60,279 bases of DNA from Snodgrassella alvi. Lineage in GTDB: Bacteria > Pseudomonadota > Gammaproteobacteria > Burkholderiales > Neisseriaceae. The position numbers and the translations under genes were made by a program. The first letter of the stretch is position 1. Each line of letters opens with the position of its first letter. The notes under the pieces were generated by a model. The model was given only the letters and a program-made list of their open reading frames with translations, did no database searches and was not told the origin of the DNA. The stretch lies in NCBI RefSeq assembly GCF_002777425.1, contig NZ_MDVC01000058.1:1-60279 (forward strand), written 5' to 3'. This document shows, one piece after another, positions 1 through 60,279 of this stretch.

Positions 1-510
1 TACAGGTAATCTGATTTATTAAACAAAGTGCAATTTCAATGTTAGATTCTTGTCATATCCGCAGACTTAACATATATTAATTTTATGGCTGGGACAGATA
101 AATAAAAATAGTTTGCTTGAGAATCAGTGTAAGTGATGTTAACGATTACTTATTCGCTAAATACACTGACTGCCAGTGGTAACCACACAGTATACAGAAG
201 TTAAATTATTCAGCATATTGTCGCTTTTATAATACATCTAATAATAGATAAACAAATAATGTATTGTTTGTATAGATAAGTAATTTCAAGTCTGAGTTTT
301 ATATAACTTTTTGTTTGATATAACAAAAATTATTGTAAATTGGATTAAGTGATAAATAGGGCAGTCAAGCAGCAGTGGTTGTTTAACCACATTTATACAA
401 ATATTTATGTTATATTACTTAATAGTTTAACTTAGAATCGTAACGTATTTTTAAGTTATTGAAATAATTTTTGATAAACGCATGATTTACAAAATTTAGG
501 AGTAAACCAA
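1..510. other. AT-rich upstream region of the adhesin gene
   Basis: No convincing gene is seen here. The stretch is strongly AT-rich and leads into the adhesin gene. A Shine-Dalgarno-like AGGAG lies at 498-502. I could not single out a convincing -35/-10 pair among the many TA-rich hexamers, and I see no homopolymer or short tandem repeat that would suggest phase variation. Confidence 0.5.
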
Positions 511-3500
511 TTGAATAAAATATATCGTGCGATATGGAATGAATCCACTCACACTTGGGTGGCTGCTTCCGAATTGGCTAAGAATAAAACCAAAGCAAAT
601 ACTGTTTCTGGCCAGACTGTAAAGTCATCGCTATTAGGTAAATTTGGCATTAATGCCTTTAAGATGGGGCTGCTTGCCTCGGTTGTGAATATGGCGTTGG
701 CCATTCCGAATGTTTATGCTGCCGGTCGGGCAGGTATACATGCGGATCGATTGATTGGTAGTAATACATCAAATGGCGGTACTAGGTATGCAAGTATTAA
801 TGCAATTAGTATGACTGGAGATAATAATGTTTGCGGTGCAGATAATATTAAATACCGTTCCGGACTTAGTTCCAGCTCTGGCTTGGATCCGATAGATGAA
901 TATTGGCGTTTTGCAACAAATTACAAATTTGTTTCTGGAAAGAAAGAATATCACCCATATGGTAAAACAGAGGCACCAGAAGAGTGGGAGGCGAGAGAGA
1001 TTACTACTGGTAATTCAGGCTATCAAGGTGCGCTCACAGGCGGGGATTCCAATAAGCCAGCAAAGGCCTATGGTATTAATTCGTTTGCTCTTGGCTGCCG
1101 GTCATATGCAACAGGTAATCATAGTCTTGCTTTTGGTACCAATGCTACCAGTACAGCCGGCGGTGCGCAGGCTTTTGGTATAGCTGCGCTGGCTAGCGGA
1201 CGTGCTTCCAATGCCATCGGTGTTGTTTCACAGGCTACAGGTGTATCCGCTGTCGCTTTAGGTTCTGTAGCCACCTCTGACGGGGTAGGAAGCGTAGCTC
1301 TTGGCTTGCAGGCAAAAGCTGCTGCTGACGGTACTGTAGCGGTTGGGGTGCAATCTCAGGCTGGGCAGGGGTCAGTAGATTCTGCTGTAGCCATCGGTAA
1401 TAACAATAAAGCCACTGGTAAGCAAAGCATCAGCATTGGTTCCGATAATGAGGTTTCAGGTGTGCAATCAATTGCTATAGGCAATTCTGCAACAGCCACC
1501 ACATACAATCAAGATAACAGTGAAGTGAAAGATCGGGCTATAGACAATACCCGTATCAGCGGCAACTATACTCTGTCTCTGGGTAATAGTAATGCTGGTT
1601 CCGGCGAATTTATTACAGCTAACAATACCGCTATATTTGGTAACAAAAATACCATCAACAACGCTATTGATAATGCACACATTATTGGTAACCGCAATAC
1701 AGTGGGTATTGCTGGAACAACCTCTACCGCCAACTACGCAACCATAATTGGTAATAATGCCAGTGTCAGTGCATCCTATGGGCTGGCATTGGGTAATCAT
1801 ACCTCTGTCAGTGCCACTAATGCGATTGCTGTGGGCACTGAGGCTCAGGCCACAGCTGCTGGTGCGGTTGCTCTGGGTGCAGGTTCGCTTGCCAATACCG
1901 CCGGTGCGGTAGCTGTAGGAAACGTAGAGGAGGGTATTACACGCCAGATAACGGATGTTGCGGCTGGTACAGAGGCTACTGATGCAGCCAATGTTGCCCA
2001 GTTAAAGAAACTGGCTTCATCTGTTGCAAACCGTGTGAATAATGTGTCGGTCAACATTGATAATACTCTTACTGCTATTGGTAGTGTTTCCACTTCAATA
2101 CACGTTGATGCAAATAAGCTTGGTGCAAAGATTGATGCTGTTTCAGCAAAGGCCAATCCTCAATTAACAGACTTAAATACTGCTATATCTAACCAAGAGA
2201 GAGTAATATCTGAAAGCATTACTCCGTTCCAACAGGATGCTTTGCTGTATCAGGATGGTGTTTATAATGCTAGCAGGGCAGGCGGCGAAAGCACGAATAA
2301 AATAATCAATGTGGCGGCTTCCGCAAATCTTTCTGCTGATTCTACCGATATGGTGAATGGCGGGCAGCTATATACCACTAATAGCAATATTAGCAGTCTG
2401 TCCAGTTCTTTTGCTAGCAGTTTTACTGATTTGTCCAATTCGCTGTCTACTACAGTTAACTACGATCCGAAGCAAATATCGACTAGCCTGGATGTGGCCG
2501 AAAAAAAAGTTTCTGCCTTGAAAACGGATGCTTTGCAATGGGATGAGGGTGATAAAGCATTCAGTGCCGAACACGGTGATGATGGAAATCAGAAAATTAT
2601 TAATGTCGAGGCTGGTGATATTTCCAGTTTGGCATCAACTGATGCAGTAACCGGTGGCCAGTACTATGAACTGAGTACATCAATAAGTACCAGTGTAGAT
2701 GCGCTTACAACATCTGCTCTGAGTACTGCTGGTGAGATGAAGAACGGTATTACTGAATTACCGAAACAAGTGTTGCAGCTTGCAGGCGACAGTTTCAATG
2801 CTCAGCGGGATAAAATAGATCAGAAAATTACTGGTGTTGCAAACGCTACGTTGGGAAGTGCTTCAAGCGATGCTGTTACTGGCGCACAGTTATATTCTAC
2901 AAATAATTCTGTGAACGCATTAACAACTTCAACTGATGCTGGTCTGTCTAATTTTGCTTCACAGTTGACCCAATACTCTGAGGATACCCTGAAAAGTGGG
3001 GCTAATCTTGTAAATGGCGTTGGTACAGGTATTGGTGCTTTGCAGAGTGATGCTTTACAGTGGGATAACACAGTTAAGGCATACAGTGCCAATCATGGTA
3101 GTGATGGAAAACAGAGAATTACCAATGTGGCCGATGGCCGTGTGGTGTCAGGTTCAACTGATGCGATAAATGTTGGCCAGATTTATTCGTTCTCGCTTTC
3201 TACTGTTTCAGAAATACAGAAAGTGAGTAATGGTCTAAATGGTTTATCTATAGAAGAGATTAACAAACACACAACTGCCATTGATTCAGGCCTCAAAACC
3301 GCCAACGAGAATATAACGGCATTAAAACAAAATGCATTGCAATGGAAGGGCAAAGCCTATGATGCCAGCGATGTTAATGGCAATAAAGGGCGCATTACTA
3401 ATGTGGCAGAAGGAAGTACAGCGCAAAATTCCTCAGATGCCGTAATTGGTGCACAGCTATACAGTACGAATAGCCAGATAACTTCGCTCTCTACTGCATT

Positions 3501-6375
3501 CGTTGACAGAATCTCTGATTTTGCACAGGCAACTACATCCGAGCTGGGCAATCTCTCTAATGTATTGCAAAACGCTTCTGTTCCAAGTCTGGATGATTTG
3601 TCTGCTAAGACAGATGCGCGCCTGAACGAAATGAACAACAAGATTCCTGCGCTACAGCAGAATGCATTGCAATGGGATGAGAGTGCTAAAGCATTCAGTG
3701 CCAGACACGGTGGTGATGGAAATCAGAAAATTACTAATGTTGCTGATGGTAGGGTGGACAAAGGGTCAAAAGATGCAGTAACAGGTAATCAGTTGTATAA
3801 CACCAATACAGCCATCAGTAATCTGGGTGACAAAGTAGCCGCCGAGGCGAGCAGTTTAACCAACTCTCTGAGTACCATATCCAATGAAAGCATAGCTAAC
3901 TTAACCAATTCATTGCAACAAACCAATACCAAACTGACAAGTCTGTCTGAAACTACAGCAGCAAAATTGGGTAGTATCAGCAACGATATATCCAACTTGC
4001 AGGACAATGCACTGCAATGGAAGGCTAATCCTGATGGTACGGGCATGTATGATGCCAGCCATGGCGGTAAGGCTCAGCTTATTACCCATGTCCGCGCTGG
4101 TGCTGTGGCTAAAGATTCTACTGATGCCATTAACGGCAGCCAGCTCTTTAGCTTGTCCAGCTCCACCGCAACAGGTTTGAGCAGCCTGTCGACCAGTCTG
4201 GAGAACCTTACCGAAAACCAGTCGGGCAGCCTGTCCAGCGCTATTGCTGGTAGTCTGAGTGCTATCTCTGACAAGCTAGGCGTAATTGATCGCGATGTGA
4301 CTGCATTGCAGAAGAATGCATTGCAATGGAACAGTACCAATGGTACTGAAGGTGTCTTTGATGCAACCCGTGGAGGCAAATCTCAGCAACTAACCGGTAT
4401 TGCCAATGGCACAATCAGTGAAACTTCAACTGATGCCATCAACGGTATGCAGATGCACAGCCTGTCAACGGCAACCTCATCTAGTCTGAGCAGTCTGTCG
4501 ACCAGTCTGGATAGTACTACTCAGAATCTGACGGTATTACAGCAGAATGCAATGCAGTGGAACGATTCACTGAAAGCTTATGATGCCAGCCATAATATTA
4601 ATGGTGAAGTTGTGGCACAGCGGATTACCAATGTGGCTGCCGGCCAGAACGATACCGATGCGGTTAATTTCAGCCAGCTTTCAAGTCTGTCCAGCTCTAC
4701 TTCATCCGGTCTGAGCAGTTTGTCGACAGTAGTTTCAACGGCAGTGACTACTGAAATCGGTAACATCTCTAACTCTCTGTCTAGCGGCTACTCAGGTCTG
4801 TCAGATAGCCTGAGTACAACAAATGATAGACTGGACAAGCTGGTGAGCAACACCAACACCCGCATAGACAGTCTGTCTACCGGTTATGTGGAAATGCACG
4901 ACAGTGTGGCTAAACTGAAAGAGGATAGCCTGAACAACCTGAGATGGAATAGTGAGTATAATGGAGGTGAAGGCGCATTTGATGCCAGCAAACCAGGCAG
5001 CCTCACTCGTGCTTCTGAACCAGGCAAGATTGTTAATGTGGCCAATGGCGATATTAGTGAGCATTCGCATGATGCAGTAACAGGCGGACAGTTGTTTACT
5101 GTGAAAAGTGATCTGGCCAGTTTGTCTACCGCTACTTCAAACAGTTTGTCTTCGATAAACAATATGCTGCAAACAGGTGGGATTAGTAGCAGTATTTCTA
5201 ACCTGCAGGTAGATATTTCTAGCCTGCAGAAAAATGTATTGCAGTGGAAGAGCTCTCTGGGAGCTTATGATGCCAGCTATGCTGGTAAAGCACAGCGGAT
5301 TACCAATGTGGCTGATGCCCAGAATGATACCGATGCAATCAATTATGGTCAGTTGTTGACTGTGAAAAACGGACTGGATAGTCTGTCTACGACAGTAAGT
5401 AAATTATCTACAGGCGGCGGTATTTCACAAGACGCTTTCGCAATTAGCAACCAGATTTCCTCCCAAGACGCTCTGACTAGTTTGTCAACTGCACTTGGCA
5501 ACCAGATTGCCTCTATAGCATCAGGTCTGGGTGCTTCGTACGATCCGTCTACAGGCGTTAATTTGAATGGATATGATATTCATAAGCCGGATGGTAGTAT
5601 AGAGAAAGTAACTAATGTGCCTGATGCACTGCAAAAGATACAGGATTATGGTACGAAGTATGCGAAAGTCAACTCCCCGAACGGAATAGCAGCAATTGCA
5701 TCGGGTGATGATTCGATAGCAGTAGGTGGTGGAGCGGTTGCCGCTAGTAATTCGGCCATTGCGATAGGTGCTTCAGCTTCAGCAAATAAAGTGGCAGACA
5801 AAGGTATAGCGTTGGGCAACGGTGCACAGGTAACGGTGGCTGGAGGTGTTGCTCTGGGAGCGGGCTCAGTAGCGAGCAGGGAAGCCGGAATAGTAGGTTA
5901 TATACCGGAAACGGCAACCGAGGAGCAGAGAAACGCTATCGTAGCCACGCGGAGTAAGGATTATGGTGCGGTATCTGTGGGTGATGAAGATAGTAGACAA
6001 TACCGTCAGATAACCGGTGTTGCTGCGGGTAGTCTGGACACGGATGCTGTGAATGTGGCTCAGCTTAAAGCTGTGGATAATCAGATTGGCAAGGTAAATG
6101 AATATGTTAACCAGCTAAGTGATAATATTCACCATGTTGAGCGTCGTGCCTATTCAGGTACGGCAATGGCCATGGCTTTATCCGGTGCTTATCTGCCATC
6201 CCTGAACTCTGGTGAACAGACTGTGGGTCTCGGTGTGGGTGCATATCGCAGCTATGGTGCCGTTGGTGTAAACTATAAGGCGGCAAGTAAAAACGGTAAG
6301 GTTACATGGGGCGCAGGTGTTTCCACTACTGGTAAGGAGGTAGCTGTTAACTCAGCACTTGGCTTTAAGTGGTAA
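511..6375 (+). CDS. YadA-type trimeric autotransporter adhesin
   Basis: A type Vc secreted surface adhesin of 1954 residues, expected to trimerise in the outer membrane and mediate attachment. It starts with TTG, supported by AGGAG 8 nt upstream and by the N-terminal extended signal peptide region (MNKIYRAIWN at 1-10). A hydrophobic signal core ends in NVYA near residue 70. YadA-like head repeats (SVALG, SIAIG, AVAVG patterns) occupy about 184-470, followed by a neck (DAANVAQL). The stalk, about 575-1700, is built of around ten modules, each with an [N/D]ALQW-like segment, a YDASHG-like segment, and an ITNVA...STDAVNGxQL neck. Ser/Thr-rich SLST/SSLS coiled coil separates the modules. A second small head lies at about 1725-1790. 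The C-terminal YadA anchor starts near 1880 (AYSGTAMAMALSGAY) and ends in the Phe-Lys-Trp typical of outer-membrane barrels. Three DUF2827 genes follow. The ligand is unknown. Confidence 0.96.
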   Translation: MNKIYRAIWNESTHTWVAASELAKNKTKANTVSGQTVKSSLLGKFGINAFKMGLLASVVNMALAIPNVYAAGRAGIHADRLIGSNTSNGGTRYASINAISMTGDNNVCGADNIKYRSGLSSSSGLDPIDEYWRFATNYKFVSGKKEYHPYGKTEAPEEWEAREITTGNSGYQGALTGGDSNKPAKAYGINSFALGCRSYATGNHSLAFGTNATSTAGGAQAFGIAALASGRASNAIGVVSQATGVSAVALGSVATSDGVGSVALGLQAKAAADGTVAVGVQSQAGQGSVDSAVAIGNNNKATGKQSISIGSDNEVSGVQSIAIGNSATATTYNQDNSEVKDRAIDNTRISGNYTLSLGNSNAGSGEFITANNTAIFGNKNTINNAIDNAHIIGNRNTVGIAGTTSTANYATIIGNNASVSASYGLALGNHTSVSATNAIAVGTEAQATAAGAVALGAGSLANTAGAVAVGNVEEGITRQITDVAAGTEATDAANVAQLKKLASSVANRVNNVSVNIDNTLTAIGSVSTSIHVDANKLGAKIDAVSAKANPQLTDLNTAISNQERVISESITPFQQDALLYQDGVYNASRAGGESTNKIINVAASANLSADSTDMVNGGQLYTTNSNISSLSSSFASSFTDLSNSLSTTVNYDPKQISTSLDVAEKKVSALKTDALQWDEGDKAFSAEHGDDGNQKIINVEAGDISSLASTDAVTGGQYYELSTSISTSVDALTTSALSTAGEMKNGITELPKQVLQLAGDSFNAQRDKIDQKITGVANATLGSASSDAVTGAQLYSTNNSVNALTTSTDAGLSNFASQLTQYSEDTLKSGANLVNGVGTGIGALQSDALQWDNTVKAYSANHGSDGKQRITNVADGRVVSGSTDAINVGQIYSFSLSTVSEIQKVSNGLNGLSIEEINKHTTAIDSGLKTANENITALKQNALQWKGKAYDASDVNGNKGRITNVAEGSTAQNSSDAVIGAQLYSTNSQITSLSTAFVDRISDFAQATTSELGNLSNVLQNASVPSLDDLSAKTDARLNEMNNKIPALQQNALQWDESAKAFSARHGGDGNQKITNVADGRVDKGSKDAVTGNQLYNTNTAISNLGDKVAAEASSLTNSLSTISNESIANLTNSLQQTNTKLTSLSETTAAKLGSISNDISNLQDNALQWKANPDGTGMYDASHGGKAQLITHVRAGAVAKDSTDAINGSQLFSLSSSTATGLSSLSTSLENLTENQSGSLSSAIAGSLSAISDKLGVIDRDVTALQKNALQWNSTNGTEGVFDATRGGKSQQLTGIANGTISETSTDAINGMQMHSLSTATSSSLSSLSTSLDSTTQNLTVLQQNAMQWNDSLKAYDASHNINGEVVAQRITNVAAGQNDTDAVNFSQLSSLSSSTSSGLSSLSTVVSTAVTTEIGNISNSLSSGYSGLSDSLSTTNDRLDKLVSNTNTRIDSLSTGYVEMHDSVAKLKEDSLNNLRWNSEYNGGEGAFDASKPGSLTRASEPGKIVNVANGDISEHSHDAVTGGQLFTVKSDLASLSTATSNSLSSINNMLQTGGISSSISNLQVDISSLQKNVLQWKSSLGAYDASYAGKAQRITNVADAQNDTDAINYGQLLTVKNGLDSLSTTVSKLSTGGGISQDAFAISNQISSQDALTSLSTALGNQIASIASGLGASYDPSTGVNLNGYDIHKPDGSIEKVTNVPDALQKIQDYGTKYAKVNSPNGIAAIASGDDSIAVGGGAVAASNSAIAIGASASANKVADKGIALGNGAQVTVAGGVALGAGSVASREAGIVGYIPETATEEQRNAIVATRSKDYGAVSVGDEDSRQYRQITGVAAGSLDTDAVNVAQLKAVDNQIGKVNEYVNQLSDNIHHVERRAYSGTAMAMALSGAYLPSLNSGEQTVGLGVGAYRSYGAVGVNYKAASKNGKVTWGAGVSTTGKEVAVNSALGFKW

Positions 6376-6391
6376 AAAATTCTGACTGAGC

Positions 6392-6431
6392 AGACTTCTG
6401 GTCTTCCACTGTGAAGCCAGAAGTCTTATTT
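6392..6431 (+). terminator. Hairpin after the adhesin gene
   Basis: The arms AGACTTCTGG (6392-6401) and CCAGAAGTCT (6417-6426) are perfectly complementary, with an inner CTTC/GAAG pairing, and are followed by a T-rich run. It should end or attenuate adhesin transcription just before the DUF2827 genes. Confidence 0.7.
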
Positions 6432-6472
6432 GTTTATTAGTAATAGCATTTTTACTCATAATACGGATTTGT

Positions 6473-7618
6473 ATGCGCATCGGTATTTCTGTTATCACTC
6501 ATGCCAACCAGAATATCTGGGAGAATGGCATGGGTCAGAATATTATATTTTTGGCTCAGAGTCTGAAGGCTATCCCGTTTGTTAAATCGGTTGATCTGAT
6601 TAATGTGGGCGGGCAGCCGGGTATGGCCGAACAGATTGATTTAAATTTGTTTGATTTGCGCTTAATGTCAGAGCAGGAAGCTGGTGATGCTTTCGATGTC
6701 ATTATTGAGCTGGCAGGTGCATTGAGTCCACAATGGCTGGCTTTACAGCGGGCTCGTGGTAAAAAGGTGGTGTATTATTGTGTTGGCCAGCCTTATGTAG
6801 GATTGGTGGAATATAATGTATTTGAAAAACCGACCAATTTTCCGCCAGTAGACCGTTCTGATGAGGTGTGGCTGTTACCAAAAGATAAGGCTTATATCCC
6901 CATACTGCGTACAATGTACCGCCGTCCGGTACATGTTACACCCTATCTGTGGGATCCGATATTTGTATCCAGACGCAAACAGGAAATCGGTGAGCTTGGT
7001 TTCCATTTTGGCTGGCGCAGCAATTTGCATGATGGTATTCAGACACCTTTGAATGTAGCTATTTTCGAACCCAATATTTCTGTTGTGAAAACGTCATCCA
7101 TTCCGATGCTGGGCTGTGATGAGGCTTATCGCCAGCAGCCGCAGTCAGTAGGTATGATGCATGTGCTCAATACGTTGCATATGAAAGACCATATGACGAT
7201 GCTGTATCTGGCCAATTCACTGAATCTGGTTAAGGAGCACAAAGCCTGCTTTTATGGTCGCCATGATATAGCCGGTTTTATGGCGCAGCATGCCAATGCT
7301 GTGGTTTCGCATCAATGGTGTAATGACCAGAACTATCTGTATCTGGATACACTGTATGGTGATTATCCGCTGATTCACAATTCGCCATGGTTAAAAGAAT
7401 TTGGTGCTGGCTATTATTATCCGGATTTTGATGCACGTGAAGCAGGCAAACAATTGATTCAGGCCTGGCAGTATCATGAGGAAAATCTGGGTAGTCAGCG
7501 TCAGGCCGCGCAGGCATTGTTTAAGGCTACGGCGCCTCTGGCTGAAACCAATATCGCTGCCCATGCACAACTGTTATCTAATCTGTGTGCTGATCGTCCA
7601 GAATTATTAAGAGGTTAA
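6473..7618 (+). CDS. DUF2827 family protein, paralog 1 (putative GT-B glycosyltransferase)
   Basis: A 381-residue soluble protein with no signal peptide, the first of three tandem paralogs. Motifs shared with the next two are ENGxxQNxxFLAxxL (about 17-31), an EPN at 199-201 followed by VKTS, SHQW at 279-282 and YPLIHNS at 298-304, followed by a GYYYPDFD-like segment. The arrangement of an N-terminal Rossmann-like half and a C-terminal half with a conserved acidic/glycine-rich segment recalls GT-B glycosyltransferases, but no donor or acceptor can be read from sequence. It begins 97 nt after the adhesin stop, behind a hairpin, and is separated from the next gene by only 3 nt. Family assignment to DUF2827 is from recollection of the motif pattern; the enzymatic role is inference. 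Confidence 0.85.
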   Translation: MRIGISVITHANQNIWENGMGQNIIFLAQSLKAIPFVKSVDLINVGGQPGMAEQIDLNLFDLRLMSEQEAGDAFDVIIELAGALSPQWLALQRARGKKVVYYCVGQPYVGLVEYNVFEKPTNFPPVDRSDEVWLLPKDKAYIPILRTMYRRPVHVTPYLWDPIFVSRRKQEIGELGFHFGWRSNLHDGIQTPLNVAIFEPNISVVKTSSIPMLGCDEAYRQQPQSVGMMHVLNTLHMKDHMTMLYLANSLNLVKEHKACFYGRHDIAGFMAQHANAVVSHQWCNDQNYLYLDTLYGDYPLIHNSPWLKEFGAGYYYPDFDAREAGKQLIQAWQYHEENLGSQRQAAQALFKATAPLAETNIAAHAQLLSNLCADRPELLRG

Positions 7619-7621
7619 CCC

Positions 7622-8752
7622 ATGTCGTCGGTGTCTTCACTTCGGGTAGGTGTTTCGATTTATGTGCGCAAAGGAGCACAGTCGCTGTGGGAAAACGGCA
7701 TTTTTCAGAATTGCCTGTTTCTGGCGATGTTGTTACAGAAATCACCGATTGTGGGTAATGTGGTGCTGGTGGCTGGTTCCGGCGATGGGGATATGCAGGA
7801 TGCAATGAACTTTCTGCAGGATTCGCCAGTACCGGTGATTGATATGGCCAGTGCCATGAATGAGCTGGATGTCATGATTGAAATGAGCGCCCAGCTGGCC
7901 AGAGAATGGATGATAAATTTCAAGGCCAAAGGTGGTAAAGTAGTTAGCATGCGGGTGGGTAATGATTATGTGATTGATATTGAACGTATGCTGTTCGATA
8001 AGCCATCTGCCTTGCTGATTACGGGTGCACCATATGATGAGGTATGGACCTTACCTGAATACGAAAAAAGCTGTATGCCATACTTCGCCAGTACATTTCG
8101 TGCTCCGGTACGGCTTATGCCGCATTTATGGAGCCCGGTTATTCTCGATCGCGCCTGTGAAAACCTGCCTGAAAGCGAACAGTTTGCCTATCAGCCTGGC
8201 CGCAGACGCTGGCGTATTGGTATGTTTGAACCCAATATGTGTATGGTGAAAACTAGTTATATGCCTATGCTGGTATGTGAAAACGCACATCGGCTCAATC
8301 CTGATTTTATCGAGCATATTTACGCCTGTAATACCATGAATCTGAAAAAGCAAAATGCTTTCAATCTGTTTGCCCAGAGTCTGGACATTGTGCGGCATGG
8401 CTTGACTTCGTTTGAGGGTCGTTATCCGATCTGGCAGGTGGTATCCCGTTATTGTGAGGCAATTGTTTGTCATCAGTGGGAAAATGCGCAGAATTATATT
8501 TATTATGAAGCTTTATATGGTGGCTATCCGCTGATTCACAATTCACACCTGATTGGTGATTGCGGATATCGCTATCATGATTTTGACTGTGAAGAAGGTG
8601 GGCAGAAACTGGTGGATGCATATAAGATGCATGATGAAAATCTGGCCAGTTACCGTGAGCGGGCAAATGTCTTTCTGGCAACACTGGATCCTGAAGCGGA
8701 AAGTAATGTCCGCTGTTATACTGAGGCACTTGAATCCCTGTTTAAAGCCTAG
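7622..8752 (+). CDS. DUF2827 family protein, paralog 2 (putative GT-B glycosyltransferase)
   Basis: A 376-residue paralog of the preceding protein, starting 3 nt after its stop, so the two are almost certainly co-transcribed and translationally linked. It keeps the same landmarks: ENGIFQNCLFLAMLL near the N-terminus, EPNMCMVKTSYMPML in the middle, CHQWENAQNYIYYEALYGG and YPLIHNS near the C-terminus. There is no signal peptide or membrane segment, so it should act in the cytoplasm. Divergence among the three copies is well beyond recent duplication, suggesting separate specificities. Function is not established; sugar transfer to the neighbouring adhesin is a hypothesis. Confidence 0.85.
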   Translation: MSSVSSLRVGVSIYVRKGAQSLWENGIFQNCLFLAMLLQKSPIVGNVVLVAGSGDGDMQDAMNFLQDSPVPVIDMASAMNELDVMIEMSAQLAREWMINFKAKGGKVVSMRVGNDYVIDIERMLFDKPSALLITGAPYDEVWTLPEYEKSCMPYFASTFRAPVRLMPHLWSPVILDRACENLPESEQFAYQPGRRRWRIGMFEPNMCMVKTSYMPMLVCENAHRLNPDFIEHIYACNTMNLKKQNAFNLFAQSLDIVRHGLTSFEGRYPIWQVVSRYCEAIVCHQWENAQNYIYYEALYGGYPLIHNSHLIGDCGYRYHDFDCEEGGQKLVDAYKMHDENLASYRERANVFLATLDPEAESNVRCYTEALESLFKA

Positions 8753-8829
8753 GTTACACTGATTTAGTTTACTGCTTGGTATCAGGTATATATAAAGCCA
8801 GTCTGCAATAATATATTTCTGTTGAAATC

Positions 8830-10005
8830 ATGAATTTATCTAATAATCCGGATTTAATTTCCAGCCATACGCCAGCACGTTTGCGTATTGGGATTACCAT
8901 TGGTCTGAATCATCCTAAAGAAACGCTGTGGAATAATGGCATTAAACAGAATGCTGTTTTTCTTGCTGAAGCACTGAAAAATTGCCCTAATGTAGACTCT
9001 GTGGTGTTGGTAAACACCACTGATATACCGATTACCTCAAGTTTTCCATGGGATTTGCAGATATGGCCAACCAAAAGTTTCTTTGAGGCCAAAGATCAGG
9101 TTGATGTACTGATTGAGCTAGGTGGACAGATTAGTGCTGCGCAGACGGCCTATATCAAGGATAGAGGCGTACATCTGATTTCTTATTGCTGTGGTGTTGA
9201 GTATATTCAGATGATGGAAGCGATTTTGTTTTCCCGCAATATGGGTGGCGCTAATCTGTTTATTAACCAGCGTTATGATGATATCTGGATGATTCCACAG
9301 GTTGCTAATTGCAGTCGGGCGTATTTTGAGGTGTTTCGTCGGCATGAGGCACGTGTGGTGCCGTTTGTATGGAGCCCGGTATTTCTGCTTCAGAAGACCG
9401 CAGCCATGCCATTTCAGGGCTTATGGCAGGAGCCGGATCCGCGCAATGGCTGGCGTTTGTCAGTAATGGAGCCGAATATCAATGTAGTGAAGTTCTGTCT
9501 GTATCCGATTCTGATTGCTGAAGTGGCATATCGCAGTGCACCTGAAGCCATTAATATCCTGCAGGTTTGCAATACTTTGCCAATGGCGCAGAAATGCATG
9601 GAATTCATTGCGCTGATGAATCAGCTGGATATCGTGAAAGGTCACAAGTCAGTATTTCTGGGTCGTTATGATACGCCGACATTTCTGGCTACCAATACTG
9701 ACGCAGTAATTTCACATCAGTGGGAAAATCCGCTTAACTACTTCTATCTGGAAGTGTGCTGGCAGGGCTATCCTCTGATTCACAATGCCGAGCTGATTTC
9801 CGATCTGGGCTATTATTACGCTGGCAATGATGTGCAGGCGGGAGCCAAACAGTTGCTTGCAGCGATGAGCAATCACGCTTATAACGCAGCTCAATATAGG
9901 CACGACCAGCGTCAGCAGATTGCCCGTTTCCTGCCGAATAATCCCGATCTGGTGGCCAGCTATTCTGCTTTGCTGACAGAAGTAGTGGCCAGACCATTGC
10001 GCTAA
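8830..10005 (+). CDS. DUF2827 family protein, paralog 3 (putative GT-B glycosyltransferase)
   Basis: A 391-residue third paralog, 77 nt after the second. It has an extra N-terminal stretch of about 17 residues before the shared RIGITIGLN strand. Conserved landmarks are NNGIKQNAVFLAEAL, EPNINVVKFCLYPIL, SHQWENPLNYFYLEV and YPLIHNA. It is the most divergent of the three: the VKTS tetrapeptide of the other two reads VKFC here, and IHNS reads IHNA, so its specificity or activity may differ. It ends 6 nt before the convergent dehydrogenase gene, with no obvious terminator in the gap. Confidence 0.84.
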   Translation: MNLSNNPDLISSHTPARLRIGITIGLNHPKETLWNNGIKQNAVFLAEALKNCPNVDSVVLVNTTDIPITSSFPWDLQIWPTKSFFEAKDQVDVLIELGGQISAAQTAYIKDRGVHLISYCCGVEYIQMMEAILFSRNMGGANLFINQRYDDIWMIPQVANCSRAYFEVFRRHEARVVPFVWSPVFLLQKTAAMPFQGLWQEPDPRNGWRLSVMEPNINVVKFCLYPILIAEVAYRSAPEAINILQVCNTLPMAQKCMEFIALMNQLDIVKGHKSVFLGRYDTPTFLATNTDAVISHQWENPLNYFYLEVCWQGYPLIHNAELISDLGYYYAGNDVQAGAKQLLAAMSNHAYNAAQYRHDQRQQIARFLPNNPDLVASYSALLTEVVARPLR

Positions 10006-10011
10006 TTGCTA

Positions 10012-10947
10012 TTATTTTTTGCGCATAAAAGTATTGATGTTATCCTCCAGCATAGTGCAGATACGCTGTATGGCTTCTTCGCTGCCCCATGCCATATGCG
10101 GGGTAATAATCAGGTTAGGTAGTTGAGCACGCAGTAATGGATTACCATGTACGGGTGGTTCTTCGCTCAGTACATCTACGCCTGCTCCGCCTAACTGGCC
10201 ATATTTCAATGCGGCTACTAAAGCCTGTTCTGCTACCAGACCACCGCGCCCGACATTAATCAGTATGGCCTGTGGTTTCATCATTTTTAATTCTGCCTCA
10301 CCAATCAGATTACGGGTTTGTTCATTCAGCGGGCAATGCAGGGATATGACGTCGGATTCCTGTATGAGCTGGGTAAATGGTGTGTAGCCATGACGGCAGT
10401 TGCTGGCGTTTTTGTGTTCACCCCAGAGAATATGCATCCCGAAAGCCTGAGCCCGGGTTGCCAGTGCCTGTCCGATACCACCTTTGCCGAAAATACCCAG
10501 TGTTTTGCCATTCAGATCGTGAATAGGTGCGCCGAAGTGGCAGAAAAAAGGGCTATTTTGCCATAATCCGGCCGCTACATCGCGCTGGTAGGCGGGTAAC
10601 TGGCGCATTAATGCTAAAATCAGCATCATTGCATGTTCGGCAACAGTATCGTTGCCATAGCCACGGACATTGCGGATGGCTATGTTGTGTTGTTGTGCGG
10701 CCTGCTGATCTATGTGATCTAGACCGGTAGCAGGGACGGCAATTAATTGCAGTTGCGGACTGTTGCTGATGGCATTTGCATTAATACGTACTTTGTTGGA
10801 TACAACGATGTTGGCGTGAGCGATTCGGGCAGCGACTTCATCCGGACTACTATGGTTGTAGCTGGTGATGTGATGAGGAAAATCGAAGTTGAACGGGAAC
10901 TCGGGTAGGGTGGCACGGTCCAGAAAAACAATTTCGCTAGTATTCAT
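10012..10947 (-). CDS. D-2-hydroxyacid dehydrogenase (glycerate/hydroxypyruvate reductase-like)
   Basis: A 311-residue NAD(P)-dependent oxidoreductase of the D-isomer-specific 2-hydroxyacid dehydrogenase family, which interconverts 2-keto acids and D-2-hydroxyacids. The Rossmann glycine motif GIFGKGGIGQALA lies near 150. The family signature with the catalytic Arg appears as LINVGRGGLV near 232-241, and the catalytic His as TPHMAWGS near 284. Length and motifs fit glycerate dehydrogenase (HprA-like), but substrate cannot be fixed from sequence; formate, lactate and phosphoglycerate dehydrogenases share the fold. It stands alone, convergent with the DUF2827 genes and divergent from the FKBP gene. 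Confidence 0.9.
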   Translation of the reverse strand: MNTSEIVFLDRATLPEFPFNFDFPHHITSYNHSSPDEVAARIAHANIVVSNKVRINANAISNSPQLQLIAVPATGLDHIDQQAAQQHNIAIRNVRGYGNDTVAEHAMMLILALMRQLPAYQRDVAAGLWQNSPFFCHFGAPIHDLNGKTLGIFGKGGIGQALATRAQAFGMHILWGEHKNASNCRHGYTPFTQLIQESDVISLHCPLNEQTRNLIGEAELKMMKPQAILINVGRGGLVAEQALVAALKYGQLGGAGVDVLSEEPPVHGNPLLRAQLPNLIITPHMAWGSEEAIQRICTMLEDNINTFMRKK

Positions 10948-11050
10948 GTTGTCTCCTGATAAATGAAAATATTGCTGTGGACAATAACATGCATGGGTTA
11001 AATGTCTGTGTTACAGTGTACGCTAATTTATTAGTCAAGGATGAATGAAT

Positions 11051-11377
11051 ATGGGTCTAGTGATTGAAGATTTGCAGCAAGGTACTGGCCGGGAAGCTAT
11101 TAAAGGTAAGGAAATCACGGTACATTATACTGGTATGCTGGAAGACGGTATGGTGTTTGATTCCAGTATTACCCGTCAGCAGCCGCTAACATTTACTCTG
11201 GGTGCTGGTATGGTGATTGCTGGCTGGGACGAAGGTTTTGACGGCATGAAAGTGGGCGGTAAACGTAAACTGACTATTCCGCCACATATGGCTTATGGTA
11301 GCGATGGTGCTGGCGGGGTGATTCCGCCTAATGCTACGCTGATTTTTGATGTGGAATTATTGCAGGTTGATGATTGA
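11051..11377 (+). CDS. FKBP-type peptidyl-prolyl cis-trans isomerase
   Basis: A small cytoplasmic single-domain FKBP of 108 residues that isomerises X-Pro peptide bonds. Signature elements are VHYTGMLEDGMVFDSS, a GMVIAGWDEGFDGM segment and GVIPPNATLIFDVELL at the C-terminus. Two ATGs are in frame (11045 and 11051). I prefer 11051 because the AAGGA at 11037-11041 then has normal spacing and because MGLVIEDLQ matches the usual N-terminus of Neisseria homologs as I recall them. It is followed by an inverted DNA-uptake-sequence pair that can serve as its terminator. Confidence 0.93.
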   Translation: MGLVIEDLQQGTGREAIKGKEITVHYTGMLEDGMVFDSSITRQQPLTFTLGAGMVIAGWDEGFDGMKVGGKRKLTIPPHMAYGSDGAGGVIPPNATLIFDVELLQVDD

Positions 11378-11400
11378 TTTGCAGTTGTATACAGGTTTTG

Positions 11401-11430
11401 TTCAGGCAGCTGTCTCAGGCTGCCTGAATT
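11401..11430 (+). terminator. Inverted repeat containing a DNA uptake sequence dialect (AGGCTGCCTGAA)
   Basis: TTCAGGCAGC at 11401-11410 and GCTGCCTGAA at 11419-11428 are perfect inverted repeats. The right arm extends to the exact 12-mer AGGCTGCCTGAA (11417-11428), which is the Simonsiella-type DUS dialect of Neisseriaceae as I recall it. It lies 23 nt after the FKBP stop, in the classic position of a DUS pair used as a terminator. The left arm matches only the 10-base core. Confidence 0.7.
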
Positions 11431-11452
11431 GTTTTGATAAGCTGGGGTTTTG

Positions 11453-12829
11453 ATGATGGAGAATAATCCGACTATTGCTGCGATTGCAACTGCGCCCGGG
11501 CGTGGTGGAGTGGGGGTAGTGCGTTTATCCGGTAAAAATCTACTGTCTCTGGCACAAAAATTAAGTGGTGGCAAAACGCCTGTACCACGCAGGGTGATGT
11601 ACACCGATTTTGTTGATGAACAGGGTGCGGTTATTGATAATGGTTTGCTGCTGTATTTTGCTGCACCGGCCAGCTTTACTGGTGAAGATGTGGTTGAGTT
11701 ACAGGGGCATGGCGGGCCGGTGGTGTTGCAGATGTTATTGCAACGCTGCCTGCAACTGGGCGCCCGGCTGGCTGAACCGGGTGAGTTTACCAAGCGTGCT
11801 TTTCTAAATAACAAGCTGGATCTGGCACAGGCTGAAAGTGTGGCCGATTTGATTGATGCTTCCAGTCAGTCAGCAGCACGCATGGCGGTGCGCAGCCTGA
11901 AAGGGGCATTTTCGCAGGAAATTCACCGGCTGGTGGATGAGCTGATTACTTTGCGCATGCTGGTGGAAGCAACGCTGGATTTTCCGGAGGAAGATATTGA
12001 TTTTCTACAGGCAGCGGATGCCAGTGGCAAGCTGCTACAGTTGCGCAGCCAGTTGGATAAAGTGCTGCAACATGCACAACAGGGTGCGCTGCTGCGTGAA
12101 GGCATGAATGTGGTGCTGGTAGGGGCACCAAATGTGGGTAAATCAAGCCTCCTCAATGCGCTGGCTGGTGATGATGTGGCGATTGTCACTGATATTGCTG
12201 GTACCACGCGGGATACGGTAAGAGAGCAGATTACGCTGGATGGGGTACCGGTACATATTATTGATACGGCTGGTTTGCGTGAAACGGAGGATGTGGTTGA
12301 ACGTATCGGTATTGAACGCAGCCAGCAGGCAGTACAGCAGGCAGATGTAGCGTTGATACTGGTTGACCAGCGTGAAGGAATAAATGCCACCACTGCGGCG
12401 ATTCTGGCACAGTTACCAGCTGGTTTACACAAGATTGAAGTGCATAATAAAATTGATTTAACAGGTGAAGATGCTGCGAGTGTTTCACGTGAAACCGGCC
12501 AGCTACAGGCGTTTACGGATGCAGAGCAGGTGATTGCTCTGTCTGCCAGAACGGGTAGTGGTCTGGATTTGCTGCGTCAGGCGCTGTTGCAGCAAGTGGG
12601 CTGGCAGGGAGAAAGTGAAGGGCTGTTTCTGGCACGAACACGCCATATTCAGGCACTTGAACAGGCTCAGCAGGAGCTGGTGAATGCCAGTTTGTGTCAG
12701 GATAATCAGATTGAGCTATTTGCAGAACATTTGCGTCTGGCACAAAATGCATTAAATGAAATTACCGGTGAATTCAGTGCCGATGATTTACTGGGGGTGA
12801 TTTTCAGCCGGTTTTGTATCGGTAAATAA
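11453..12829 (+). CDS. mnmE: tRNA uridine-5-carboxymethylaminomethyl GTPase MnmE
   Basis: A potassium-activated GTPase that, with MnmG, modifies U34 of tRNAs reading NNA/NNG codons (cmnm5U/mnm5U); cytoplasmic. The N-terminal formyl-THF binding domain begins [20 protein letters not shown] domain is inserted in the helical domain: G1 [10 protein letters not shown]2 region [10 protein letters not shown]3 DTAGLRET and G4 NKID. The protein ends in the invariant FSRFCIGK with the conserved Cys. At about 458 residues it is full length. Start is ATG at 11453 or 11456; both sit behind a GGGG motif. It is a single gene flanked by hairpin terminators. Confidence 0.97.
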
Positions 12830-12859
12830 GCTTTTGTCAGAAGATGATTGTCTGACAGC

Positions 12860-12901
12860 AGCACTAACTATCGCTTTTGGTGGATAGTTAGTGCTTTTTT
12901 T
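12860..12901 (+). terminator. Rho-independent terminator after mnmE
   Basis: The arms AGCACTAACTATC and GATAGTTAGTGCT are complementary over 13 bp with a 10-nt loop, followed by a run of T residues. It lies 30 nt after the mnmE stop. Confidence 0.9.
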
Positions 12902-12963
12902 CGGCTTTGGATATAGCTTAATTGCTATGGTGATAATAAAGCGGGCGGGGATTACTGGTTAGG

Positions 12964-13173
12964 TTACAGCGGTTGTAGGAGGGCAAATCTTGGCTGGGTC
13001 TGGCCATTGGTGGTTATGGCTTCGTTAAACATGCTTTTGGGTCGTACCCATGTTGAATAATCACCATACAGACACTGGTAGATAACCAGTTCTTCTTCGG
13101 TTTCGCTATGGCGTGCTGTTCCGATAACCTGATACAGTTTGCCCTTGTAATGCTGATAAATGCCACGTTGCAT
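12964..13173 (-). CDS. DUF1653 domain protein
   Basis: A 69-residue small protein covering essentially one DUF1653 domain: an N-terminal [16 protein letters not shown] strand pair, [16 protein letters not shown] in the middle and [10 protein letters not shown] near the end. DUF1653 proteins are widespread, small and of unknown function, and have an SH3-like barrel in known structures. No signal peptide is present, so it is likely cytoplasmic. It is transcribed alone, convergent with mnmE and divergent from cysI. Confidence 0.88.
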
Positions 13174-13338
13174 GTGTGTTTCCTGCTTTGGGTGAATGCC
13201 GCCGGTGTGTTCTGACGGCGGGGTGATATAACTAAAATCTCTTTGATTACAACTCGGTATTCTTTTGGCTGCTTGCTGATTAATTATACAATGTTTTGAA
13301 TGAATTATAACAAGATGCCATATTAAGGAATACAGAAC

Positions 13339-15108
13339 ATGAATAATGACCCACGTACCAGAATGCCGGATGCGCCATTGTCAGACAATGAGCGGCTCAA
13401 AGGTGACAGTAATTATCTGTATGGCGAGATTGCTGCTGATTTACATGATGGAATTACCGGTGGGTTTAATGGTGATGATTTCCAGTTGATTCGTTTTCAT
13501 GGCATGTATGAGCAGGATGACCGCGATGTGCGTGCACAGCGGCAGGCAGCCAGACTGGAACCGTTGAAAAATGTGATGATGCGCTGTCGTCTGCCTGGCG
13601 GAATTATTACGCCAAAACAGTGGCTTGGAATAGATGAGTTTGCTACAGCACATACGCTGTATGGCAGTATTCGCCTGACTACGCGCCAGACTTTCCAGTT
13701 TCACGGGGTGTTGAAACATGATATCAAGCCGATGCATCAGTGGTTGCATCAACTGGGGCTGGATTCGATTGCTACGGCTGGTGATATTAACCGTAATGTT
13801 TTGTGTACCAGTAATCCGGTTGAAAGCAGTCTGCATCGGGAAGCCTACGAATGGGCACGCAGAATTTCCGAACACTTATTGCCGCGCACACATGCTTATG
13901 CTGATATCTGGCTGGACGGGGAGAAGGTACTCAGTTCGGAACTGGCCGCGCCTCTGTCTGAGGGTGTCAGTGGTGATGCAGTGGAACCGATTAATGGCAA
14001 AACTTATTTGCCGCGCAAATTCAAAACGGCGCTGGTTATTCCGCCACTGAATGATGTGGATTTGCATGCCAATGATTTGAATTTTGTGGCCATTGGTGAA
14101 GCTGGCCGGCTGGTTGGTTTTAATGTGCTGGTGGGTGGTGGTTTGTCTATCGAACATGGTAATCAGCGTACGTTTCCCAATACAGCCAGAGATTTTGGTT
14201 TTATTCCGGTAGAGCAGGTATTGCGCTGTGCGGAAGCGGTGGTAACAACACAGCGGGACTGGGGTAACCGCAGTGATCGCAAGAACGCGCGCACGCGTTA
14301 TACGTTGCAGCGTGTGGGGGTGGATGTATTTAAGGAGGAAGTTGAGCGGCGGCAGGGCTTTAAATTCGCTGCCAGCCGCCCCTATGAATTAACTGAGCGC
14401 GGCGACCGTATCGGCTGGGTACACGGTGAAGACGGGCGCTGGCATCTGACTTTGTTTATTGAAAATGGTCGTTTGCTCGACTATCCGGATCGGCCGCTGA
14501 AAACGGGTATGCGTGAGCTGGCCAGAATTCATAAAGGTGATTTCCGGCTGACTGCCAATCAGAATGTGATTGTGGCCGGTGTGCAGCCTGAAGATAAGGA
14601 TGAGGTTGAACGGATTGCACGTCAATTCAGGCTGATTGATGATGGGATTACAGAGCAGCGCAAAAACAGCATGGCCTGTGTTGCTTTTCCAACCTGCCCG
14701 CTGGCAATGGCAGAATCTGAACGCTTTTTGTCTGGCTTTATCGATCAGGTTGATGCGCTGATGGCGCAATATGGTCTGGCACAGGAACATATTATCCTGC
14801 GCGTTACAGGCTGCCCAAATAATTGCGGCCGTGCATTGCTGGCCGAGATTGGGCTGATTGGTAAGGCCATTGGCCGCTACAATCTGTATGTTGGTGGTAA
14901 TCGTGCCGGCACGCGTATTCCGCGCTTGTTCCGCGAGAATATTACGGTTGATGAGGTGCTGGTTATCTTACAGCAGTGGATTGCCCGCTGGGCACAGGAA
15001 CGTAATGCAGCTGAAGATTTTGGCGATTTTGCCATTCGTGTCGGTATTGTCAAACCGGTAGTGGATGCAGCGGTGGATTTCTGGGATGCAGACAAAGTGC
15101 CAGTGTGA
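13339..15108 (+). CDS. cysI: Assimilatory sulfite reductase hemoprotein subunit CysI
   Basis: The siroheme/4Fe-4S subunit of NADPH sulfite reductase, which reduces sulfite to sulfide for cysteine synthesis. It has 589 residues, close to the 570 of E. coli CysI. The metal-cluster cysteines appear in [17 protein letters not shown] and, about 40 residues later, in [11 protein letters not shown], giving the family's CX5C...CX3C pattern. Siroheme-contacting stretches such as [13 protein letters not shown] and [13 protein letters not shown] are present. The start is preceded by AAGGA at 13326-13330. The flavoprotein partner CysJ and the other sulfate assimilation genes are not adjacent, which is unusual for Neisseriaceae. 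A sulfate-binding protein gene lies convergent downstream. Confidence 0.96.
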
Positions 15109-15145
15109 GGAATGAGTCTGACGGATACGTTACTGTGTTCGAATT

Positions 15146-15186
15146 AAATAGTCTGAATACCTGATGACGGGTTCAGACTATTTTAA
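15146..15186. terminator. Bidirectional terminator between cysI and sbp
   Basis: AAATAGTCTGAA (15146-15157) and TTCAGACTATTT (15172-15183) are perfectly complementary with a short loop, A-rich on the left and T-rich on the right. It can serve both convergent genes. Confidence 0.8.
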
Positions 15187-15202
15187 TATTTATGTTTCTG
15201 AT

Positions 15203-16222
15203 TTATGGCTTCGGGCTGGCATAAATCTGGTCAAATATGCCGCCATCGCTGAAAAAACGTTGTTGTGCTGCTGTCCAGCCGCCAAATTCTTTATCAATGC
15301 TAATCAGTTGCAGACGAGGAAACTGATGGCGGTATTCTGCCATGATTTTCGGATTAACCGGCCGGAAATAGCTTTGCGCAATCAGCCGCTGTGCGCTGTC
15401 ACTGTACAAATGTTGCAGATAGGCGTTGGCCAGCCTGCGCTTGTCCGGAGTAGTCACATTGCTGTCAACTACTGCTACCGGAGGTTCACACAGGATAGAG
15501 AGGGACGGGGTGATGATTTCAAATTCGTCTGGTGCCTGTTTGAGTGCCAGTCTGGCTTCATTTTCCCATGCCAGTAATACATCGCCCAGTTGACGGTGGG
15601 TGAAGGTAATGGTTGCGGCACGTGCGCCGGTATCCATCATGGGCACATGCTGGAGCAGAGCGCGTAAAAATGCCTGTGCACTGGCATCGTTACCATCTGG
15701 CTGGTGTTTGGCCCATGCCCATGCGGCCAGAAAATTCCAGCGTGCCCCGCCGGATGTTTTCGGGTTAGGGGTGATGATCTGGACATTATTCTGTATCAGG
15801 TCGCTCCAGTCATGGATATGTTTGGGATTACCCTTGCGCACCAGAAAGACAATGGTAGATGTATAGGGCGTGCTGTTATAAGGTAAACGCTGCTGCCAGT
15901 CTGGTTGCAGTAACGCTTTTTTGCCATGGTTCAGGGCGTTGATGTCGCCGGCCAGTGCCAGCGTCACGACATCAGCTTTCAGGCCATTCTGTACGGCGAT
16001 AGCCTGCTTGCCGGAGCCGCCATTAGACTGGCGGATATGAATTTTCTGGCCAGTTTGCTGATACCAGTATTGCTGAAAATCAGTATTGTAGTGCTGGTAC
16101 AGTTCACGAGTGGCATCGTAAGAAGCATTAAGCAGGGTTGTTTTGCTGTTGTTATTGCTATCGCATGCTGTTAAGCCTATCAATATTGTCACCAACAGGC
16201 CATAGTGGCGGAATTTGTTCAT
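15203..16222 (-). CDS. sbp: Sulfate/thiosulfate ABC transporter periplasmic binding lipoprotein
   Basis: A 339-residue solute-binding protein for sulfate import. The signal sequence ends in the lipobox LTAC (about residues 17-20), so it is probably membrane-tethered in the periplasm rather than free. The Sbp/CysP pattern is clear: NASYDATRELYQHYN, the oxyanion-binding stretch RQSNGGSGKQAIAV, ADVVTLALAGDIN, and ITPNPKTSGGARWNFLAAWAW. The permease and ATPase subunits (CysT, CysW, CysA) are not in the neighbourhood. It is convergent with cysI, so the pair serves the same pathway without being an operon. Confidence 0.94.
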   Translation of the reverse strand: MNKFRHYGLLVTILIGLTACDSNNNSKTTLLNASYDATRELYQHYNTDFQQYWYQQTGQKIHIRQSNGGSGKQAIAVQNGLKADVVTLALAGDINALNHGKKALLQPDWQQRLPYNSTPYTSTIVFLVRKGNPKHIHDWSDLIQNNVQIITPNPKTSGGARWNFLAAWAWAKHQPDGNDASAQAFLRALLQHVPMMDTGARAATITFTHRQLGDVLLAWENEARLALKQAPDEFEIITPSLSILCEPPVAVVDSNVTTPDKRRLANAYLQHLYSDSAQRLIAQSYFRPVNPKIMAEYRHQFPRLQLISIDKEFGGWTAAQQRFFSDGGIFDQIYASPKP

Positions 16223-16435
16223 GCCAGAAGTTTTGTTTATAAATGGATGTTTTAATGTAGCAATGCGGGCGTGAGGACGGAAATACTGTTTTTTTGTTTA
16301 TTTATAACCAAAAGCAAGGTGGTATGCTGGCTGAGTGTCTGAATACTGGTGCAGTGGTTATGATAGATTTGAAAAAGTTGGGTGGTGCTGTTATAAACCG
16401 CTTTTGATTTTAATCTGTTTGATTGAGAAAATTAC

Positions 16436-17731
16436 ATGAAGAACCAGAATGCAAAGGTTGCAGCCAATAGAAAGCTGTTAACACGGGAAGATGTACGTAC
16501 CTTGATGCTGTCATCCTTCGGTGGCGCGCTGGAGTTTTATGATTTTGTAATTTATGTTTTTTATGCCAAGGTATTGTCTGAACTGTTCTTCCCGGCCGGA
16601 TTAAACCCGTTCTGGGCAATGCTCAATACTTATGGTATTTTTGCTGCCGGCTATCTGTTCCGCCCGCTGGGCGGCATTGTGATGGCACATTTTGGTGATT
16701 TATTCGGGCGTAAACGTTTGTTTGCGCTGTCTATTATGATGATGGCACTGCCGACGCTTTTTCTGGGGCTAATGCCTACTTTTGCTACTATCGGCTATGT
16801 TGCGCCGGTATTGCTGTTGCTATTGCGCATGATACAGGGGGTGGCGATTGGTGGCGAAATTCCGGCAGCTTGGACTTTTGTATCTGAGCATGTGCCTGAA
16901 AAACATGTGGGTATGGCCAATGGCTTTCTCACTGCTGGTCTGTCGCTGGGTATTTTACTCGGTTCGCTGATTGCGCTGGTAATGGCAAAACTATTTAGTA
17001 GCGCAGAGATTCTAGAGGGGGCATGGCGTATACCCTTTATTTTAGGAGGGCTGTTTGGCCTGCTGACTTTGTATTTGCGCAGTTATCTGCGTGAAACACC
17101 AGTATTCAAGGCAATGCAGCAACGCAAAGAGTTGGCAACAGAAATGCCAGTTAAATTACTGATTAAACAGCATAAAATTTCTGTAACCATTGGTATGCTA
17201 CTCACTTGGTTTCTAACCGGTTGTGTAGTGGTGATTCTGCTGGCCATGCCGCAATTACTCACTGGTACCTTTGGTTTTTCCAGTACTCAGGCATTTGAAA
17301 TGCAAAGCATGGCCATTGTGATGCAAATGCTTGGTTGCATTATGTATGGCGTATTTTCCGACCGTGTGGGTACGGGCCGGATGCTGATTGGCGGAATTGC
17401 GTTTACTGGTTTGATGGCTGCGGTATTCTATCCGGCACTAGGGAAATATGGAGAGGGTATAATTTTTGCCCTGTATATGCTGCTGGGGCTGGCTACTGGT
17501 GTGGCCGGTATTATTTCAGCAGCCATGATTCGGATGTTTCCGCCTGCTATCCGCTTTACAGGAATTTCATTTTCTTATAATGTGGCTTATGCGATTGTTG
17601 GCGCTTTAACACTACCACTGGTGCAATGGCTAAGCAGTTTTAGCCCGATTGGCGCCATGTATTACATTCTGCCTTTATGCGTAATGGGCTTGCTCACTGC
17701 CTGCGCATTCCAGTACCGTTATCAGCGCTAA
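16436..17731 (+). CDS. MFS transporter, metabolite:H+ symporter (MHS) family
   Basis: A 431-residue inner-membrane permease with about twelve predicted helices. The N-terminus SSFGGALEFYDFVIYVFYA and the loop GDLFGRKRLF (the MFS motif A analogue between helices 2 and 3) are characteristic of the MHS branch, which includes ProP, KgtP, ShiA and citrate carriers. RMIQGVAIGGEIPAAWTFVSEH supports the same branch. The substrate cannot be assigned; dicarboxylates, proline/betaine or shikimate-like compounds are options. It is a single gene, convergent with secB across a strong hairpin. Confidence 0.9.
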   Translation: MKNQNAKVAANRKLLTREDVRTLMLSSFGGALEFYDFVIYVFYAKVLSELFFPAGLNPFWAMLNTYGIFAAGYLFRPLGGIVMAHFGDLFGRKRLFALSIMMMALPTLFLGLMPTFATIGYVAPVLLLLLRMIQGVAIGGEIPAAWTFVSEHVPEKHVGMANGFLTAGLSLGILLGSLIALVMAKLFSSAEILEGAWRIPFILGGLFGLLTLYLRSYLRETPVFKAMQQRKELATEMPVKLLIKQHKISVTIGMLLTWFLTGCVVVILLAMPQLLTGTFGFSSTQAFEMQSMAIVMQMLGCIMYGVFSDRVGTGRMLIGGIAFTGLMAAVFYPALGKYGEGIIFALYMLLGLATGVAGIISAAMIRMFPPAIRFTGISFSYNVAYAIVGALTLPLVQWLSSFSPIGAMYYILPLCVMGLLTACAFQYRYQR

Positions 17732-17755
17732 TGCCATAGCAGTAGTGGCCACCGC

Positions 17756-17810
17756 AAAAAAACTGCTTTATCCCGATGCAGCAACCACTGTGGATAAAGC
17801 AGCTTTTTTT
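17756..17810. terminator. Bidirectional terminator between the MHS permease gene and secB
   Basis: A long arm of seven A residues plus CTGCTTTATCC pairs with GGATAAAGCAGC plus seven T residues, with one bulged base and an 18-nt loop. It has A-rich and T-rich flanks and so works on both strands. Confidence 0.85.
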
Positions 17811-17818
17811 GTCAGCAA

Positions 17819-18283
17819 TCAGGCATTGCCTGCATTGGCCTGTTGAGCCTGATACATGGCCTCGAAGTTGATCGGAGCGAGCATTACCGGCGGGAAGCCA
17901 GAGCGGGTAATGGTATTGGATACGGTTTCGCGGGCGTATGGGAACAGAATGTTCGGTGCGGCCACAGCCAGCAACATTTCCACATCGTCTTCAGCAATAT
18001 TGGCAATGCGGAAAATACCACTTTGTGCCACTTCGTTCAGAAACAGAACACGTTCGTCGGTCATTTTGGCGGTAACGGTGACGGTAATGGTAACATTATA
18101 AAACTCGTCTTCTAGTTTTTCAGCAGCAGAAGTTACACGCATTTCGATTTGTGGTTCGCCGCTTTCTAGAAAAATTTGTGGTGCATGCGGCACTTCCAGT
18201 GATAAATCTTTCAGGTAAATTTTTTCAATGCTGAATACCGGTTGTTGTGTAGTTTGTTCTGGTGTTTCTTCTTTTTTGCTCAT
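17819..18283 (-). CDS. secB: Protein-export chaperone SecB
   Basis: A homotetrameric cytosolic chaperone that keeps outer-membrane and periplasmic precursors unfolded and delivers them to SecA. At 154 residues it has the family's usual length. The core reads [19 protein letters not shown], with the acidic surface [21 protein letters not shown] and the conserved [17 protein letters not shown] near the C-terminus. It lies 87 nt downstream of the glutaredoxin gene on the same strand, the arrangement grxC-secB also found in enterobacteria. Confidence 0.97.
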
Positions 18284-18370
18284 GCTTTTTCTTTCAACAA
18301 AGGGATAAAAGTTAATGTTGCAGATTCATGCTGCCGCGCAGGATGAAGGAGAAAAGAGGATAGTACGTGC

Positions 18371-18628
18371 TTAGCCTGCCAGCAGATCGTCTAGTTTACC
18401 TGCTTGATTCAAAGCATTCAAATCGTCAAAGCCGCCAACGTGTACTTCACCAATATAAATCTGCGGTACAGTGCGACGGCCAGTGCGCTGCATCATCTGT
18501 TCACGGATTTGTGGGTCGGTATCAATGCGGATTTCATTAATATCGGTTACACCTCTCTGTTTGAGTAATGCTTTGGCCATCTGGCAATAAGGGCATACAC
18601 CCGTGGTATACATGGTAATCGGTTGCAT
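18371..18628 (-). CDS. grxC: Glutaredoxin 3
   Basis: An 85-residue thiol-disulfide oxidoreductase using glutathione. The active site CPYC lies at residues 12-15 (TTGVCPYCQMAKALL). The cis-Pro stretch TVPQIYIGEVHVGGFDDL is also present. The reading frame is open further upstream to 18766, but the start at 18628 is supported by GAGGAA just upstream and by the usual N-terminus beginning immediately before the first beta strand. It heads grxC-secB and is divergent from ftsE. Confidence 0.95.
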   Translation of the reverse strand: MQPITMYTTGVCPYCQMAKALLKQRGVTDINEIRIDTDPQIREQMMQRTGRRTVPQIYIGEVHVGGFDDLNALNQAGKLDDLLAG

Positions 18629-18772
18629 TGCAATTTCCTCGTATGCGTACAGATACTGATTAGAATAGAGTAGCATACCGCGAACTGGCGATACTGAACA
18701 GGTGCAGGCTTTCTTTGGCTGTATGCTGCGGTATAATTGGTTAATATTCATATAACAAACGGACATATACAG

Positions 18773-19426
18773 ATGATTCGTTTTGAGCAGGTTTCAAAAA
18801 TATATCCGGGCGGTTTTGCCGCACTGAAAAACCTCAGTTTTTCTATTAACAAAGGTGAGATGATTTTTATTGCCGGCCATTCTGGTGCGGGCAAATCAAC
18901 TATTCTTAAACTGATTAGTGGTATTGTTAAACCAACCAAGGGCAAGGTGTGGCTGAATAATCAGGATTTAGGACGCCTGAATGACAACCAGCTCGGCTAT
19001 TTGCGCCAGCATATCGGTATTGTGTTTCAGGACCATAAATTGCTGTTTGACCGCAATGTGCTACAAAATGTGATGTTACCGCTGCGTATTATCGGTTATG
19101 AGCGCAAACAGGCGGAGCGCAGGGCACGGGTGGCCATTGAAAAAGTTGGACTAGACGGGCGTGAGCTGGCTGATCCGATTACCCTGTCCGGTGGTGAGCA
19201 GCAGCGGTTGTGTATTGCCCGTGCTGTTGTACACCAGCCCAGCCTACTGATTGCTGATGAGCCTTCGGCCAATCTGGACAGAGCCTATGCACTGGATATC
19301 ATGGAGCTGTTCAAAACGTTTCATGAAGCCGGCACCACGGTGATGGTGGCCGCACATGATGAAACATTAATGGCTGATTATGGCCACCGTATCATCCGCT
19401 TGCAGGAAGGCAGGTTATACGCATGA
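18773..19426 (+). CDS. ftsE: Cell division ATP-binding protein FtsE
   Basis: The ATPase of the FtsEX complex, which regulates periplasmic murein hydrolases at the septum. It has 217 residues. Walker A GHSGAGKST is at 35-43, followed by the signature LSGGEQQR and Walker B LLIADEP. The start at 18773 gives MIRFEQVSKIYPGG, the normal FtsE N-terminus; an upstream in-frame ATG at 18737 would add 12 unlikely residues overlapping the divergent promoter region. The stop overlaps the ftsX start (ATGA), indicating translational coupling. Confidence 0.97.
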   Translation: MIRFEQVSKIYPGGFAALKNLSFSINKGEMIFIAGHSGAGKSTILKLISGIVKPTKGKVWLNNQDLGRLNDNQLGYLRQHIGIVFQDHKLLFDRNVLQNVMLPLRIIGYERKQAERRARVAIEKVGLDGRELADPITLSGGEQQRLCIARAVVHQPSLLIADEPSANLDRAYALDIMELFKTFHEAGTTVMVAAHDETLMADYGHRIIRLQEGRLYA

Positions 19427-20334
19427 ATCAGTTTATTTCACTGCATAAAGAGGCAGGTTGTAAAGCATTGCGCCAGTTGCTGCGCCAGCCGGTTGCAACC
19501 TTGCTGATTTTACTTATGCTGGCGATTGCCATGACTTTACCACTGGCTTTGTATCTCGGGGTGCAGAGTGGGCAGAAGGTACTGGGGCAGATGAATGAAG
19601 TACCAACCATAACCCTGTATATGCAAGTTGATTCTAAGGCTAGCGACAATCAGACAGTTGAAAAAGCCTTGCGTGGCAATAAGCAGCTGGAAAAAGTGGT
19701 GTTTGTAAGTAAACAGCAGGGGCTGGAAGAGTTACAGCGCAGTATGGGTAATCAGGACCTGGTTTCAATGCTTGACAGCAATCCTTTGCCAGATGCATTT
19801 ACCGTTACTCCACAAGTGGATACACCAGAGGAGCTGGCCGCATTGCAGACTCAGCTCGCACAGCTACCAATGGTAGAAAGTGTGAAAATGGACGCTGAAT
19901 GGATGCAAACCCTGTATCAGATTAATCAGTTTGTCCATCACCTGTTGTGGTTTCTGGCCATTACACTGGGGCTGGCATTTGCTCTGGTGGCCTATAACAC
20001 TATTCGTTTGCAGATTCTCAGCCACCGTGAAGAAATCGAAATCACCAAGCTGTTAGGGGCACCGGCATCATTTATCCGTCGGCCGTTCCTGTATCTGGCT
20101 ATCTGGCAAAGCCTCTTGGCTACGGCCATCAGTATCGGATTGTGTTACTGGCTCAACTACCAGACCCAGCCCTTACTCACTGCCATTTTGCAGCCATATG
20201 GGGTGCATGTTGTCTGGCGTTTTTTCAATCTCTGGGAAGTGCTGACTATTTTACTGGTGGTTTGTGGATTGGGTATGCTGGGTGCGTGGCTGGCCACCCG
20301 CCAGCATTTGCTCAGTTTTAAATCCGTACGATAA
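19423..20334 (+). CDS. ftsX: Cell division protein FtsX
   Basis: The membrane partner of FtsE, with 303 residues. It has an N-terminal cytoplasmic stretch, a first helix (VATLLILLMLAIAMTLPLAL, about 25-44), a periplasmic loop of about 120 residues, and three C-terminal helices. The Q/EITKLLGAP loop (REEIEITKLLGAP) contacts the ATPase in this family. It overlaps ftsE by 4 nt and is followed immediately by a hairpin terminator. Confidence 0.96.
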   Translation: MNQFISLHKEAGCKALRQLLRQPVATLLILLMLAIAMTLPLALYLGVQSGQKVLGQMNEVPTITLYMQVDSKASDNQTVEKALRGNKQLEKVVFVSKQQGLEELQRSMGNQDLVSMLDSNPLPDAFTVTPQVDTPEELAALQTQLAQLPMVESVKMDAEWMQTLYQINQFVHHLLWFLAITLGLAFALVAYNTIRLQILSHREEIEITKLLGAPASFIRRPFLYLAIWQSLLATAISIGLCYWLNYQTQPLLTAILQPYGVHVVWRFFNLWEVLTILLVVCGLGMLGAWLATRQHLLSFKSVR

Positions 20335-20365
20335 AAATATCCCCGCGAGTAGCGGGGGTATTTTT
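20333..20365. terminator. Bidirectional terminator between ftsX and aroG
   Basis: The left arm AAAAATATCCCCGC and right arm GCGGGGGTATTTTT pair over 14 bp including one T-G wobble, with the loop GAGTA. It overlaps the ftsX stop codon and serves both convergent transcripts. Confidence 0.9.
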
Positions 20366-20424
20366 GAGTAAGACTAGATCAGCAAAAAACCGGCTTCTGC
20401 ATGCTCCCCGGTATCGATACTAAA

Positions 20425-21480
20425 TTATTTTTGCTGACGTACCTGTGCAGCCTGTGCCAGTAAGGCAAGCATGGTTTCTGTTTCTTCCCAGCCAATGCAG
20501 GCATCGGTGATACTCTGGCCATAATTCTCCGGATTGTCCTGTCTTCCGGCCATCAGATTGCTCTCTACCATCACTCCCATAATGTGCTGTTCCCCGGCCT
20601 GAATCTGGGCGGCAATATCCTGTGCCACTTCCATTTGCCGGCGGTAATCCTTGCAGCTGTTGGCATGGCTGCAATCAATCATCAGGTTGGGTGTTACCTG
20701 ATGTTTGTTCAGTTCATTTACTGCTGCCTGCACATATTCATGGCTGTAATTGGGTGTTTTCCCGCCGCGCAGGATGATGTGACAATCCGGATTGCCACTG
20801 GTGCGCACAATGGCCGAATGACCTGCTTTGGTTACTGAAAGGAAATGATGCGGATGGCTGGAAGCGCCAATGGCATCAATGGCAATTTTCAGATTGCCAT
20901 CAGTGCCGTTTTTAAAGCCTACCGGACAGCTTAAACCGGAAGCCAGCTCGCGGTGTACCTGACTCTCCGTAGTGCGTGCACCGATTGCGCCCCAGGAAAT
21001 CAGGTCGGCAAAATACTGCGGAGTAATCATGTCCAGAAATTCGGTAGCTGCCGGCATGCCCATGTTGTTCAGTTCCAGCAACAGTTTGCGAGCCAGACGC
21101 AGGCCATAGTTAATATCGTAGGAACCATCGATACGCGGGTCGTTGATAAATCCTTTCCAGCCTACTGTGGTGCGTGGTTTTTCAAAATAAACCCGCATCA
21201 CAATCAGTAATTCTTTAGCATATTTTTCGCGTAACACATTCAGCCGTTGTGCATATTCCAGTGCGGCTGCTGGGTCATGGATAGAACATGGGCCGATAAT
21301 CACCAGTAAACGCTTGTCTCTGCCATGTACCAGAGCAGCAATTTCATCGCGTGTATTATGTACTACTTCAGAAGCTTGTTCAGTGATGGGTAATTCATAT
21401 AAATGGGCAATAGGTGGCAACAGTTCTTTAATTTCTCTAATTCTAACGTCATCTATTGGGCGAGATGCAACCTGATTCAT
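20425..21480 (-). CDS. aroG: 3-deoxy-7-phosphoheptulonate synthase (DAHP synthase), class I
   Basis: Catalyses the first step of the shikimate pathway, condensing PEP with erythrose 4-phosphate. It has 351 residues, like E. coli AroG (350). Seen in sequence: VIIGPCSIHDP near the N-terminus, MRVYFEKPRTTVGWKG, LSWGAIGARTTESQVHRE, GFKNGTDGN, and the metal-binding LMIDCSHANS. It is a stand-alone gene, with the divergent queF riboswitch region upstream and a shared terminator downstream. Feedback specificity (Phe, Tyr or Trp) cannot be read with confidence. Confidence 0.96.
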   Translation of the reverse strand: MNQVASRPIDDVRIREIKELLPPIAHLYELPITEQASEVVHNTRDEIAALVHGRDKRLLVIIGPCSIHDPAAALEYAQRLNVLREKYAKELLIVMRVYFEKPRTTVGWKGFINDPRIDGSYDINYGLRLARKLLLELNNMGMPAATEFLDMITPQYFADLISWGAIGARTTESQVHRELASGLSCPVGFKNGTDGNLKIAIDAIGASSHPHHFLSVTKAGHSAIVRTSGNPDCHIILRGGKTPNYSHEYVQAAVNELNKHQVTPNLMIDCSHANSCKDYRRQMEVAQDIAAQIQAGEQHIMGVMVESNLMAGRQDNPENYGQSITDACIGWEETETMLALLAQAAQVRQQK

Positions 21481-21703
21481 AATAATTCCTGTTTAACACT
21501 ATTATTCTAAATTTAAATGATTTACCTATCAGGCTATAATGAATGTGCTTAAAAAGCAAGGATTAAACTTTCGCATAGCTATATTATTGCTCTGATATTA
21601 ATTTATATAGCAGATAATCATTTTTTATGCCTGATTGGCACATATTCTTAGAATAATATATTAATAAAAACCATTTTGTTGTCTTTGCATAGTAACTAAA
21701 ATC

Positions 21704-21800
21704 TTGCAACCGTGATTTTAATCCCAAGTAAATTTCCGGTATAATCGCCCATCCTGTGGTTCGTAAACCTCCCACATTAAAAAACTAGGAAATCAACTAT
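21704..21800 (+). promoter_or_regulatory. Candidate promoter and leader of queF
   Basis: A consensus TATAAT lies at 21740-21745, about 10 nt before the riboswitch begins, so transcription would start at or just before the aptamer. A matching -35 is not obvious at standard spacing. The remainder of the 320-nt aroG-queF gap is AT-rich with no gene seen. Confidence 0.5.
21755..21790 (+). promoter_or_regulatory. preQ1-I riboswitch upstream of queF
   Basis: A 36-nt element matching the class I preQ1 aptamer layout. Stem P1 is TGTGG (21755-21759) with CCACA (21772-21776). The conserved TTC follows the 5-prime arm, and the A-rich tail TTAAAAAACTAGGA lies at 21777-21790. Loop bases CCT (21768-21770) can form the pseudoknot with AGG (21787-21789), which is also the Shine-Dalgarno sequence of queF (start 21801). 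Ligand binding should therefore hide the ribosome site and reduce QueF and possibly YhhQ when preQ1 is abundant. Assignment rests on pattern comparison with the known consensus. Confidence 0.88.
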
Positions 21801-22271
21801 ATGCGTGCACAAAATGATCTGGGCACAGTGAGCTTGCTGGGTAATCAGCATACGGAATACCGTAGTGATTATGCGCCTGAGCTGCTAGAAGCCTTTAACA
21901 ATCAACATCCCGATAACGACTATTTCGTTAAATTTATCTGTCCCGAATTCACCAGCCTGTGCCCGAAAACCGGCCAGCCGGACTTTGCCACCATTTATAT
22001 CAATTATCTACCGCGTTTGCGCATGGTGGAAAGTAAATCTTTAAAACTGTATTTGTTCAGCTTTCGCAATCATGGTGATTTTCATGAAGATTGTGTCAAC
22101 ATTATCATGAAAGACCTGATTGCCCTGATGCAGCCAAAATATATTGAAGTATATGGTGAATTTACGCCGCGTGGTGGTATAGCCATCCATCCGTATGCCA
22201 ATTACGGTGAAGCGGATACGCGCTATAGCGATATGGCCGCACAGCGTTTACTCCAGTTTCAGGTGAAATAA
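21801..22271 (+). CDS. queF: NADPH-dependent 7-cyano-7-deazaguanine reductase QueF (short, type I-like)
   Basis: Reduces the nitrile of preQ0 to the amine preQ1 in queuosine biosynthesis. At 156 residues it is the short unimodular form rather than the long E. coli type. The catalytic Cys54 lies in [15 protein letters not shown] with Asp61 nearby. The QueF signature [20 protein letters not shown] is complete. It is controlled by a preQ1-I riboswitch just upstream and followed after 101 nt by the preQ0/preQ1 transporter gene, so both steps of precursor supply sit together. Confidence 0.97.
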
Positions 22272-22372
22272 TAGCTGCACATTGCATTGCTATACCTTTT
22301 GCCAGATTCAGTGCATTGGCGTGGCTTACGCTACCTGATGTGATGGTGGCTGGCTGATTGATAGGAACAAAT

Positions 22373-23032
22373 ATGTATGAATTTTCTGCTGCGCAGCGCC
22401 ATAAGGCATTGCGCTGGCTTACTTTTTGGCACATGCTGGTGATTGTGGCCAGTAATTATCTGGTACAGTTTCCCTTTACTCTATTTGGTTTGCACAATAC
22501 CTGGGGAGCTTTCACCTTTCCGTTTATTTTTCTTACTACGGATTTAACTGTACGGATTTTTGGTTCTGGTTTGGCTAGACGGATTATTTTCTGGGTAATG
22601 CTGCCTTCATTGCTGTTTTCCTATGCCATTTCCGTGCTGTTTCAGGATGGGCACTGGATGGGCTGGGCGGCATTAAGCCATTTTGATTTATTTGTGGCAC
22701 GGATTGCGCTGGCCAGTTTTGCTGCTTATGTTGTCGGCCAACTAATGGATATTCTGGTATTCAATCGGCTGCGGCAATGTCAGCGCTGGTGGCCGGCACC
22801 GAGTGCCTCTGCTGTTCTGGGCAGCGCTGTCGATACATTACTGTTTTTTGCCGTGGCGTTTTATCATTCCCCGGATGCATTTATGGCAGCCAACTGGCTA
22901 CAGATTTCCCTGACAGATTATGCTTTTAAAATCAGCGTTGCCGCACTTTTCTTTCTGCCTACTTATGGAATTGTGCTGCGCTATTTATTGTACCGGCTGA
23001 CAGCTTTAGCTCCGCGTACCGTAAACAGGTAA
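22373..23032 (+). CDS. yhhQ: 7-cyano-7-deazaguanine/preQ1 transporter YhhQ (VUT family)
   Basis: A 219-residue inner-membrane protein with about six helices that imports queuosine precursors (known for E. coli YhhQ). Sequence closely follows that family: QRHKALRWLTFWHMLVI, ASNYLVQFPFTLFG, TDLTVRIFG and QLMDILVFNRLRQ. The start at 22373 (ATG) has AGGAA at 22363-22367; a TTG further upstream in the same frame lacks support. It lies downstream of queF. The salvage transporter beside a reductase suggests the cell both makes and scavenges deazapurines. Confidence 0.93.
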   Translation: MYEFSAAQRHKALRWLTFWHMLVIVASNYLVQFPFTLFGLHNTWGAFTFPFIFLTTDLTVRIFGSGLARRIIFWVMLPSLLFSYAISVLFQDGHWMGWAALSHFDLFVARIALASFAAYVVGQLMDILVFNRLRQCQRWWPAPSASAVLGSAVDTLLFFAVAFYHSPDAFMAANWLQISLTDYAFKISVAALFFLPTYGIVLRYLLYRLTALAPRTVNR

Positions 23033-23058
23033 TTTAGCATCAAATCATGATATCCCAT

Positions 23059-23089
23059 CAATCAGGCCGCTTTTAAAGCGGCCTGATTG
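23059..23089 (+). repeat. GC-rich inverted repeat after yhhQ
   Basis: CAATCAGGCCGCTT (23059-23072) and AAGCGGCCTGATTG (23076-23089) form a perfect 14-bp inverted repeat with a 3-nt loop. It lacks a T tail, so it may be a Rho-dependent or weak terminator for queF-yhhQ. Confidence 0.65.
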
Positions 23090-23090
23090 C

Positions 23091-23111
23091 TATAACAGCT
23101 TCTGTTATAAT
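23091..23111 (+). promoter_or_regulatory. Extended -10 promoter of prfB with overlapping palindrome
   Basis: TGTTATAAT at 23103-23111 is an extended -10 element, 37 nt before the prfB start. It overlaps the palindrome TATAACAG-CTT-CTGTTATA (23091-23109), which could be an operator. No good -35 is seen, consistent with an extended -10. Confidence 0.55.
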
Positions 23112-23148
23112 ACGCGCCTATTTTCAAATACCTGGCTAAGGGAACATC

Positions 23149-24253
23149 ATGGAAGCAGAGCGGATTAATCAGTTAAACAATATTCTGGATGATATGGCAT
23201 CCCGCAGTCACGATTTACGGAGGTATCTTTGACTACGCTGGCAAAAAAGACCGTCTGGAAGAAGTAATTGGTTTGTCAGAAGACCCAGAGTTGTGGAACG
23301 ACCCAAAAAAAGCGCAGGAAGTGGGCAAAGAGCGTAAAGTACTTGAAGGCATTGTGCTGACGCTGGATCACCTGCATAGTGGTATCGAAGATAATCGCAT
23401 GCTGCTGCAAATGGCCGTAGAGGAAAATGATGCCGATGCCTTTGCTGCGGTACAGGCAGATATTACTGCCTTGCAGGAAGAAGTGGCACAGCTAGAATTT
23501 AAACGCATGTTTAATCAGCCGGCCGATGTCAACAACTGCTTTATTGATATTGTTGCCGGTGCCGGTGGCACAGAAGCGGAAGACTGGGCAGGCATGTTAC
23601 TGCGCATGTATGTGCGCTATGGCGAACGCAAAGGCTTTAAAGTAGAAATCCTCGAAGAAGACGAGGGTGAAATTGCCGGCGTCAACCGGGCTACCATCAA
23701 GCTGGATGGTGAATACGCCTATGGATTGCTGCGTACCGAAACCGGTATCCATCGTCTGGTACGCTATTCACCTTTTGATTCCAATAACAAACGGCATACT
23801 TCGTTTGCTTCAGTATTTGTGTATCCCGAGGTGGACGATAGTTTTGAAGTTGAAATCAATCCGGCAGATTTACGCGTAGATACATACCGTGCATCTGGTG
23901 CCGGCGGACAGCACATTAACAAAACCGATTCAGCCGTGCGCATTACGCACGAACCTACCGGTATTGTGGTGCAGTGCCAGAATGACCGTTCGCAGCATCG
24001 CAACCGCGAAGAAGCGATGAATATGCTTAAGGCAAAGTTATTTGAGCTGGAGATGCGCCGCCGCAATGAAGAAAAACAGAATCTTGAAGCCAGCAAGGAT
24101 GACGTGGGCTGGGGACACCAGATTCGTTCTTATGTATTCGACTCATCGCGCATCAAGGATTTGCGTACCGGCTACGAAGTCGGCAATATCAAGGCGGTTA
24201 TGGATGGCGACCTTGATGGCTTTATCGAAGCCAGCCTGAAACAAGGTGTTTAA
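23149..24253 (+). CDS. prfB: Peptide chain release factor 2 with programmed +1 frameshift
   Basis: RF2 terminates translation at UGA and UAA. The gene starts at ATG 23149 and reads 27 codons to an in-frame TGA at 23230. The sequence CGGAGG-TAT-CTT-TGA-C holds the internal Shine-Dalgarno, slippery CTT and stop of the classic autoregulatory +1 shift. Skipping T23230 joins the second frame at GAC 23231, giving 367 residues (E. coli RF2 365). The UGA-recognition tripeptide SPF is at 207-209 and the catalytic GGQ at 252-254 of the fused product. A plain ORF call from 23189 would be wrong, because it adds out-of-frame residues and loses the true N-terminus. Confidence 0.97.
23218..23233 (+). promoter_or_regulatory. 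prfB recoding site
   Basis: The internal SD-like GGAGG (23219-23223) lies 3 nt before CTT (23227-23229), followed by TGA C (23230-23233). Low RF2 slows reading of the UGA and favours the +1 shift, so RF2 controls its own synthesis. The layout matches the well-established bacterial prfB signal. Confidence 0.96.
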
Positions 24254-24265
24254 ATAAAGGGTCAC

Positions 24266-24300
24266 AAGGCTGCCTGCTGTATCTAGGCAGCCTTAATTTT
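24266..24300 (+). terminator. Terminator after prfB
   Basis: AAGGCTGCCT (24266-24275) pairs perfectly with AGGCAGCCTT (24285-24294), followed by AATTTT. The arms include AGGCTGCCTG, a partial match to the DNA uptake dialect found at 11417. Confidence 0.85.
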
Positions 24301-24313
24301 GTAAGGTACGTGC

Positions 24314-25126
24314 ATGGACTGCATTGATGTCATCATTCCCTGCTACAACGCAGAAAGCACACTGACGCGGGCAATTAAAAGTGTGCTGGTACAGCCGGAA
24401 CTGGGTTGCCTGTGGCTGGTTGATGATGCTTCTACCGATAATACCGCCGGCCTGATTCAGCAATGGCAGCAGCGTTATCCACAACAGATTCGGGCAGAGT
24501 TTCTGACAACTAACCGCGGGCCAGCACTGGCACGCAACTGGGCAGCATTGCTTTCAGCCAGCAGCCATATTGCTTTTCTGGATGCTGATGATGCCTACCA
24601 GCCCCATGCGCTACAGGCAGCCAGCGCAGTATTTCGTTTTCGTCCACAGGCAGGCTTGCTGCGTTTGCCGGTAACTGGACACAATATTCCAGAACATTAT
24701 CGTCAGCATGCGCAGTTTGCTCTGGTCTGGCGTACCTTTGAAATGATTACGGCCACCAATACAGTTTTTAACCGCGCCTATTTTCTGGCCTGTGGTGGTT
24801 TTCCGGCTGATTCACTGTTTCGGCGTCTGGGCGGCGAAGACGGCGCCCTTGGTCTGGCCACGGTAGAAAGCTGTATGGTGGCCACCCTCTTTGATGAAGC
24901 CGGCATGGCTGATATTGGTGTCGATTTTTATGGCCACGACAGCATGCATGTACGTAAGCTGCTGGATGCCATGCTGTTCGGGCAGAATCGTCCCGATTGT
25001 GATGATGCAGCATTGCAGCAGGCAAATGCCGTTACTCAAACCATTGTGCAACGTTTGCAGAATTTGCGCCAGATACTGGATTATCCCAACCCGGGTAAGC
25101 AAGCGTTACAGCTTTTTACGGATTAA
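24314..25126 (+). CDS. Glycosyltransferase family 2 protein
   Basis: A 270-residue GT-A type sugar transferase. The N-terminal nucleotide-sugar fold reads DVIIPCYNAESTLTRAIKSVL, with VDDAST, and the metal-binding DxD is in AFLDADDAYQPHAL. No membrane segment or signal peptide is visible, so it should work at the cytoplasmic face of the inner membrane. Donor, acceptor and pathway are unknown. It stands alone between prfB and purB rather than in a polysaccharide cluster, so it could act on lipooligosaccharide or a protein. The C-terminal part is less typical. Confidence 0.88.
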   Translation: MDCIDVIIPCYNAESTLTRAIKSVLVQPELGCLWLVDDASTDNTAGLIQQWQQRYPQQIRAEFLTTNRGPALARNWAALLSASSHIAFLDADDAYQPHALQAASAVFRFRPQAGLLRLPVTGHNIPEHYRQHAQFALVWRTFEMITATNTVFNRAYFLACGGFPADSLFRRLGGEDGALGLATVESCMVATLFDEAGMADIGVDFYGHDSMHVRKLLDAMLFGQNRPDCDDAALQQANAVTQTIVQRLQNLRQILDYPNPGKQALQLFTD

Positions 25127-25146
25127 CCGCTTCACCCTATGTGTAA

Positions 25147-26565
<1,419 letters not shown>

Positions 26566-26580
26566 ATCTTTTTCAGATAT

Positions 26581-26611
26581 AACGGTGGGCACTCTGCCCA
26601 CCGTTATTGTT
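26581..26611 (+). terminator. Terminator after purB
   Basis: AACGGTGGGCA and TGCCCACCGTT are perfect 11-bp arms around a CTC loop, followed by a T-rich tail. Confidence 0.9.
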
Positions 26612-26737
26612 TATCTGAATACAAGAGAAACTTTCTCACCACAACTAAAACAGCAGCACAACTAAATACCGAATTACTGTTACTGGCATCGACTTTATCC
26701 ATATGTGGATAACTTGGCAGAAATTAATTGGCACTTA

Positions 26738-27063
26738 TCATTTATGTGGATAATTTACCAGATCAATCAGTTTATTATCCGGATTATAAATATAAATCGA
26801 AGTGATTTTTCCACAGGCACCGGTTCTGGTGTTTGGTTCTAGTTTCAGTGGAATATTATGCTGATGCATAATGGCTATTACTTCATCCAGTGTTTCTTCA
26901 ACAATGAAACACAAATCGCTAAGCCTGAGGTAGGGTGCTGTGCTTTTAGCTTAAATTCATGTCCCAGCTGGTGTAAATTAATTTTCATCTGACCAAAATG
27001 CAGCGCAGTGCGATTATCAGCGAAGGTACTTATCTGCATACCAAGCACATTGGTATAAAATGG
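26738..27063 (-). pseudogene. Degraded VOC (glyoxalase-fold) family gene
   Basis: On the minus strand, one frame encodes FYTNVLGMQISTF and then FGQMKINLHQLGHEFKLKAQ. After a frameshift near 26930, another frame continues with FIVEETLDEVIAIMHQHNI, TRTGACGKITSIYIYNPDN and KLIDLVNYPHK before a stop at 26738-26740. Joined, these are typical of the small VOC family proteins related to glyoxalase and bleomycin resistance proteins (DHLVLTVAD... type). The first 20 or so residues and the start codon are missing. Single frameshift plus lost N-terminus makes it a recent pseudogene; product function was never clear in this subfamily. Confidence 0.85.
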
Positions 27064-27222
27064 ATATGATAATTAAATATTTATTAAGTTTAATTTCTAG
27101 ATGGATCGAAATTACAATTTATTTTATAAAAAAGAAAAAATTCTATATCTTGTCTTGAAATTGTAAATTTTGCTTATATCTTGTTAGTGCATCAATTCGA
27201 TGTTTATATTAGGAGAAATTAT

Positions 27223-27393
27223 ATGTCTAAAGTACCTTTAGGAACTGAACGTAAAACAGGCGAAAAATGTCCTGAAAGTGGTATTTGGAAAGTCAAAGGA
27301 CAGCCGTCCACAACGGCTCCTATTGCTATAAATAACACATTTCCTCCCTATCAAAATAAAGCTGTCATTTGGAAATTAATCCAGTACGCTTAA
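27223..27393 (+). CDS. Small 56-residue protein, unknown function
   Basis: Begins MSKVPLGTERKTGEKCPESG, starting at ATG 27223 with AGGAG at 27211-27215. It has one Cys (KCPESGIW), a Pro/Thr-rich centre (QPSTTAPIAINNTFPPYQNK) and ends AVIWKLIQYA. There is no signal peptide or membrane helix. The good ribosome site, complex composition and an immediately following perfect terminator argue for a real gene. I recall similar short GEKCPESG-W proteins in other proteobacteria but know no function. It lies between a pseudogene and the convergent hisD, a likely accessory spot. Confidence 0.75.
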   Translation: MSKVPLGTERKTGEKCPESGIWKVKGQPSTTAPIAINNTFPPYQNKAVIWKLIQYA

Positions 27394-27396
27394 TAT

Positions 27397-27434
27397 AAAA
27401 AGAAGCCTAAATCTTAAGATTTAGGCTTCTTTTT
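27397..27434. terminator. Perfect bidirectional terminator between the 56-residue gene and hisD
   Basis: A 17-bp perfect inverted repeat (arms 27397-27413 and 27418-27434) with loop TTAA. It is flanked by A-runs on the left and T-runs on the right and serves both convergent transcripts. Confidence 0.95.
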
Positions 27435-27453
27435 AATAATCTTTAGTAATAAT

Positions 27454-28743
27454 TTATTCCATACGTAATTCCGCAGCACGGGCATGTGCCGTCAATCCCT
27501 CACCATGTGCCAAAATGCTGGCAATCTGGCCTAACTTTCTGGCTCCCTGAGCAGAAACTTGAATCAGGCTACTGCGCTTTTGAAAATCATATACGCCCAG
27601 CGGAGAAGCAAAGCGGGCGGTGCGGCTAGTTGGCAAGACGTGATTAGGACCAGCACAGTAATCCCCCAGACTTTCACTGGTATACTGTCCCATAAAAATG
27701 GCACCTGCATGGCGAATTTTCGATGCCCAGTTTTGCGGGTTGGCTACCGATAATTCCAAATGTTCTGGCGCCAGATAATTGGCAATCTCACAGGCTTCAT
27801 CCAGATTCTGCGCCTGAATAATGGCACCGCGATTGGTCAGTGACGCTTCAATGATTTCTTTGCGCGGCATTTGTGCCAACAGTGCCTGCATCTGTGCTTC
27901 TACTTCGTGCGCATAGTCAGCATTGGTAGTAATCAGAATCGCCTGAGCAATTTCATCATGTTCTGCCTGACTGAACAAATCCATCGCCACCCATTTGGCA
28001 GGGGTAGTGCCGTCAGCAATAACCAGAATTTCACTTGGTCCGGCAACCATATCAATACCCACCACACCAAATACGCGCCGTTTGGCAGCGGCAACATAGG
28101 CGTTGCCCGGGCCGGTAATCTTGTCAACCTGAGCAATACTCTGTGTACCGTAAGCCAGTGCTGCTACGGCCTGTGCACCGCCAATGGTAAATACCTGTGT
28201 TACACCGGCTACATAGGCCGCAGCCAAAACAATATCATTACGTTCTCCATAAGGCATAGGTACAACCATCACAATTTCAGCCACACCGGCCACATGTGCT
28301 GGTATGGCATTCATCATTACCGAGCTCGGATAGGCAGCCTTGCCACCGGGAACATAAATACCTACCCGATCCAGAGCAGTAATCTGCTGACCCAGTAGCG
28401 TACCGTTTTCATCCTCATACTGCCAAGACTGCTGTTTCTGGTGCTGATGATAGCTTTCAATCCGTTTGGCTGCGGTTTGTAATGCCGTCTGGGCATCTGC
28501 CGGCAGACGAGTAAAGGCTGCGGCCAGGTCTGCCTGACTTAAAGTCAGCTCAGCCATAGATTGTGCCTGCGTATGGTCAAAGCGATTGGTGTATTCGATT
28601 ACAGCAGCATCACCACGCTGCTGTACATCTGCACAGATAGCAGCCACGGCTGCATCCACTTGTGGATCCTGTGCAGTTTCAAACGCCTGTAGTGCAGTTA
28701 ACTGAGTCTTAAAATCAGCATCCTGCGTAGAAATATATTTCAT
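27454..28743 (-). CDS. hisD: Histidinol dehydrogenase
   Basis: Zinc-dependent enzyme for the last two oxidations of histidine synthesis. It has 429 residues. Characteristic stretches are [63 protein letters not shown] and the zinc-ligand [10 protein letters not shown]. The C-terminal [21 protein letters not shown] is intact. It is the last gene of a minus-strand run hisG - NYN protein - hisD, with 48 nt between the NYN stop and the hisD start. Confidence 0.97.
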
Positions 28744-28754
28744 ACCTTTGTATT

Positions 28755-28776
28755 TCGGGCAGCCTAAGCTGCCCGA
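28755..28776. repeat. Inverted repeat between the NYN gene and hisD
   Basis: TCGGGCAGC and GCTGCCCGA are perfect 9-bp arms with loop CTAA. It sits 12-33 nt before hisD in the same transcript and could be an attenuator or RNA processing hairpin. There is no T tail on the minus-strand side. Confidence 0.6.
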
Positions 28777-28791
28777 TCCTGATATTATTAA

Positions 28792-30279
28792 TTAAAGATT
28801 GTTACCAAAATTATCATCATCTTCATCAATAACAGGTGTTACTGATTTGGCAGCAAGTTCATGTGCCGGAATGGTATTGCCATCTACTTCAACATCATAG
28901 GGTTTAATTACCCGTACCCGCAAGCCACGGCCGGCTTTGCGGCTGTCTACCCATTCACTGCTGATGGCTGCAATGGCGTTATTGGCACTATCAAAGCCAT
29001 AATCTCTGGCATTGAAGCCACCATCGCTGGTTACCAGCTCACGGGCAACTGAGCTGACTGTTGCCCAGCCTTCGATATCACAGGTGCGCTCAATGGCTTT
29101 CTGCACCATCGGTACCAGACGGTTCCAGTGATGACGGCTGGAAGTTTCATTACTGGAACGGCCAGGCTTGGCTGAACGGCTATTGAAAGCAGATTTAGAC
29201 GGGCGGCCACGACCACGGCCGCTTGTGGCCGGAGTTACTGCAGCTTCAAATACGGTTTTGCGAGGACGGCCACGACCGCGCTTGGTCTGGTCTTCACGCG
29301 TTTTATCGTAATTGGTAAATTCTGGTTCCTGAGTTTCAATTTGTACCAGCAGCGGCTCTTTATCTTTCTTTTTCTCTTCTGGTTCAATGGTTACACTGAC
29401 CTTTTCTGCCGGCATTGCTGTAGAGACGGCCGGAATGGTAATCACCAGCGGTGCATCATTATTCTGCTGGAAAGCCGCTTGTTCACCAATCGGTGCATAA
29501 GACTTGCTTTCTGTTTTCGGAGCAAGATTATTATTGCGTTTTTTCAGACGTAGCCATAAATGGTTGCCGTGCATCTGAGTTTCAAAAATATCGATGGCAT
29601 TAATCAGATAGGAAAGTTTGGTATAGCCATAATTGCGCGCATCAAAATCAGAATTTACCTTGTTGATATATTGACCAACCACACCCAGTGATGTCCAACC
29701 CTCATCATCAGCATGTTCCTTCACCGCATTACGGAACAGATTTATCAGTGCAGTATCCTGTTTCAGCTCGGCCGGGGTTTTGCGTTTATTGCGGAAAATT
29801 GGTGTCTGGGTTTTGTCTTCACCGATTTCTATCGTAGTATGGCTGAGCAGATTTTCGGTATAAATAAACTTGTCACAAGCTTTGCGGAATGATTCTGGCG
29901 TTTTCTTCTGCCCGAAACCATACACGGTCAGGCCATTTTCGCGGATACGCGAAGCCAGACGGGTAAAATCACTGTCGCTGGAGACAATACAGAAACCATC
30001 AAAAGTATTACTGTACAATAAATCCATCGCATCAATGACCATAGCCATATCAGTGGCATTTTTCCCCTTGGTGTAAGCGAACTGCTGCACCGGGGTAATC
30101 GCATGTGGTAATAGTGCGTCTTTCCATTTGGACAAACCACTACTCCAGTCGCCATAAATACGTTTAACACTGGCAATGCCATATTTCGCAATTTCTTCCA
30201 GTAAAGATTCCACAGTACTGGCTGAAGTATTATCCGCATCAATGAGTACTGCCAGTTTGGCTGAATTTTCTGTAGTCAT
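28792..30279 (-). CDS. NYN domain protein with two OST-HTH (LOTUS) domains and AT-hook-like motifs
   Basis: A 495-residue protein. Residues 8-145 form a NYN (PIN-like, LabA-type) ribonuclease fold with acidic positions in VLIDADN (D14, D16) and SSDSDF (D102, D104). Two OST-HTH/LOTUS RNA-binding domains lie at about 172-246 (GWTSLGVVGQYIN, FDARNYGYTKLSYLI) and 386-458 (GWATVSSVARELV, FNARDYGFDSANNAI). The basic linker between them contains KRGRGRPRKT (333-342) and GRGRGRPSK (354-362), resembling AT-hooks. Bacterial NYN-OST-HTH proteins are believed to act on RNA. It is nested between hisG and hisD on the same strand, so it is probably co-expressed with histidine genes, though no link to that pathway is evident. 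Confidence 0.9.
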   Translation of the reverse strand: MTTENSAKLAVLIDADNTSASTVESLLEEIAKYGIASVKRIYGDWSSGLSKWKDALLPHAITPVQQFAYTKGKNATDMAMVIDAMDLLYSNTFDGFCIVSSDSDFTRLASRIRENGLTVYGFGQKKTPESFRKACDKFIYTENLLSHTTIEIGEDKTQTPIFRNKRKTPAELKQDTALINLFRNAVKEHADDEGWTSLGVVGQYINKVNSDFDARNYGYTKLSYLINAIDIFETQMHGNHLWLRLKKRNNNLAPKTESKSYAPIGEQAAFQQNNDAPLVITIPAVSTAMPAEKVSVTIEPEEKKKDKEPLLVQIETQEPEFTNYDKTREDQTKRGRGRPRKTVFEAAVTPATSGRGRGRPSKSAFNSRSAKPGRSSNETSSRHHWNRLVPMVQKAIERTCDIEGWATVSSVARELVTSDGGFNARDYGFDSANNAIAAISSEWVDSRKAGRGLRVRVIKPYDVEVDGNTIPAHELAAKSVTPVIDEDDDNFGNNL

Positions 30280-30321
30280 TTAAAGAATTCCTATTCAATA
30301 TAAATAAGCTTAAAAATAAGT

Positions 30322-30975
30322 TTAAATTTGTTGATTTTTTGCGTAGGCAAAAACATCAATAATGGGTTGTATGGCTGCATATTTCAGCTTTAAAGCCGCC
30401 TTGTTTACCACCAGCTGACTGGAAATATCCACAATATGTTCCACTGCATGCAGATTATTTGCCTGTAATGTATTACCGGTAGAAACCAGATCGACGATTG
30501 CATCGGCTAATCCTACCAATGGAGCCAGCTCCATCGAACCATACAGTTTAATCAAATCAATATGCACACCCTTACCGGCAAAATGCTCGGCAGCAATATT
30601 CGGGTATTTACTGGCTACCCGTAAACGGCAACCAGGCTGCGAAGCTGCCGCGTAATCAAAGCCCTTGCGTACCGCCACCATCATCCGGCATCGGGCAATA
30701 TTTAAATCCAGAGGCTGATATAGCCCATCGCCATCATGTTCAATTAAAACATCTTTTCCGGAAATTCCAAAATCTGCCGCGCCATATTGCACATATGTGG
30801 GTACATCTGTTGCGCGGACAATAATTAAACGGATATTTTCATGATTCGTATTAATAATCAGTTTGCGTGATTGTTCCGGGTCTTCAATCGCATGAATTCC
30901 CGCCGCTGCCAGTAGTGGCAGAGTTTCTTCATAAATTCGACCTTTGGATAACGCTATGGTTAATTGTGCAGTCAT
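30322..30975 (-). CDS. hisG: ATP phosphoribosyltransferase, short form HisG
   Basis: First enzyme of histidine synthesis. At 217 residues it is the short form lacking the C-terminal regulatory domain, which normally requires the HisZ subunit; no hisZ is in the window. Motifs seen are [52 protein letters not shown] and [18 protein letters not shown]. It is the first gene of the hisG - NYN - hisD run, 42 nt upstream of the NYN gene. Confidence 0.96.
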
Positions 30976-31076
30976 TTTTTTCAGTATAGAGGAAAAGTAA
31001 AACTTTTTTAAGCTATAAATTTATTATTGGCTAAAAATAAATTTGTATAAAATATAAAAATATTAATTAAATAATT

Positions 31077-31724
31077 TTAGTCTAACAATTGTTTTATGTC
31101 ATGGGTCAATTGAGTGGCTGTCTGGCTGTGTGGTTCATAAACCACGGTATGTCCCTGTTTATCTAGTAAATAAGTACCTGTGCTGTGGTCAACTAAATAT
31201 TCATTTGCGCTACGCCCAGCTACTTTGTGGACAGCGATTTTATATTGGCCGATAACATTATTAAGCGCTTCCATGTGCTGTTTGTCTACAGTTAAACCAA
31301 TAAAATCCGGATTAAAAGCAGATGCATAAGCAGTCATAACCTGTGGCGTATCGCGCTGAGGGTCTACAGTAATAAATAATACCTGTACTTGTTTACCCTT
31401 TTCCCCCAACTGGTTTATGGCGTCTGCATAGGCAAGCAGATTGGTTGGACATACATCGGGGCAATGAGTATAGCCAAATACCAGCGCTACCACCTTACCC
31501 TGAAAATCTCGCAGATGTATTGTTTTCCCATTTGCACCCAGCAAAGAAAAATCTTTGCCACCAAGACCTGCATCACGTACATCGCTGCCTTCAAAACTAT
31601 ATTGCTTTGGCTCAACAGCGTTTGTACTTGCTGCCTGTTCCGTAGACGCTGCCTGCTGTGGTTGGCATGCGCTTAGCATCAGTGCAGATATCATTAAAGC
31701 CAGAAAAGATTGGATTTTAAGCAT
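31077..31724 (-). CDS. SCO1/SenC/PrrC family lipoprotein (copper chaperone for cytochrome oxidase)
   Basis: A 215-residue periplasmic thioredoxin-fold protein tethered by a lipid. The signal peptide MLKIQSFLALMISALMLSAC ends in a lipobox Cys. The copper-binding CxxxC is in THCPDVCPTNLLAYA, and the third ligand His in VDHSTGTYLLDK. Family members insert copper into the CuA centre of oxidases or act as thiol reductases. I chose 31724 as start because it gives a canonical lipoprotein signal. The open frame to 31754 adds ten residues without ribosome-site support. Confidence 0.93.
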   Translation of the reverse strand: MLKIQSFLALMISALMLSACQPQQAASTEQAASTNAVEPKQYSFEGSDVRDAGLGGKDFSLLGANGKTIHLRDFQGKVVALVFGYTHCPDVCPTNLLAYADAINQLGEKGKQVQVLFITVDPQRDTPQVMTAYASAFNPDFIGLTVDKQHMEALNNVIGQYKIAVHKVAGRSANEYLVDHSTGTYLLDKQGHTVVYEPHSQTATQLTHDIKQLLD

Positions 31725-31887
31725 AAATTTATTAATAATACAAAAGTTGTACATTTATAATGTTCAGATAACAATACTATACAGATTTTTAGTTCTAATT
31801 AATAAGTAAAATATAAAAAAATCCAAATATAAAATCAATATTTTATTCAGAAATAATTAGAAAAAAATTTTTGCCATAAAAAAATTC

Positions 31888-31915
31888 TTTACAACAACAG
31901 AAAATCCGTTATAAT
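31888..31915 (+). promoter_or_regulatory. Promoter of tRNA-Leu(CAA)
   Basis: TTTACA (31888-31893) and a consensus TATAAT (31910-31915) are separated by 16 nt, about 16 nt before the mature tRNA. A GC-rich discriminator (GCCG) follows, typical of stable RNA genes. Confidence 0.8.
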
Positions 31916-31931
31916 GCCGTTTTCTTCGCTA

Positions 31932-32016
31932 GCCCAGGTGGCGAAATTGGTAGACGCAGGGGACTCAAAATCCCCCGCCGCAAGGTGTGACGGTTCGAGT
32001 CCGTCCCTGGGCACCA
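31932..32016 (+). tRNA. tRNA-Leu (anticodon CAA)
   Basis: An 85-nt class II tRNA with acceptor GCCCAGG pairing CCTGGGC, encoded CCA end, D-loop with GGTAGACGC and anticodon stem-loop GGGGA-CTCAAAA-TCCCC giving CAA. It has a variable arm and T-loop GGTTCGAGTCC. It is followed by a terminator hairpin. Confidence 0.97.
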
Positions 32017-32023
32017 GATTTTG

Positions 32024-32050
32024 AAAACCGCTGATAACAGCGGTTTTTTT
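32024..32050 (+). terminator. Terminator of tRNA-Leu
   Basis: AAAACCGCTG and CAGCGGTTTT are perfect arms with loop ATAA, followed by more T residues, 7 nt after the CCA end. Confidence 0.92.
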
Positions 32051-32324
32051 ACGTCTGTTACCTGGCGATTTTATGTGTCCCAGATAATGGGCAATCAGCC
32101 AGACTGCTGGTCAGATATTGTGTTTAAGCAGACAAAAACTTTGTGGTTAAATTAACCTGTTCAACACAGTATTTATGTCAGATTTCGCAGAACGCAGACT
32201 TTATTATAAAAATGTACCATGTTTATCATGTATGCATTTATTTTTACCAATAGTAATCATACAGTTACAGACTGGACATTATTGACAAATCTTTCAAGAC
32301 AAATTATTAAAATTCACTGAAAAA

Positions 32325-33257
32325 ATGATTATTAAACAGGCTGATAGCAAAAAAAAAGATTTGGAGGCACTAGAGCAGCTATTGCAATGGCCTGATTTAG
32401 CGCAACAGACACGGCAAAATATTGAGCAGCAGATACGATTAATTCGCGCGGGCATAAAAGGCGAAGCAGAATCAGCTTATCAGTTGCAATTTCATTTTGG
32501 CAATCACCCTGATTGGGTAATTATCAACGATTTGAGGTTGCAATATCAGGGTAAAGTGGCACAAATAGACCATTTACTGATTAATCGCCACCTGCAAATA
32601 TTTGTATGTGAAAGCAAAAGAGTAGCTGGTAGTCTGATTATCAATGAACTGGGTGAATTTTCACGCATGTATAAAGGCAAAGGACAAGGCATGCCTTCGC
32701 CACTGGAACAGAATCAGCGCCATATCACCTTATTGAGCAAACTGTTACAAACCAATCTGATTCAGTTGCCCAGCCGTTTCGGCTGGCCGCTACGACCATC
32801 CATGTACAGTCTGATACTCGTTTCCAATGATGCCTATATCCGGCGTCCTAAAATTTCTGTACCAGGGCTGGATGAAATTATTAAAAATGAACAGCTGAAA
32901 ACAAAAGTGCACCAGTTAAGCAAGGGTTTGGGTATATTCAGTTTTATTTGCACTGCATCGTGCACCAGTCTGCAAAAATTTGCCCGCCAGCTAGTGCAGC
33001 TGCATCAACCGGCACAATATGACTGGTTAGGCTATTTTGGCTTGAATCATTTAGCCAGTAAATTTGCTCACCTTGCTCCTGAGATTCAGCCACAATCGCA
33101 GACTGAAAACCAGAGTCAAACAGCCAGCCATTATTTTTGTATTGCCTGTCATAAAAATATTACCGCCAGTGCCGCTTACTATTGCTGGAATCATAAAAAC
33201 ATATTTGGTGGAAAAGCTTATTGTTATCAATGCCAGCAAAAAATTAAACAGCAATAA
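32325..33257 (+). CDS. NERD domain protein with C-terminal cysteine cluster
   Basis: A 310-residue protein. A NERD (nuclease-related) domain spans about 55-165: EAESAYQLQFHFG, QIDHLLINRHLQIFVCESKRVAGS with the conserved D...E-K core of a restriction-endonuclease-like fold, then RMYKGKG. The C-terminus holds a small Cys/His cluster (CIACHKN, CWNHKN, CYQC) likely to bind zinc. NERD proteins are thought to be involved in DNA or plasmid processing; biochemical role is not certain. The ribosome site is weak. It lies alone after tRNA-Leu, an accessory position. Confidence 0.85.
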   Translation: MIIKQADSKKKDLEALEQLLQWPDLAQQTRQNIEQQIRLIRAGIKGEAESAYQLQFHFGNHPDWVIINDLRLQYQGKVAQIDHLLINRHLQIFVCESKRVAGSLIINELGEFSRMYKGKGQGMPSPLEQNQRHITLLSKLLQTNLIQLPSRFGWPLRPSMYSLILVSNDAYIRRPKISVPGLDEIIKNEQLKTKVHQLSKGLGIFSFICTASCTSLQKFARQLVQLHQPAQYDWLGYFGLNHLASKFAHLAPEIQPQSQTENQSQTASHYFCIACHKNITASAAYYCWNHKNIFGGKAYCYQCQQKIKQQ

Positions 33258-33588
33258 ATACATTACTCGTGAATTTCCGTATCCTCGTATGATATACCTT
33301 AGCTTTTATCGTCAACAAAAACGATTGATATCAGACATCCATAACAGGAATGGATTAAAGCCAATATTTTTTACACAATAAGTACTGGTAAAAAAAGTTA
33401 CAGAAATGCAATACTATAATTATCAGATATGACAGTGCGACTTTTGAATTTATACAAGCAATATGCAGTAGTAATATTTGTTTTCACAGGTAGCCATATC
33501 TACGAAACTTCCACGAATATTATTCTTATATAAATTCAACAGGTTGAACTATCATATCAATATTGTAGACAATAACAGGAATCCAATT
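33258..33588. other. Intergenic AT-rich region
   Basis: No gene recognised between the NERD gene and the nitroreductase. TATAAT-like hexamers occur (for example near 33414) without a well-spaced -35. Confidence 0.5.
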
Positions 33589-34233
33589 ATGAACATTGCC
33601 GATATTTCCAGACAGCGTTATACCACCAAGCATTATGATAAAACCAGAAAAATCCCGGCTGAGCAATTAACGCAATTATTCGAAGTTATCAGAAATAGCC
33701 CTTCTTCAGTAAATGCTCAACCATGGCATTTCTTTGTAGTGGATAATGATGCGGCACGTGCCAGAATCATGCCAGCAATAATGGAAATAAATCATCCACG
33801 GGTAGCAGACTCATCTCATACTCTGATATTTTGTGCCAAAACACCGCTAGATGAACAGCATTTACAAACCGTGCTAGCTCAGGAAGAAAAAGATGGCCGT
33901 TTTGGAGAAGGTGAAATCAAGGAAATGATGGATAAAGGTCGCCATTTCTTTGTAAATAAAAACAGCACTACGTCACAAGCTCAGCTCGAATGGGAAAGCA
34001 AACAGTTATATATCGTACTGGGACAGCTATTATTTGCTGCTGCCGCCATTGGCATTGATTCAACGGCGATAGAAGGTTTTGATGATGAAAAAATGGATGA
34101 TATTTTAGAATTAAAACAACAGGGTTTAAAAAGCATTCTGGTGGTAAGCCTCGGTTATCGTGCTGCTAATGACAGTAATGCCAGTCGCCCGAAATCGCGT
34201 CTGCCGATAGAGCAGATATTTACCCAGATATAA
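33589..34233 (+). CDS. Oxygen-insensitive NAD(P)H nitroreductase family protein (NfsB-like)
   Basis: A 214-residue FMN enzyme that reduces nitro compounds or quinones by two-electron transfer. The N-terminus MNIADISRQRYTTKHYDK carries the FMN phosphate-binding RYTTK. SPSSVNAQPWHFFVVD and GIDSTAIEGFDDEKMDDIL are typical of NfsB-like proteins. The start at 33589 has AGGAA at 33577-33581; the frame is open upstream to 33478 but that extension is AT-rich and non-homologous. A single gene followed by a hairpin. Confidence 0.93.
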   Translation: MNIADISRQRYTTKHYDKTRKIPAEQLTQLFEVIRNSPSSVNAQPWHFFVVDNDAARARIMPAIMEINHPRVADSSHTLIFCAKTPLDEQHLQTVLAQEEKDGRFGEGEIKEMMDKGRHFFVNKNSTTSQAQLEWESKQLYIVLGQLLFAAAAIGIDSTAIEGFDDEKMDDILELKQQGLKSILVVSLGYRAANDSNASRPKSRLPIEQIFTQI

Positions 34234-34255
34234 TTTATTTTCTGATTTTACAAAT

Positions 34256-34295
34256 AAAATAGATTCTTTTAGTTAACTGAAAGAATCTATTTTGA
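34256..34295 (+). terminator. Terminator after the nitroreductase gene
   Basis: AAAATAGATTCTTT (34256-34269) and AAAGAATCTATTTT (34280-34293) are perfect 14-bp arms. Confidence 0.85.
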
Positions 34296-34880
34296 TATAA
34301 GGCTATTTGGTATTAGCAGTAGCCACACCAATAATATTTACATACTTAAATGATAATATTTGGTGTTAACAGATAGTATAACCCGCTAGATTTGATACAA
34401 AATTTATTTGTATTTAGCCTCGTAATCCTAATATTTCAACAATAACATAAACATTTTCTAATCTATATCATTGAATTTTTAATAAAAAATAGTAATTTAC
34501 TATTATCTGAATGAAGAATGTGCCAGTATCCGATAAAAGCGGTTTAATATGCCATATGCTTAATAGCTGAAGCTAAACTCTGTATATTAAGGGAAAATTT
34601 TCCCTAAAAATAGGTTTCTAAGTTAGGTTTTCAATTAATATATAAAATATCCAGTCAGCAGATTCATAATATCAAACGGCATGATTGCCCATTAGTCCAA
34701 TAAAAACTCTGCTTACAGTGAAATAAACACGAGATGAACGTTAATGTTAATTGTGAATATAAATAATTAACTCACCAAATTGTTACCGTAAGAAAAAATA
34801 CAAGAGCCCCACCTTTTTAAAATTACCGTCCTTTTTTGTGCTGTTTTATTGGTTGCTTGATACCAATTTTTTGGTTGGGC
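34296..34880. other. AT-rich region without recognisable gene
   Basis: About 600 nt with stops in all frames and no motif I can name. It adjoins two pseudogenes and is probably decayed coding DNA or spacer. Confidence 0.5.
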
Positions 34881-34889
34881 GTGAATTAT

Positions 34890-35475
34890 TTATTGACGCT
34901 ACGGTTTTCAACTAGGCAAAGTTAAGCCGTATATTCCGATAAATTCTCTTACATCAATAATTATTTGTATAATTATATCTAATACTTTTACTCAGTTAGC
35001 AAATCTGGTTGTAATTTTTATCACTCCAGCAATAGCGCTTACACTGGTATGCGATTTATCAGGTCTACAAAAAAATCTTTAGTATGTATTCTTCCTAATT
35101 TTAAGTTTCTTTCATGGTGTTGCTACAGAATCTTTAGAACGTAATGCTGTAATTATTGATTTTTATTAGATTTTTTATTAATTGTCAATTATCATTGGCT
35201 ATTTTGCTTTACGCAAACAATTTACTGTTATCGAAAATAAAGTACAAGTAAAAGCATTAATTTTAAATTCCACCATTGCTTTTATTTTGACATTGTTGCT
35301 GGCGATAATTGCTTTCTTTCTCAATTCATATTGTTGGCAATGGTTTAAAAATAGAATTTATTCATTAACAGAACAAGAAAGCGATAGCTTATGGGATATA
35401 TTACTTCTTCTTCTTTTATGAGCTATTGGCTGGATAATGGCTCGTAAAACAGTAAAGGTATTTTTTAGTCAATAA
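34890..35475 (+). pseudogene. Remnant of a multi-pass membrane protein gene
   Basis: Two open fragments on the plus strand look like pieces of one protein. The first (about 34894-35080) reads RYGFQLGKVKPYIPI followed by a hydrophobic run with LANLVVIFITPAIAL. The second (35182-35421) reads IIIGYFALRKQFTVIENK, then a hydrophobic helix IAFILTLLLAIIAFFL and NSYCWQWFKNRIYSLTEQE. It then meets TGA and continues in frame AIGWIMARKTVKVFFSQ to a stop at 35475. Several stops and frameshifts between fragments show decay. Family not identified. Confidence 0.6.
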
Positions 35476-35673
35476 AATAATTTATTCTGTTGAGCCAGCA
35501 ACAGAATAGAATTTGTACCAATTCAATAAAATGATTTTGAATTTGTTAAATTGCCATTAATCAAGTTTAATTTTGATGGCTATTAACGGAGATACTTTTA
35601 TATCGAGCGCAACGAGTGTTGCACCATAACAATAATCCTCATCACCCTCATTATTACCAAATTACCCACCATC

Positions 35674-36214
35674 TCAAATCTTTCGGATTAAGCTCCTTTT
35701 TCCATCGTAACAGACATTATTTTTGTCTTTAGCGTAGTGGCGGGTACGGTAATGGCTAGTAACGATTTCAAACATTTCAGGATCTAAATCATCCAGTACA
35801 ATCAGTTTAATTCGAATAATATTTATAAATATGATTTTTATCTTTGAAATGATTTTTCTTTGCCACAAATTGAGCACTATTAGGAGCAACATAAGGTAAT
35901 TTGTGCTTTTCATAAAAAGTGGTTTTTGCCTTTCACCATATTCTTAGCTAAACCTGAGATAATGCCATCTTTCTTAAACATTAAGCTATTTACATCGGCA
36001 GCCAATTTGTCGGCTCAGATAAGTGTTAGGTTGAAACATAGCAGACCTGGTCATCAATAATATAATGTCCAGTATCTAATGGGTTGAATTTGATCATTAG
36101 AAGAATATGTAATCCAAAGTCCCCTCTTGGCAAAAACAGTTTGCTCAAAAAGGAATATTGTCGCTATAACAAAAATAAAACAAATAATCCAAAAAAGTGC
36201 TTTATTTTTTGCAT
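35674..36214 (-). pseudogene. Broken DKNYY-type repeat protein gene
   Basis: Read on the minus strand, pieces in different frames give a signal-like start MQKIKHFFGLFVLFLL, then GHYIIDDQVCYV. These are followed by DKLAADVNSLMFKKDGIISG, AKNMVKGKNHFYEKHK, KKNHFKDKNHIYKYY and finally LDPEMFEIVTSHYRTRHYAK and DKNNVCYDGK. The repeated DKN-hydrophobic-YY pattern is that of the DKNYY family, secreted repeat proteins of unknown function. At least four frame changes or stops are needed to join them, so the gene is dead. Confidence 0.65.
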
Positions 36215-36596
36215 GGATAAATCCTCTGTATCTAATGAAGAATTTCCAATCCTTATTGTTATCCTCGTTTGAGGCACAGGCACCAAATATTGCCATGTTT
36301 CAATTTATCATCACTCGTCTTAGAGTAGATTAATGTATAGCATGAGTTAATCTATTTCCAGTAAATTGGATGGTATATTGCGTTATAATTATATGAAATT
36401 TAATATTTTATAGCTCAGAGTTTATATCCATTTCTCTACAATAAAGCATTGGGCTTTAAGCTTATTGATAATGAAAATATAACTACTAAGCCGATTATTT
36501 CAAAATGGCATGCTACGTATTAATTAAAATGCATAAAAATTTATATCGTCTTTCAATACAAATATATTTTTTGGCATGGTTTTGAATCAGTAAACA
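36215..36596. other. AT-rich intergenic region
   Basis: No gene or strong signal seen between the DKNYY remnant and the cyclo-ligase gene; stops are frequent in all frames. Confidence 0.5.
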
Positions 36597-37214
36597 TTAA
36601 TTATGCTGGCTGTTCAGATATTGGTAGCCATTTTCACTGACAAATATAGGTATATTAATATCATGGTCTTCTGATTGAATTGAACCCACTTGCTGGCAGC
36701 TAAAACCAGCACCTACTAATAATGGCTGACGATGGCGAAATCTTGCCAGAGTTGCATCATAATAGCCGCCACCCTGTCCCAGTCGATTACCCTGATGATC
36801 TATACCAAGTAGAGGTATCAGCATAGTATGTAAATAGCGTGCCCGGATTTTGCATCCATTAAACTGCGGTATTTTGTGCTTGCCGGTATTCTGGTGATGC
36901 AGACTCAGATAACGAACAGTAGCGTGACGGCGAGGGAGACGAGGGCAGGGCGTAAACCATAGCTGGCGTTTTTTAGGTTCAATATAAGGCAAATAAACCT
37001 GAGCGCCGCGTTTCTGCGCCGTTACAATTAACGACCATAAAGATAATTCACTACCAACAGCCCAGTATACGGCTATGCGTTTCTGGCGCCGGATAAATGG
37101 GTATAAAAGACAGTTGATTTTCTTGGTCGCTAATCGACGTGTTTCTTGGCTTAATGCTTTCCTGAGCTGGCGCAACAGTCGCCGTAATTGTTGTTTATCT
37201 GAGTGAGTAGTCAT
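36597..37214 (-). CDS. 5-formyltetrahydrofolate cyclo-ligase
   Basis: A 205-residue enzyme converting 5-formyl-THF to 5,10-methenyl-THF with ATP, recovering folate from the inhibitory storage form. The N-terminal helix DKQQLRRLLRQLRKALS and the C-terminal substrate loop RLGQGGGYYDATLARF match the YgfA/Fau family. It is unusually Arg/His-rich compared with homologs. It is divergent from rpsB. In many bacteria the 6S RNA gene lies beside this gene; I could not identify it here. Confidence 0.93.
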   Translation of the reverse strand: MTTHSDKQQLRRLLRQLRKALSQETRRLATKKINCLLYPFIRRQKRIAVYWAVGSELSLWSLIVTAQKRGAQVYLPYIEPKKRQLWFTPCPRLPRRHATVRYLSLHHQNTGKHKIPQFNGCKIRARYLHTMLIPLLGIDHQGNRLGQGGGYYDATLARFRHRQPLLVGAGFSCQQVGSIQSEDHDINIPIFVSENGYQYLNSQHN

Positions 37215-37282
37215 GGATTTAAACTAACAAATTTATATACAATGGTTTTAGACGATGGAATAAGGGGTATGGATTGCTATAC

Positions 37283-37311
37283 TTGTGAAGATGTATTTTT
37301 TCCTGTATTAT
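37283..37311 (+). promoter_or_regulatory. Candidate promoter of rpsB-tsf
   Basis: TTGTGA (37283-37288) and TATTAT (37306-37311) are separated by exactly 17 nt, about 120 nt upstream of rpsB, leaving a leader of roughly 110 nt. Confidence 0.6.
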
Positions 37312-37349
37312 TCCATGGTTTTACCTCGGTAAAAAAATTTTAGTAACGC

Positions 37350-37423
37350 TCGCATCGTACGCGAAAGGGTGCTCTGTTGCAGAGTTCTATGCGTGGCGGT
37401 GTCAGGCTTTAACCCTTTAAGGA
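37350..37423 (+). promoter_or_regulatory. Structured rpsB leader (candidate S2 autoregulatory element)
   Basis: AAAGGGT (37364-37370) can pair with ACCCTTT (37412-37418), directly abutting the AAGGA ribosome site at 37419-37423. Inside lies the hairpin CTCTG-TTG-CAGAG (37372-37384). The region is GC-richer than the surrounding spacer, which suggests selection. Ribosomal protein S2 is known to regulate its own mRNA in gammaproteobacteria; whether this is the equivalent is inference. Confidence 0.45.
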
Positions 37424-37430
37424 TTGAATT

Positions 37431-38180
37431 ATGTCACAAATTACCATGCGCCAGATGCTGGAAGCAGGCGTACACTTTGGTCACCAGACCCGCTACTGGA
37501 ACCCGAAAATGGCTGAGTATATTTTCGGTGCGCGTAACAAAATCCATATCATCAATCTGGAAAAAACCCTGCCGCTGTTTGTAGAAGCACAGGATGTTGT
37601 GCGCCGTCTGGCTGCCAACAAAGGTACTGTTCTGTTTGTAGGTACCAAACGCCAGGCACGTGATATCATTAAGGAAGAAGCAACCCGCGCTGGTGCTCCT
37701 TACGTGGATCATCGCTGGCTGGGCGGTATGCTTACCAACTACAAAACCGTAAAACAGTCTATCAAACGTCTGGAAGAAAAAACCGCTGCGCTGGAAAATG
37801 CCACTGAAGCCGGTTACAGTAAAAAAGAAGTGCTGGAAATGCAGCGCGAAGTGGCCAAGCTGGAACGTTCTTTAGGCGGTATCAAAGACATGAAAGGCTT
37901 GCCGGATGCGATTTTTGTTATCGATACCGGCTATCAGAAAGGTACGCTGGTAGAAGCTGCCAAGCTGGGTATTCCGGTTATCGCTATCGTTGATACCAAC
38001 AACAGCCCTGACGGCGTTAAATACGTGATTCCGGGTAATGACGACTCAGCCAAGGCAATCCGTCTGTATTGCCGTGGTATTGCCGATGCCATTTTAGAAG
38101 GTAAGGCTCAGTCTTTACAGGAAGTGGTACAGGCTGCTCAGGCTGCGGAAGAAAGACAGGCTGCAGCTACTGCTGAGTAA
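37431..38180 (+). CDS. rpsB: 30S ribosomal protein S2
   Basis: A 249-residue component of the small subunit. [23 protein letters not shown] is the near-universal N-terminus, followed by [27 protein letters not shown] and [23 protein letters not shown]. It is the first gene of rpsB-tsf, as in most bacteria, and is followed by a hairpin that may reduce read-through into tsf. Confidence 0.98.
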
Positions 38181-38206
38181 TCAGTTATCTCGCATCTTTG
38201 TAAAAG

Positions 38207-38233
38207 AAGGGGGACGTTAGTGCCCCTTTTTTT
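38207..38233 (+). terminator. Terminator or attenuator between rpsB and tsf
   Basis: AAGGGG and CCCCTT arms (with inner AC/GT pairs) around GTTA, followed by a run of seven T residues. Its place between two co-expressed genes suggests partial termination. Confidence 0.7.
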
Positions 38234-38293
38234 GAAACAATTTTCAGTCTGATATCCATCCGGCTGAGCGTAATCAAGTTTAAGGAGTAAAAC

Positions 38294-39166
38294 ATGGCTG
38301 CAATTACTGCAAAAATGGTAGGTGATTTGCGTGCTGCTACCGGTTTGGGCATGATGGAATGCAAAAAAGCACTGGTAGAAGCCGAAGGTAACATGGAAAA
38401 AGCAGAAGAAATTCTGCGCATCAAATCTGGTGCCAAAGCTGGCAAACTGGCCGGCCGTACTGCTGCAGAAGGCGTAGTTGCTGATTATGTAGATGGCAAA
38501 GTAGGTGCCGTTGCCGAAATTAACTGTGAAACAGACTTCGTAGCCAAAGATACCAGCTTTATGGCATTTGCTCAGGCTGTGGCCAAAGCTGTTGCCGTAC
38601 ATAACCCTGCTTCTCTGGAAGCTCTGGCTGAAGCCAAAACTGATGACGGTGTAACTATTGAAGAAGCACGTAAAGCTGTTATTGCCAAACTGGGTGAAAA
38701 CATTACTGTACGTCGCTTCGAACGCATTGAAACCGACAACAGTCTGGTTACCTATATGCACGGTACCAAAATCGGTGTACTGGTTGAGCATAAAGGCGGC
38801 GACACTCAGGCTATCCGTCAGGTAGCAATGCATATCGCTGCCTCCAAGCCACAATGTGTTTCTGCTGCTGAAGTAGACCCTGAAATTGTAGCTAAAGAAC
38901 GCCACATCTATGAAGAACAGGCAGCTGCTTCCGGCAAACCGGCAAACATCATTGAAAAAATGGTTGAAGGCCGCGTGCAGAAGTTTCTGGCTGAAGTAAC
39001 CCTGCTGGGACAGCAGTTTGTTATCAATCCTGATCAGACTGTGGAAAAATTCCTGAAAGAACAGAATGCTGAAGTAAACCGTTTTGTTGCTTTCCACGTT
39101 GGCGAAGGTATTGAGAAAAAAGAAGTAGATTACGCTGCTGAAGTCGCTGCTGCTTCTAAAGTATAA
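38294..39166 (+). CDS. tsf: Translation elongation factor Ts
   Basis: Nucleotide exchange factor for EF-Tu. It has 290 residues. The N-terminal UBA-like domain carries [21 protein letters not shown], and the EF-Tu contact motif is [16 protein letters not shown] (TDFV at about 82-85). [10 protein letters not shown] and the Cys-containing core are typical. It lies 113 nt after rpsB behind a hairpin and is followed by its own terminator. Confidence 0.98.
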
Positions 39167-39183
39167 GGCAGTTAATGCCATGG

Positions 39184-39224
39184 GCACTCTGGATTCAGGA
39201 TACTGAATCAGGGTGCTTTTTTTT
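39184..39224 (+). terminator. Terminator after tsf
   Basis: GCACTCTGGATTCAG pairs with CTGAATCAGGGTGC (one bulge, one wobble) around GATA, followed by eight T residues. Confidence 0.85.
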
Positions 39225-39334
39225 GAGTTATCTGTTTACTCCGGTTGAGATAACTGAAATAAAAGTTCCCATCCTTATCCATTGAAAATTATAGTGATAG
39301 CTGTTAATTATCTAATGGCAAACTGACAGAAAGA

Positions 39335-40060
39335 ATGATCATGACTAAACCAGCTAAATACAAGCGTGTATTATTGAAACTATCCGGTGAGTCCCTGATG
39401 GGGCCAGATGCTTTCGGTATCAATCGCGATACTATTATGCAAATCACCGCACAGGTCAAAGAAGTGGTCGACATGGGCGTAGAAGTAGCCATTGTTATTG
39501 GTGGTGGTAACATCTTTCGTGGCATGGCACAGTCAGCCAAAGGCATGGAACGTGCAACAGCCGATTACATGGGCATGATGGCAACAGTGATGAATGCACT
39601 GGCCTTGAAAGAGGCATTTGAAACCCAGCAGGTTAAAGCTCGAGTTCAGTCTGCCCTGAGTATGCAGCAGGTTGCAGAAACCTATGCTCGTCCCAAAGCC
39701 ATTCAGTATCTGGAAGAAGGCAAGGTAGTAATTTTCGCAGCAGGAACCGGTAATCCGTTTTTCACCACAGATACAGCAGCCAGCTTACGTGGTGTGGAAA
39801 TGAATTGTGATATTATGTTAAAAGCAACCAATGTAGATGGTGTGTATACTGCCGACCCCAAAACCAATCCTGATGCTAGACGTTATCAGGAGATTACCTT
39901 TGATGAAGCGATTAGCCAGAACCTCAAGGTGATGGATGCTACAGCATTTGCCTTATGCCGCGAGCAGAAACTGAATATCGTAGTATTTGGTATATTCAAG
40001 CCAGGTGCACTGAAAAATGTCATTATGGGTGAAGACGAAGGTACATTGGTTCACGTATAA
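39335..40060 (+). CDS. pyrH: Uridylate kinase
   Basis: Phosphorylates UMP to UDP; hexameric and allosterically regulated by GTP/UTP. It has about 239-241 residues. The ATP/UMP site reads [15 protein letters not shown], with [11 protein letters not shown] and [19 protein letters not shown] further on. Start is ATG 39335 or ATG 39341; the second gives the common TKPAKYKR beginning. It is followed by frr, as in most bacteria. Confidence 0.97.
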
Positions 40061-40191
40061 AACCCACCAGAGTACTTAACTAAACTTGTGGTGACGCGTA
40101 TAACTGCGTTAGTATGCGCGTTTGCCATTTTCTGGTAGCAAAAATTTCGAAAAGATTGAAATAAATGCAGCCAGTTCAGACAGGAATGTTC

Positions 40192-40749
40192 ATGATTAAC
40201 GAAATTCAACACACCGCTGAAACCAAAATGCAGAAATCCCTTGAAGTATTGCGCGATAATCTGTCTAAAGTCCGCACAGGACGCGCGCATACCGGATTAC
40301 TTGATCAGGTAGAAGTAGAATACTACGGAAGCATGGTTTCAGTTAGTCAGGTTGCCAGCGTAACCTTGCTGGATGCACGTACCATTGGGGTTAAACCCTA
40401 TGAAAGCAAAATGGCAGCCGTTATCGAAAAGGCAATCCGCAACTCCAATCTGGGTTTGAATCCAGCAGCCATGGGTGATTTAATTCGGGTGCCAATGCCA
40501 ATGCTCACTGAAGAGCGGCGTAAAGATTTGATAAAAGTAGTCCGTGGCGAAGTGGAAGATGGCCGGGTAGTAGTCCGTAATGTCCGCCGTGATGCCAATA
40601 ATGACCTCAAACGTCTGCTTAAGGACAAGGAAATCAGTGAGGATGAAGCACACCGTGGCGAAGAAGGCATTCAGAAACTTACCGATAAATACATTGCTGA
40701 AATTGATAAAATGTTGGCCACCAAAGAGGCCGACCTGATGGCAATCTAA
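40192..40749 (+). CDS. frr: Ribosome recycling factor
   Basis: Splits the post-termination ribosome with EF-G. It has 185 residues from ATG 40192, identical in length to E. coli RRF. An in-frame ATG at 40165 would add nine unsupported residues. The tRNA-mimic three-helix bundle begins [20 protein letters not shown], with [15 protein letters not shown] and [22 protein letters not shown]. It continues the pyrH-frr-uppS-cdsA order. Confidence 0.97.
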
Positions 40750-40777
40750 ACCTTTTAATCGACGTAAAGGATGTGTT

Positions 40778-41527
40778 TTGACTACCAGTAGTACCCAAAG
40801 CGTACCTGATCACACTGAAATTCCGCGTCACATAGCCGTTATCATGGATGGTAACGGACGCTGGGCTAAAAAGCGTTTTATGCCGCGTATCATGGGGCAT
40901 AAAAAAGGTCTGGAAATGCTAGAAGAAATGACAGCCAACTGCGCTCGTATGGGCGTAGAGTATCTGACTGTCTTTGCTTTTTCTACCGAAAACTGGCGTC
41001 GCCCGGTTGATGAAGTTAATTTTCTGATGAACCTGTTTTTGCAATCATTGCAAAAACGGGTACAAAGACTGCATAAAAATAACCTGCGTCTGCGTGTCAT
41101 TGGCGATCGTAGCCGTTTTGCAGCAGAAATCGTGCGTGGTATTGAAGAAGCCGAAGCATTAACAGCCGCTAATACTGGCCTTACGCTCACAATCGCAGCC
41201 GATTATGGTGGCCGCTGGGATATTTTGCAGGCAGTCAATCAAGCTATTGCGGCTGGTGCCACCGAGCTGACTGAGACCAGTATTCTACCGTATCTGTCAC
41301 TTGGTGATGCTCCGGAGCCGGATCTGTTTATCCGTACTGGTGGTGAAACCCGCATCAGTAATTTTCTTTTATGGCAACTGGCTTATACCGAGTTGTATTT
41401 CACACCGGTTTTGTGGCCTGACTTTGACGAATCCCAGCTAGACACTGCTATTCGCTCCTATCAGGTGCGGGAGCGACGGTTTGGCAGAACTTCGGAGCAG
41501 TTGCCTCTTACCCAACAGCGTCCCTGA
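40778..41527 (+). CDS. uppS: Undecaprenyl diphosphate synthase (cis-prenyltransferase)
   Basis: Makes the C55 carrier lipid precursor for peptidoglycan and LPS. It has 249 residues. The signature HIAVIMDGNGRWAKKR contains the catalytic Asp. FIRTGGETRISNFLLWQLAY and the family C-terminus RFGRT are present. The start is TTG at 40778, behind AAAGG at 40766-40770; no ATG is in frame before the conserved domain. It ends 4 nt before cdsA. Confidence 0.97.
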   Translation: MTTSSTQSVPDHTEIPRHIAVIMDGNGRWAKKRFMPRIMGHKKGLEMLEEMTANCARMGVEYLTVFAFSTENWRRPVDEVNFLMNLFLQSLQKRVQRLHKNNLRLRVIGDRSRFAAEIVRGIEEAEALTAANTGLTLTIAADYGGRWDILQAVNQAIAAGATELTETSILPYLSLGDAPEPDLFIRTGGETRISNFLLWQLAYTELYFTPVLWPDFDESQLDTAIRSYQVRERRFGRTSEQLPLTQQRP

Positions 41528-41531
41528 TTTT

Positions 41532-42341
41532 ATGCTCAAACAACGTATTCTCACTGCTCTGGTTTTATTGCCCCTAATGATAGGTATGTTGTTTGGGGCC
41601 AACAACAGTTTATGGGTTGCTTTCAGCGGTTTGATCGCATTACTGGCATTATGGGAATATGCCCGTATTGTTCATTTTTCTAGTATCCAGAACGCCCTCT
41701 ATCTGCTATTGAGTGCAGCAGGGGGTTGTTGTCTTTATTTTTATTGTCAACAGACTGCATTGCCACTATGGATACAGATAACAGTACTGCTGTTTTGGCT
41801 GATTATCGTACCAGTCTGGCTAAAATTTAAATGGAAAATTAGAGCAAACCTGTTTGGTATCCTGATAGGCTGGCTGTTAATGGTACCTTTCTGGCAAGCT
41901 TTAATATCCCTGCGGCCAGATACCACAGCAGCTACTGCTCTGCTATCCATCATGGCACTGGTGTGGATTGCCGATATTGCAGCCTATTTTGTCGGCAGGG
42001 CTGTGGGTAAACGCAAACTGGCACCGACAATCAGCCCGAATAAAAGCTGGGAAGGTGCCATTGGCGCAGTTATCTGCGTTGCTATCTATACAGTTGTCCT
42101 GCAACAGCAAAGCTGGCTGCCCATTACCTTGCCTTGGTGGCAAAATCTTTGTCTGGCGGTGATTCTGACTGCTGTGAGTATCTGCGGCGATTTACTGGAA
42201 AGCTGGCTCAAGCGTGCCGGAGGTGTAAAAGACAGCAGCCAGCTTTTACCCGGCCATGGCGGGGTGTTTGACCGAGTAGATTCCCTGATTGCCGTACTAA
42301 GCGTTTATGCAGCCTTACTGGCCTGTTTTAGTGTAAAGTGA
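41532..42341 (+). CDS. cdsA: Phosphatidate cytidylyltransferase
   Basis: An integral membrane enzyme making CDP-diacylglycerol. It has 269 residues and about eight helices. The catalytic signature is TISPNKSWEGAIGAV and, near the C-terminus, SWLKRAGGVKDSSQLLPGHGGVFDRVDSL. The start at 41532 (MLKQRILTALVLLPLM) follows the uppS stop by 4 nt; the open frame upstream overlaps uppS and is not homologous. Confidence 0.96.
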   Translation: MLKQRILTALVLLPLMIGMLFGANNSLWVAFSGLIALLALWEYARIVHFSSIQNALYLLLSAAGGCCLYFYCQQTALPLWIQITVLLFWLIIVPVWLKFKWKIRANLFGILIGWLLMVPFWQALISLRPDTTAATALLSIMALVWIADIAAYFVGRAVGKRKLAPTISPNKSWEGAIGAVICVAIYTVVLQQQSWLPITLPWWQNLCLAVILTAVSICGDLLESWLKRAGGVKDSSQLLPGHGGVFDRVDSLIAVLSVYAALLACFSVK

Positions 42342-42348
42342 TTTCCTG

Positions 42349-43551
42349 ATGAGTGGTTGTAATCCAACGTCCATAACCATCCTGGGGGCTACCGGAAGTA
42401 TTGGCCTGAATACTCTGGATGTTATTGCCCGACATCCCGAACGATTTGCTGTTTTCGCGTTAACTGCACACCAGCAAATTGATCGTCTGGCAGAATTATG
42501 TATTCGTTTTCAGCCAGTTTATGCTGTAGTTGCCTCAGCAACACAGGTAAGTGCCCTGCAAGTACAATTACAGGCTGCCGCTGTGACTACTGAGGTATTA
42601 TTTGGTGAGCAGGCCCTGTGTGATGTCGCTCAGGCCAGTGAAACTGATGCAGTCATGGCTGCCATCGTCGGTGCTGCCGGGTTAAAACCAACTCTGGCCG
42701 CGGCCAAAGCAGGTAAAACCATTTATCTGGCAAACAAAGAAACTCTGGTAGTTGCCGGTGCATTATTTATGCAAACTGTACAGCAAAATGGTGCGCGCCT
42801 GTTACCGGTTGACAGTGAGCACAATGCCATTTTTCAGGCTTTGCCGGCAGATTATCAGGGTGATTTGGAGCAGGCTGGAGTGGCTTCGCTGATTTTAACT
42901 GCATCAGGCGGTCCTTTCCTGCATACCCCACTGGCAGATTTTGCTGCCATTACTCCAGAAGCCGCAATACAGCATCCCAATTGGCAAATGGGGCGCAAAA
43001 TTTCCGTTGATTCAGCCAGCATGATGAACAAGGGGCTGGAGTTGATTGAGGCACGCTGGCTATTTAATGCCGCTGCCGAACGGCTGGAAGTAGTCCTCCA
43101 TCCGCAAAGTGTGATACACAGTATGGTACGCTACATAGATGGCTCAGTGCTGGCACAAATGGGTGAGCCGGATATGCGTATTCCGATTGCACATTGCCTG
43201 GGATTGCCAGACAGAATTGATTCAGGGGTGAAACAGCTAGATTTCACCCGTTTAAGTGGCTTAAACTTTCTAGCACCAGATTTTGTACGCTTCCCATGTC
43301 TGAAACTGGCCTATGATGTATTGCACAGCAGCCACGCTGCCAGCTCCTGTATACTGAACGCCGCCAATGAAATTGCAGTGGCTGCCTTTTTGGACGGGCT
43401 TATTCGCTTTACCGAACTGGCATCAGTAGTAGACAACTGTCTACAGCACTTTAGTGGGCAGCCCGCCTCATCTATTGAGGAGCTCCTGCAATTGGATGGG
43501 CAAGTGCGTAGTGCAGCAACAACATGGGTAGCTAGCCGAGCTGCCAGATAA
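42349..43551 (+). CDS. dxr: 1-deoxy-D-xylulose 5-phosphate reductoisomerase
   Basis: Second step of the MEP isoprenoid pathway. It has 400 residues. The NADPH site ITILGATGSIGLNTLDV is near the N-terminus. ANKETLVVAG, the metal-binding LLPVDSEHNAIFQAL, ASGGPF and SASMMNKGLELIEA are all intact. It is the target family of fosmidomycin. It lies 7 nt after cdsA in the operon and supplies isoprenoids to the neighbouring uppS. Confidence 0.98.
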   Translation: MSGCNPTSITILGATGSIGLNTLDVIARHPERFAVFALTAHQQIDRLAELCIRFQPVYAVVASATQVSALQVQLQAAAVTTEVLFGEQALCDVAQASETDAVMAAIVGAAGLKPTLAAAKAGKTIYLANKETLVVAGALFMQTVQQNGARLLPVDSEHNAIFQALPADYQGDLEQAGVASLILTASGGPFLHTPLADFAAITPEAAIQHPNWQMGRKISVDSASMMNKGLELIEARWLFNAAAERLEVVLHPQSVIHSMVRYIDGSVLAQMGEPDMRIPIAHCLGLPDRIDSGVKQLDFTRLSGLNFLAPDFVRFPCLKLAYDVLHSSHAASSCILNAANEIAVAAFLDGLIRFTELASVVDNCLQHFSGQPASSIEELLQLDGQVRSAATTWVASRAAR

Positions 43552-43565
43552 GAACAGGATAAACC

Positions 43566-44906
43566 ATGTTATTAACCATAGTTGCTTTTATCGTAGCGAT
43601 TTTACTGCTGGTAAGTTTGCATGAATTAGGCCATCTGGTTGTAGCACGCTGGTGTGGTGTTAAAGTACTGCGCTTTAGCATAGGTTTTGGTAAGCCATTT
43701 TTTTGCGTCAAACGTGCCAATATCGAATGGTGTCTGGCACCAATCCCACTCGGTGGCTATGTCAAAATGGTTGATACCCGTGAAGGTGAGGTCAGTGAGG
43801 CCGATTTGCCTTACGCTTTTGACCGGCAACACCCGCTGAAACGTATTGCAATCGTCGTTGCTGGTCCACTAACCAATCTGATGCTGGCCGTATTGCTATA
43901 TGCTGCCAGTTTCAGTGTAGGCGGTATTACTCAGATTCGGCCATGGATTGGCATGGTTGAACCGGCAAGCGTAGCGGCAGAAGCCGGCTTTCAACCGGAT
44001 GACCGCATCGTTAAGGTGAATGGACAGGCCGTAACCGACTGGACAGATGCCCAGGCAAAAATCATGCTGAATCTGGATGGTGGTAAAGTTCAGGTTGACG
44101 TCATTACTGCTGCAGGACATTCCGGACAGCGGCAGCTAAATATCGCCGGTACAGATGCCGCAGATAATGTTGCCAAAACCGGTTATCTGGGTATCATGCC
44201 ATTTAAAGTTATCAACCAGATAGGCATGGTTGTACCCGATAGCGTTGCAGCAAAAGCTGGCTTGCGTCCCGGTGATATCCTGTTAACCATTAACGGCCGC
44301 AAACTCACAGGCTGGCAGGACTGGGTGGATAGCATCCGTGCCAGTGCCGGTGCTAAACTGGATATTACTTATCAGCGCAACGGGCAGACCCTGCAAACCA
44401 GTTTGCGACCCGCCTCAGTAGTGGAAAATGGTACTATTATCGGACAGGTTGGCGTAGGTGCCATGCGCGATAAAGCATGGGATACCCAGATTCGCCAGCA
44501 TTATCAGCCCGGCTTTTTTCAATCAGTACAACTGGCTATGCAGCGTACTTGGGATTACATTACACTAACCCTTTCCATGTTTGCCAAATTACTCACCGGT
44601 CAGGCATCGCTGCATTATCTTTCCGGTCCTTTAACTATCGCTGATGTAGCTGGCAAAACCGCAGCCATGGGCTGGCAGAGCTATACAGAATTTCTGGCAC
44701 TCGTTAGCGTGAGCCTTGGTGTACTGAATTTATTACCCATTCCCGTGTTAGACGGGGGGCATTTACTGTATTATGCGATCGAATGGATTCGCGGTAAGCC
44801 TCTGAGTTTACGTATACAAGAAATAGGACTACGTTTTGGTATCGCTGCCATGTTAATGTTGATGCTGGTGGCTTTCTTCAATGATATTACCCGCTTGTTT
44901 GGATGA
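43566..44906 (+). CDS. rseP: RIP zinc metalloprotease RseP
   Basis: An intramembrane site-2 protease of 446 residues. The zinc motif HELGH is at 19-23, and the third ligand is in VLDGGHLLYYAIE near the C-terminus. Two PDZ domains sit in the periplasmic part (VAAEAGFQPDDRIVKVNGQ and VAAKAGLRPGDILLTINGR). In enterobacteria it cleaves the anti-sigma factor RseA; a matching substrate here is not visible. The stop codon directly abuts the bamA start. Confidence 0.96.
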   Translation: MLLTIVAFIVAILLLVSLHELGHLVVARWCGVKVLRFSIGFGKPFFCVKRANIEWCLAPIPLGGYVKMVDTREGEVSEADLPYAFDRQHPLKRIAIVVAGPLTNLMLAVLLYAASFSVGGITQIRPWIGMVEPASVAAEAGFQPDDRIVKVNGQAVTDWTDAQAKIMLNLDGGKVQVDVITAAGHSGQRQLNIAGTDAADNVAKTGYLGIMPFKVINQIGMVVPDSVAAKAGLRPGDILLTINGRKLTGWQDWVDSIRASAGAKLDITYQRNGQTLQTSLRPASVVENGTIIGQVGVGAMRDKAWDTQIRQHYQPGFFQSVQLAMQRTWDYITLTLSMFAKLLTGQASLHYLSGPLTIADVAGKTAAMGWQSYTEFLALVSVSLGVLNLLPIPVLDGGHLLYYAIEWIRGKPLSLRIQEIGLRFGIAAMLMLMLVAFFNDITRLFG

Positions 44907-47285
44907 ATGATGAAATTAAAGCAGATTACTGTCAGTTTAATGGCTCTGGGCCTGTCTTCACTGGCGTTGGCAGTCGAACCGTTTACCATAAAAGACATTC
45001 GGGTAGAGGGTTTGCAGCGCACCGCACCGACAACCGTTTTCAGTTACCTGCCAGTTAAAATTGGTGATACTTTCACCGATGTCGAAGGTGAAGACATTAT
45101 TAAAAGATTATATGCCACAGGCTTCTTTGATGATGTCCGGGTTGAGACTATGGGCAATCAGGTTTTGTTAACCGTAGTTGAACGGCCGATTATCAGCAAT
45201 TTCGATGTTACCGGTGGCAAGTCAATCAACAACAACGACATCAAGAAAAATCTGAGTAGCTTTGGTTTAGGGCAATCACGCGTGTTTAATCCGGCGACAC
45301 TGGAGCAGGCCATACTCGGTTTGCAGGATGCATATCGTCAGCGCGGTAAGAATGCCGTGAAAATTACACCTAAAGTTACCCGGCTGGAACGTAATCGTGT
45401 TGCGCTCGAACTGAACATTGACGAAGGTTCAACCACAACCATCAAATCCATCAATTTTAGTGGTAACAAACAGTTCTCAGCACATACCTTGCGCAAACAG
45501 ATGTCACTGAGCCAGAAAAGCTGGACAAGCTGGCTAACCAGAGATGACCGTTATTCCGATACCCAGTTACAGCAGGACCTGGATAAAATCAATAATTATT
45601 ATCAAGATCATGGCTATCTGAATTTTCGCATTGCTGATGTCAAAATGAACAATAGCGAAGACAAAGCGCAGCGGATGATTAATATCACGGTGGATGAGGG
45701 CGCCCGTTACCGCTGGGGTAAAGTAACCATTGGCGGCGATACTCGCGAAGTACCGGCAGAATCATTACAGAAGCTGGTTAAAATCAAACAGGGCAAATGG
45801 TATAACCGCGCACAGTTGATTGATGTCATCAAGGCAATTCAGGAAAAAATGGGCAGTTCAGGCTATGCCTTCTGCCAGGTTAATGTTCGTCCGGTGCCTG
45901 ATGAAAACACCCATGTTGTCGATTTCGTCCTGAACGTAGTACCAGATCGGAAAGTATACGTTAATCAGATCAATATCACCGGTAACAACAAAACCCGCGA
46001 TGAAGTATTGCGGCGTGAGTTGCGGCAAATGGAGCGCGCTCCGTATGATGTATCTAAAATTAACCGTTCCAAAGAGCGCATTCAACAACTGGGCTACTTT
46101 GATAATGCTGAGGTAGATGTTAAGCCCGTGGCAGGTACACCCGATCAGGTAGATCTGGATATGAGCGTCAAAGAACGTTCAACCGGTTCCATCAATGTCG
46201 GTGCAGGCTGGGCACAAGATGATGGTTTGCTGCTGTCAGCAGGTATTTCACAGGATAACCTGTTTGGTACCGGTAAATCTGCCAGCCTGCAATTATCCCG
46301 TTCCAAGGTTAATCAGGTTGCCGCCTTGTCATTTACCGATCCGTATTTTACCCCCGATGGTGTAAGTCTGGGTTACAACATGTACTATCGTGGTTACAAC
46401 CCCAGTAAATCCGATAGTAACTCCATGGATTACAAAACCACCACCATCGGTGCAGCCATGACTATGGGTGTGCCAATTACTGAATACGATCGGGTGAATT
46501 TCAGCCTTGGCGCCGAGCATCTGGCCGTAAACCTGTATGGTGATTACGCACCGCAACGTTATGCTGAGTTTGTGCAGAAATATGGTAAAGATAACTGGAT
46601 ATTCAAAGGTACCGTAGGCTGGGGGCGCAATACCACTGACAGTGCATTATGGCCTACTCGCGGCTACATAATGAATGCTAATATAGACAGCGGTTTACCT
46701 GGCGGTGATTTACTATATTACAGAATCAACCACGATCAACGCTGGTATTTCCCATTAAGTAAAAACTTCACCATCATGCTATATGGCCAGCTCGGTTATG
46801 CAGACGGCTATGGTAAAACCAAAGATTTACCATTTATGTATGCCTTTAGTGGTGGTGGTTTAGGTTCAGTCCGTGGTTATGAATCCGGTACACTCGGTCC
46901 CAAATATTTCAATCGCTACAGTGATGGTTCTTACAGCAGTGATTCCAGCAGTTATGGTGGTAATTACACTGCTAATGCAACTGCGGAGCTGTTATTTCCG
47001 TTTCCGGGAATTAAAGACCAGCATACCGTCCGTCTAAGTATGTTTGCTGATGCCGGTAGCGTATGGGATAACAAAACCTACAACTACCAAAATGAAAAGG
47101 ATCCCTATGGTGGCTCCAAAGCACACAAATCCAGCTTTGGTAACGAAGTGCGTTACTCCGCAGGTTTGGCTGTTACCTGGTTATCGCCGATGGGACCTCT
47201 GAAATTCAGTTATGCCTATCCGATTCACAAAAAACCGGAAGACCAGTTGCAACGCTTCCAGTTCCAGTTAGGAACCACGTTCTAA
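44907..47285 (+). CDS. bamA: Outer membrane protein assembly factor BamA
   Basis: The central Omp85 protein that folds and inserts outer-membrane barrels, including the trimeric autotransporter anchor type found in this window. It has 792 residues. A signal peptide ends LSSLALA near residue 22. Five POTRA domains span about 23-420 (the first FTIKDIRVEGLQRTAPTTVF). The C-terminal 16-strand barrel contains the Omp85 loop motif GSVRGYESGTLGP and the protein ends in a terminal Phe. The gene begins ATGATG directly after the rseP stop, and skp follows after 24 nt. Confidence 0.98.
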   Translation: MMKLKQITVSLMALGLSSLALAVEPFTIKDIRVEGLQRTAPTTVFSYLPVKIGDTFTDVEGEDIIKRLYATGFFDDVRVETMGNQVLLTVVERPIISNFDVTGGKSINNNDIKKNLSSFGLGQSRVFNPATLEQAILGLQDAYRQRGKNAVKITPKVTRLERNRVALELNIDEGSTTTIKSINFSGNKQFSAHTLRKQMSLSQKSWTSWLTRDDRYSDTQLQQDLDKINNYYQDHGYLNFRIADVKMNNSEDKAQRMINITVDEGARYRWGKVTIGGDTREVPAESLQKLVKIKQGKWYNRAQLIDVIKAIQEKMGSSGYAFCQVNVRPVPDENTHVVDFVLNVVPDRKVYVNQINITGNNKTRDEVLRRELRQMERAPYDVSKINRSKERIQQLGYFDNAEVDVKPVAGTPDQVDLDMSVKERSTGSINVGAGWAQDDGLLLSAGISQDNLFGTGKSASLQLSRSKVNQVAALSFTDPYFTPDGVSLGYNMYYRGYNPSKSDSNSMDYKTTTIGAAMTMGVPITEYDRVNFSLGAEHLAVNLYGDYAPQRYAEFVQKYGKDNWIFKGTVGWGRNTTDSALWPTRGYIMNANIDSGLPGGDLLYYRINHDQRWYFPLSKNFTIMLYGQLGYADGYGKTKDLPFMYAFSGGGLGSVRGYESGTLGPKYFNRYSDGSYSSDSSSYGGNYTANATAELLFPFPGIKDQHTVRLSMFADAGSVWDNKTYNYQNEKDPYGGSKAHKSSFGNEVRYSAGLAVTWLSPMGPLKFSYAYPIHKKPEDQLQRFQFQLGTTF

Positions 47286-47309
47286 TCGTAGTCAGATAAG
47301 GACAAATTC

Positions 47310-47810
47310 ATGCTTAAAAAAATTGTCTTAACATTTGCTGCTACCCTGCTTTCCTGTACTCTGGCATGGGCAGAAAGCATACAAAAACTTGGCTTTATTG
47401 ATACCAGCCGGGTTTATCAGCAATCTATTCAGGCGCAGTCCATCCAGAAAGATTTGGATAAAGAATTTGCACCACGGCAGAAAAAACTGCAAGCCATGCA
47501 AACTGAAGGCCTGAAACTCAAAGAAGCAATTGAGTCCGGCAAAATTCCTGTGACAGAACGGGAAGTAAAAATCAAACAGATGTTGCAAATGGATCAGCAG
47601 TATAAAGAAGCGGCGGCTGAACTGGCAGAAGATTACAACCTGCGCCGCAATGAAGAATTTGCCTCACTCCAGCAAAATGCCAATAAAGTCATTATCGATA
47701 TGGCACGGAAAGAGGGTTATGACCTTATCATTCAGGATGCCATATTTGTCAACAGCAAATTTGACATCACTGATGCCGTTATCAAAGCATTAAATGCACA
47801 AAAACAGTAA
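47310..47810 (+). CDS. skp: Periplasmic chaperone Skp/OmpH family
   Basis: A 166-residue periplasmic holdase for outer-membrane proteins. The signal peptide ends TLAWA near residue 21. The mature part begins with the strand KLGFIDTSRVYQQS and continues as long charged helices forming the trimeric tentacles, then returns to strands (YDLIIQDAIFV). It lies between bamA and lpxD, the standard arrangement. Confidence 0.95.
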   Translation: MLKKIVLTFAATLLSCTLAWAESIQKLGFIDTSRVYQQSIQAQSIQKDLDKEFAPRQKKLQAMQTEGLKLKEAIESGKIPVTEREVKIKQMLQMDQQYKEAAAELAEDYNLRRNEEFASLQQNANKVIIDMARKEGYDLIIQDAIFVNSKFDITDAVIKALNAQKQ

Positions 47811-47819
47811 GGCAGAATC

Positions 47820-48881
47820 ATGGCAGTGAATCAGATAACCGCCACAGCTCTGGTTGAACAACTGGGCGGACAATTGCGTGGTGATGATGTCATTATTACC
47901 AGCATAACCTCATTGCAACAGGCGCAGGCGCATGATATCAGCTTCCTGAGTAATCCTCGCCTGCGTGCTGAAGCCATTGCCAGCCATGCTGGTGTATTAA
48001 TTGTTACCGAAAAATCTGCTGAAGTTTTAGCTGGCCGTTCCCTAATTATCACCGACGATCCCTATCTTTACTTTGCGCGTGTTGCGCGTCTGTTTCATCC
48101 ACGCCCGCAGTCCAAAGCAAGTATCCATCCCAGTGCAGTTATTGCTCCAACAGCACAAATTGCAGCCAGTTGTGAAATTGGTGCCCATGTAGTTATTGGA
48201 GAGCACTGTGTCATTGGTGAAAACACGCGTATTCTGGCTGGTACAGTCATTGAAGAAAACTGTACATTAGGCAATGATTGTATTATTCATGCCAACGTAA
48301 CCATTTATCATGGCTGCCAGCTGGGTAACCGGGTAGAGCTACATTCCGGTTGTGTTATTGGTGCCGATGGGTTTGGTTTTGCCTGGGACAAACAGAAAAA
48401 CGAGTGGTTTAAAATTGTTCAGACCGGCTGCGTAGTTCTGGGCGATGATGTTGAAATCGGAGCCAATACCACAATTGACCGCGGTGCTATTGAAAACACC
48501 GTTATTGAAAACGATGCCAAAATTGATAATCAGGTGATGATTGGACATAACGGCAAAATCGGTGCTCATGTAGCTATTGTGGCCTGCACCGGCATTGCCG
48601 GTAGCACAGAAGTGGGCGCTTATTCCGTTATTGGTGGCGCAGCGATGATTGGCGGTCATTTAAACATACCGCCAAAAACAACCATCGGCGCTGCTACTGC
48701 CGTGAGTCACAGTATCAAGGAAAGTGGCCATTACGCTTCTATATTCCCATTACAAAAACACAGTGACTGGGTAAAGAATGCGGCACATATTCGTCATTTA
48801 CACGAAATGCACCAGAAAATAAAAGCATTGGAACACAAATTAGCCGAGTTGAACGGCAATTCATCAAACCAACAGGATTAA
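47820..48881 (+). CDS. lpxD: UDP-3-O-(3-hydroxyacyl)glucosamine N-acyltransferase
   Basis: Third step of lipid A synthesis. It has 353 residues. An N-terminal uridine-binding domain (up to about 100) is followed by a left-handed beta-helix with hexapeptide repeats such as [20 protein letters not shown]. The catalytic His is in the [20 protein letters not shown] stretch. A C-terminal helix ([17 protein letters not shown]) packs the trimer. It lies 9 nt after skp and 4 nt before fabZ. Confidence 0.97.
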
Positions 48882-48885
48882 AGCA

Positions 48886-49344
48886 ATGGATTGGTCTTTA
48901 CCTCTAGACGTTCGTACCTTACAAAAATTATTGCCTCACCGCTATCCATTTTTACTGATTGACCGTGTTACCGCTTACGATAGCGAAGCCATGACGCTGA
49001 GTGCAATCAAAAATGTAACCACTAATGAACCCTTTTTTCTGGGGCATTTTCCCGATTTTCCAGTTATGCCCGGCGTTCTGATTATCGAAGCCATGGCACA
49101 GGCTTGTGGCACACTGGCCATTCTTAGCCATGGTGGCCGTGACGATGATGAAATTTATTTCTTCGTGGGTATTGATAACGCCCGTTTCAAACGTCAGGTT
49201 ATACCAGGTGATCAGCTTAGATTTGAAGTAAAATTATTGGCAAACAAACGCGATATCGGCAAATTCAAAGCTACTGCATGGGTAGAAAATCAGATTGCAG
49301 CTGAGGCCGAAATCATGTGTGCCAAACGCAAGGTAGACAAGTAA
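48886..49344 (+). CDS. fabZ: 3-hydroxyacyl-[acyl-carrier-protein] dehydratase FabZ
   Basis: Hot-dog fold dehydratase of fatty acid elongation, 152 residues. [14 protein letters not shown] opens the protein, and the catalytic His and Glu are in [23 protein letters not shown]. Its place between lpxD and lpxA reflects shared use of the 3-hydroxyacyl-ACP pool by fatty acid and lipid A synthesis. Confidence 0.97.
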
Positions 49345-49376
49345 AGGCTACCCATAGCCACACAATACAATAGATT

Positions 49377-49406
49377 AAGTGCATAAGTGCATAAGTGCAT
49401 AAGTGC
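49377..49406. repeat. Tandem 8-bp repeat (GCATAAGT) between fabZ and lpxA
   Basis: GCATAAGT is present three times in tandem (49381-49404) and is preceded by AAGT and followed by GCAC, partial units. It lies 67-90 nt upstream of lpxA. Unit number could change by slippage. Confidence 0.9.
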
Positions 49407-49470
49407 ACAACTGAAATATTAATCACATATGATTAAACTGGTCGTTAAACCACGACTGTAGGAAATATAC

Positions 49471-50247
49471 ATGACGCAGATTCACCCCACAGCCATTATT
49501 GATCCCAAAGCCGAACTCGATAGTAGCGTATCTGTGGGTGCTTATACCGTAATTGGTGCCAATGTGCAGATTGGTGCCGATACCGATATCGGATCGCATG
49601 TTGTTATAGATGGGCATACCACTATTGGAACAGGCAACCGGATTTTTCAGTTTGCTTCACTGGGGGCAATTCCACAGGACAAAAAATACCGTGGCGAACC
49701 TACCAGACTGATTATTGGTAACAACAACACCATCCGAGAATTTACCACCTTCAATACCGGTACCGTTACCGGTATTGGTGAAACCCGTGTAGGTAACAAT
49801 AACTGGATCATGGCTTACGTTCATCTGGCTCATGATTGTGTTGTTGGCAACCATACAGTCTTTGCCAACAATGCATCCCTTGCCGGACATGTTGTCGTTG
49901 GTGATTATGTAATACTGGGCGGTTTCTCACTGGTACACCAATTTTGTAATATTGGCGACTATGCCATGACCGCATTCGCTGCTGGCGTACACAAAGATGT
50001 TCCGCCTTATGTAATGGCCGCCGGTTATCGCGCCGAACCTGCCGGGCTTAATACCGAAGGCTTACGCCGCCATAACTTTACAGCAGAACAAATTGCCAAC
50101 ATCAAACGCCTGTATAAAATACTTTATCGGCAGGGATTAAGTTATGCTGATGCCAAAGCCAGAATTATTGCAGAAGCAGATTCAGCCCCCGAATTACACG
50201 TGTTCAAAGAATTTTTTACCCACTCTACACGTGGCGTAATCCGCTAG
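49471..50247 (+). CDS. lpxA: Acyl-ACP--UDP-N-acetylglucosamine O-acyltransferase
   Basis: First step of lipid A synthesis, a trimeric left-handed beta-helix enzyme of 258 residues. It begins [20 protein letters not shown], with hexapeptide repeats through about residue 185. The catalytic His lies in [13 protein letters not shown]. The C-terminal helical part ends [12 protein letters not shown]. It is separated from fabZ by 126 nt containing an octamer repeat, a wider gap than elsewhere in the operon. lpxB is not in the window downstream, unlike in many relatives. Confidence 0.97.
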
Positions 50248-50257
50248 AACAGGCCAA

Positions 50258-50302
50258 ATAAAACAGGTAGATTGGCCAGAAGTTAATCTATCTGTTTTAT
50301 CT
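50258..50302 (+). terminator. Terminator after lpxA
   Basis: ATAAAACAGGTAGATT pairs with AATCTATCTGTTTTAT over 16 bp with one wobble. It marks the end of the long envelope gene block. Confidence 0.8.
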
Positions 50303-50642
50303 ATACAACCAGACTTCAATCAGACAAATATATTCTTCAGTATCAAATCAAGTTCAAAACTGAGCGCAAAAACATCCTATTATTTATATAGGTATATCTG
50401 AAACAATAATTTATATTCAAAATCATATATCCAGATCATTTTCTCGGCAGAATATTTCTATTATTTTATTATAGTAAAATCTATTGAAACTAAACGTGCC
50501 TCTGAAAATTTAAAAGTAATTACAGCGTGGTTTGTCCCAACAAGTATCACCATATAAATAACATCTACAGTATCCAGTTGCACCATATCAATCCTGCACA
50601 GTATAATTAAATGGTAAAATGTTAATAACAAAGGAAAAATGA
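50303..50642. other. AT-rich intergenic region
   Basis: No gene seen. Stops are frequent in all frames, and I find no convincing promoter apart from A/T-rich hexamers. Confidence 0.5.
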
Positions 50643-50945
50643 ATGCTTCAATTCATAGCAAATATACTTGAGGAAATACTGGATATAATCCTTTCAATAT
50701 TTTTACTGAGAAAATACAGGGAAGAAAAACAACTTCCACAACAGCCCATAGAGAAAGATGTTTATAACCACATCATATACTATTGGATTATTCCGACACT
50801 AATAGCAGGCATAGGTGTCATTATTTATATAATATTAACTTACTTCTTCCATGCTCAACTAAAAACAGTACTCTGCATATTATTAATATATTTTAGCGTA
50901 AGTATATATTTATATTTTAAAAGTGAAAAATGGTTTGACTGTTAA
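50643..50945 (+). CDS. Small membrane protein, unknown function
   Basis: A 100-residue protein with an N-terminal hydrophobic helix (about 1-22), a charged stretch KYREEKQLPQQPIEKD, and two further predicted helices (about 47-67 and 74-93). The start at 50643 is preceded by AAAGGA at 50630-50634. No family recognised. It is AT-rich like its surroundings. It could be a genuine small inner-membrane protein or a young or decaying gene. Confidence 0.55.
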   Translation: MLQFIANILEEILDIILSIFLLRKYREEKQLPQQPIEKDVYNHIIYYWIIPTLIAGIGVIIYIILTYFFHAQLKTVLCILLIYFSVSIYLYFKSEKWFDC

Positions 50946-51113
50946 ATATAGATTTAAGCAGACAAGAGCAACTCTCAAAATTACATTTGTATATTTAACT
51001 TAATCTGAAGTCATCCTATCCAAGTAACTCAAATCAGCATATTAATGTAATTTAGCGCCCATCTGAATAATAAATGGGGTACACAAAATATCATCTTTTA
51101 TCAAACTGATTTG

Positions 51114-51142
51114 AAAAACGGACTTTCTCCTTAAGAAAGCCC
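51114..51142 (-). terminator. Terminator of tonB-exbB-exbD
   Basis: On the minus strand, GGGCTTTCT and AGAAAGTCC form a 9-bp stem (one wobble) around TAAGG, followed by GTTTTTC, about 70 nt after exbD. Confidence 0.75.
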
Positions 51143-51214
51143 ATTAATATAGTCACGCTAGAAAGTATAGAGGCAAAGTAAACTTTAACAGTCTAAATCA
51201 TCAATTAGCTCTTC

Positions 51215-51631
51215 TCACTTATCTTGCGTAACAAAGCCCACTTTCACCAGGCCAGCATTCCGGGCCGCTGCCAAAACCTGCGCAACATAATCATAAGCAA
51301 CGTGTTTATCAGCAGCAATGGCCAGTACCACATCTGGATCAGCCTGTGCTTTCAGATGTAAATCATTCTGCAATTGTGCCAGCGAAAGAGTCTGATCACC
51401 TAATTTATATTGCCCGTCAGCCCCGATAGATAAACGTAATGGCGATTTAGGTTCCGCCTGTTGTGCAGGATTGGCAGTAGTAGGCAAAGTTAATGGAATA
51501 GAGTGAGTTAATACCGGCATCGTAATCATAAACACAATCAACAATACCAGCATTACATCAACCAGCGGCGTCACATTAATATCTGCTGATTCATGAACCT
51601 CATCATCACTGAAATGACCAAATGCCATCAT
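51215..51631 (-). CDS. exbD: Biopolymer transport protein ExbD
   Basis: A 138-residue inner-membrane subunit of the TonB energy-transducing motor. A short cytoplasmic N-terminus (DDEVHESADINVTPLVD) leads into a single helix VMLVLLIVFMITMPVLTHS with the proton-path Asp just before it, then a periplasmic domain. It begins 1 nt after the exbB stop, so it is co-translated with exbB. Confidence 0.96.
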   Translation of the reverse strand: MMAFGHFSDDEVHESADINVTPLVDVMLVLLIVFMITMPVLTHSIPLTLPTTANPAQQAEPKSPLRLSIGADGQYKLGDQTLSLAQLQNDLHLKAQADPDVVLAIAADKHVAYDYVAQVLAAARNAGLVKVGFVTQDK

Positions 51632-52297
51632 TTAATCCCTATTATTCAATAACTGTGCATGTAAATCATGAGCAAAGCCATCAAGATCGCGACTTAAATT
51701 TTTCTTACTGCGTACCAAACCGTTATAAAACAACAATGCCGGAATAGCAGCAAATAAACCAATGGCTGTGGAAACCAATGCCTCACCAATTGGGCCAGCA
51801 ACTGCAGCAATACTCATCTGCCCACTATGGCCAATATTAATTAAAGCATGATAAATACCCCACACAGTACCAAACAGACCAATAAATGGCGCACTCGAAC
51901 TGATTGAAGCCAGTACAGTCAATCCGCTTTCATAGCGGCGCATAACCTGTTCCATACTATTGCGAATCTGGCTTGTGAGATACTGATTGAAAGGCATCGC
52001 TGCGGCCAATGAATGATTAGCTTTATCATGATAAAGCTTACTGGCATGCAAAGCATCACGTGTCAATAAAGCTACTGGCGACTGGTTATCTGCCAGCTCA
52101 TGCTGCAACTGAGCCAGATTCTCAGCAGTGGCAAAACAACTTAATGCAGCGCGATTATCACGTTTAGCGCACCATAAACTCCAGCAGCGCACTAACGCAA
52201 TAATCCAGGTCATAATGCTCATCAAGACAAGAATGGCTAAAACCGTCAGCAAAATCCAGCCACTCTGGGCATAAATTGAAGCAATATTACCGTCCAT
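51632..52297 (-). CDS. exbB: Biopolymer transport protein ExbB
   Basis: A 221-residue MotA/TolQ/ExbB family proton channel subunit with three helices. A first helix lies near 15-37, and the paired helices near the C-terminus carry the signatures SSAPFIGLFGTVWGIYHAL and GPIGEALVSTAIGLFAAIPALLFYN. The ATG at 52297 has GAAGG upstream; an in-frame TTG at 52324 would add nine residues without better support. It lies 78 nt after tonB. Confidence 0.96.
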   Translation of the reverse strand: MDGNIASIYAQSGWILLTVLAILVLMSIMTWIIALVRCWSLWCAKRDNRAALSCFATAENLAQLQHELADNQSPVALLTRDALHASKLYHDKANHSLAAAMPFNQYLTSQIRNSMEQVMRRYESGLTVLASISSSAPFIGLFGTVWGIYHALINIGHSGQMSIAAVAGPIGEALVSTAIGLFAAIPALLFYNGLVRSKKNLSRDLDGFAHDLHAQLLNNRD

Positions 52298-52375
52298 AAG
52301 AATAATTACCTTCAAAGTTAACAATGATTTAATTAAATCATTTCAAAATACAAAATTACATTACCATTATTGCTA

Positions 52376-53140
52376 TCAATTAGATATTCTAAAAACCACA
52401 TCAAAATGATATTTGTATGGAATCGGCATCCCGCCACGGGTAGCAGGCTTGAAACGATACCTCAATACCGCCTGCTTAGCTGAGCGGTCAAGACGGCTAT
52501 AACCACTGCTTTTACTTATCACTACATCCTGTGCTTGACCATCTGCTGATACCGAAACAGTTAACCCTACAACGCCTTCTTCCCCATTACTCTTTGAATC
52601 AGCAGGATAAACCGGTTTTAATGCTGCCAGAAAACCACCCTGATATTCTTTTGGTACTACCAAACTGCCGCCAGCCTGATCCCCGCTACTTTTACCATTT
52701 GCAGATGTAGCTTCAGATTTTTCACTAGTATTTGCAGACGTTGGGCTCGAGACATTATTTACAGGTACAGGCGCTATTGGAGCAGTTTTTTCTACTGCTG
52801 GCGTTAATCTTGATTCATCCGCTTTCGGTGGAATAACCTTAAATTGACTTTCTGTCTTGGGCGCAACCACAGGCTTGATCAGTGATTTCTCGGGCATCAT
52901 TTTTTTAGCCGGTGCTTTCACCGATTGCTTATGCACAACAGATTGCTGCGATTGTGGCTTGGAGGGAGCATCATCGACTGCCTGATTTGAACTCATGCCC
53001 AAATCAACAAAATTAAGTGTTTGCAGATTAATATCAATTTCTTGTTGTGCATGAACAGCCATTATTGCCCAAAATAGAACAGCATGCATTCCCAGTACGA
53101 GAACAACAATTAAAAAATTGACTTTACGTTGGTTTTCCAT
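52376..53140 (-). CDS. tonB: Energy transducer TonB
   Basis: A 254-residue protein anchored in the inner membrane that transmits energy to TonB-dependent outer-membrane receptors. The N-terminal helix VNFLIVVLVLGMHAVLFWAIM includes the conserved His that interacts with ExbB. A Lys/Pro/Ser-rich periplasm-spanning region covers about 55-165. The C-terminal TonB domain reads GVVGLTVSVSADGQAQDVVI, ending FKPATRGGMPIPYKYHFDVVFRI. It is the first gene of tonB-exbB-exbD, the Neisseria order, and is preceded by a Fur-box-like site. Confidence 0.96.
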   Translation of the reverse strand: MENQRKVNFLIVVLVLGMHAVLFWAIMAVHAQQEIDINLQTLNFVDLGMSSNQAVDDAPSKPQSQQSVVHKQSVKAPAKKMMPEKSLIKPVVAPKTESQFKVIPPKADESRLTPAVEKTAPIAPVPVNNVSSPTSANTSEKSEATSANGKSSGDQAGGSLVVPKEYQGGFLAALKPVYPADSKSNGEEGVVGLTVSVSADGQAQDVVISKSSGYSRLDRSAKQAVLRYRFKPATRGGMPIPYKYHFDVVFRISN

Positions 53141-53151
53141 ATTTTTGCCAT

Positions 53152-53170
53152 GATAATAGAAACCATTATT
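53152..53170 (-). promoter_or_regulatory. Fur-box-like operator upstream of tonB
   Basis: The 19 bases at 53152-53170 (GATAATAGAAACCATTATT) match the classic Fur consensus at 14 of 19 positions by my count. They lie 12 nt upstream of the tonB start. Iron-repressed control of tonB-exbBD by Fur is well established in relatives; occupancy here is inferred. Confidence 0.65.
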
Positions 53171-53466
53171 ATTTGCAATATAACTAAATACTAAAATCTT
53201 AAGACCGCCCTAACTGGGCCAAACTAAACAATTTACAAACTTATTAAAGCTTAAGTAAACTAGATTTTGAATCTAACTTATACATAGCAAAGCCATATTC
53301 AAGCATATTCCATCGCCTGACTATGTTTGAATTCTCAGTTATTAAAAAATTAGATATTTGATAAATATAAATTATATTGCTAAAGTTATAAGGCGCAGCT
53401 ATTGCATATTCAACACCAATAACATTGTTTGGATAAATAATTAATTATGAATAACAGGAGAGACAC
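53171..53466. other. AT-rich divergent intergenic region
   Basis: Contains the upstream regions of tonB and of the secreted protein gene. No gene seen. AGGAG at 53457-53461 is the ribosome site of the latter. Confidence 0.5.
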
Positions 53467-54198
53467 ATGAAAAAACAAATCATGGCAATCATGACAGCTT
53501 TTGCTGCTGCTCAGGCATTGGCAGCAACACCTACATTAAATTGGAGTATTCCAACTTCCAGCGTGATACAAAATATCACCTTTGCTATTACCATCAATCA
53601 GGCGGCACCCGTAGATGAATTTTATTTTGCCAATCAATTTGGCTTTACCGGAGGCGGAGGAATAGGCTATACCGGTATCCAGCCTACTACTAATGCCAGA
53701 GATGGTTCACGTCAATTCATGGTTTTATTCAGCAGCTTTCGTAAAGACACCATTGCCAGACACCCTAATTGCAAAGGTGGTGCAGATGGAGCCAGAAGTG
53801 GTGCAACCTGTCGCAAATATATACCAGGAGAGCTGGGCGACACCTTTACTTTTAGAGTACAAAAAGATGGCAATCTATTGATGGGCACCGTTACTAATAA
53901 GACTACCGGCCGTCGAGATATCATTGGGCAATGGGAAGTTAGCCCATCTGCCGGCAATCTGGCTAATAAACAAATATCGTGGATTGAAAATTACAAAATG
54001 AATAATCCATCATTCCATCTGACTTGCGACAAAAAAGGTTGGCCTTACTATGAAATTAAATTTTTGCCACCTACCGCCAACAACGACACCATCAAAGGTA
54101 CTATTTCCACCCTATCCGGCGGTTCACAGGCCTGTCCAGGTGCCATTACCTGGCAACATGATGAAAGTGGAACATTAGTAAAAGGTGGCTATAAATAA
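53467..54198 (+). CDS. Secreted protein with DUF3472-like domain
   Basis: A 243-residue protein with a clear signal peptide MKKQIMAIMTAFAAAQALA. The mature part has a beta-rich pattern, including EFYFANQFGFTGGGGIGYTG, RQFMVLFSSFRKDTIARHP and YIPGELGDTFTFRVQKDGN, followed by GQWEV. This resembles DUF3472-type carbohydrate-associated beta-sandwich proteins. Four Cys in the mature part (NCKGG, ATCRK, LTCDK, QACPG) may form two disulfides, consistent with periplasmic or extracellular location. It is a single gene with its own ribosome site and terminator. Function unknown; family assignment is by pattern only. Confidence 0.8.
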   Translation: MKKQIMAIMTAFAAAQALAATPTLNWSIPTSSVIQNITFAITINQAAPVDEFYFANQFGFTGGGGIGYTGIQPTTNARDGSRQFMVLFSSFRKDTIARHPNCKGGADGARSGATCRKYIPGELGDTFTFRVQKDGNLLMGTVTNKTTGRRDIIGQWEVSPSAGNLANKQISWIENYKMNNPSFHLTCDKKGWPYYEIKFLPPTANNDTIKGTISTLSGGSQACPGAITWQHDESGTLVKGGYK

Positions 54199-54218
54199 CA
54201 TTCACGACTCAGCAACCT

Positions 54219-54246
54219 AAAAAGCACGCGTGAAAGCGTGCTTTTT
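54219..54246 (+). terminator. Terminator after the DUF3472-like gene
   Basis: AAAAAGCACGC and GCGTGCTTTTT are perfect 11-bp arms around GTGAAA. Confidence 0.93.
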
Positions 54247-54347
54247 AATTATTTAATTTATCAGTACACGTAGTCTTATTCAGAACCATAATTACAGTCA
54301 AAAGAAAGTATTGAATCAAGGGAAATAATATAAAATTGAATTTGCAC

Positions 54348-54575
54348 TTAAAAATTATTTATAACCATAAAGATAACGATACAAATACAAATTAGGGCAG
54401 CTAATATCCCCATTTCCCAAAGCAGCCCAATATAGAAACCACTCATTGCAGAAACGACAATACCAAATAAAACTTTATTTCTTTATTTAAAGTGCGACTG
54501 ATACAGAAAAGCCGAAAAACCGATACTAAATGGAGTCAAAAGCAGCCGGTAATGACTGTGGCGAAAGAAAAAGCG
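54348..54575 (-). pseudogene. Remnant of a small membrane protein gene
   Basis: One minus-strand frame reads FFRHSHYRLLLTPFSIGFSA, then FLYQSHFK, stop, RNKVLFGIVVSAMSGFYIGL, then LWEMGILAALICICIVIFMV and INNF before a stop at 54348. The protein-like hydrophobic pattern continues on both sides of an internal TAA. This suggests a gene broken by a nonsense change, or a short real ORF after it. Family unknown. Confidence 0.4.
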
Positions 54576-54670
54576 CGAAGATAAAAGGCAAAGGGGGTAA
54601 AAAGTGCTAAAAATAAAATCTTAAAAAACAGTCATATGATGAAATAATGAAAAATAAAAGGGGGAAGTAG

Positions 54671-54699
54671 TTGACATGATTTTGAGTGAGGCGTATAGT
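54671..54699 (+). promoter_or_regulatory. rRNA operon promoter
   Basis: Consensus TTGACA (54671-54676) and TATAGT (54694-54699) with 17-nt spacing, about 225 nt upstream of 16S. AT-rich DNA with A-tracts precedes it and may act as an UP element. Confidence 0.9.
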
Positions 54700-54769
54700 T
54701 CGCTTTCTTCGCTGATGACGCGACACGAAACGAACTAAACAGTTTAAAGTAGAACGCAGTCGAAAGCAA

Positions 54770-54781
54770 CGCTCTTTAACA
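54770..54781 (+). promoter_or_regulatory. boxA antitermination site, 16S leader
   Basis: CGCTCTTTAACA matches the rrn boxA consensus TGCTCTTTAACA in all but the first base. It loads the Nus antitermination complex. Confidence 0.85.
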
Positions 54782-54784
54782 GAA

Positions 54785-54819
54785 CAGATTACCGATAAGT
54801 GTGAGTGCGGATGAGCCTC
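54785..54819 (+). other. 16S precursor processing stem, 5-prime strand
   Basis: Complementary, with a few mismatches, to 56476-56510 after 16S. Together they form the long stem cut by RNase III to release pre-16S. Confidence 0.8.
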
Positions 54820-54923
54820 ACACTGATTCAGAGAGACGAGATATATAGACATATACTTGTCAATAACTTTGAAGCAGACCAGTGATTTCGGAGGGGACTT
54901 CGAGATTGCAACAAGCTAAGATT

Positions 54924-56465
<1,542 letters not shown>

Positions 56466-56475
56466 GAGAAAAGAA

Positions 56476-56510
56476 GAGGCTGATTCGCATTCACACTTAT
56501 CGGTAAACTG
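56476..56510 (+). other. 16S precursor processing stem, 3-prime strand
   Basis: Pairs with 54785-54819 in the leader, closing the 16S processing stem. Confidence 0.8.
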
Positions 56511-56539
56511 AAAAGATGCGAGAAGAGACTGAATAAACT

Positions 56540-56616
<77 letters not shown>

Positions 56617-56631
56617 CATATTTAAGGACGC

Positions 56632-56707
56632 GGGGGCATAGCTCAGTTGGTAGAGCACCTGCTTTGCAAGCAGGGGGTCATCGGTTCGATCCCGTTTGCC
56701 TCCACCA
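56632..56707 (+). tRNA. tRNA-Ala (anticodon TGC)
   Basis: A 76-nt tRNA with anticodon loop CTTTGCAAG, T-loop GGTTCGATCC and encoded CCA. It is the second spacer tRNA, in the usual Ile-Ala order. Confidence 0.97.
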
Positions 56708-56815
56708 CGACTCTGTAGGAAGAGGGAAGTTAAATCAGGATACTTTGGAAATTAAAGGTAGTTTAGTCTGAGTACAGACGAAGCAGAAGCTAGCTTTAAT
56801 TTGCGAAGTAACGCA

Positions 56816-56827
56816 TCGATCTTTAAC
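56816..56827 (+). promoter_or_regulatory. boxA antitermination site, 23S leader
   Basis: CGATCTTTAACA resembles the boxA consensus and lies in the spacer before 23S, as in other bacteria. Confidence 0.7.
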
Positions 56828-57060
56828 AAATTGGAAAGCCGAAATCAACAAACAAAGATTGAGGCACAGGAATCGGAATCTGGAAACAGATGAAGAAGAA
56901 AGTGCTGAAAGAATTGGGTGATGATTGTATCGCTGAACAACGAAAACAAAAGGCGTTGTTCAGACAACCAAAGCAGTAAGCTTTATGAGAGTAAAGGCCT
57001 TAGTCATATTCACTAGTCAACGGTGGAGATGGCGAAGTCAAGAGGTTCTTGAAATGATAG

Positions 57061-59950
<2,890 letters not shown>

Positions 59951-60057
59951 ATCATTTGAAGGACTTCATACATGAGAGCATGTACAGAAGAAATGATAAA
60001 AGCTTACTGATGAATACACATCACCAAGATTAAGGCTTTCTGATTTGACAGTTTAAT

Positions 60058-60172
60058 GTCTGGCGGCCATAGCAGGTTGGTCCCACGCCTTCCCATCCCG
60101 AACAGGACCGTGAAACGACCTAGCGCCGATGATAGTATGGATGCCCATGTGAAAGTAGGACACCGCCAGACT
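60058..60172 (+). rRNA. 5S ribosomal RNA
   Basis: About 115 nt, starting GTCTGGCGGCCATAGC and ending CACCGCCAGAC, with the terminal helix formed by these ends. Exact ends are approximate. Confidence 0.95.
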
Positions 60173-60181
60173 CCCCATAAG

Positions 60182-60214
60182 AAGAACCCGGTTGAGAGAT
60201 CAGCCGGGTTTCTT
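60182..60214 (+). terminator. Terminator of the rRNA operon
   Basis: AACCCGGTTGA and TCAGCCGGGTT pair over 11 bp (one wobble) around GAGA, followed by TCTT, 10 nt after 5S. Confidence 0.9.
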
Positions 60215-60227
60215 GCTTTGGCTAAAG

Positions 60228-60260
60228 GCTAGAAGGCAATGAATATAGATGCCTGCTAGC
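60228..60260. repeat. Second inverted repeat after 5S
   Basis: GCTAGAAGGCA and TGCCTGCTAGC match as inverted repeats at 10 of 11 positions with an 11-nt loop. It may be a back-up terminator; the right side runs to the window edge. Confidence 0.45.
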
Positions 60261-60279
60261 AAAACATAACAGCAGCCTT

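Follow-up and report, generated by a model that had tools for sequence, protein, structure and literature searches.

In Snodgrassella alvi, three genes of DUF2827, a Pfam family without an assigned function, follow the gene of a large adhesin. What do their products do, and do they act on the adhesin? The answer that we favor, with reasonable confidence, is that the DUF2827 family consists of GT-B glycosyltransferases that work in the cytoplasm and are dedicated to trimeric autotransporter adhesins (TAAs); they would glycosylate the SLST stalk, with D1 and D2 as the core and D3 as an accessory enzyme.

The window, the whole stretch of DNA analyzed here, is one whole contig of 60,279 nt (NZ_MDVC01000058.1, assembly GCF_002777425.1; the genome is 2.58 Mb in 115 contigs). 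As the original prediction had it, a 1954-residue YadA-type adhesin is followed by three DUF2827 paralogs on one strand, and all four open reading frames are in place:

511..6375, + strand: TAA, 1954 aa (open reading frame with ESPR, YadA head repeats, coiled stalk and C-terminal anchor)
2311..5610, + strand: stalk part with all 13 SLST motifs, proposed acceptor region (motif positions)
6211..6372, + strand: YadA-like membrane anchor (weak Pfam match, below cut-off)
6392..6426, + strand: terminator-like hairpin, 14 pairs and then T-rich, between adhesin and D1 (fold and alignment)
6473..7618, + strand: DUF2827 subfamily D1, 381 aa, putative GT-B glycosyltransferase (PF10933; fold by homology to D2 and D3 only)
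7622..8752, + strand: DUF2827 subfamily D2, 376 aa, putative GT-B glycosyltransferase (PF10933 and fold model)
8830..10005, + strand: DUF2827 subfamily D3, 391 aa, putative GT-B glycosyltransferase (PF10933 and fold model)

The adhesin starts with TTG, and this start is right because the ESPR match begins at residue 1 and the TTG is preceded by AGGAG. Pfam identified ESPR (residues 1–39), YadA_head and 13 YadA_stalk stretches; with ESPR, YadA head and stalk repeats, the protein is of type Vc. YadA_anchor matched residues 1901–1954, the correct place, with 17.7 bits versus a cut-off of 22.7. The first SLST motif is at residue 644 and the last at residue 1657; 13 motifs in 1954 residues compare with 0.2 expected on shuffling and a maximum of 3 in 2000 shuffles. 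The adhesin had been described as Ser/Thr-rich, which for a TAA it is not when taken as a whole; its Ser+Thr content is 21.8%, versus a median of 21.5% in control TAAs, and this content and its SLST count lie at the low end among DUF2827-adjacent TAAs, a point against our reading. Two more TAAs of the same genome, encoded on other contigs, bear SLST (7.1 and 5.2 per 1000), so the enzymes could act in trans.

D1, D2 and D3 are full-length matches to PF10933, with E values of 3e-111, 2e-143 and 4e-135 and scores of 372, 478 and 451 bits versus a cut-off of 25. D2 and D3 are each 36% identical to D1, and the alignment confirmed that the ENG-xxQN, EPN, SHQW and YPLIHN motifs are common to the three. 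The 2.58 Mb genome has exactly three DUF2827 genes, with no further match beyond the trio. In Snodgrassella-titled records, D1 is 86–98% identical in five of six and 74% in the sixth.

The gaps between the genes are 97 bases (adhesin-D1), 3 bases (D1-D2) and 77 bases (D2-D3). The 97-base gap folds with a shuffle z of −3.95; its hairpin is kept in 8/8 aligned Snodgrassella sequences and was not listed by a simple terminator scan of the window. The hairpin may act as an attenuator that sets the adhesin-to-enzyme mRNA ratio, in which case translation of the enzymes would perhaps depend on read-through and yield less enzyme than adhesin.

Two other parts of the window drew attention. One is a ∼2.4 kb AT-rich stretch (34234–36596; 31% GC in the 34001–36000 bin), which has no open reading frame above 80 aa and in which Rfam gave no match at the gathering score. 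The other (54200–59150) is poor in open reading frames, carries tRNA-Ile and tRNA-Ala at 56540–56707, and is probably a ribosomal RNA operon.

DUF2827 subfamilies and their linkage to trimeric autotransporters

One draft FastTree phylogeny was built from 100 sequences (248 gathered, thinned at 78% identity; long branches flagged). It places D1, D2 and D3 of the window apart from one another, in groups of 39, 31 and 23 sequences that each span Neisseriaceae, Comamonadaceae and Burkholderiaceae; 7 sequences lie outside these groups. In 80 loci, the best 80 of 271 relatives, the cassette order is D1-D2-D3 in 39, D1-D2 in 26, a reverse D3 ahead of D1-D2 in 7 and different in the remaining 8; this count leaves out sequences whose profile match is short, and D1-alone loci may have a partial partner. 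The trio is thus an old cassette rather than a recent duplication. The motifs of the third paralog, previously called altered, do differ (WNNG for WENG, QGYP for GGYP). These residues are typical of the D3 subfamily, conserved to 88% and 96% within it, which rules out D3 as a decayed copy. The proposed division of labor survives only in the form of three anciently separate subfamilies, mostly in fixed order.

In the window's family, DUF2827 was present in 12 of 83 genomes; a phylum sample gave 6 of 398 and an order sample 8 of 399 (7 over the cut-off), the window's own genome being counted in these. The family around genome G324 gave 86 of 299 (85 over the cut-off). The family, phylum and order surveys gave 19 distinct over-cut-off genomes, 11 of them of one genus. 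In 14 of these, the nearest TAA is no more than 1.5 kb away; a limit of 6 kb brings the number to 16, by adding G322 (2.3 kb) and G474 (5.3 kb). No TAA lies within 6 kb in G170, G469 or G476, the last of which has only 1.4 kb of contig upstream. Compared to a chance rate of 2–6%, which is our own estimate, 14/19 gives a binomial p < 1e-13, the 19 genomes not being independent.

Ten of the 14 genomes with a TAA within 1.5 kb bear the TAA stalk profile, and the adhesin pieces of G575 and G727 match YadA_anchor above the cut-off. In the adhesins of G358 and G451, Pfam detected no YadA domain, and ESPR is the only type V family found. These two are taken as TAAs because they have YadA-like head and neck motifs and match the EmaA and Ata models in part, with E values (1e-31 and 1e-9; 7e-11 and 4e-8) from scores that all stay under the curated cut-offs. 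Among the best 80 of 271 relatives, where some loci end at a contig edge, an open reading frame with a TAA profile lies within 1.5 kb in 56 loci and anywhere in the locus in 61. The numbers rise to 65 and 69 when at least four SLST motifs or an ESPR-like start are also accepted; 11 of the 80 have no adhesin signal at all, which counts against dedication to TAAs. Several families show the same adjacency, as does a second order of the class. The expected association of DUF2827 with TAAs across genomes is therefore strong, with exceptions.

Clusters with no TAA nearby also count against dedication to TAAs. They were found in G170 and G469 and in the sequenced flanks of G476, G882 and G900. In G170, no TAA lies within the 20 kb fetched around the trio (L128). 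In G882 and G900 (L210, L211), the trio stands among GT34-like, GT2/GT7C-like and methyltransferase-like genes, again with no TAA in 20 kb. The neighbors in some clusters encode TPR proteins, a GT34-like protein, or enzymes resembling GT2/GT7C or methyltransferases; such neighbors fit a glycan-building locus and equally a glycan destined elsewhere.

Several individual loci deserve mention. G468 carries two TAA genes of ∼3680 codons (L126:2024-13087, − strand; L127:3347-14380, + strand), which are opposite, ∼10 kb apart and similar at their N-termini; the DUF2827 trio follows only one of them. The arrangement could allow inversion or gene conversion. At L088:12350-13138, the start of D3 runs into SLST repeats and a TAA C-terminus in another frame, which is either a deletion fusion or a misassembly between two neighbors. 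An apparently secreted protein of ∼200 aa, with no Pfam match, is encoded near DUF2827 clusters in 14 of the best 80 of 271 relatives (L097:12339-12962 and similar). In L131, a small open reading frame after the cluster (6791-7264) is DUF4019. The weak DUF2827 match of G755 (E 5.4e-4, below cut-off) was accompanied by nothing further in its locus, L141.

SLST motifs in the stalks of adjacent adhesins

In the best 80 of 271 relatives, the number of SLST motifs in a TAA beside DUF2827 genes reaches 215. In the sample of 299 genomes, the SLST profile (E 1e-6) was found in 71, YadA_stalk in 184 and DUF2827 in 86. Within the 184 YadA_stalk genomes, 68 have both SLST and DUF2827, 14 have DUF2827 only, 3 have SLST only and 99 have neither. 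The association is highly significant (Fisher 3e-32), also when stratified by genus (Cochran-Mantel-Haenszel 6e-15), a stratification that leaves kinship within each genus. In genus g20, SLST is present in 10/10 genomes with DUF2827 versus 1/26 without it. The split in genus g13 is weaker (10/19 versus 2/19) and counts against the SLST stalk as target, as do the 14 genomes with TAA and DUF2827 and no SLST at E 1e-6 and the 3 SLST genomes without DUF2827; four further DUF2827 genomes have no stalk match. Of the three SLST-only genomes, the one inspected, G890, has a TAA with 14 SLST motifs (L206:8796-11396), no DUF2827 in the 20 kb around it and no DUF2827 match in the genome; this exception is worth checking for another modifying enzyme. 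SLST is absent from the two TAA pieces read in the Snodgrassella genome G472, which is DUF2827-negative. It is also absent from one TAA piece each in the DUF2827-positive G469 (only 60% complete) and G476, which again counts against the proposed target.

We compared 60 adjacent TAAs with 21 control TAAs, the latter being the best stalk matches from 20 regions of DUF2827-negative genomes. The medians are 36.7 versus 0 SLST per 1000 residues, 40.0 versus 21.5% Ser+Thr, and 13.5 versus 20.4 N-x-S/T sequons per 1000 aa. The 60 were picked by a TAA profile or at least four SLST motifs, with a length of at least 300, and this choice itself raises the SLST figure in part; the 50 picked by TAA profile alone give 34.9 SLST per 1000 and 39.0% Ser+Thr.

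The motifs keep a register. Of 3234 successive SLST steps of at most 60 residues, 3115 (96%) equal 7n or 7n+4, heptad or hendecad, whereas free spacing would put 29% into these two of the seven residue classes. The 1482 segments spaced by 7n have a hydrophobic residue at heptad positions 2 and 6 in 68 and 99% of cases and Ser/Thr at positions 1, 3, 4 and 7 in 96, 67, 97 and 66%, the motif itself feeding positions 1–4. If positions 2 and 6 form the core, the SLST hydroxyls would face outward in a regular array. The co-occurrence of SLST stalks and DUF2827 per genome, also within genera, lends weight to the earlier proposal that the Ser-Leu-Ser-Thr stalk is the target.

Other repeats accompany other DUF2827 branches. 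G358, of another order of the class, and G451, of another genus of the family, have one DUF2827 match each; in both, the gene immediately follows that of a TAA whose heptads are of the SSATAAD or SSATAAG type and which has no SLST. The Ser+Thr content of these adhesins is 33 and 39% and their sequon density 6.2 and 2.8 per 1000; five other TAAs read from the same genomes contain 17–23% Ser+Thr. In G575 and G727, a DUF2827 pair lies beside TAA pieces with 42–43% Ser+Thr, VSTSL-type repeats and 1 and 8 SLST motifs. That the repeat type differs with the enzyme branch is the best hint of enzyme-substrate co-evolution. In the latter two genomes, an Omp85-family protein, possibly an assembly partner, is encoded directly after the DUF2827 pair and TAA (L139:8021-9208, − strand; L140:4492-5709).

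DUF2827 proteins might instead be glycosyltransferases for surface polysaccharide or LPS, as adhesin and glycan genes share surface-structure islands. The TAA-free trios of G170, G882 and G900 agree with this reading, which we nevertheless consider unlikely: a shared island would not itself cause adhesin motif content to track DUF2827 within genera, and the TAA adjacency is repeated across families and in a second order.

Predicted fold and conserved residues of the DUF2827 proteins

The D2 and D3 models each consist of two Rossmann-like domains, which superpose on solved GT-B structures. The suggestion that the paralogs look like GT-B enzymes, to be checked by structure prediction and fold search, is thus borne out for the second and third. 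The top fold matches of both models are transferases, and the nearest fold is that of the GT4 enzymes (BshA, MshA, TarM). GT4 glycosyltransferases carry an E-x7-E motif. Two aligned GT4-type proteins encoded in the same genome continue this motif with x4-G; DUF2827 shares the x7-E-x4-G spacing, whereas the first Glu is Asn in 98–100% of D1–D3 (N-x7-[E/D]). Because of this Asn in place of the canonical first Glu, we do not assign DUF2827 to GT4.

Sequence comparisons gave no such relationship. The hhalign probabilities of DUF2827 against the GT4-type proteins of its own genome are 0.1 and 1.2% (one and two proteins only). Searches of NCBIfam and PHROGs with the DUF2827 proteins revealed no link to a known glycosyltransferase family, and PDB searches with the D1 sequence and with the family profile matched no PDB protein. 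PF10933 is the sole curated profile above cut-off in Pfam and NCBIfam. The link to known glycosyltransferases is therefore one of predicted fold only, not of sequence, which counts against the glycosyltransferase reading.

In the D2 model, N288-x7-E296-x4-G301-x-P303 lies past strand 280–282 and across helix 292–300, and K210 sits in the loop after strand 197–201. K210 is conserved to 100% in all classes and N288 to 98–100%, and position 296 is Glu or Asp; the polar residue set is retained in all three subfamilies. Judged by spacing, the arrangement of N288, E296, G301 and P303 with K210 fits a nucleotide-sugar site.

It is quite improbable that DUF2827 has a GT-B fold without transferase activity, as an epimerase-like enzyme or as a chaperone or scaffold that binds Ser/Thr-rich stalks ahead of export and adds no sugar. 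The fold matches of the D3 model do include non-hydrolyzing UDP-GlcNAc 2-epimerases (7vyy, 3dzc), which counts against a transferase, and the Asn at the first Glu of E-x7-E points the same way. However, transferases head the fold matches of both models, the polar residue set is kept across the subfamilies, and three parallel paralogs would suit transferases better than chaperones.

Proposed mechanism and comparison with known systems

Taken together, the GT-B fold of D2 and D3, the genomic linkage, the co-occurrence of enzyme and motif, the register of the motif and the age of the subfamilies support DUF2827 proteins as adhesin glycosyltransferases, which probably coat the adhesin shaft with sugars. 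The enzymes would act in the cytoplasm, before Sec export of the adhesin. Sugars would be O-linked to those Ser/Thr residues of the coiled-coil stalk that point outward, the chief acceptor being the SLST motifs, whose spacing follows the heptad/hendecad repeat. The core pair would be D1 and D2, and D3 would serve in an accessory role, differing from them in acceptor or donor. More tentatively, and with doubts outweighing our confidence, we propose that DUF2827 is a third, unrecognized class of cytoplasmic autotransporter glycosyltransferases for TAA O-glycosylation. Its three subfamilies would form an assembly line building a short glycan on register-locked SLST, the stalk would become a mucin-like, sugar-clad rod, and subfamily and repeat type (SLST versus SSATAAG) would have co-evolved.

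The available part of a 2021 review (PMC8151025) names NGT and BAHT as the two ways in which type V proteins are glycosylated in the cytoplasm, and states that BAHTs require iron. Like the BAHT heptosyltransferases Aah and TibC, which act on AIDA-I, Ag43 and TibA (PMC8151025), DUF2827 would be an adhesin-linked enzyme placing sugars on autotransporter Ser/Thr in the cytoplasm. Different from BAHTs, DUF2827 proteins have PF10933 as their sole curated profile match over the cut-off, partner trimeric rather than classical autotransporters, and form a cassette of up to three paralogs. BAHTs use ADP-heptose as donor. The iron ligands of BAHTs are cysteines; no Cys occurs in invariant or nearly invariant columns of 87 DUF2827 sequences.

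HMW1C-like NGTs (GT41) are likewise dedicated or lone cytoplasmic glycosyltransferases of type V adhesins and can modify trimeric ones, according to the same part of the review (PMC8151025). NGTs modify Asn in NXS/T, whereas sequons are depleted, not enriched, in the partner adhesins of DUF2827; moreover, the latter is a bare GT-B of only ∼376 aa, and it was rejected as an HMW1C-like NGT. N-glycosylation of the adhesin at N-x-S/T in the manner of HMW1C is thus highly improbable, despite the precedent for cytoplasmic enzymes acting on TAAs and the NSNVT repeats of some stalks, given the sequon depletion, the rarity of sequons in the two SSATAAG-type TAAs and the lack of an HMW1C-family profile match in Pfam or NCBIfam.

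For O-glycosylation of the stalk, there are Gram-positive counterparts. GtfA/GtfB, acting on serine-rich repeat adhesins, and SdgB, acting on Ser-Asp repeats, are GT-B enzymes that O-glycosylate repetitive Ser-rich regions. Both appear among the fold matches of D2 and D3. Different from them, DUF2827 shows no sequence match in the PDB searches (D1, family profile), has a Gram-negative type Vc partner, and is shorter (376 versus ∼490–506 aa in the GtfA and SdgB chains).

In the literature searched, which covered few subscription papers, no paper joins DUF2827 to adhesins. DUF2827 is named once, in a table row 'uronic acid pathway' in the accessible text of PMC12828279. SLST repeats like those of the window adhesin are described in the accessible texts on the Burkholderia TAAs BoaA/BoaB (PMC2955633), BMA1027 orthologs (PMC4021183) and BCAM2418 (PMC7142374). 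None of the three names DUF2827; words in 'glycosyl-' are absent from the accessible text of the first two, and 'glycosyltransferase' from that of the third. If correct, the proposal would assign a role to a Pfam family that lacks one and explain these long-noted repeats. Its prediction is definite and can be tested in a bee symbiont with a published gene knockout (accessible part of PMC11389375). The initial finding stands, in a stronger form than first stated: DUF2827 is a candidate third class of autotransporter glycosyltransferases with a predicted acceptor motif. As a third route, it would join the two that the available part of the 2021 review (PMC8151025) describes for cytoplasmic glycosylation of type V proteins.
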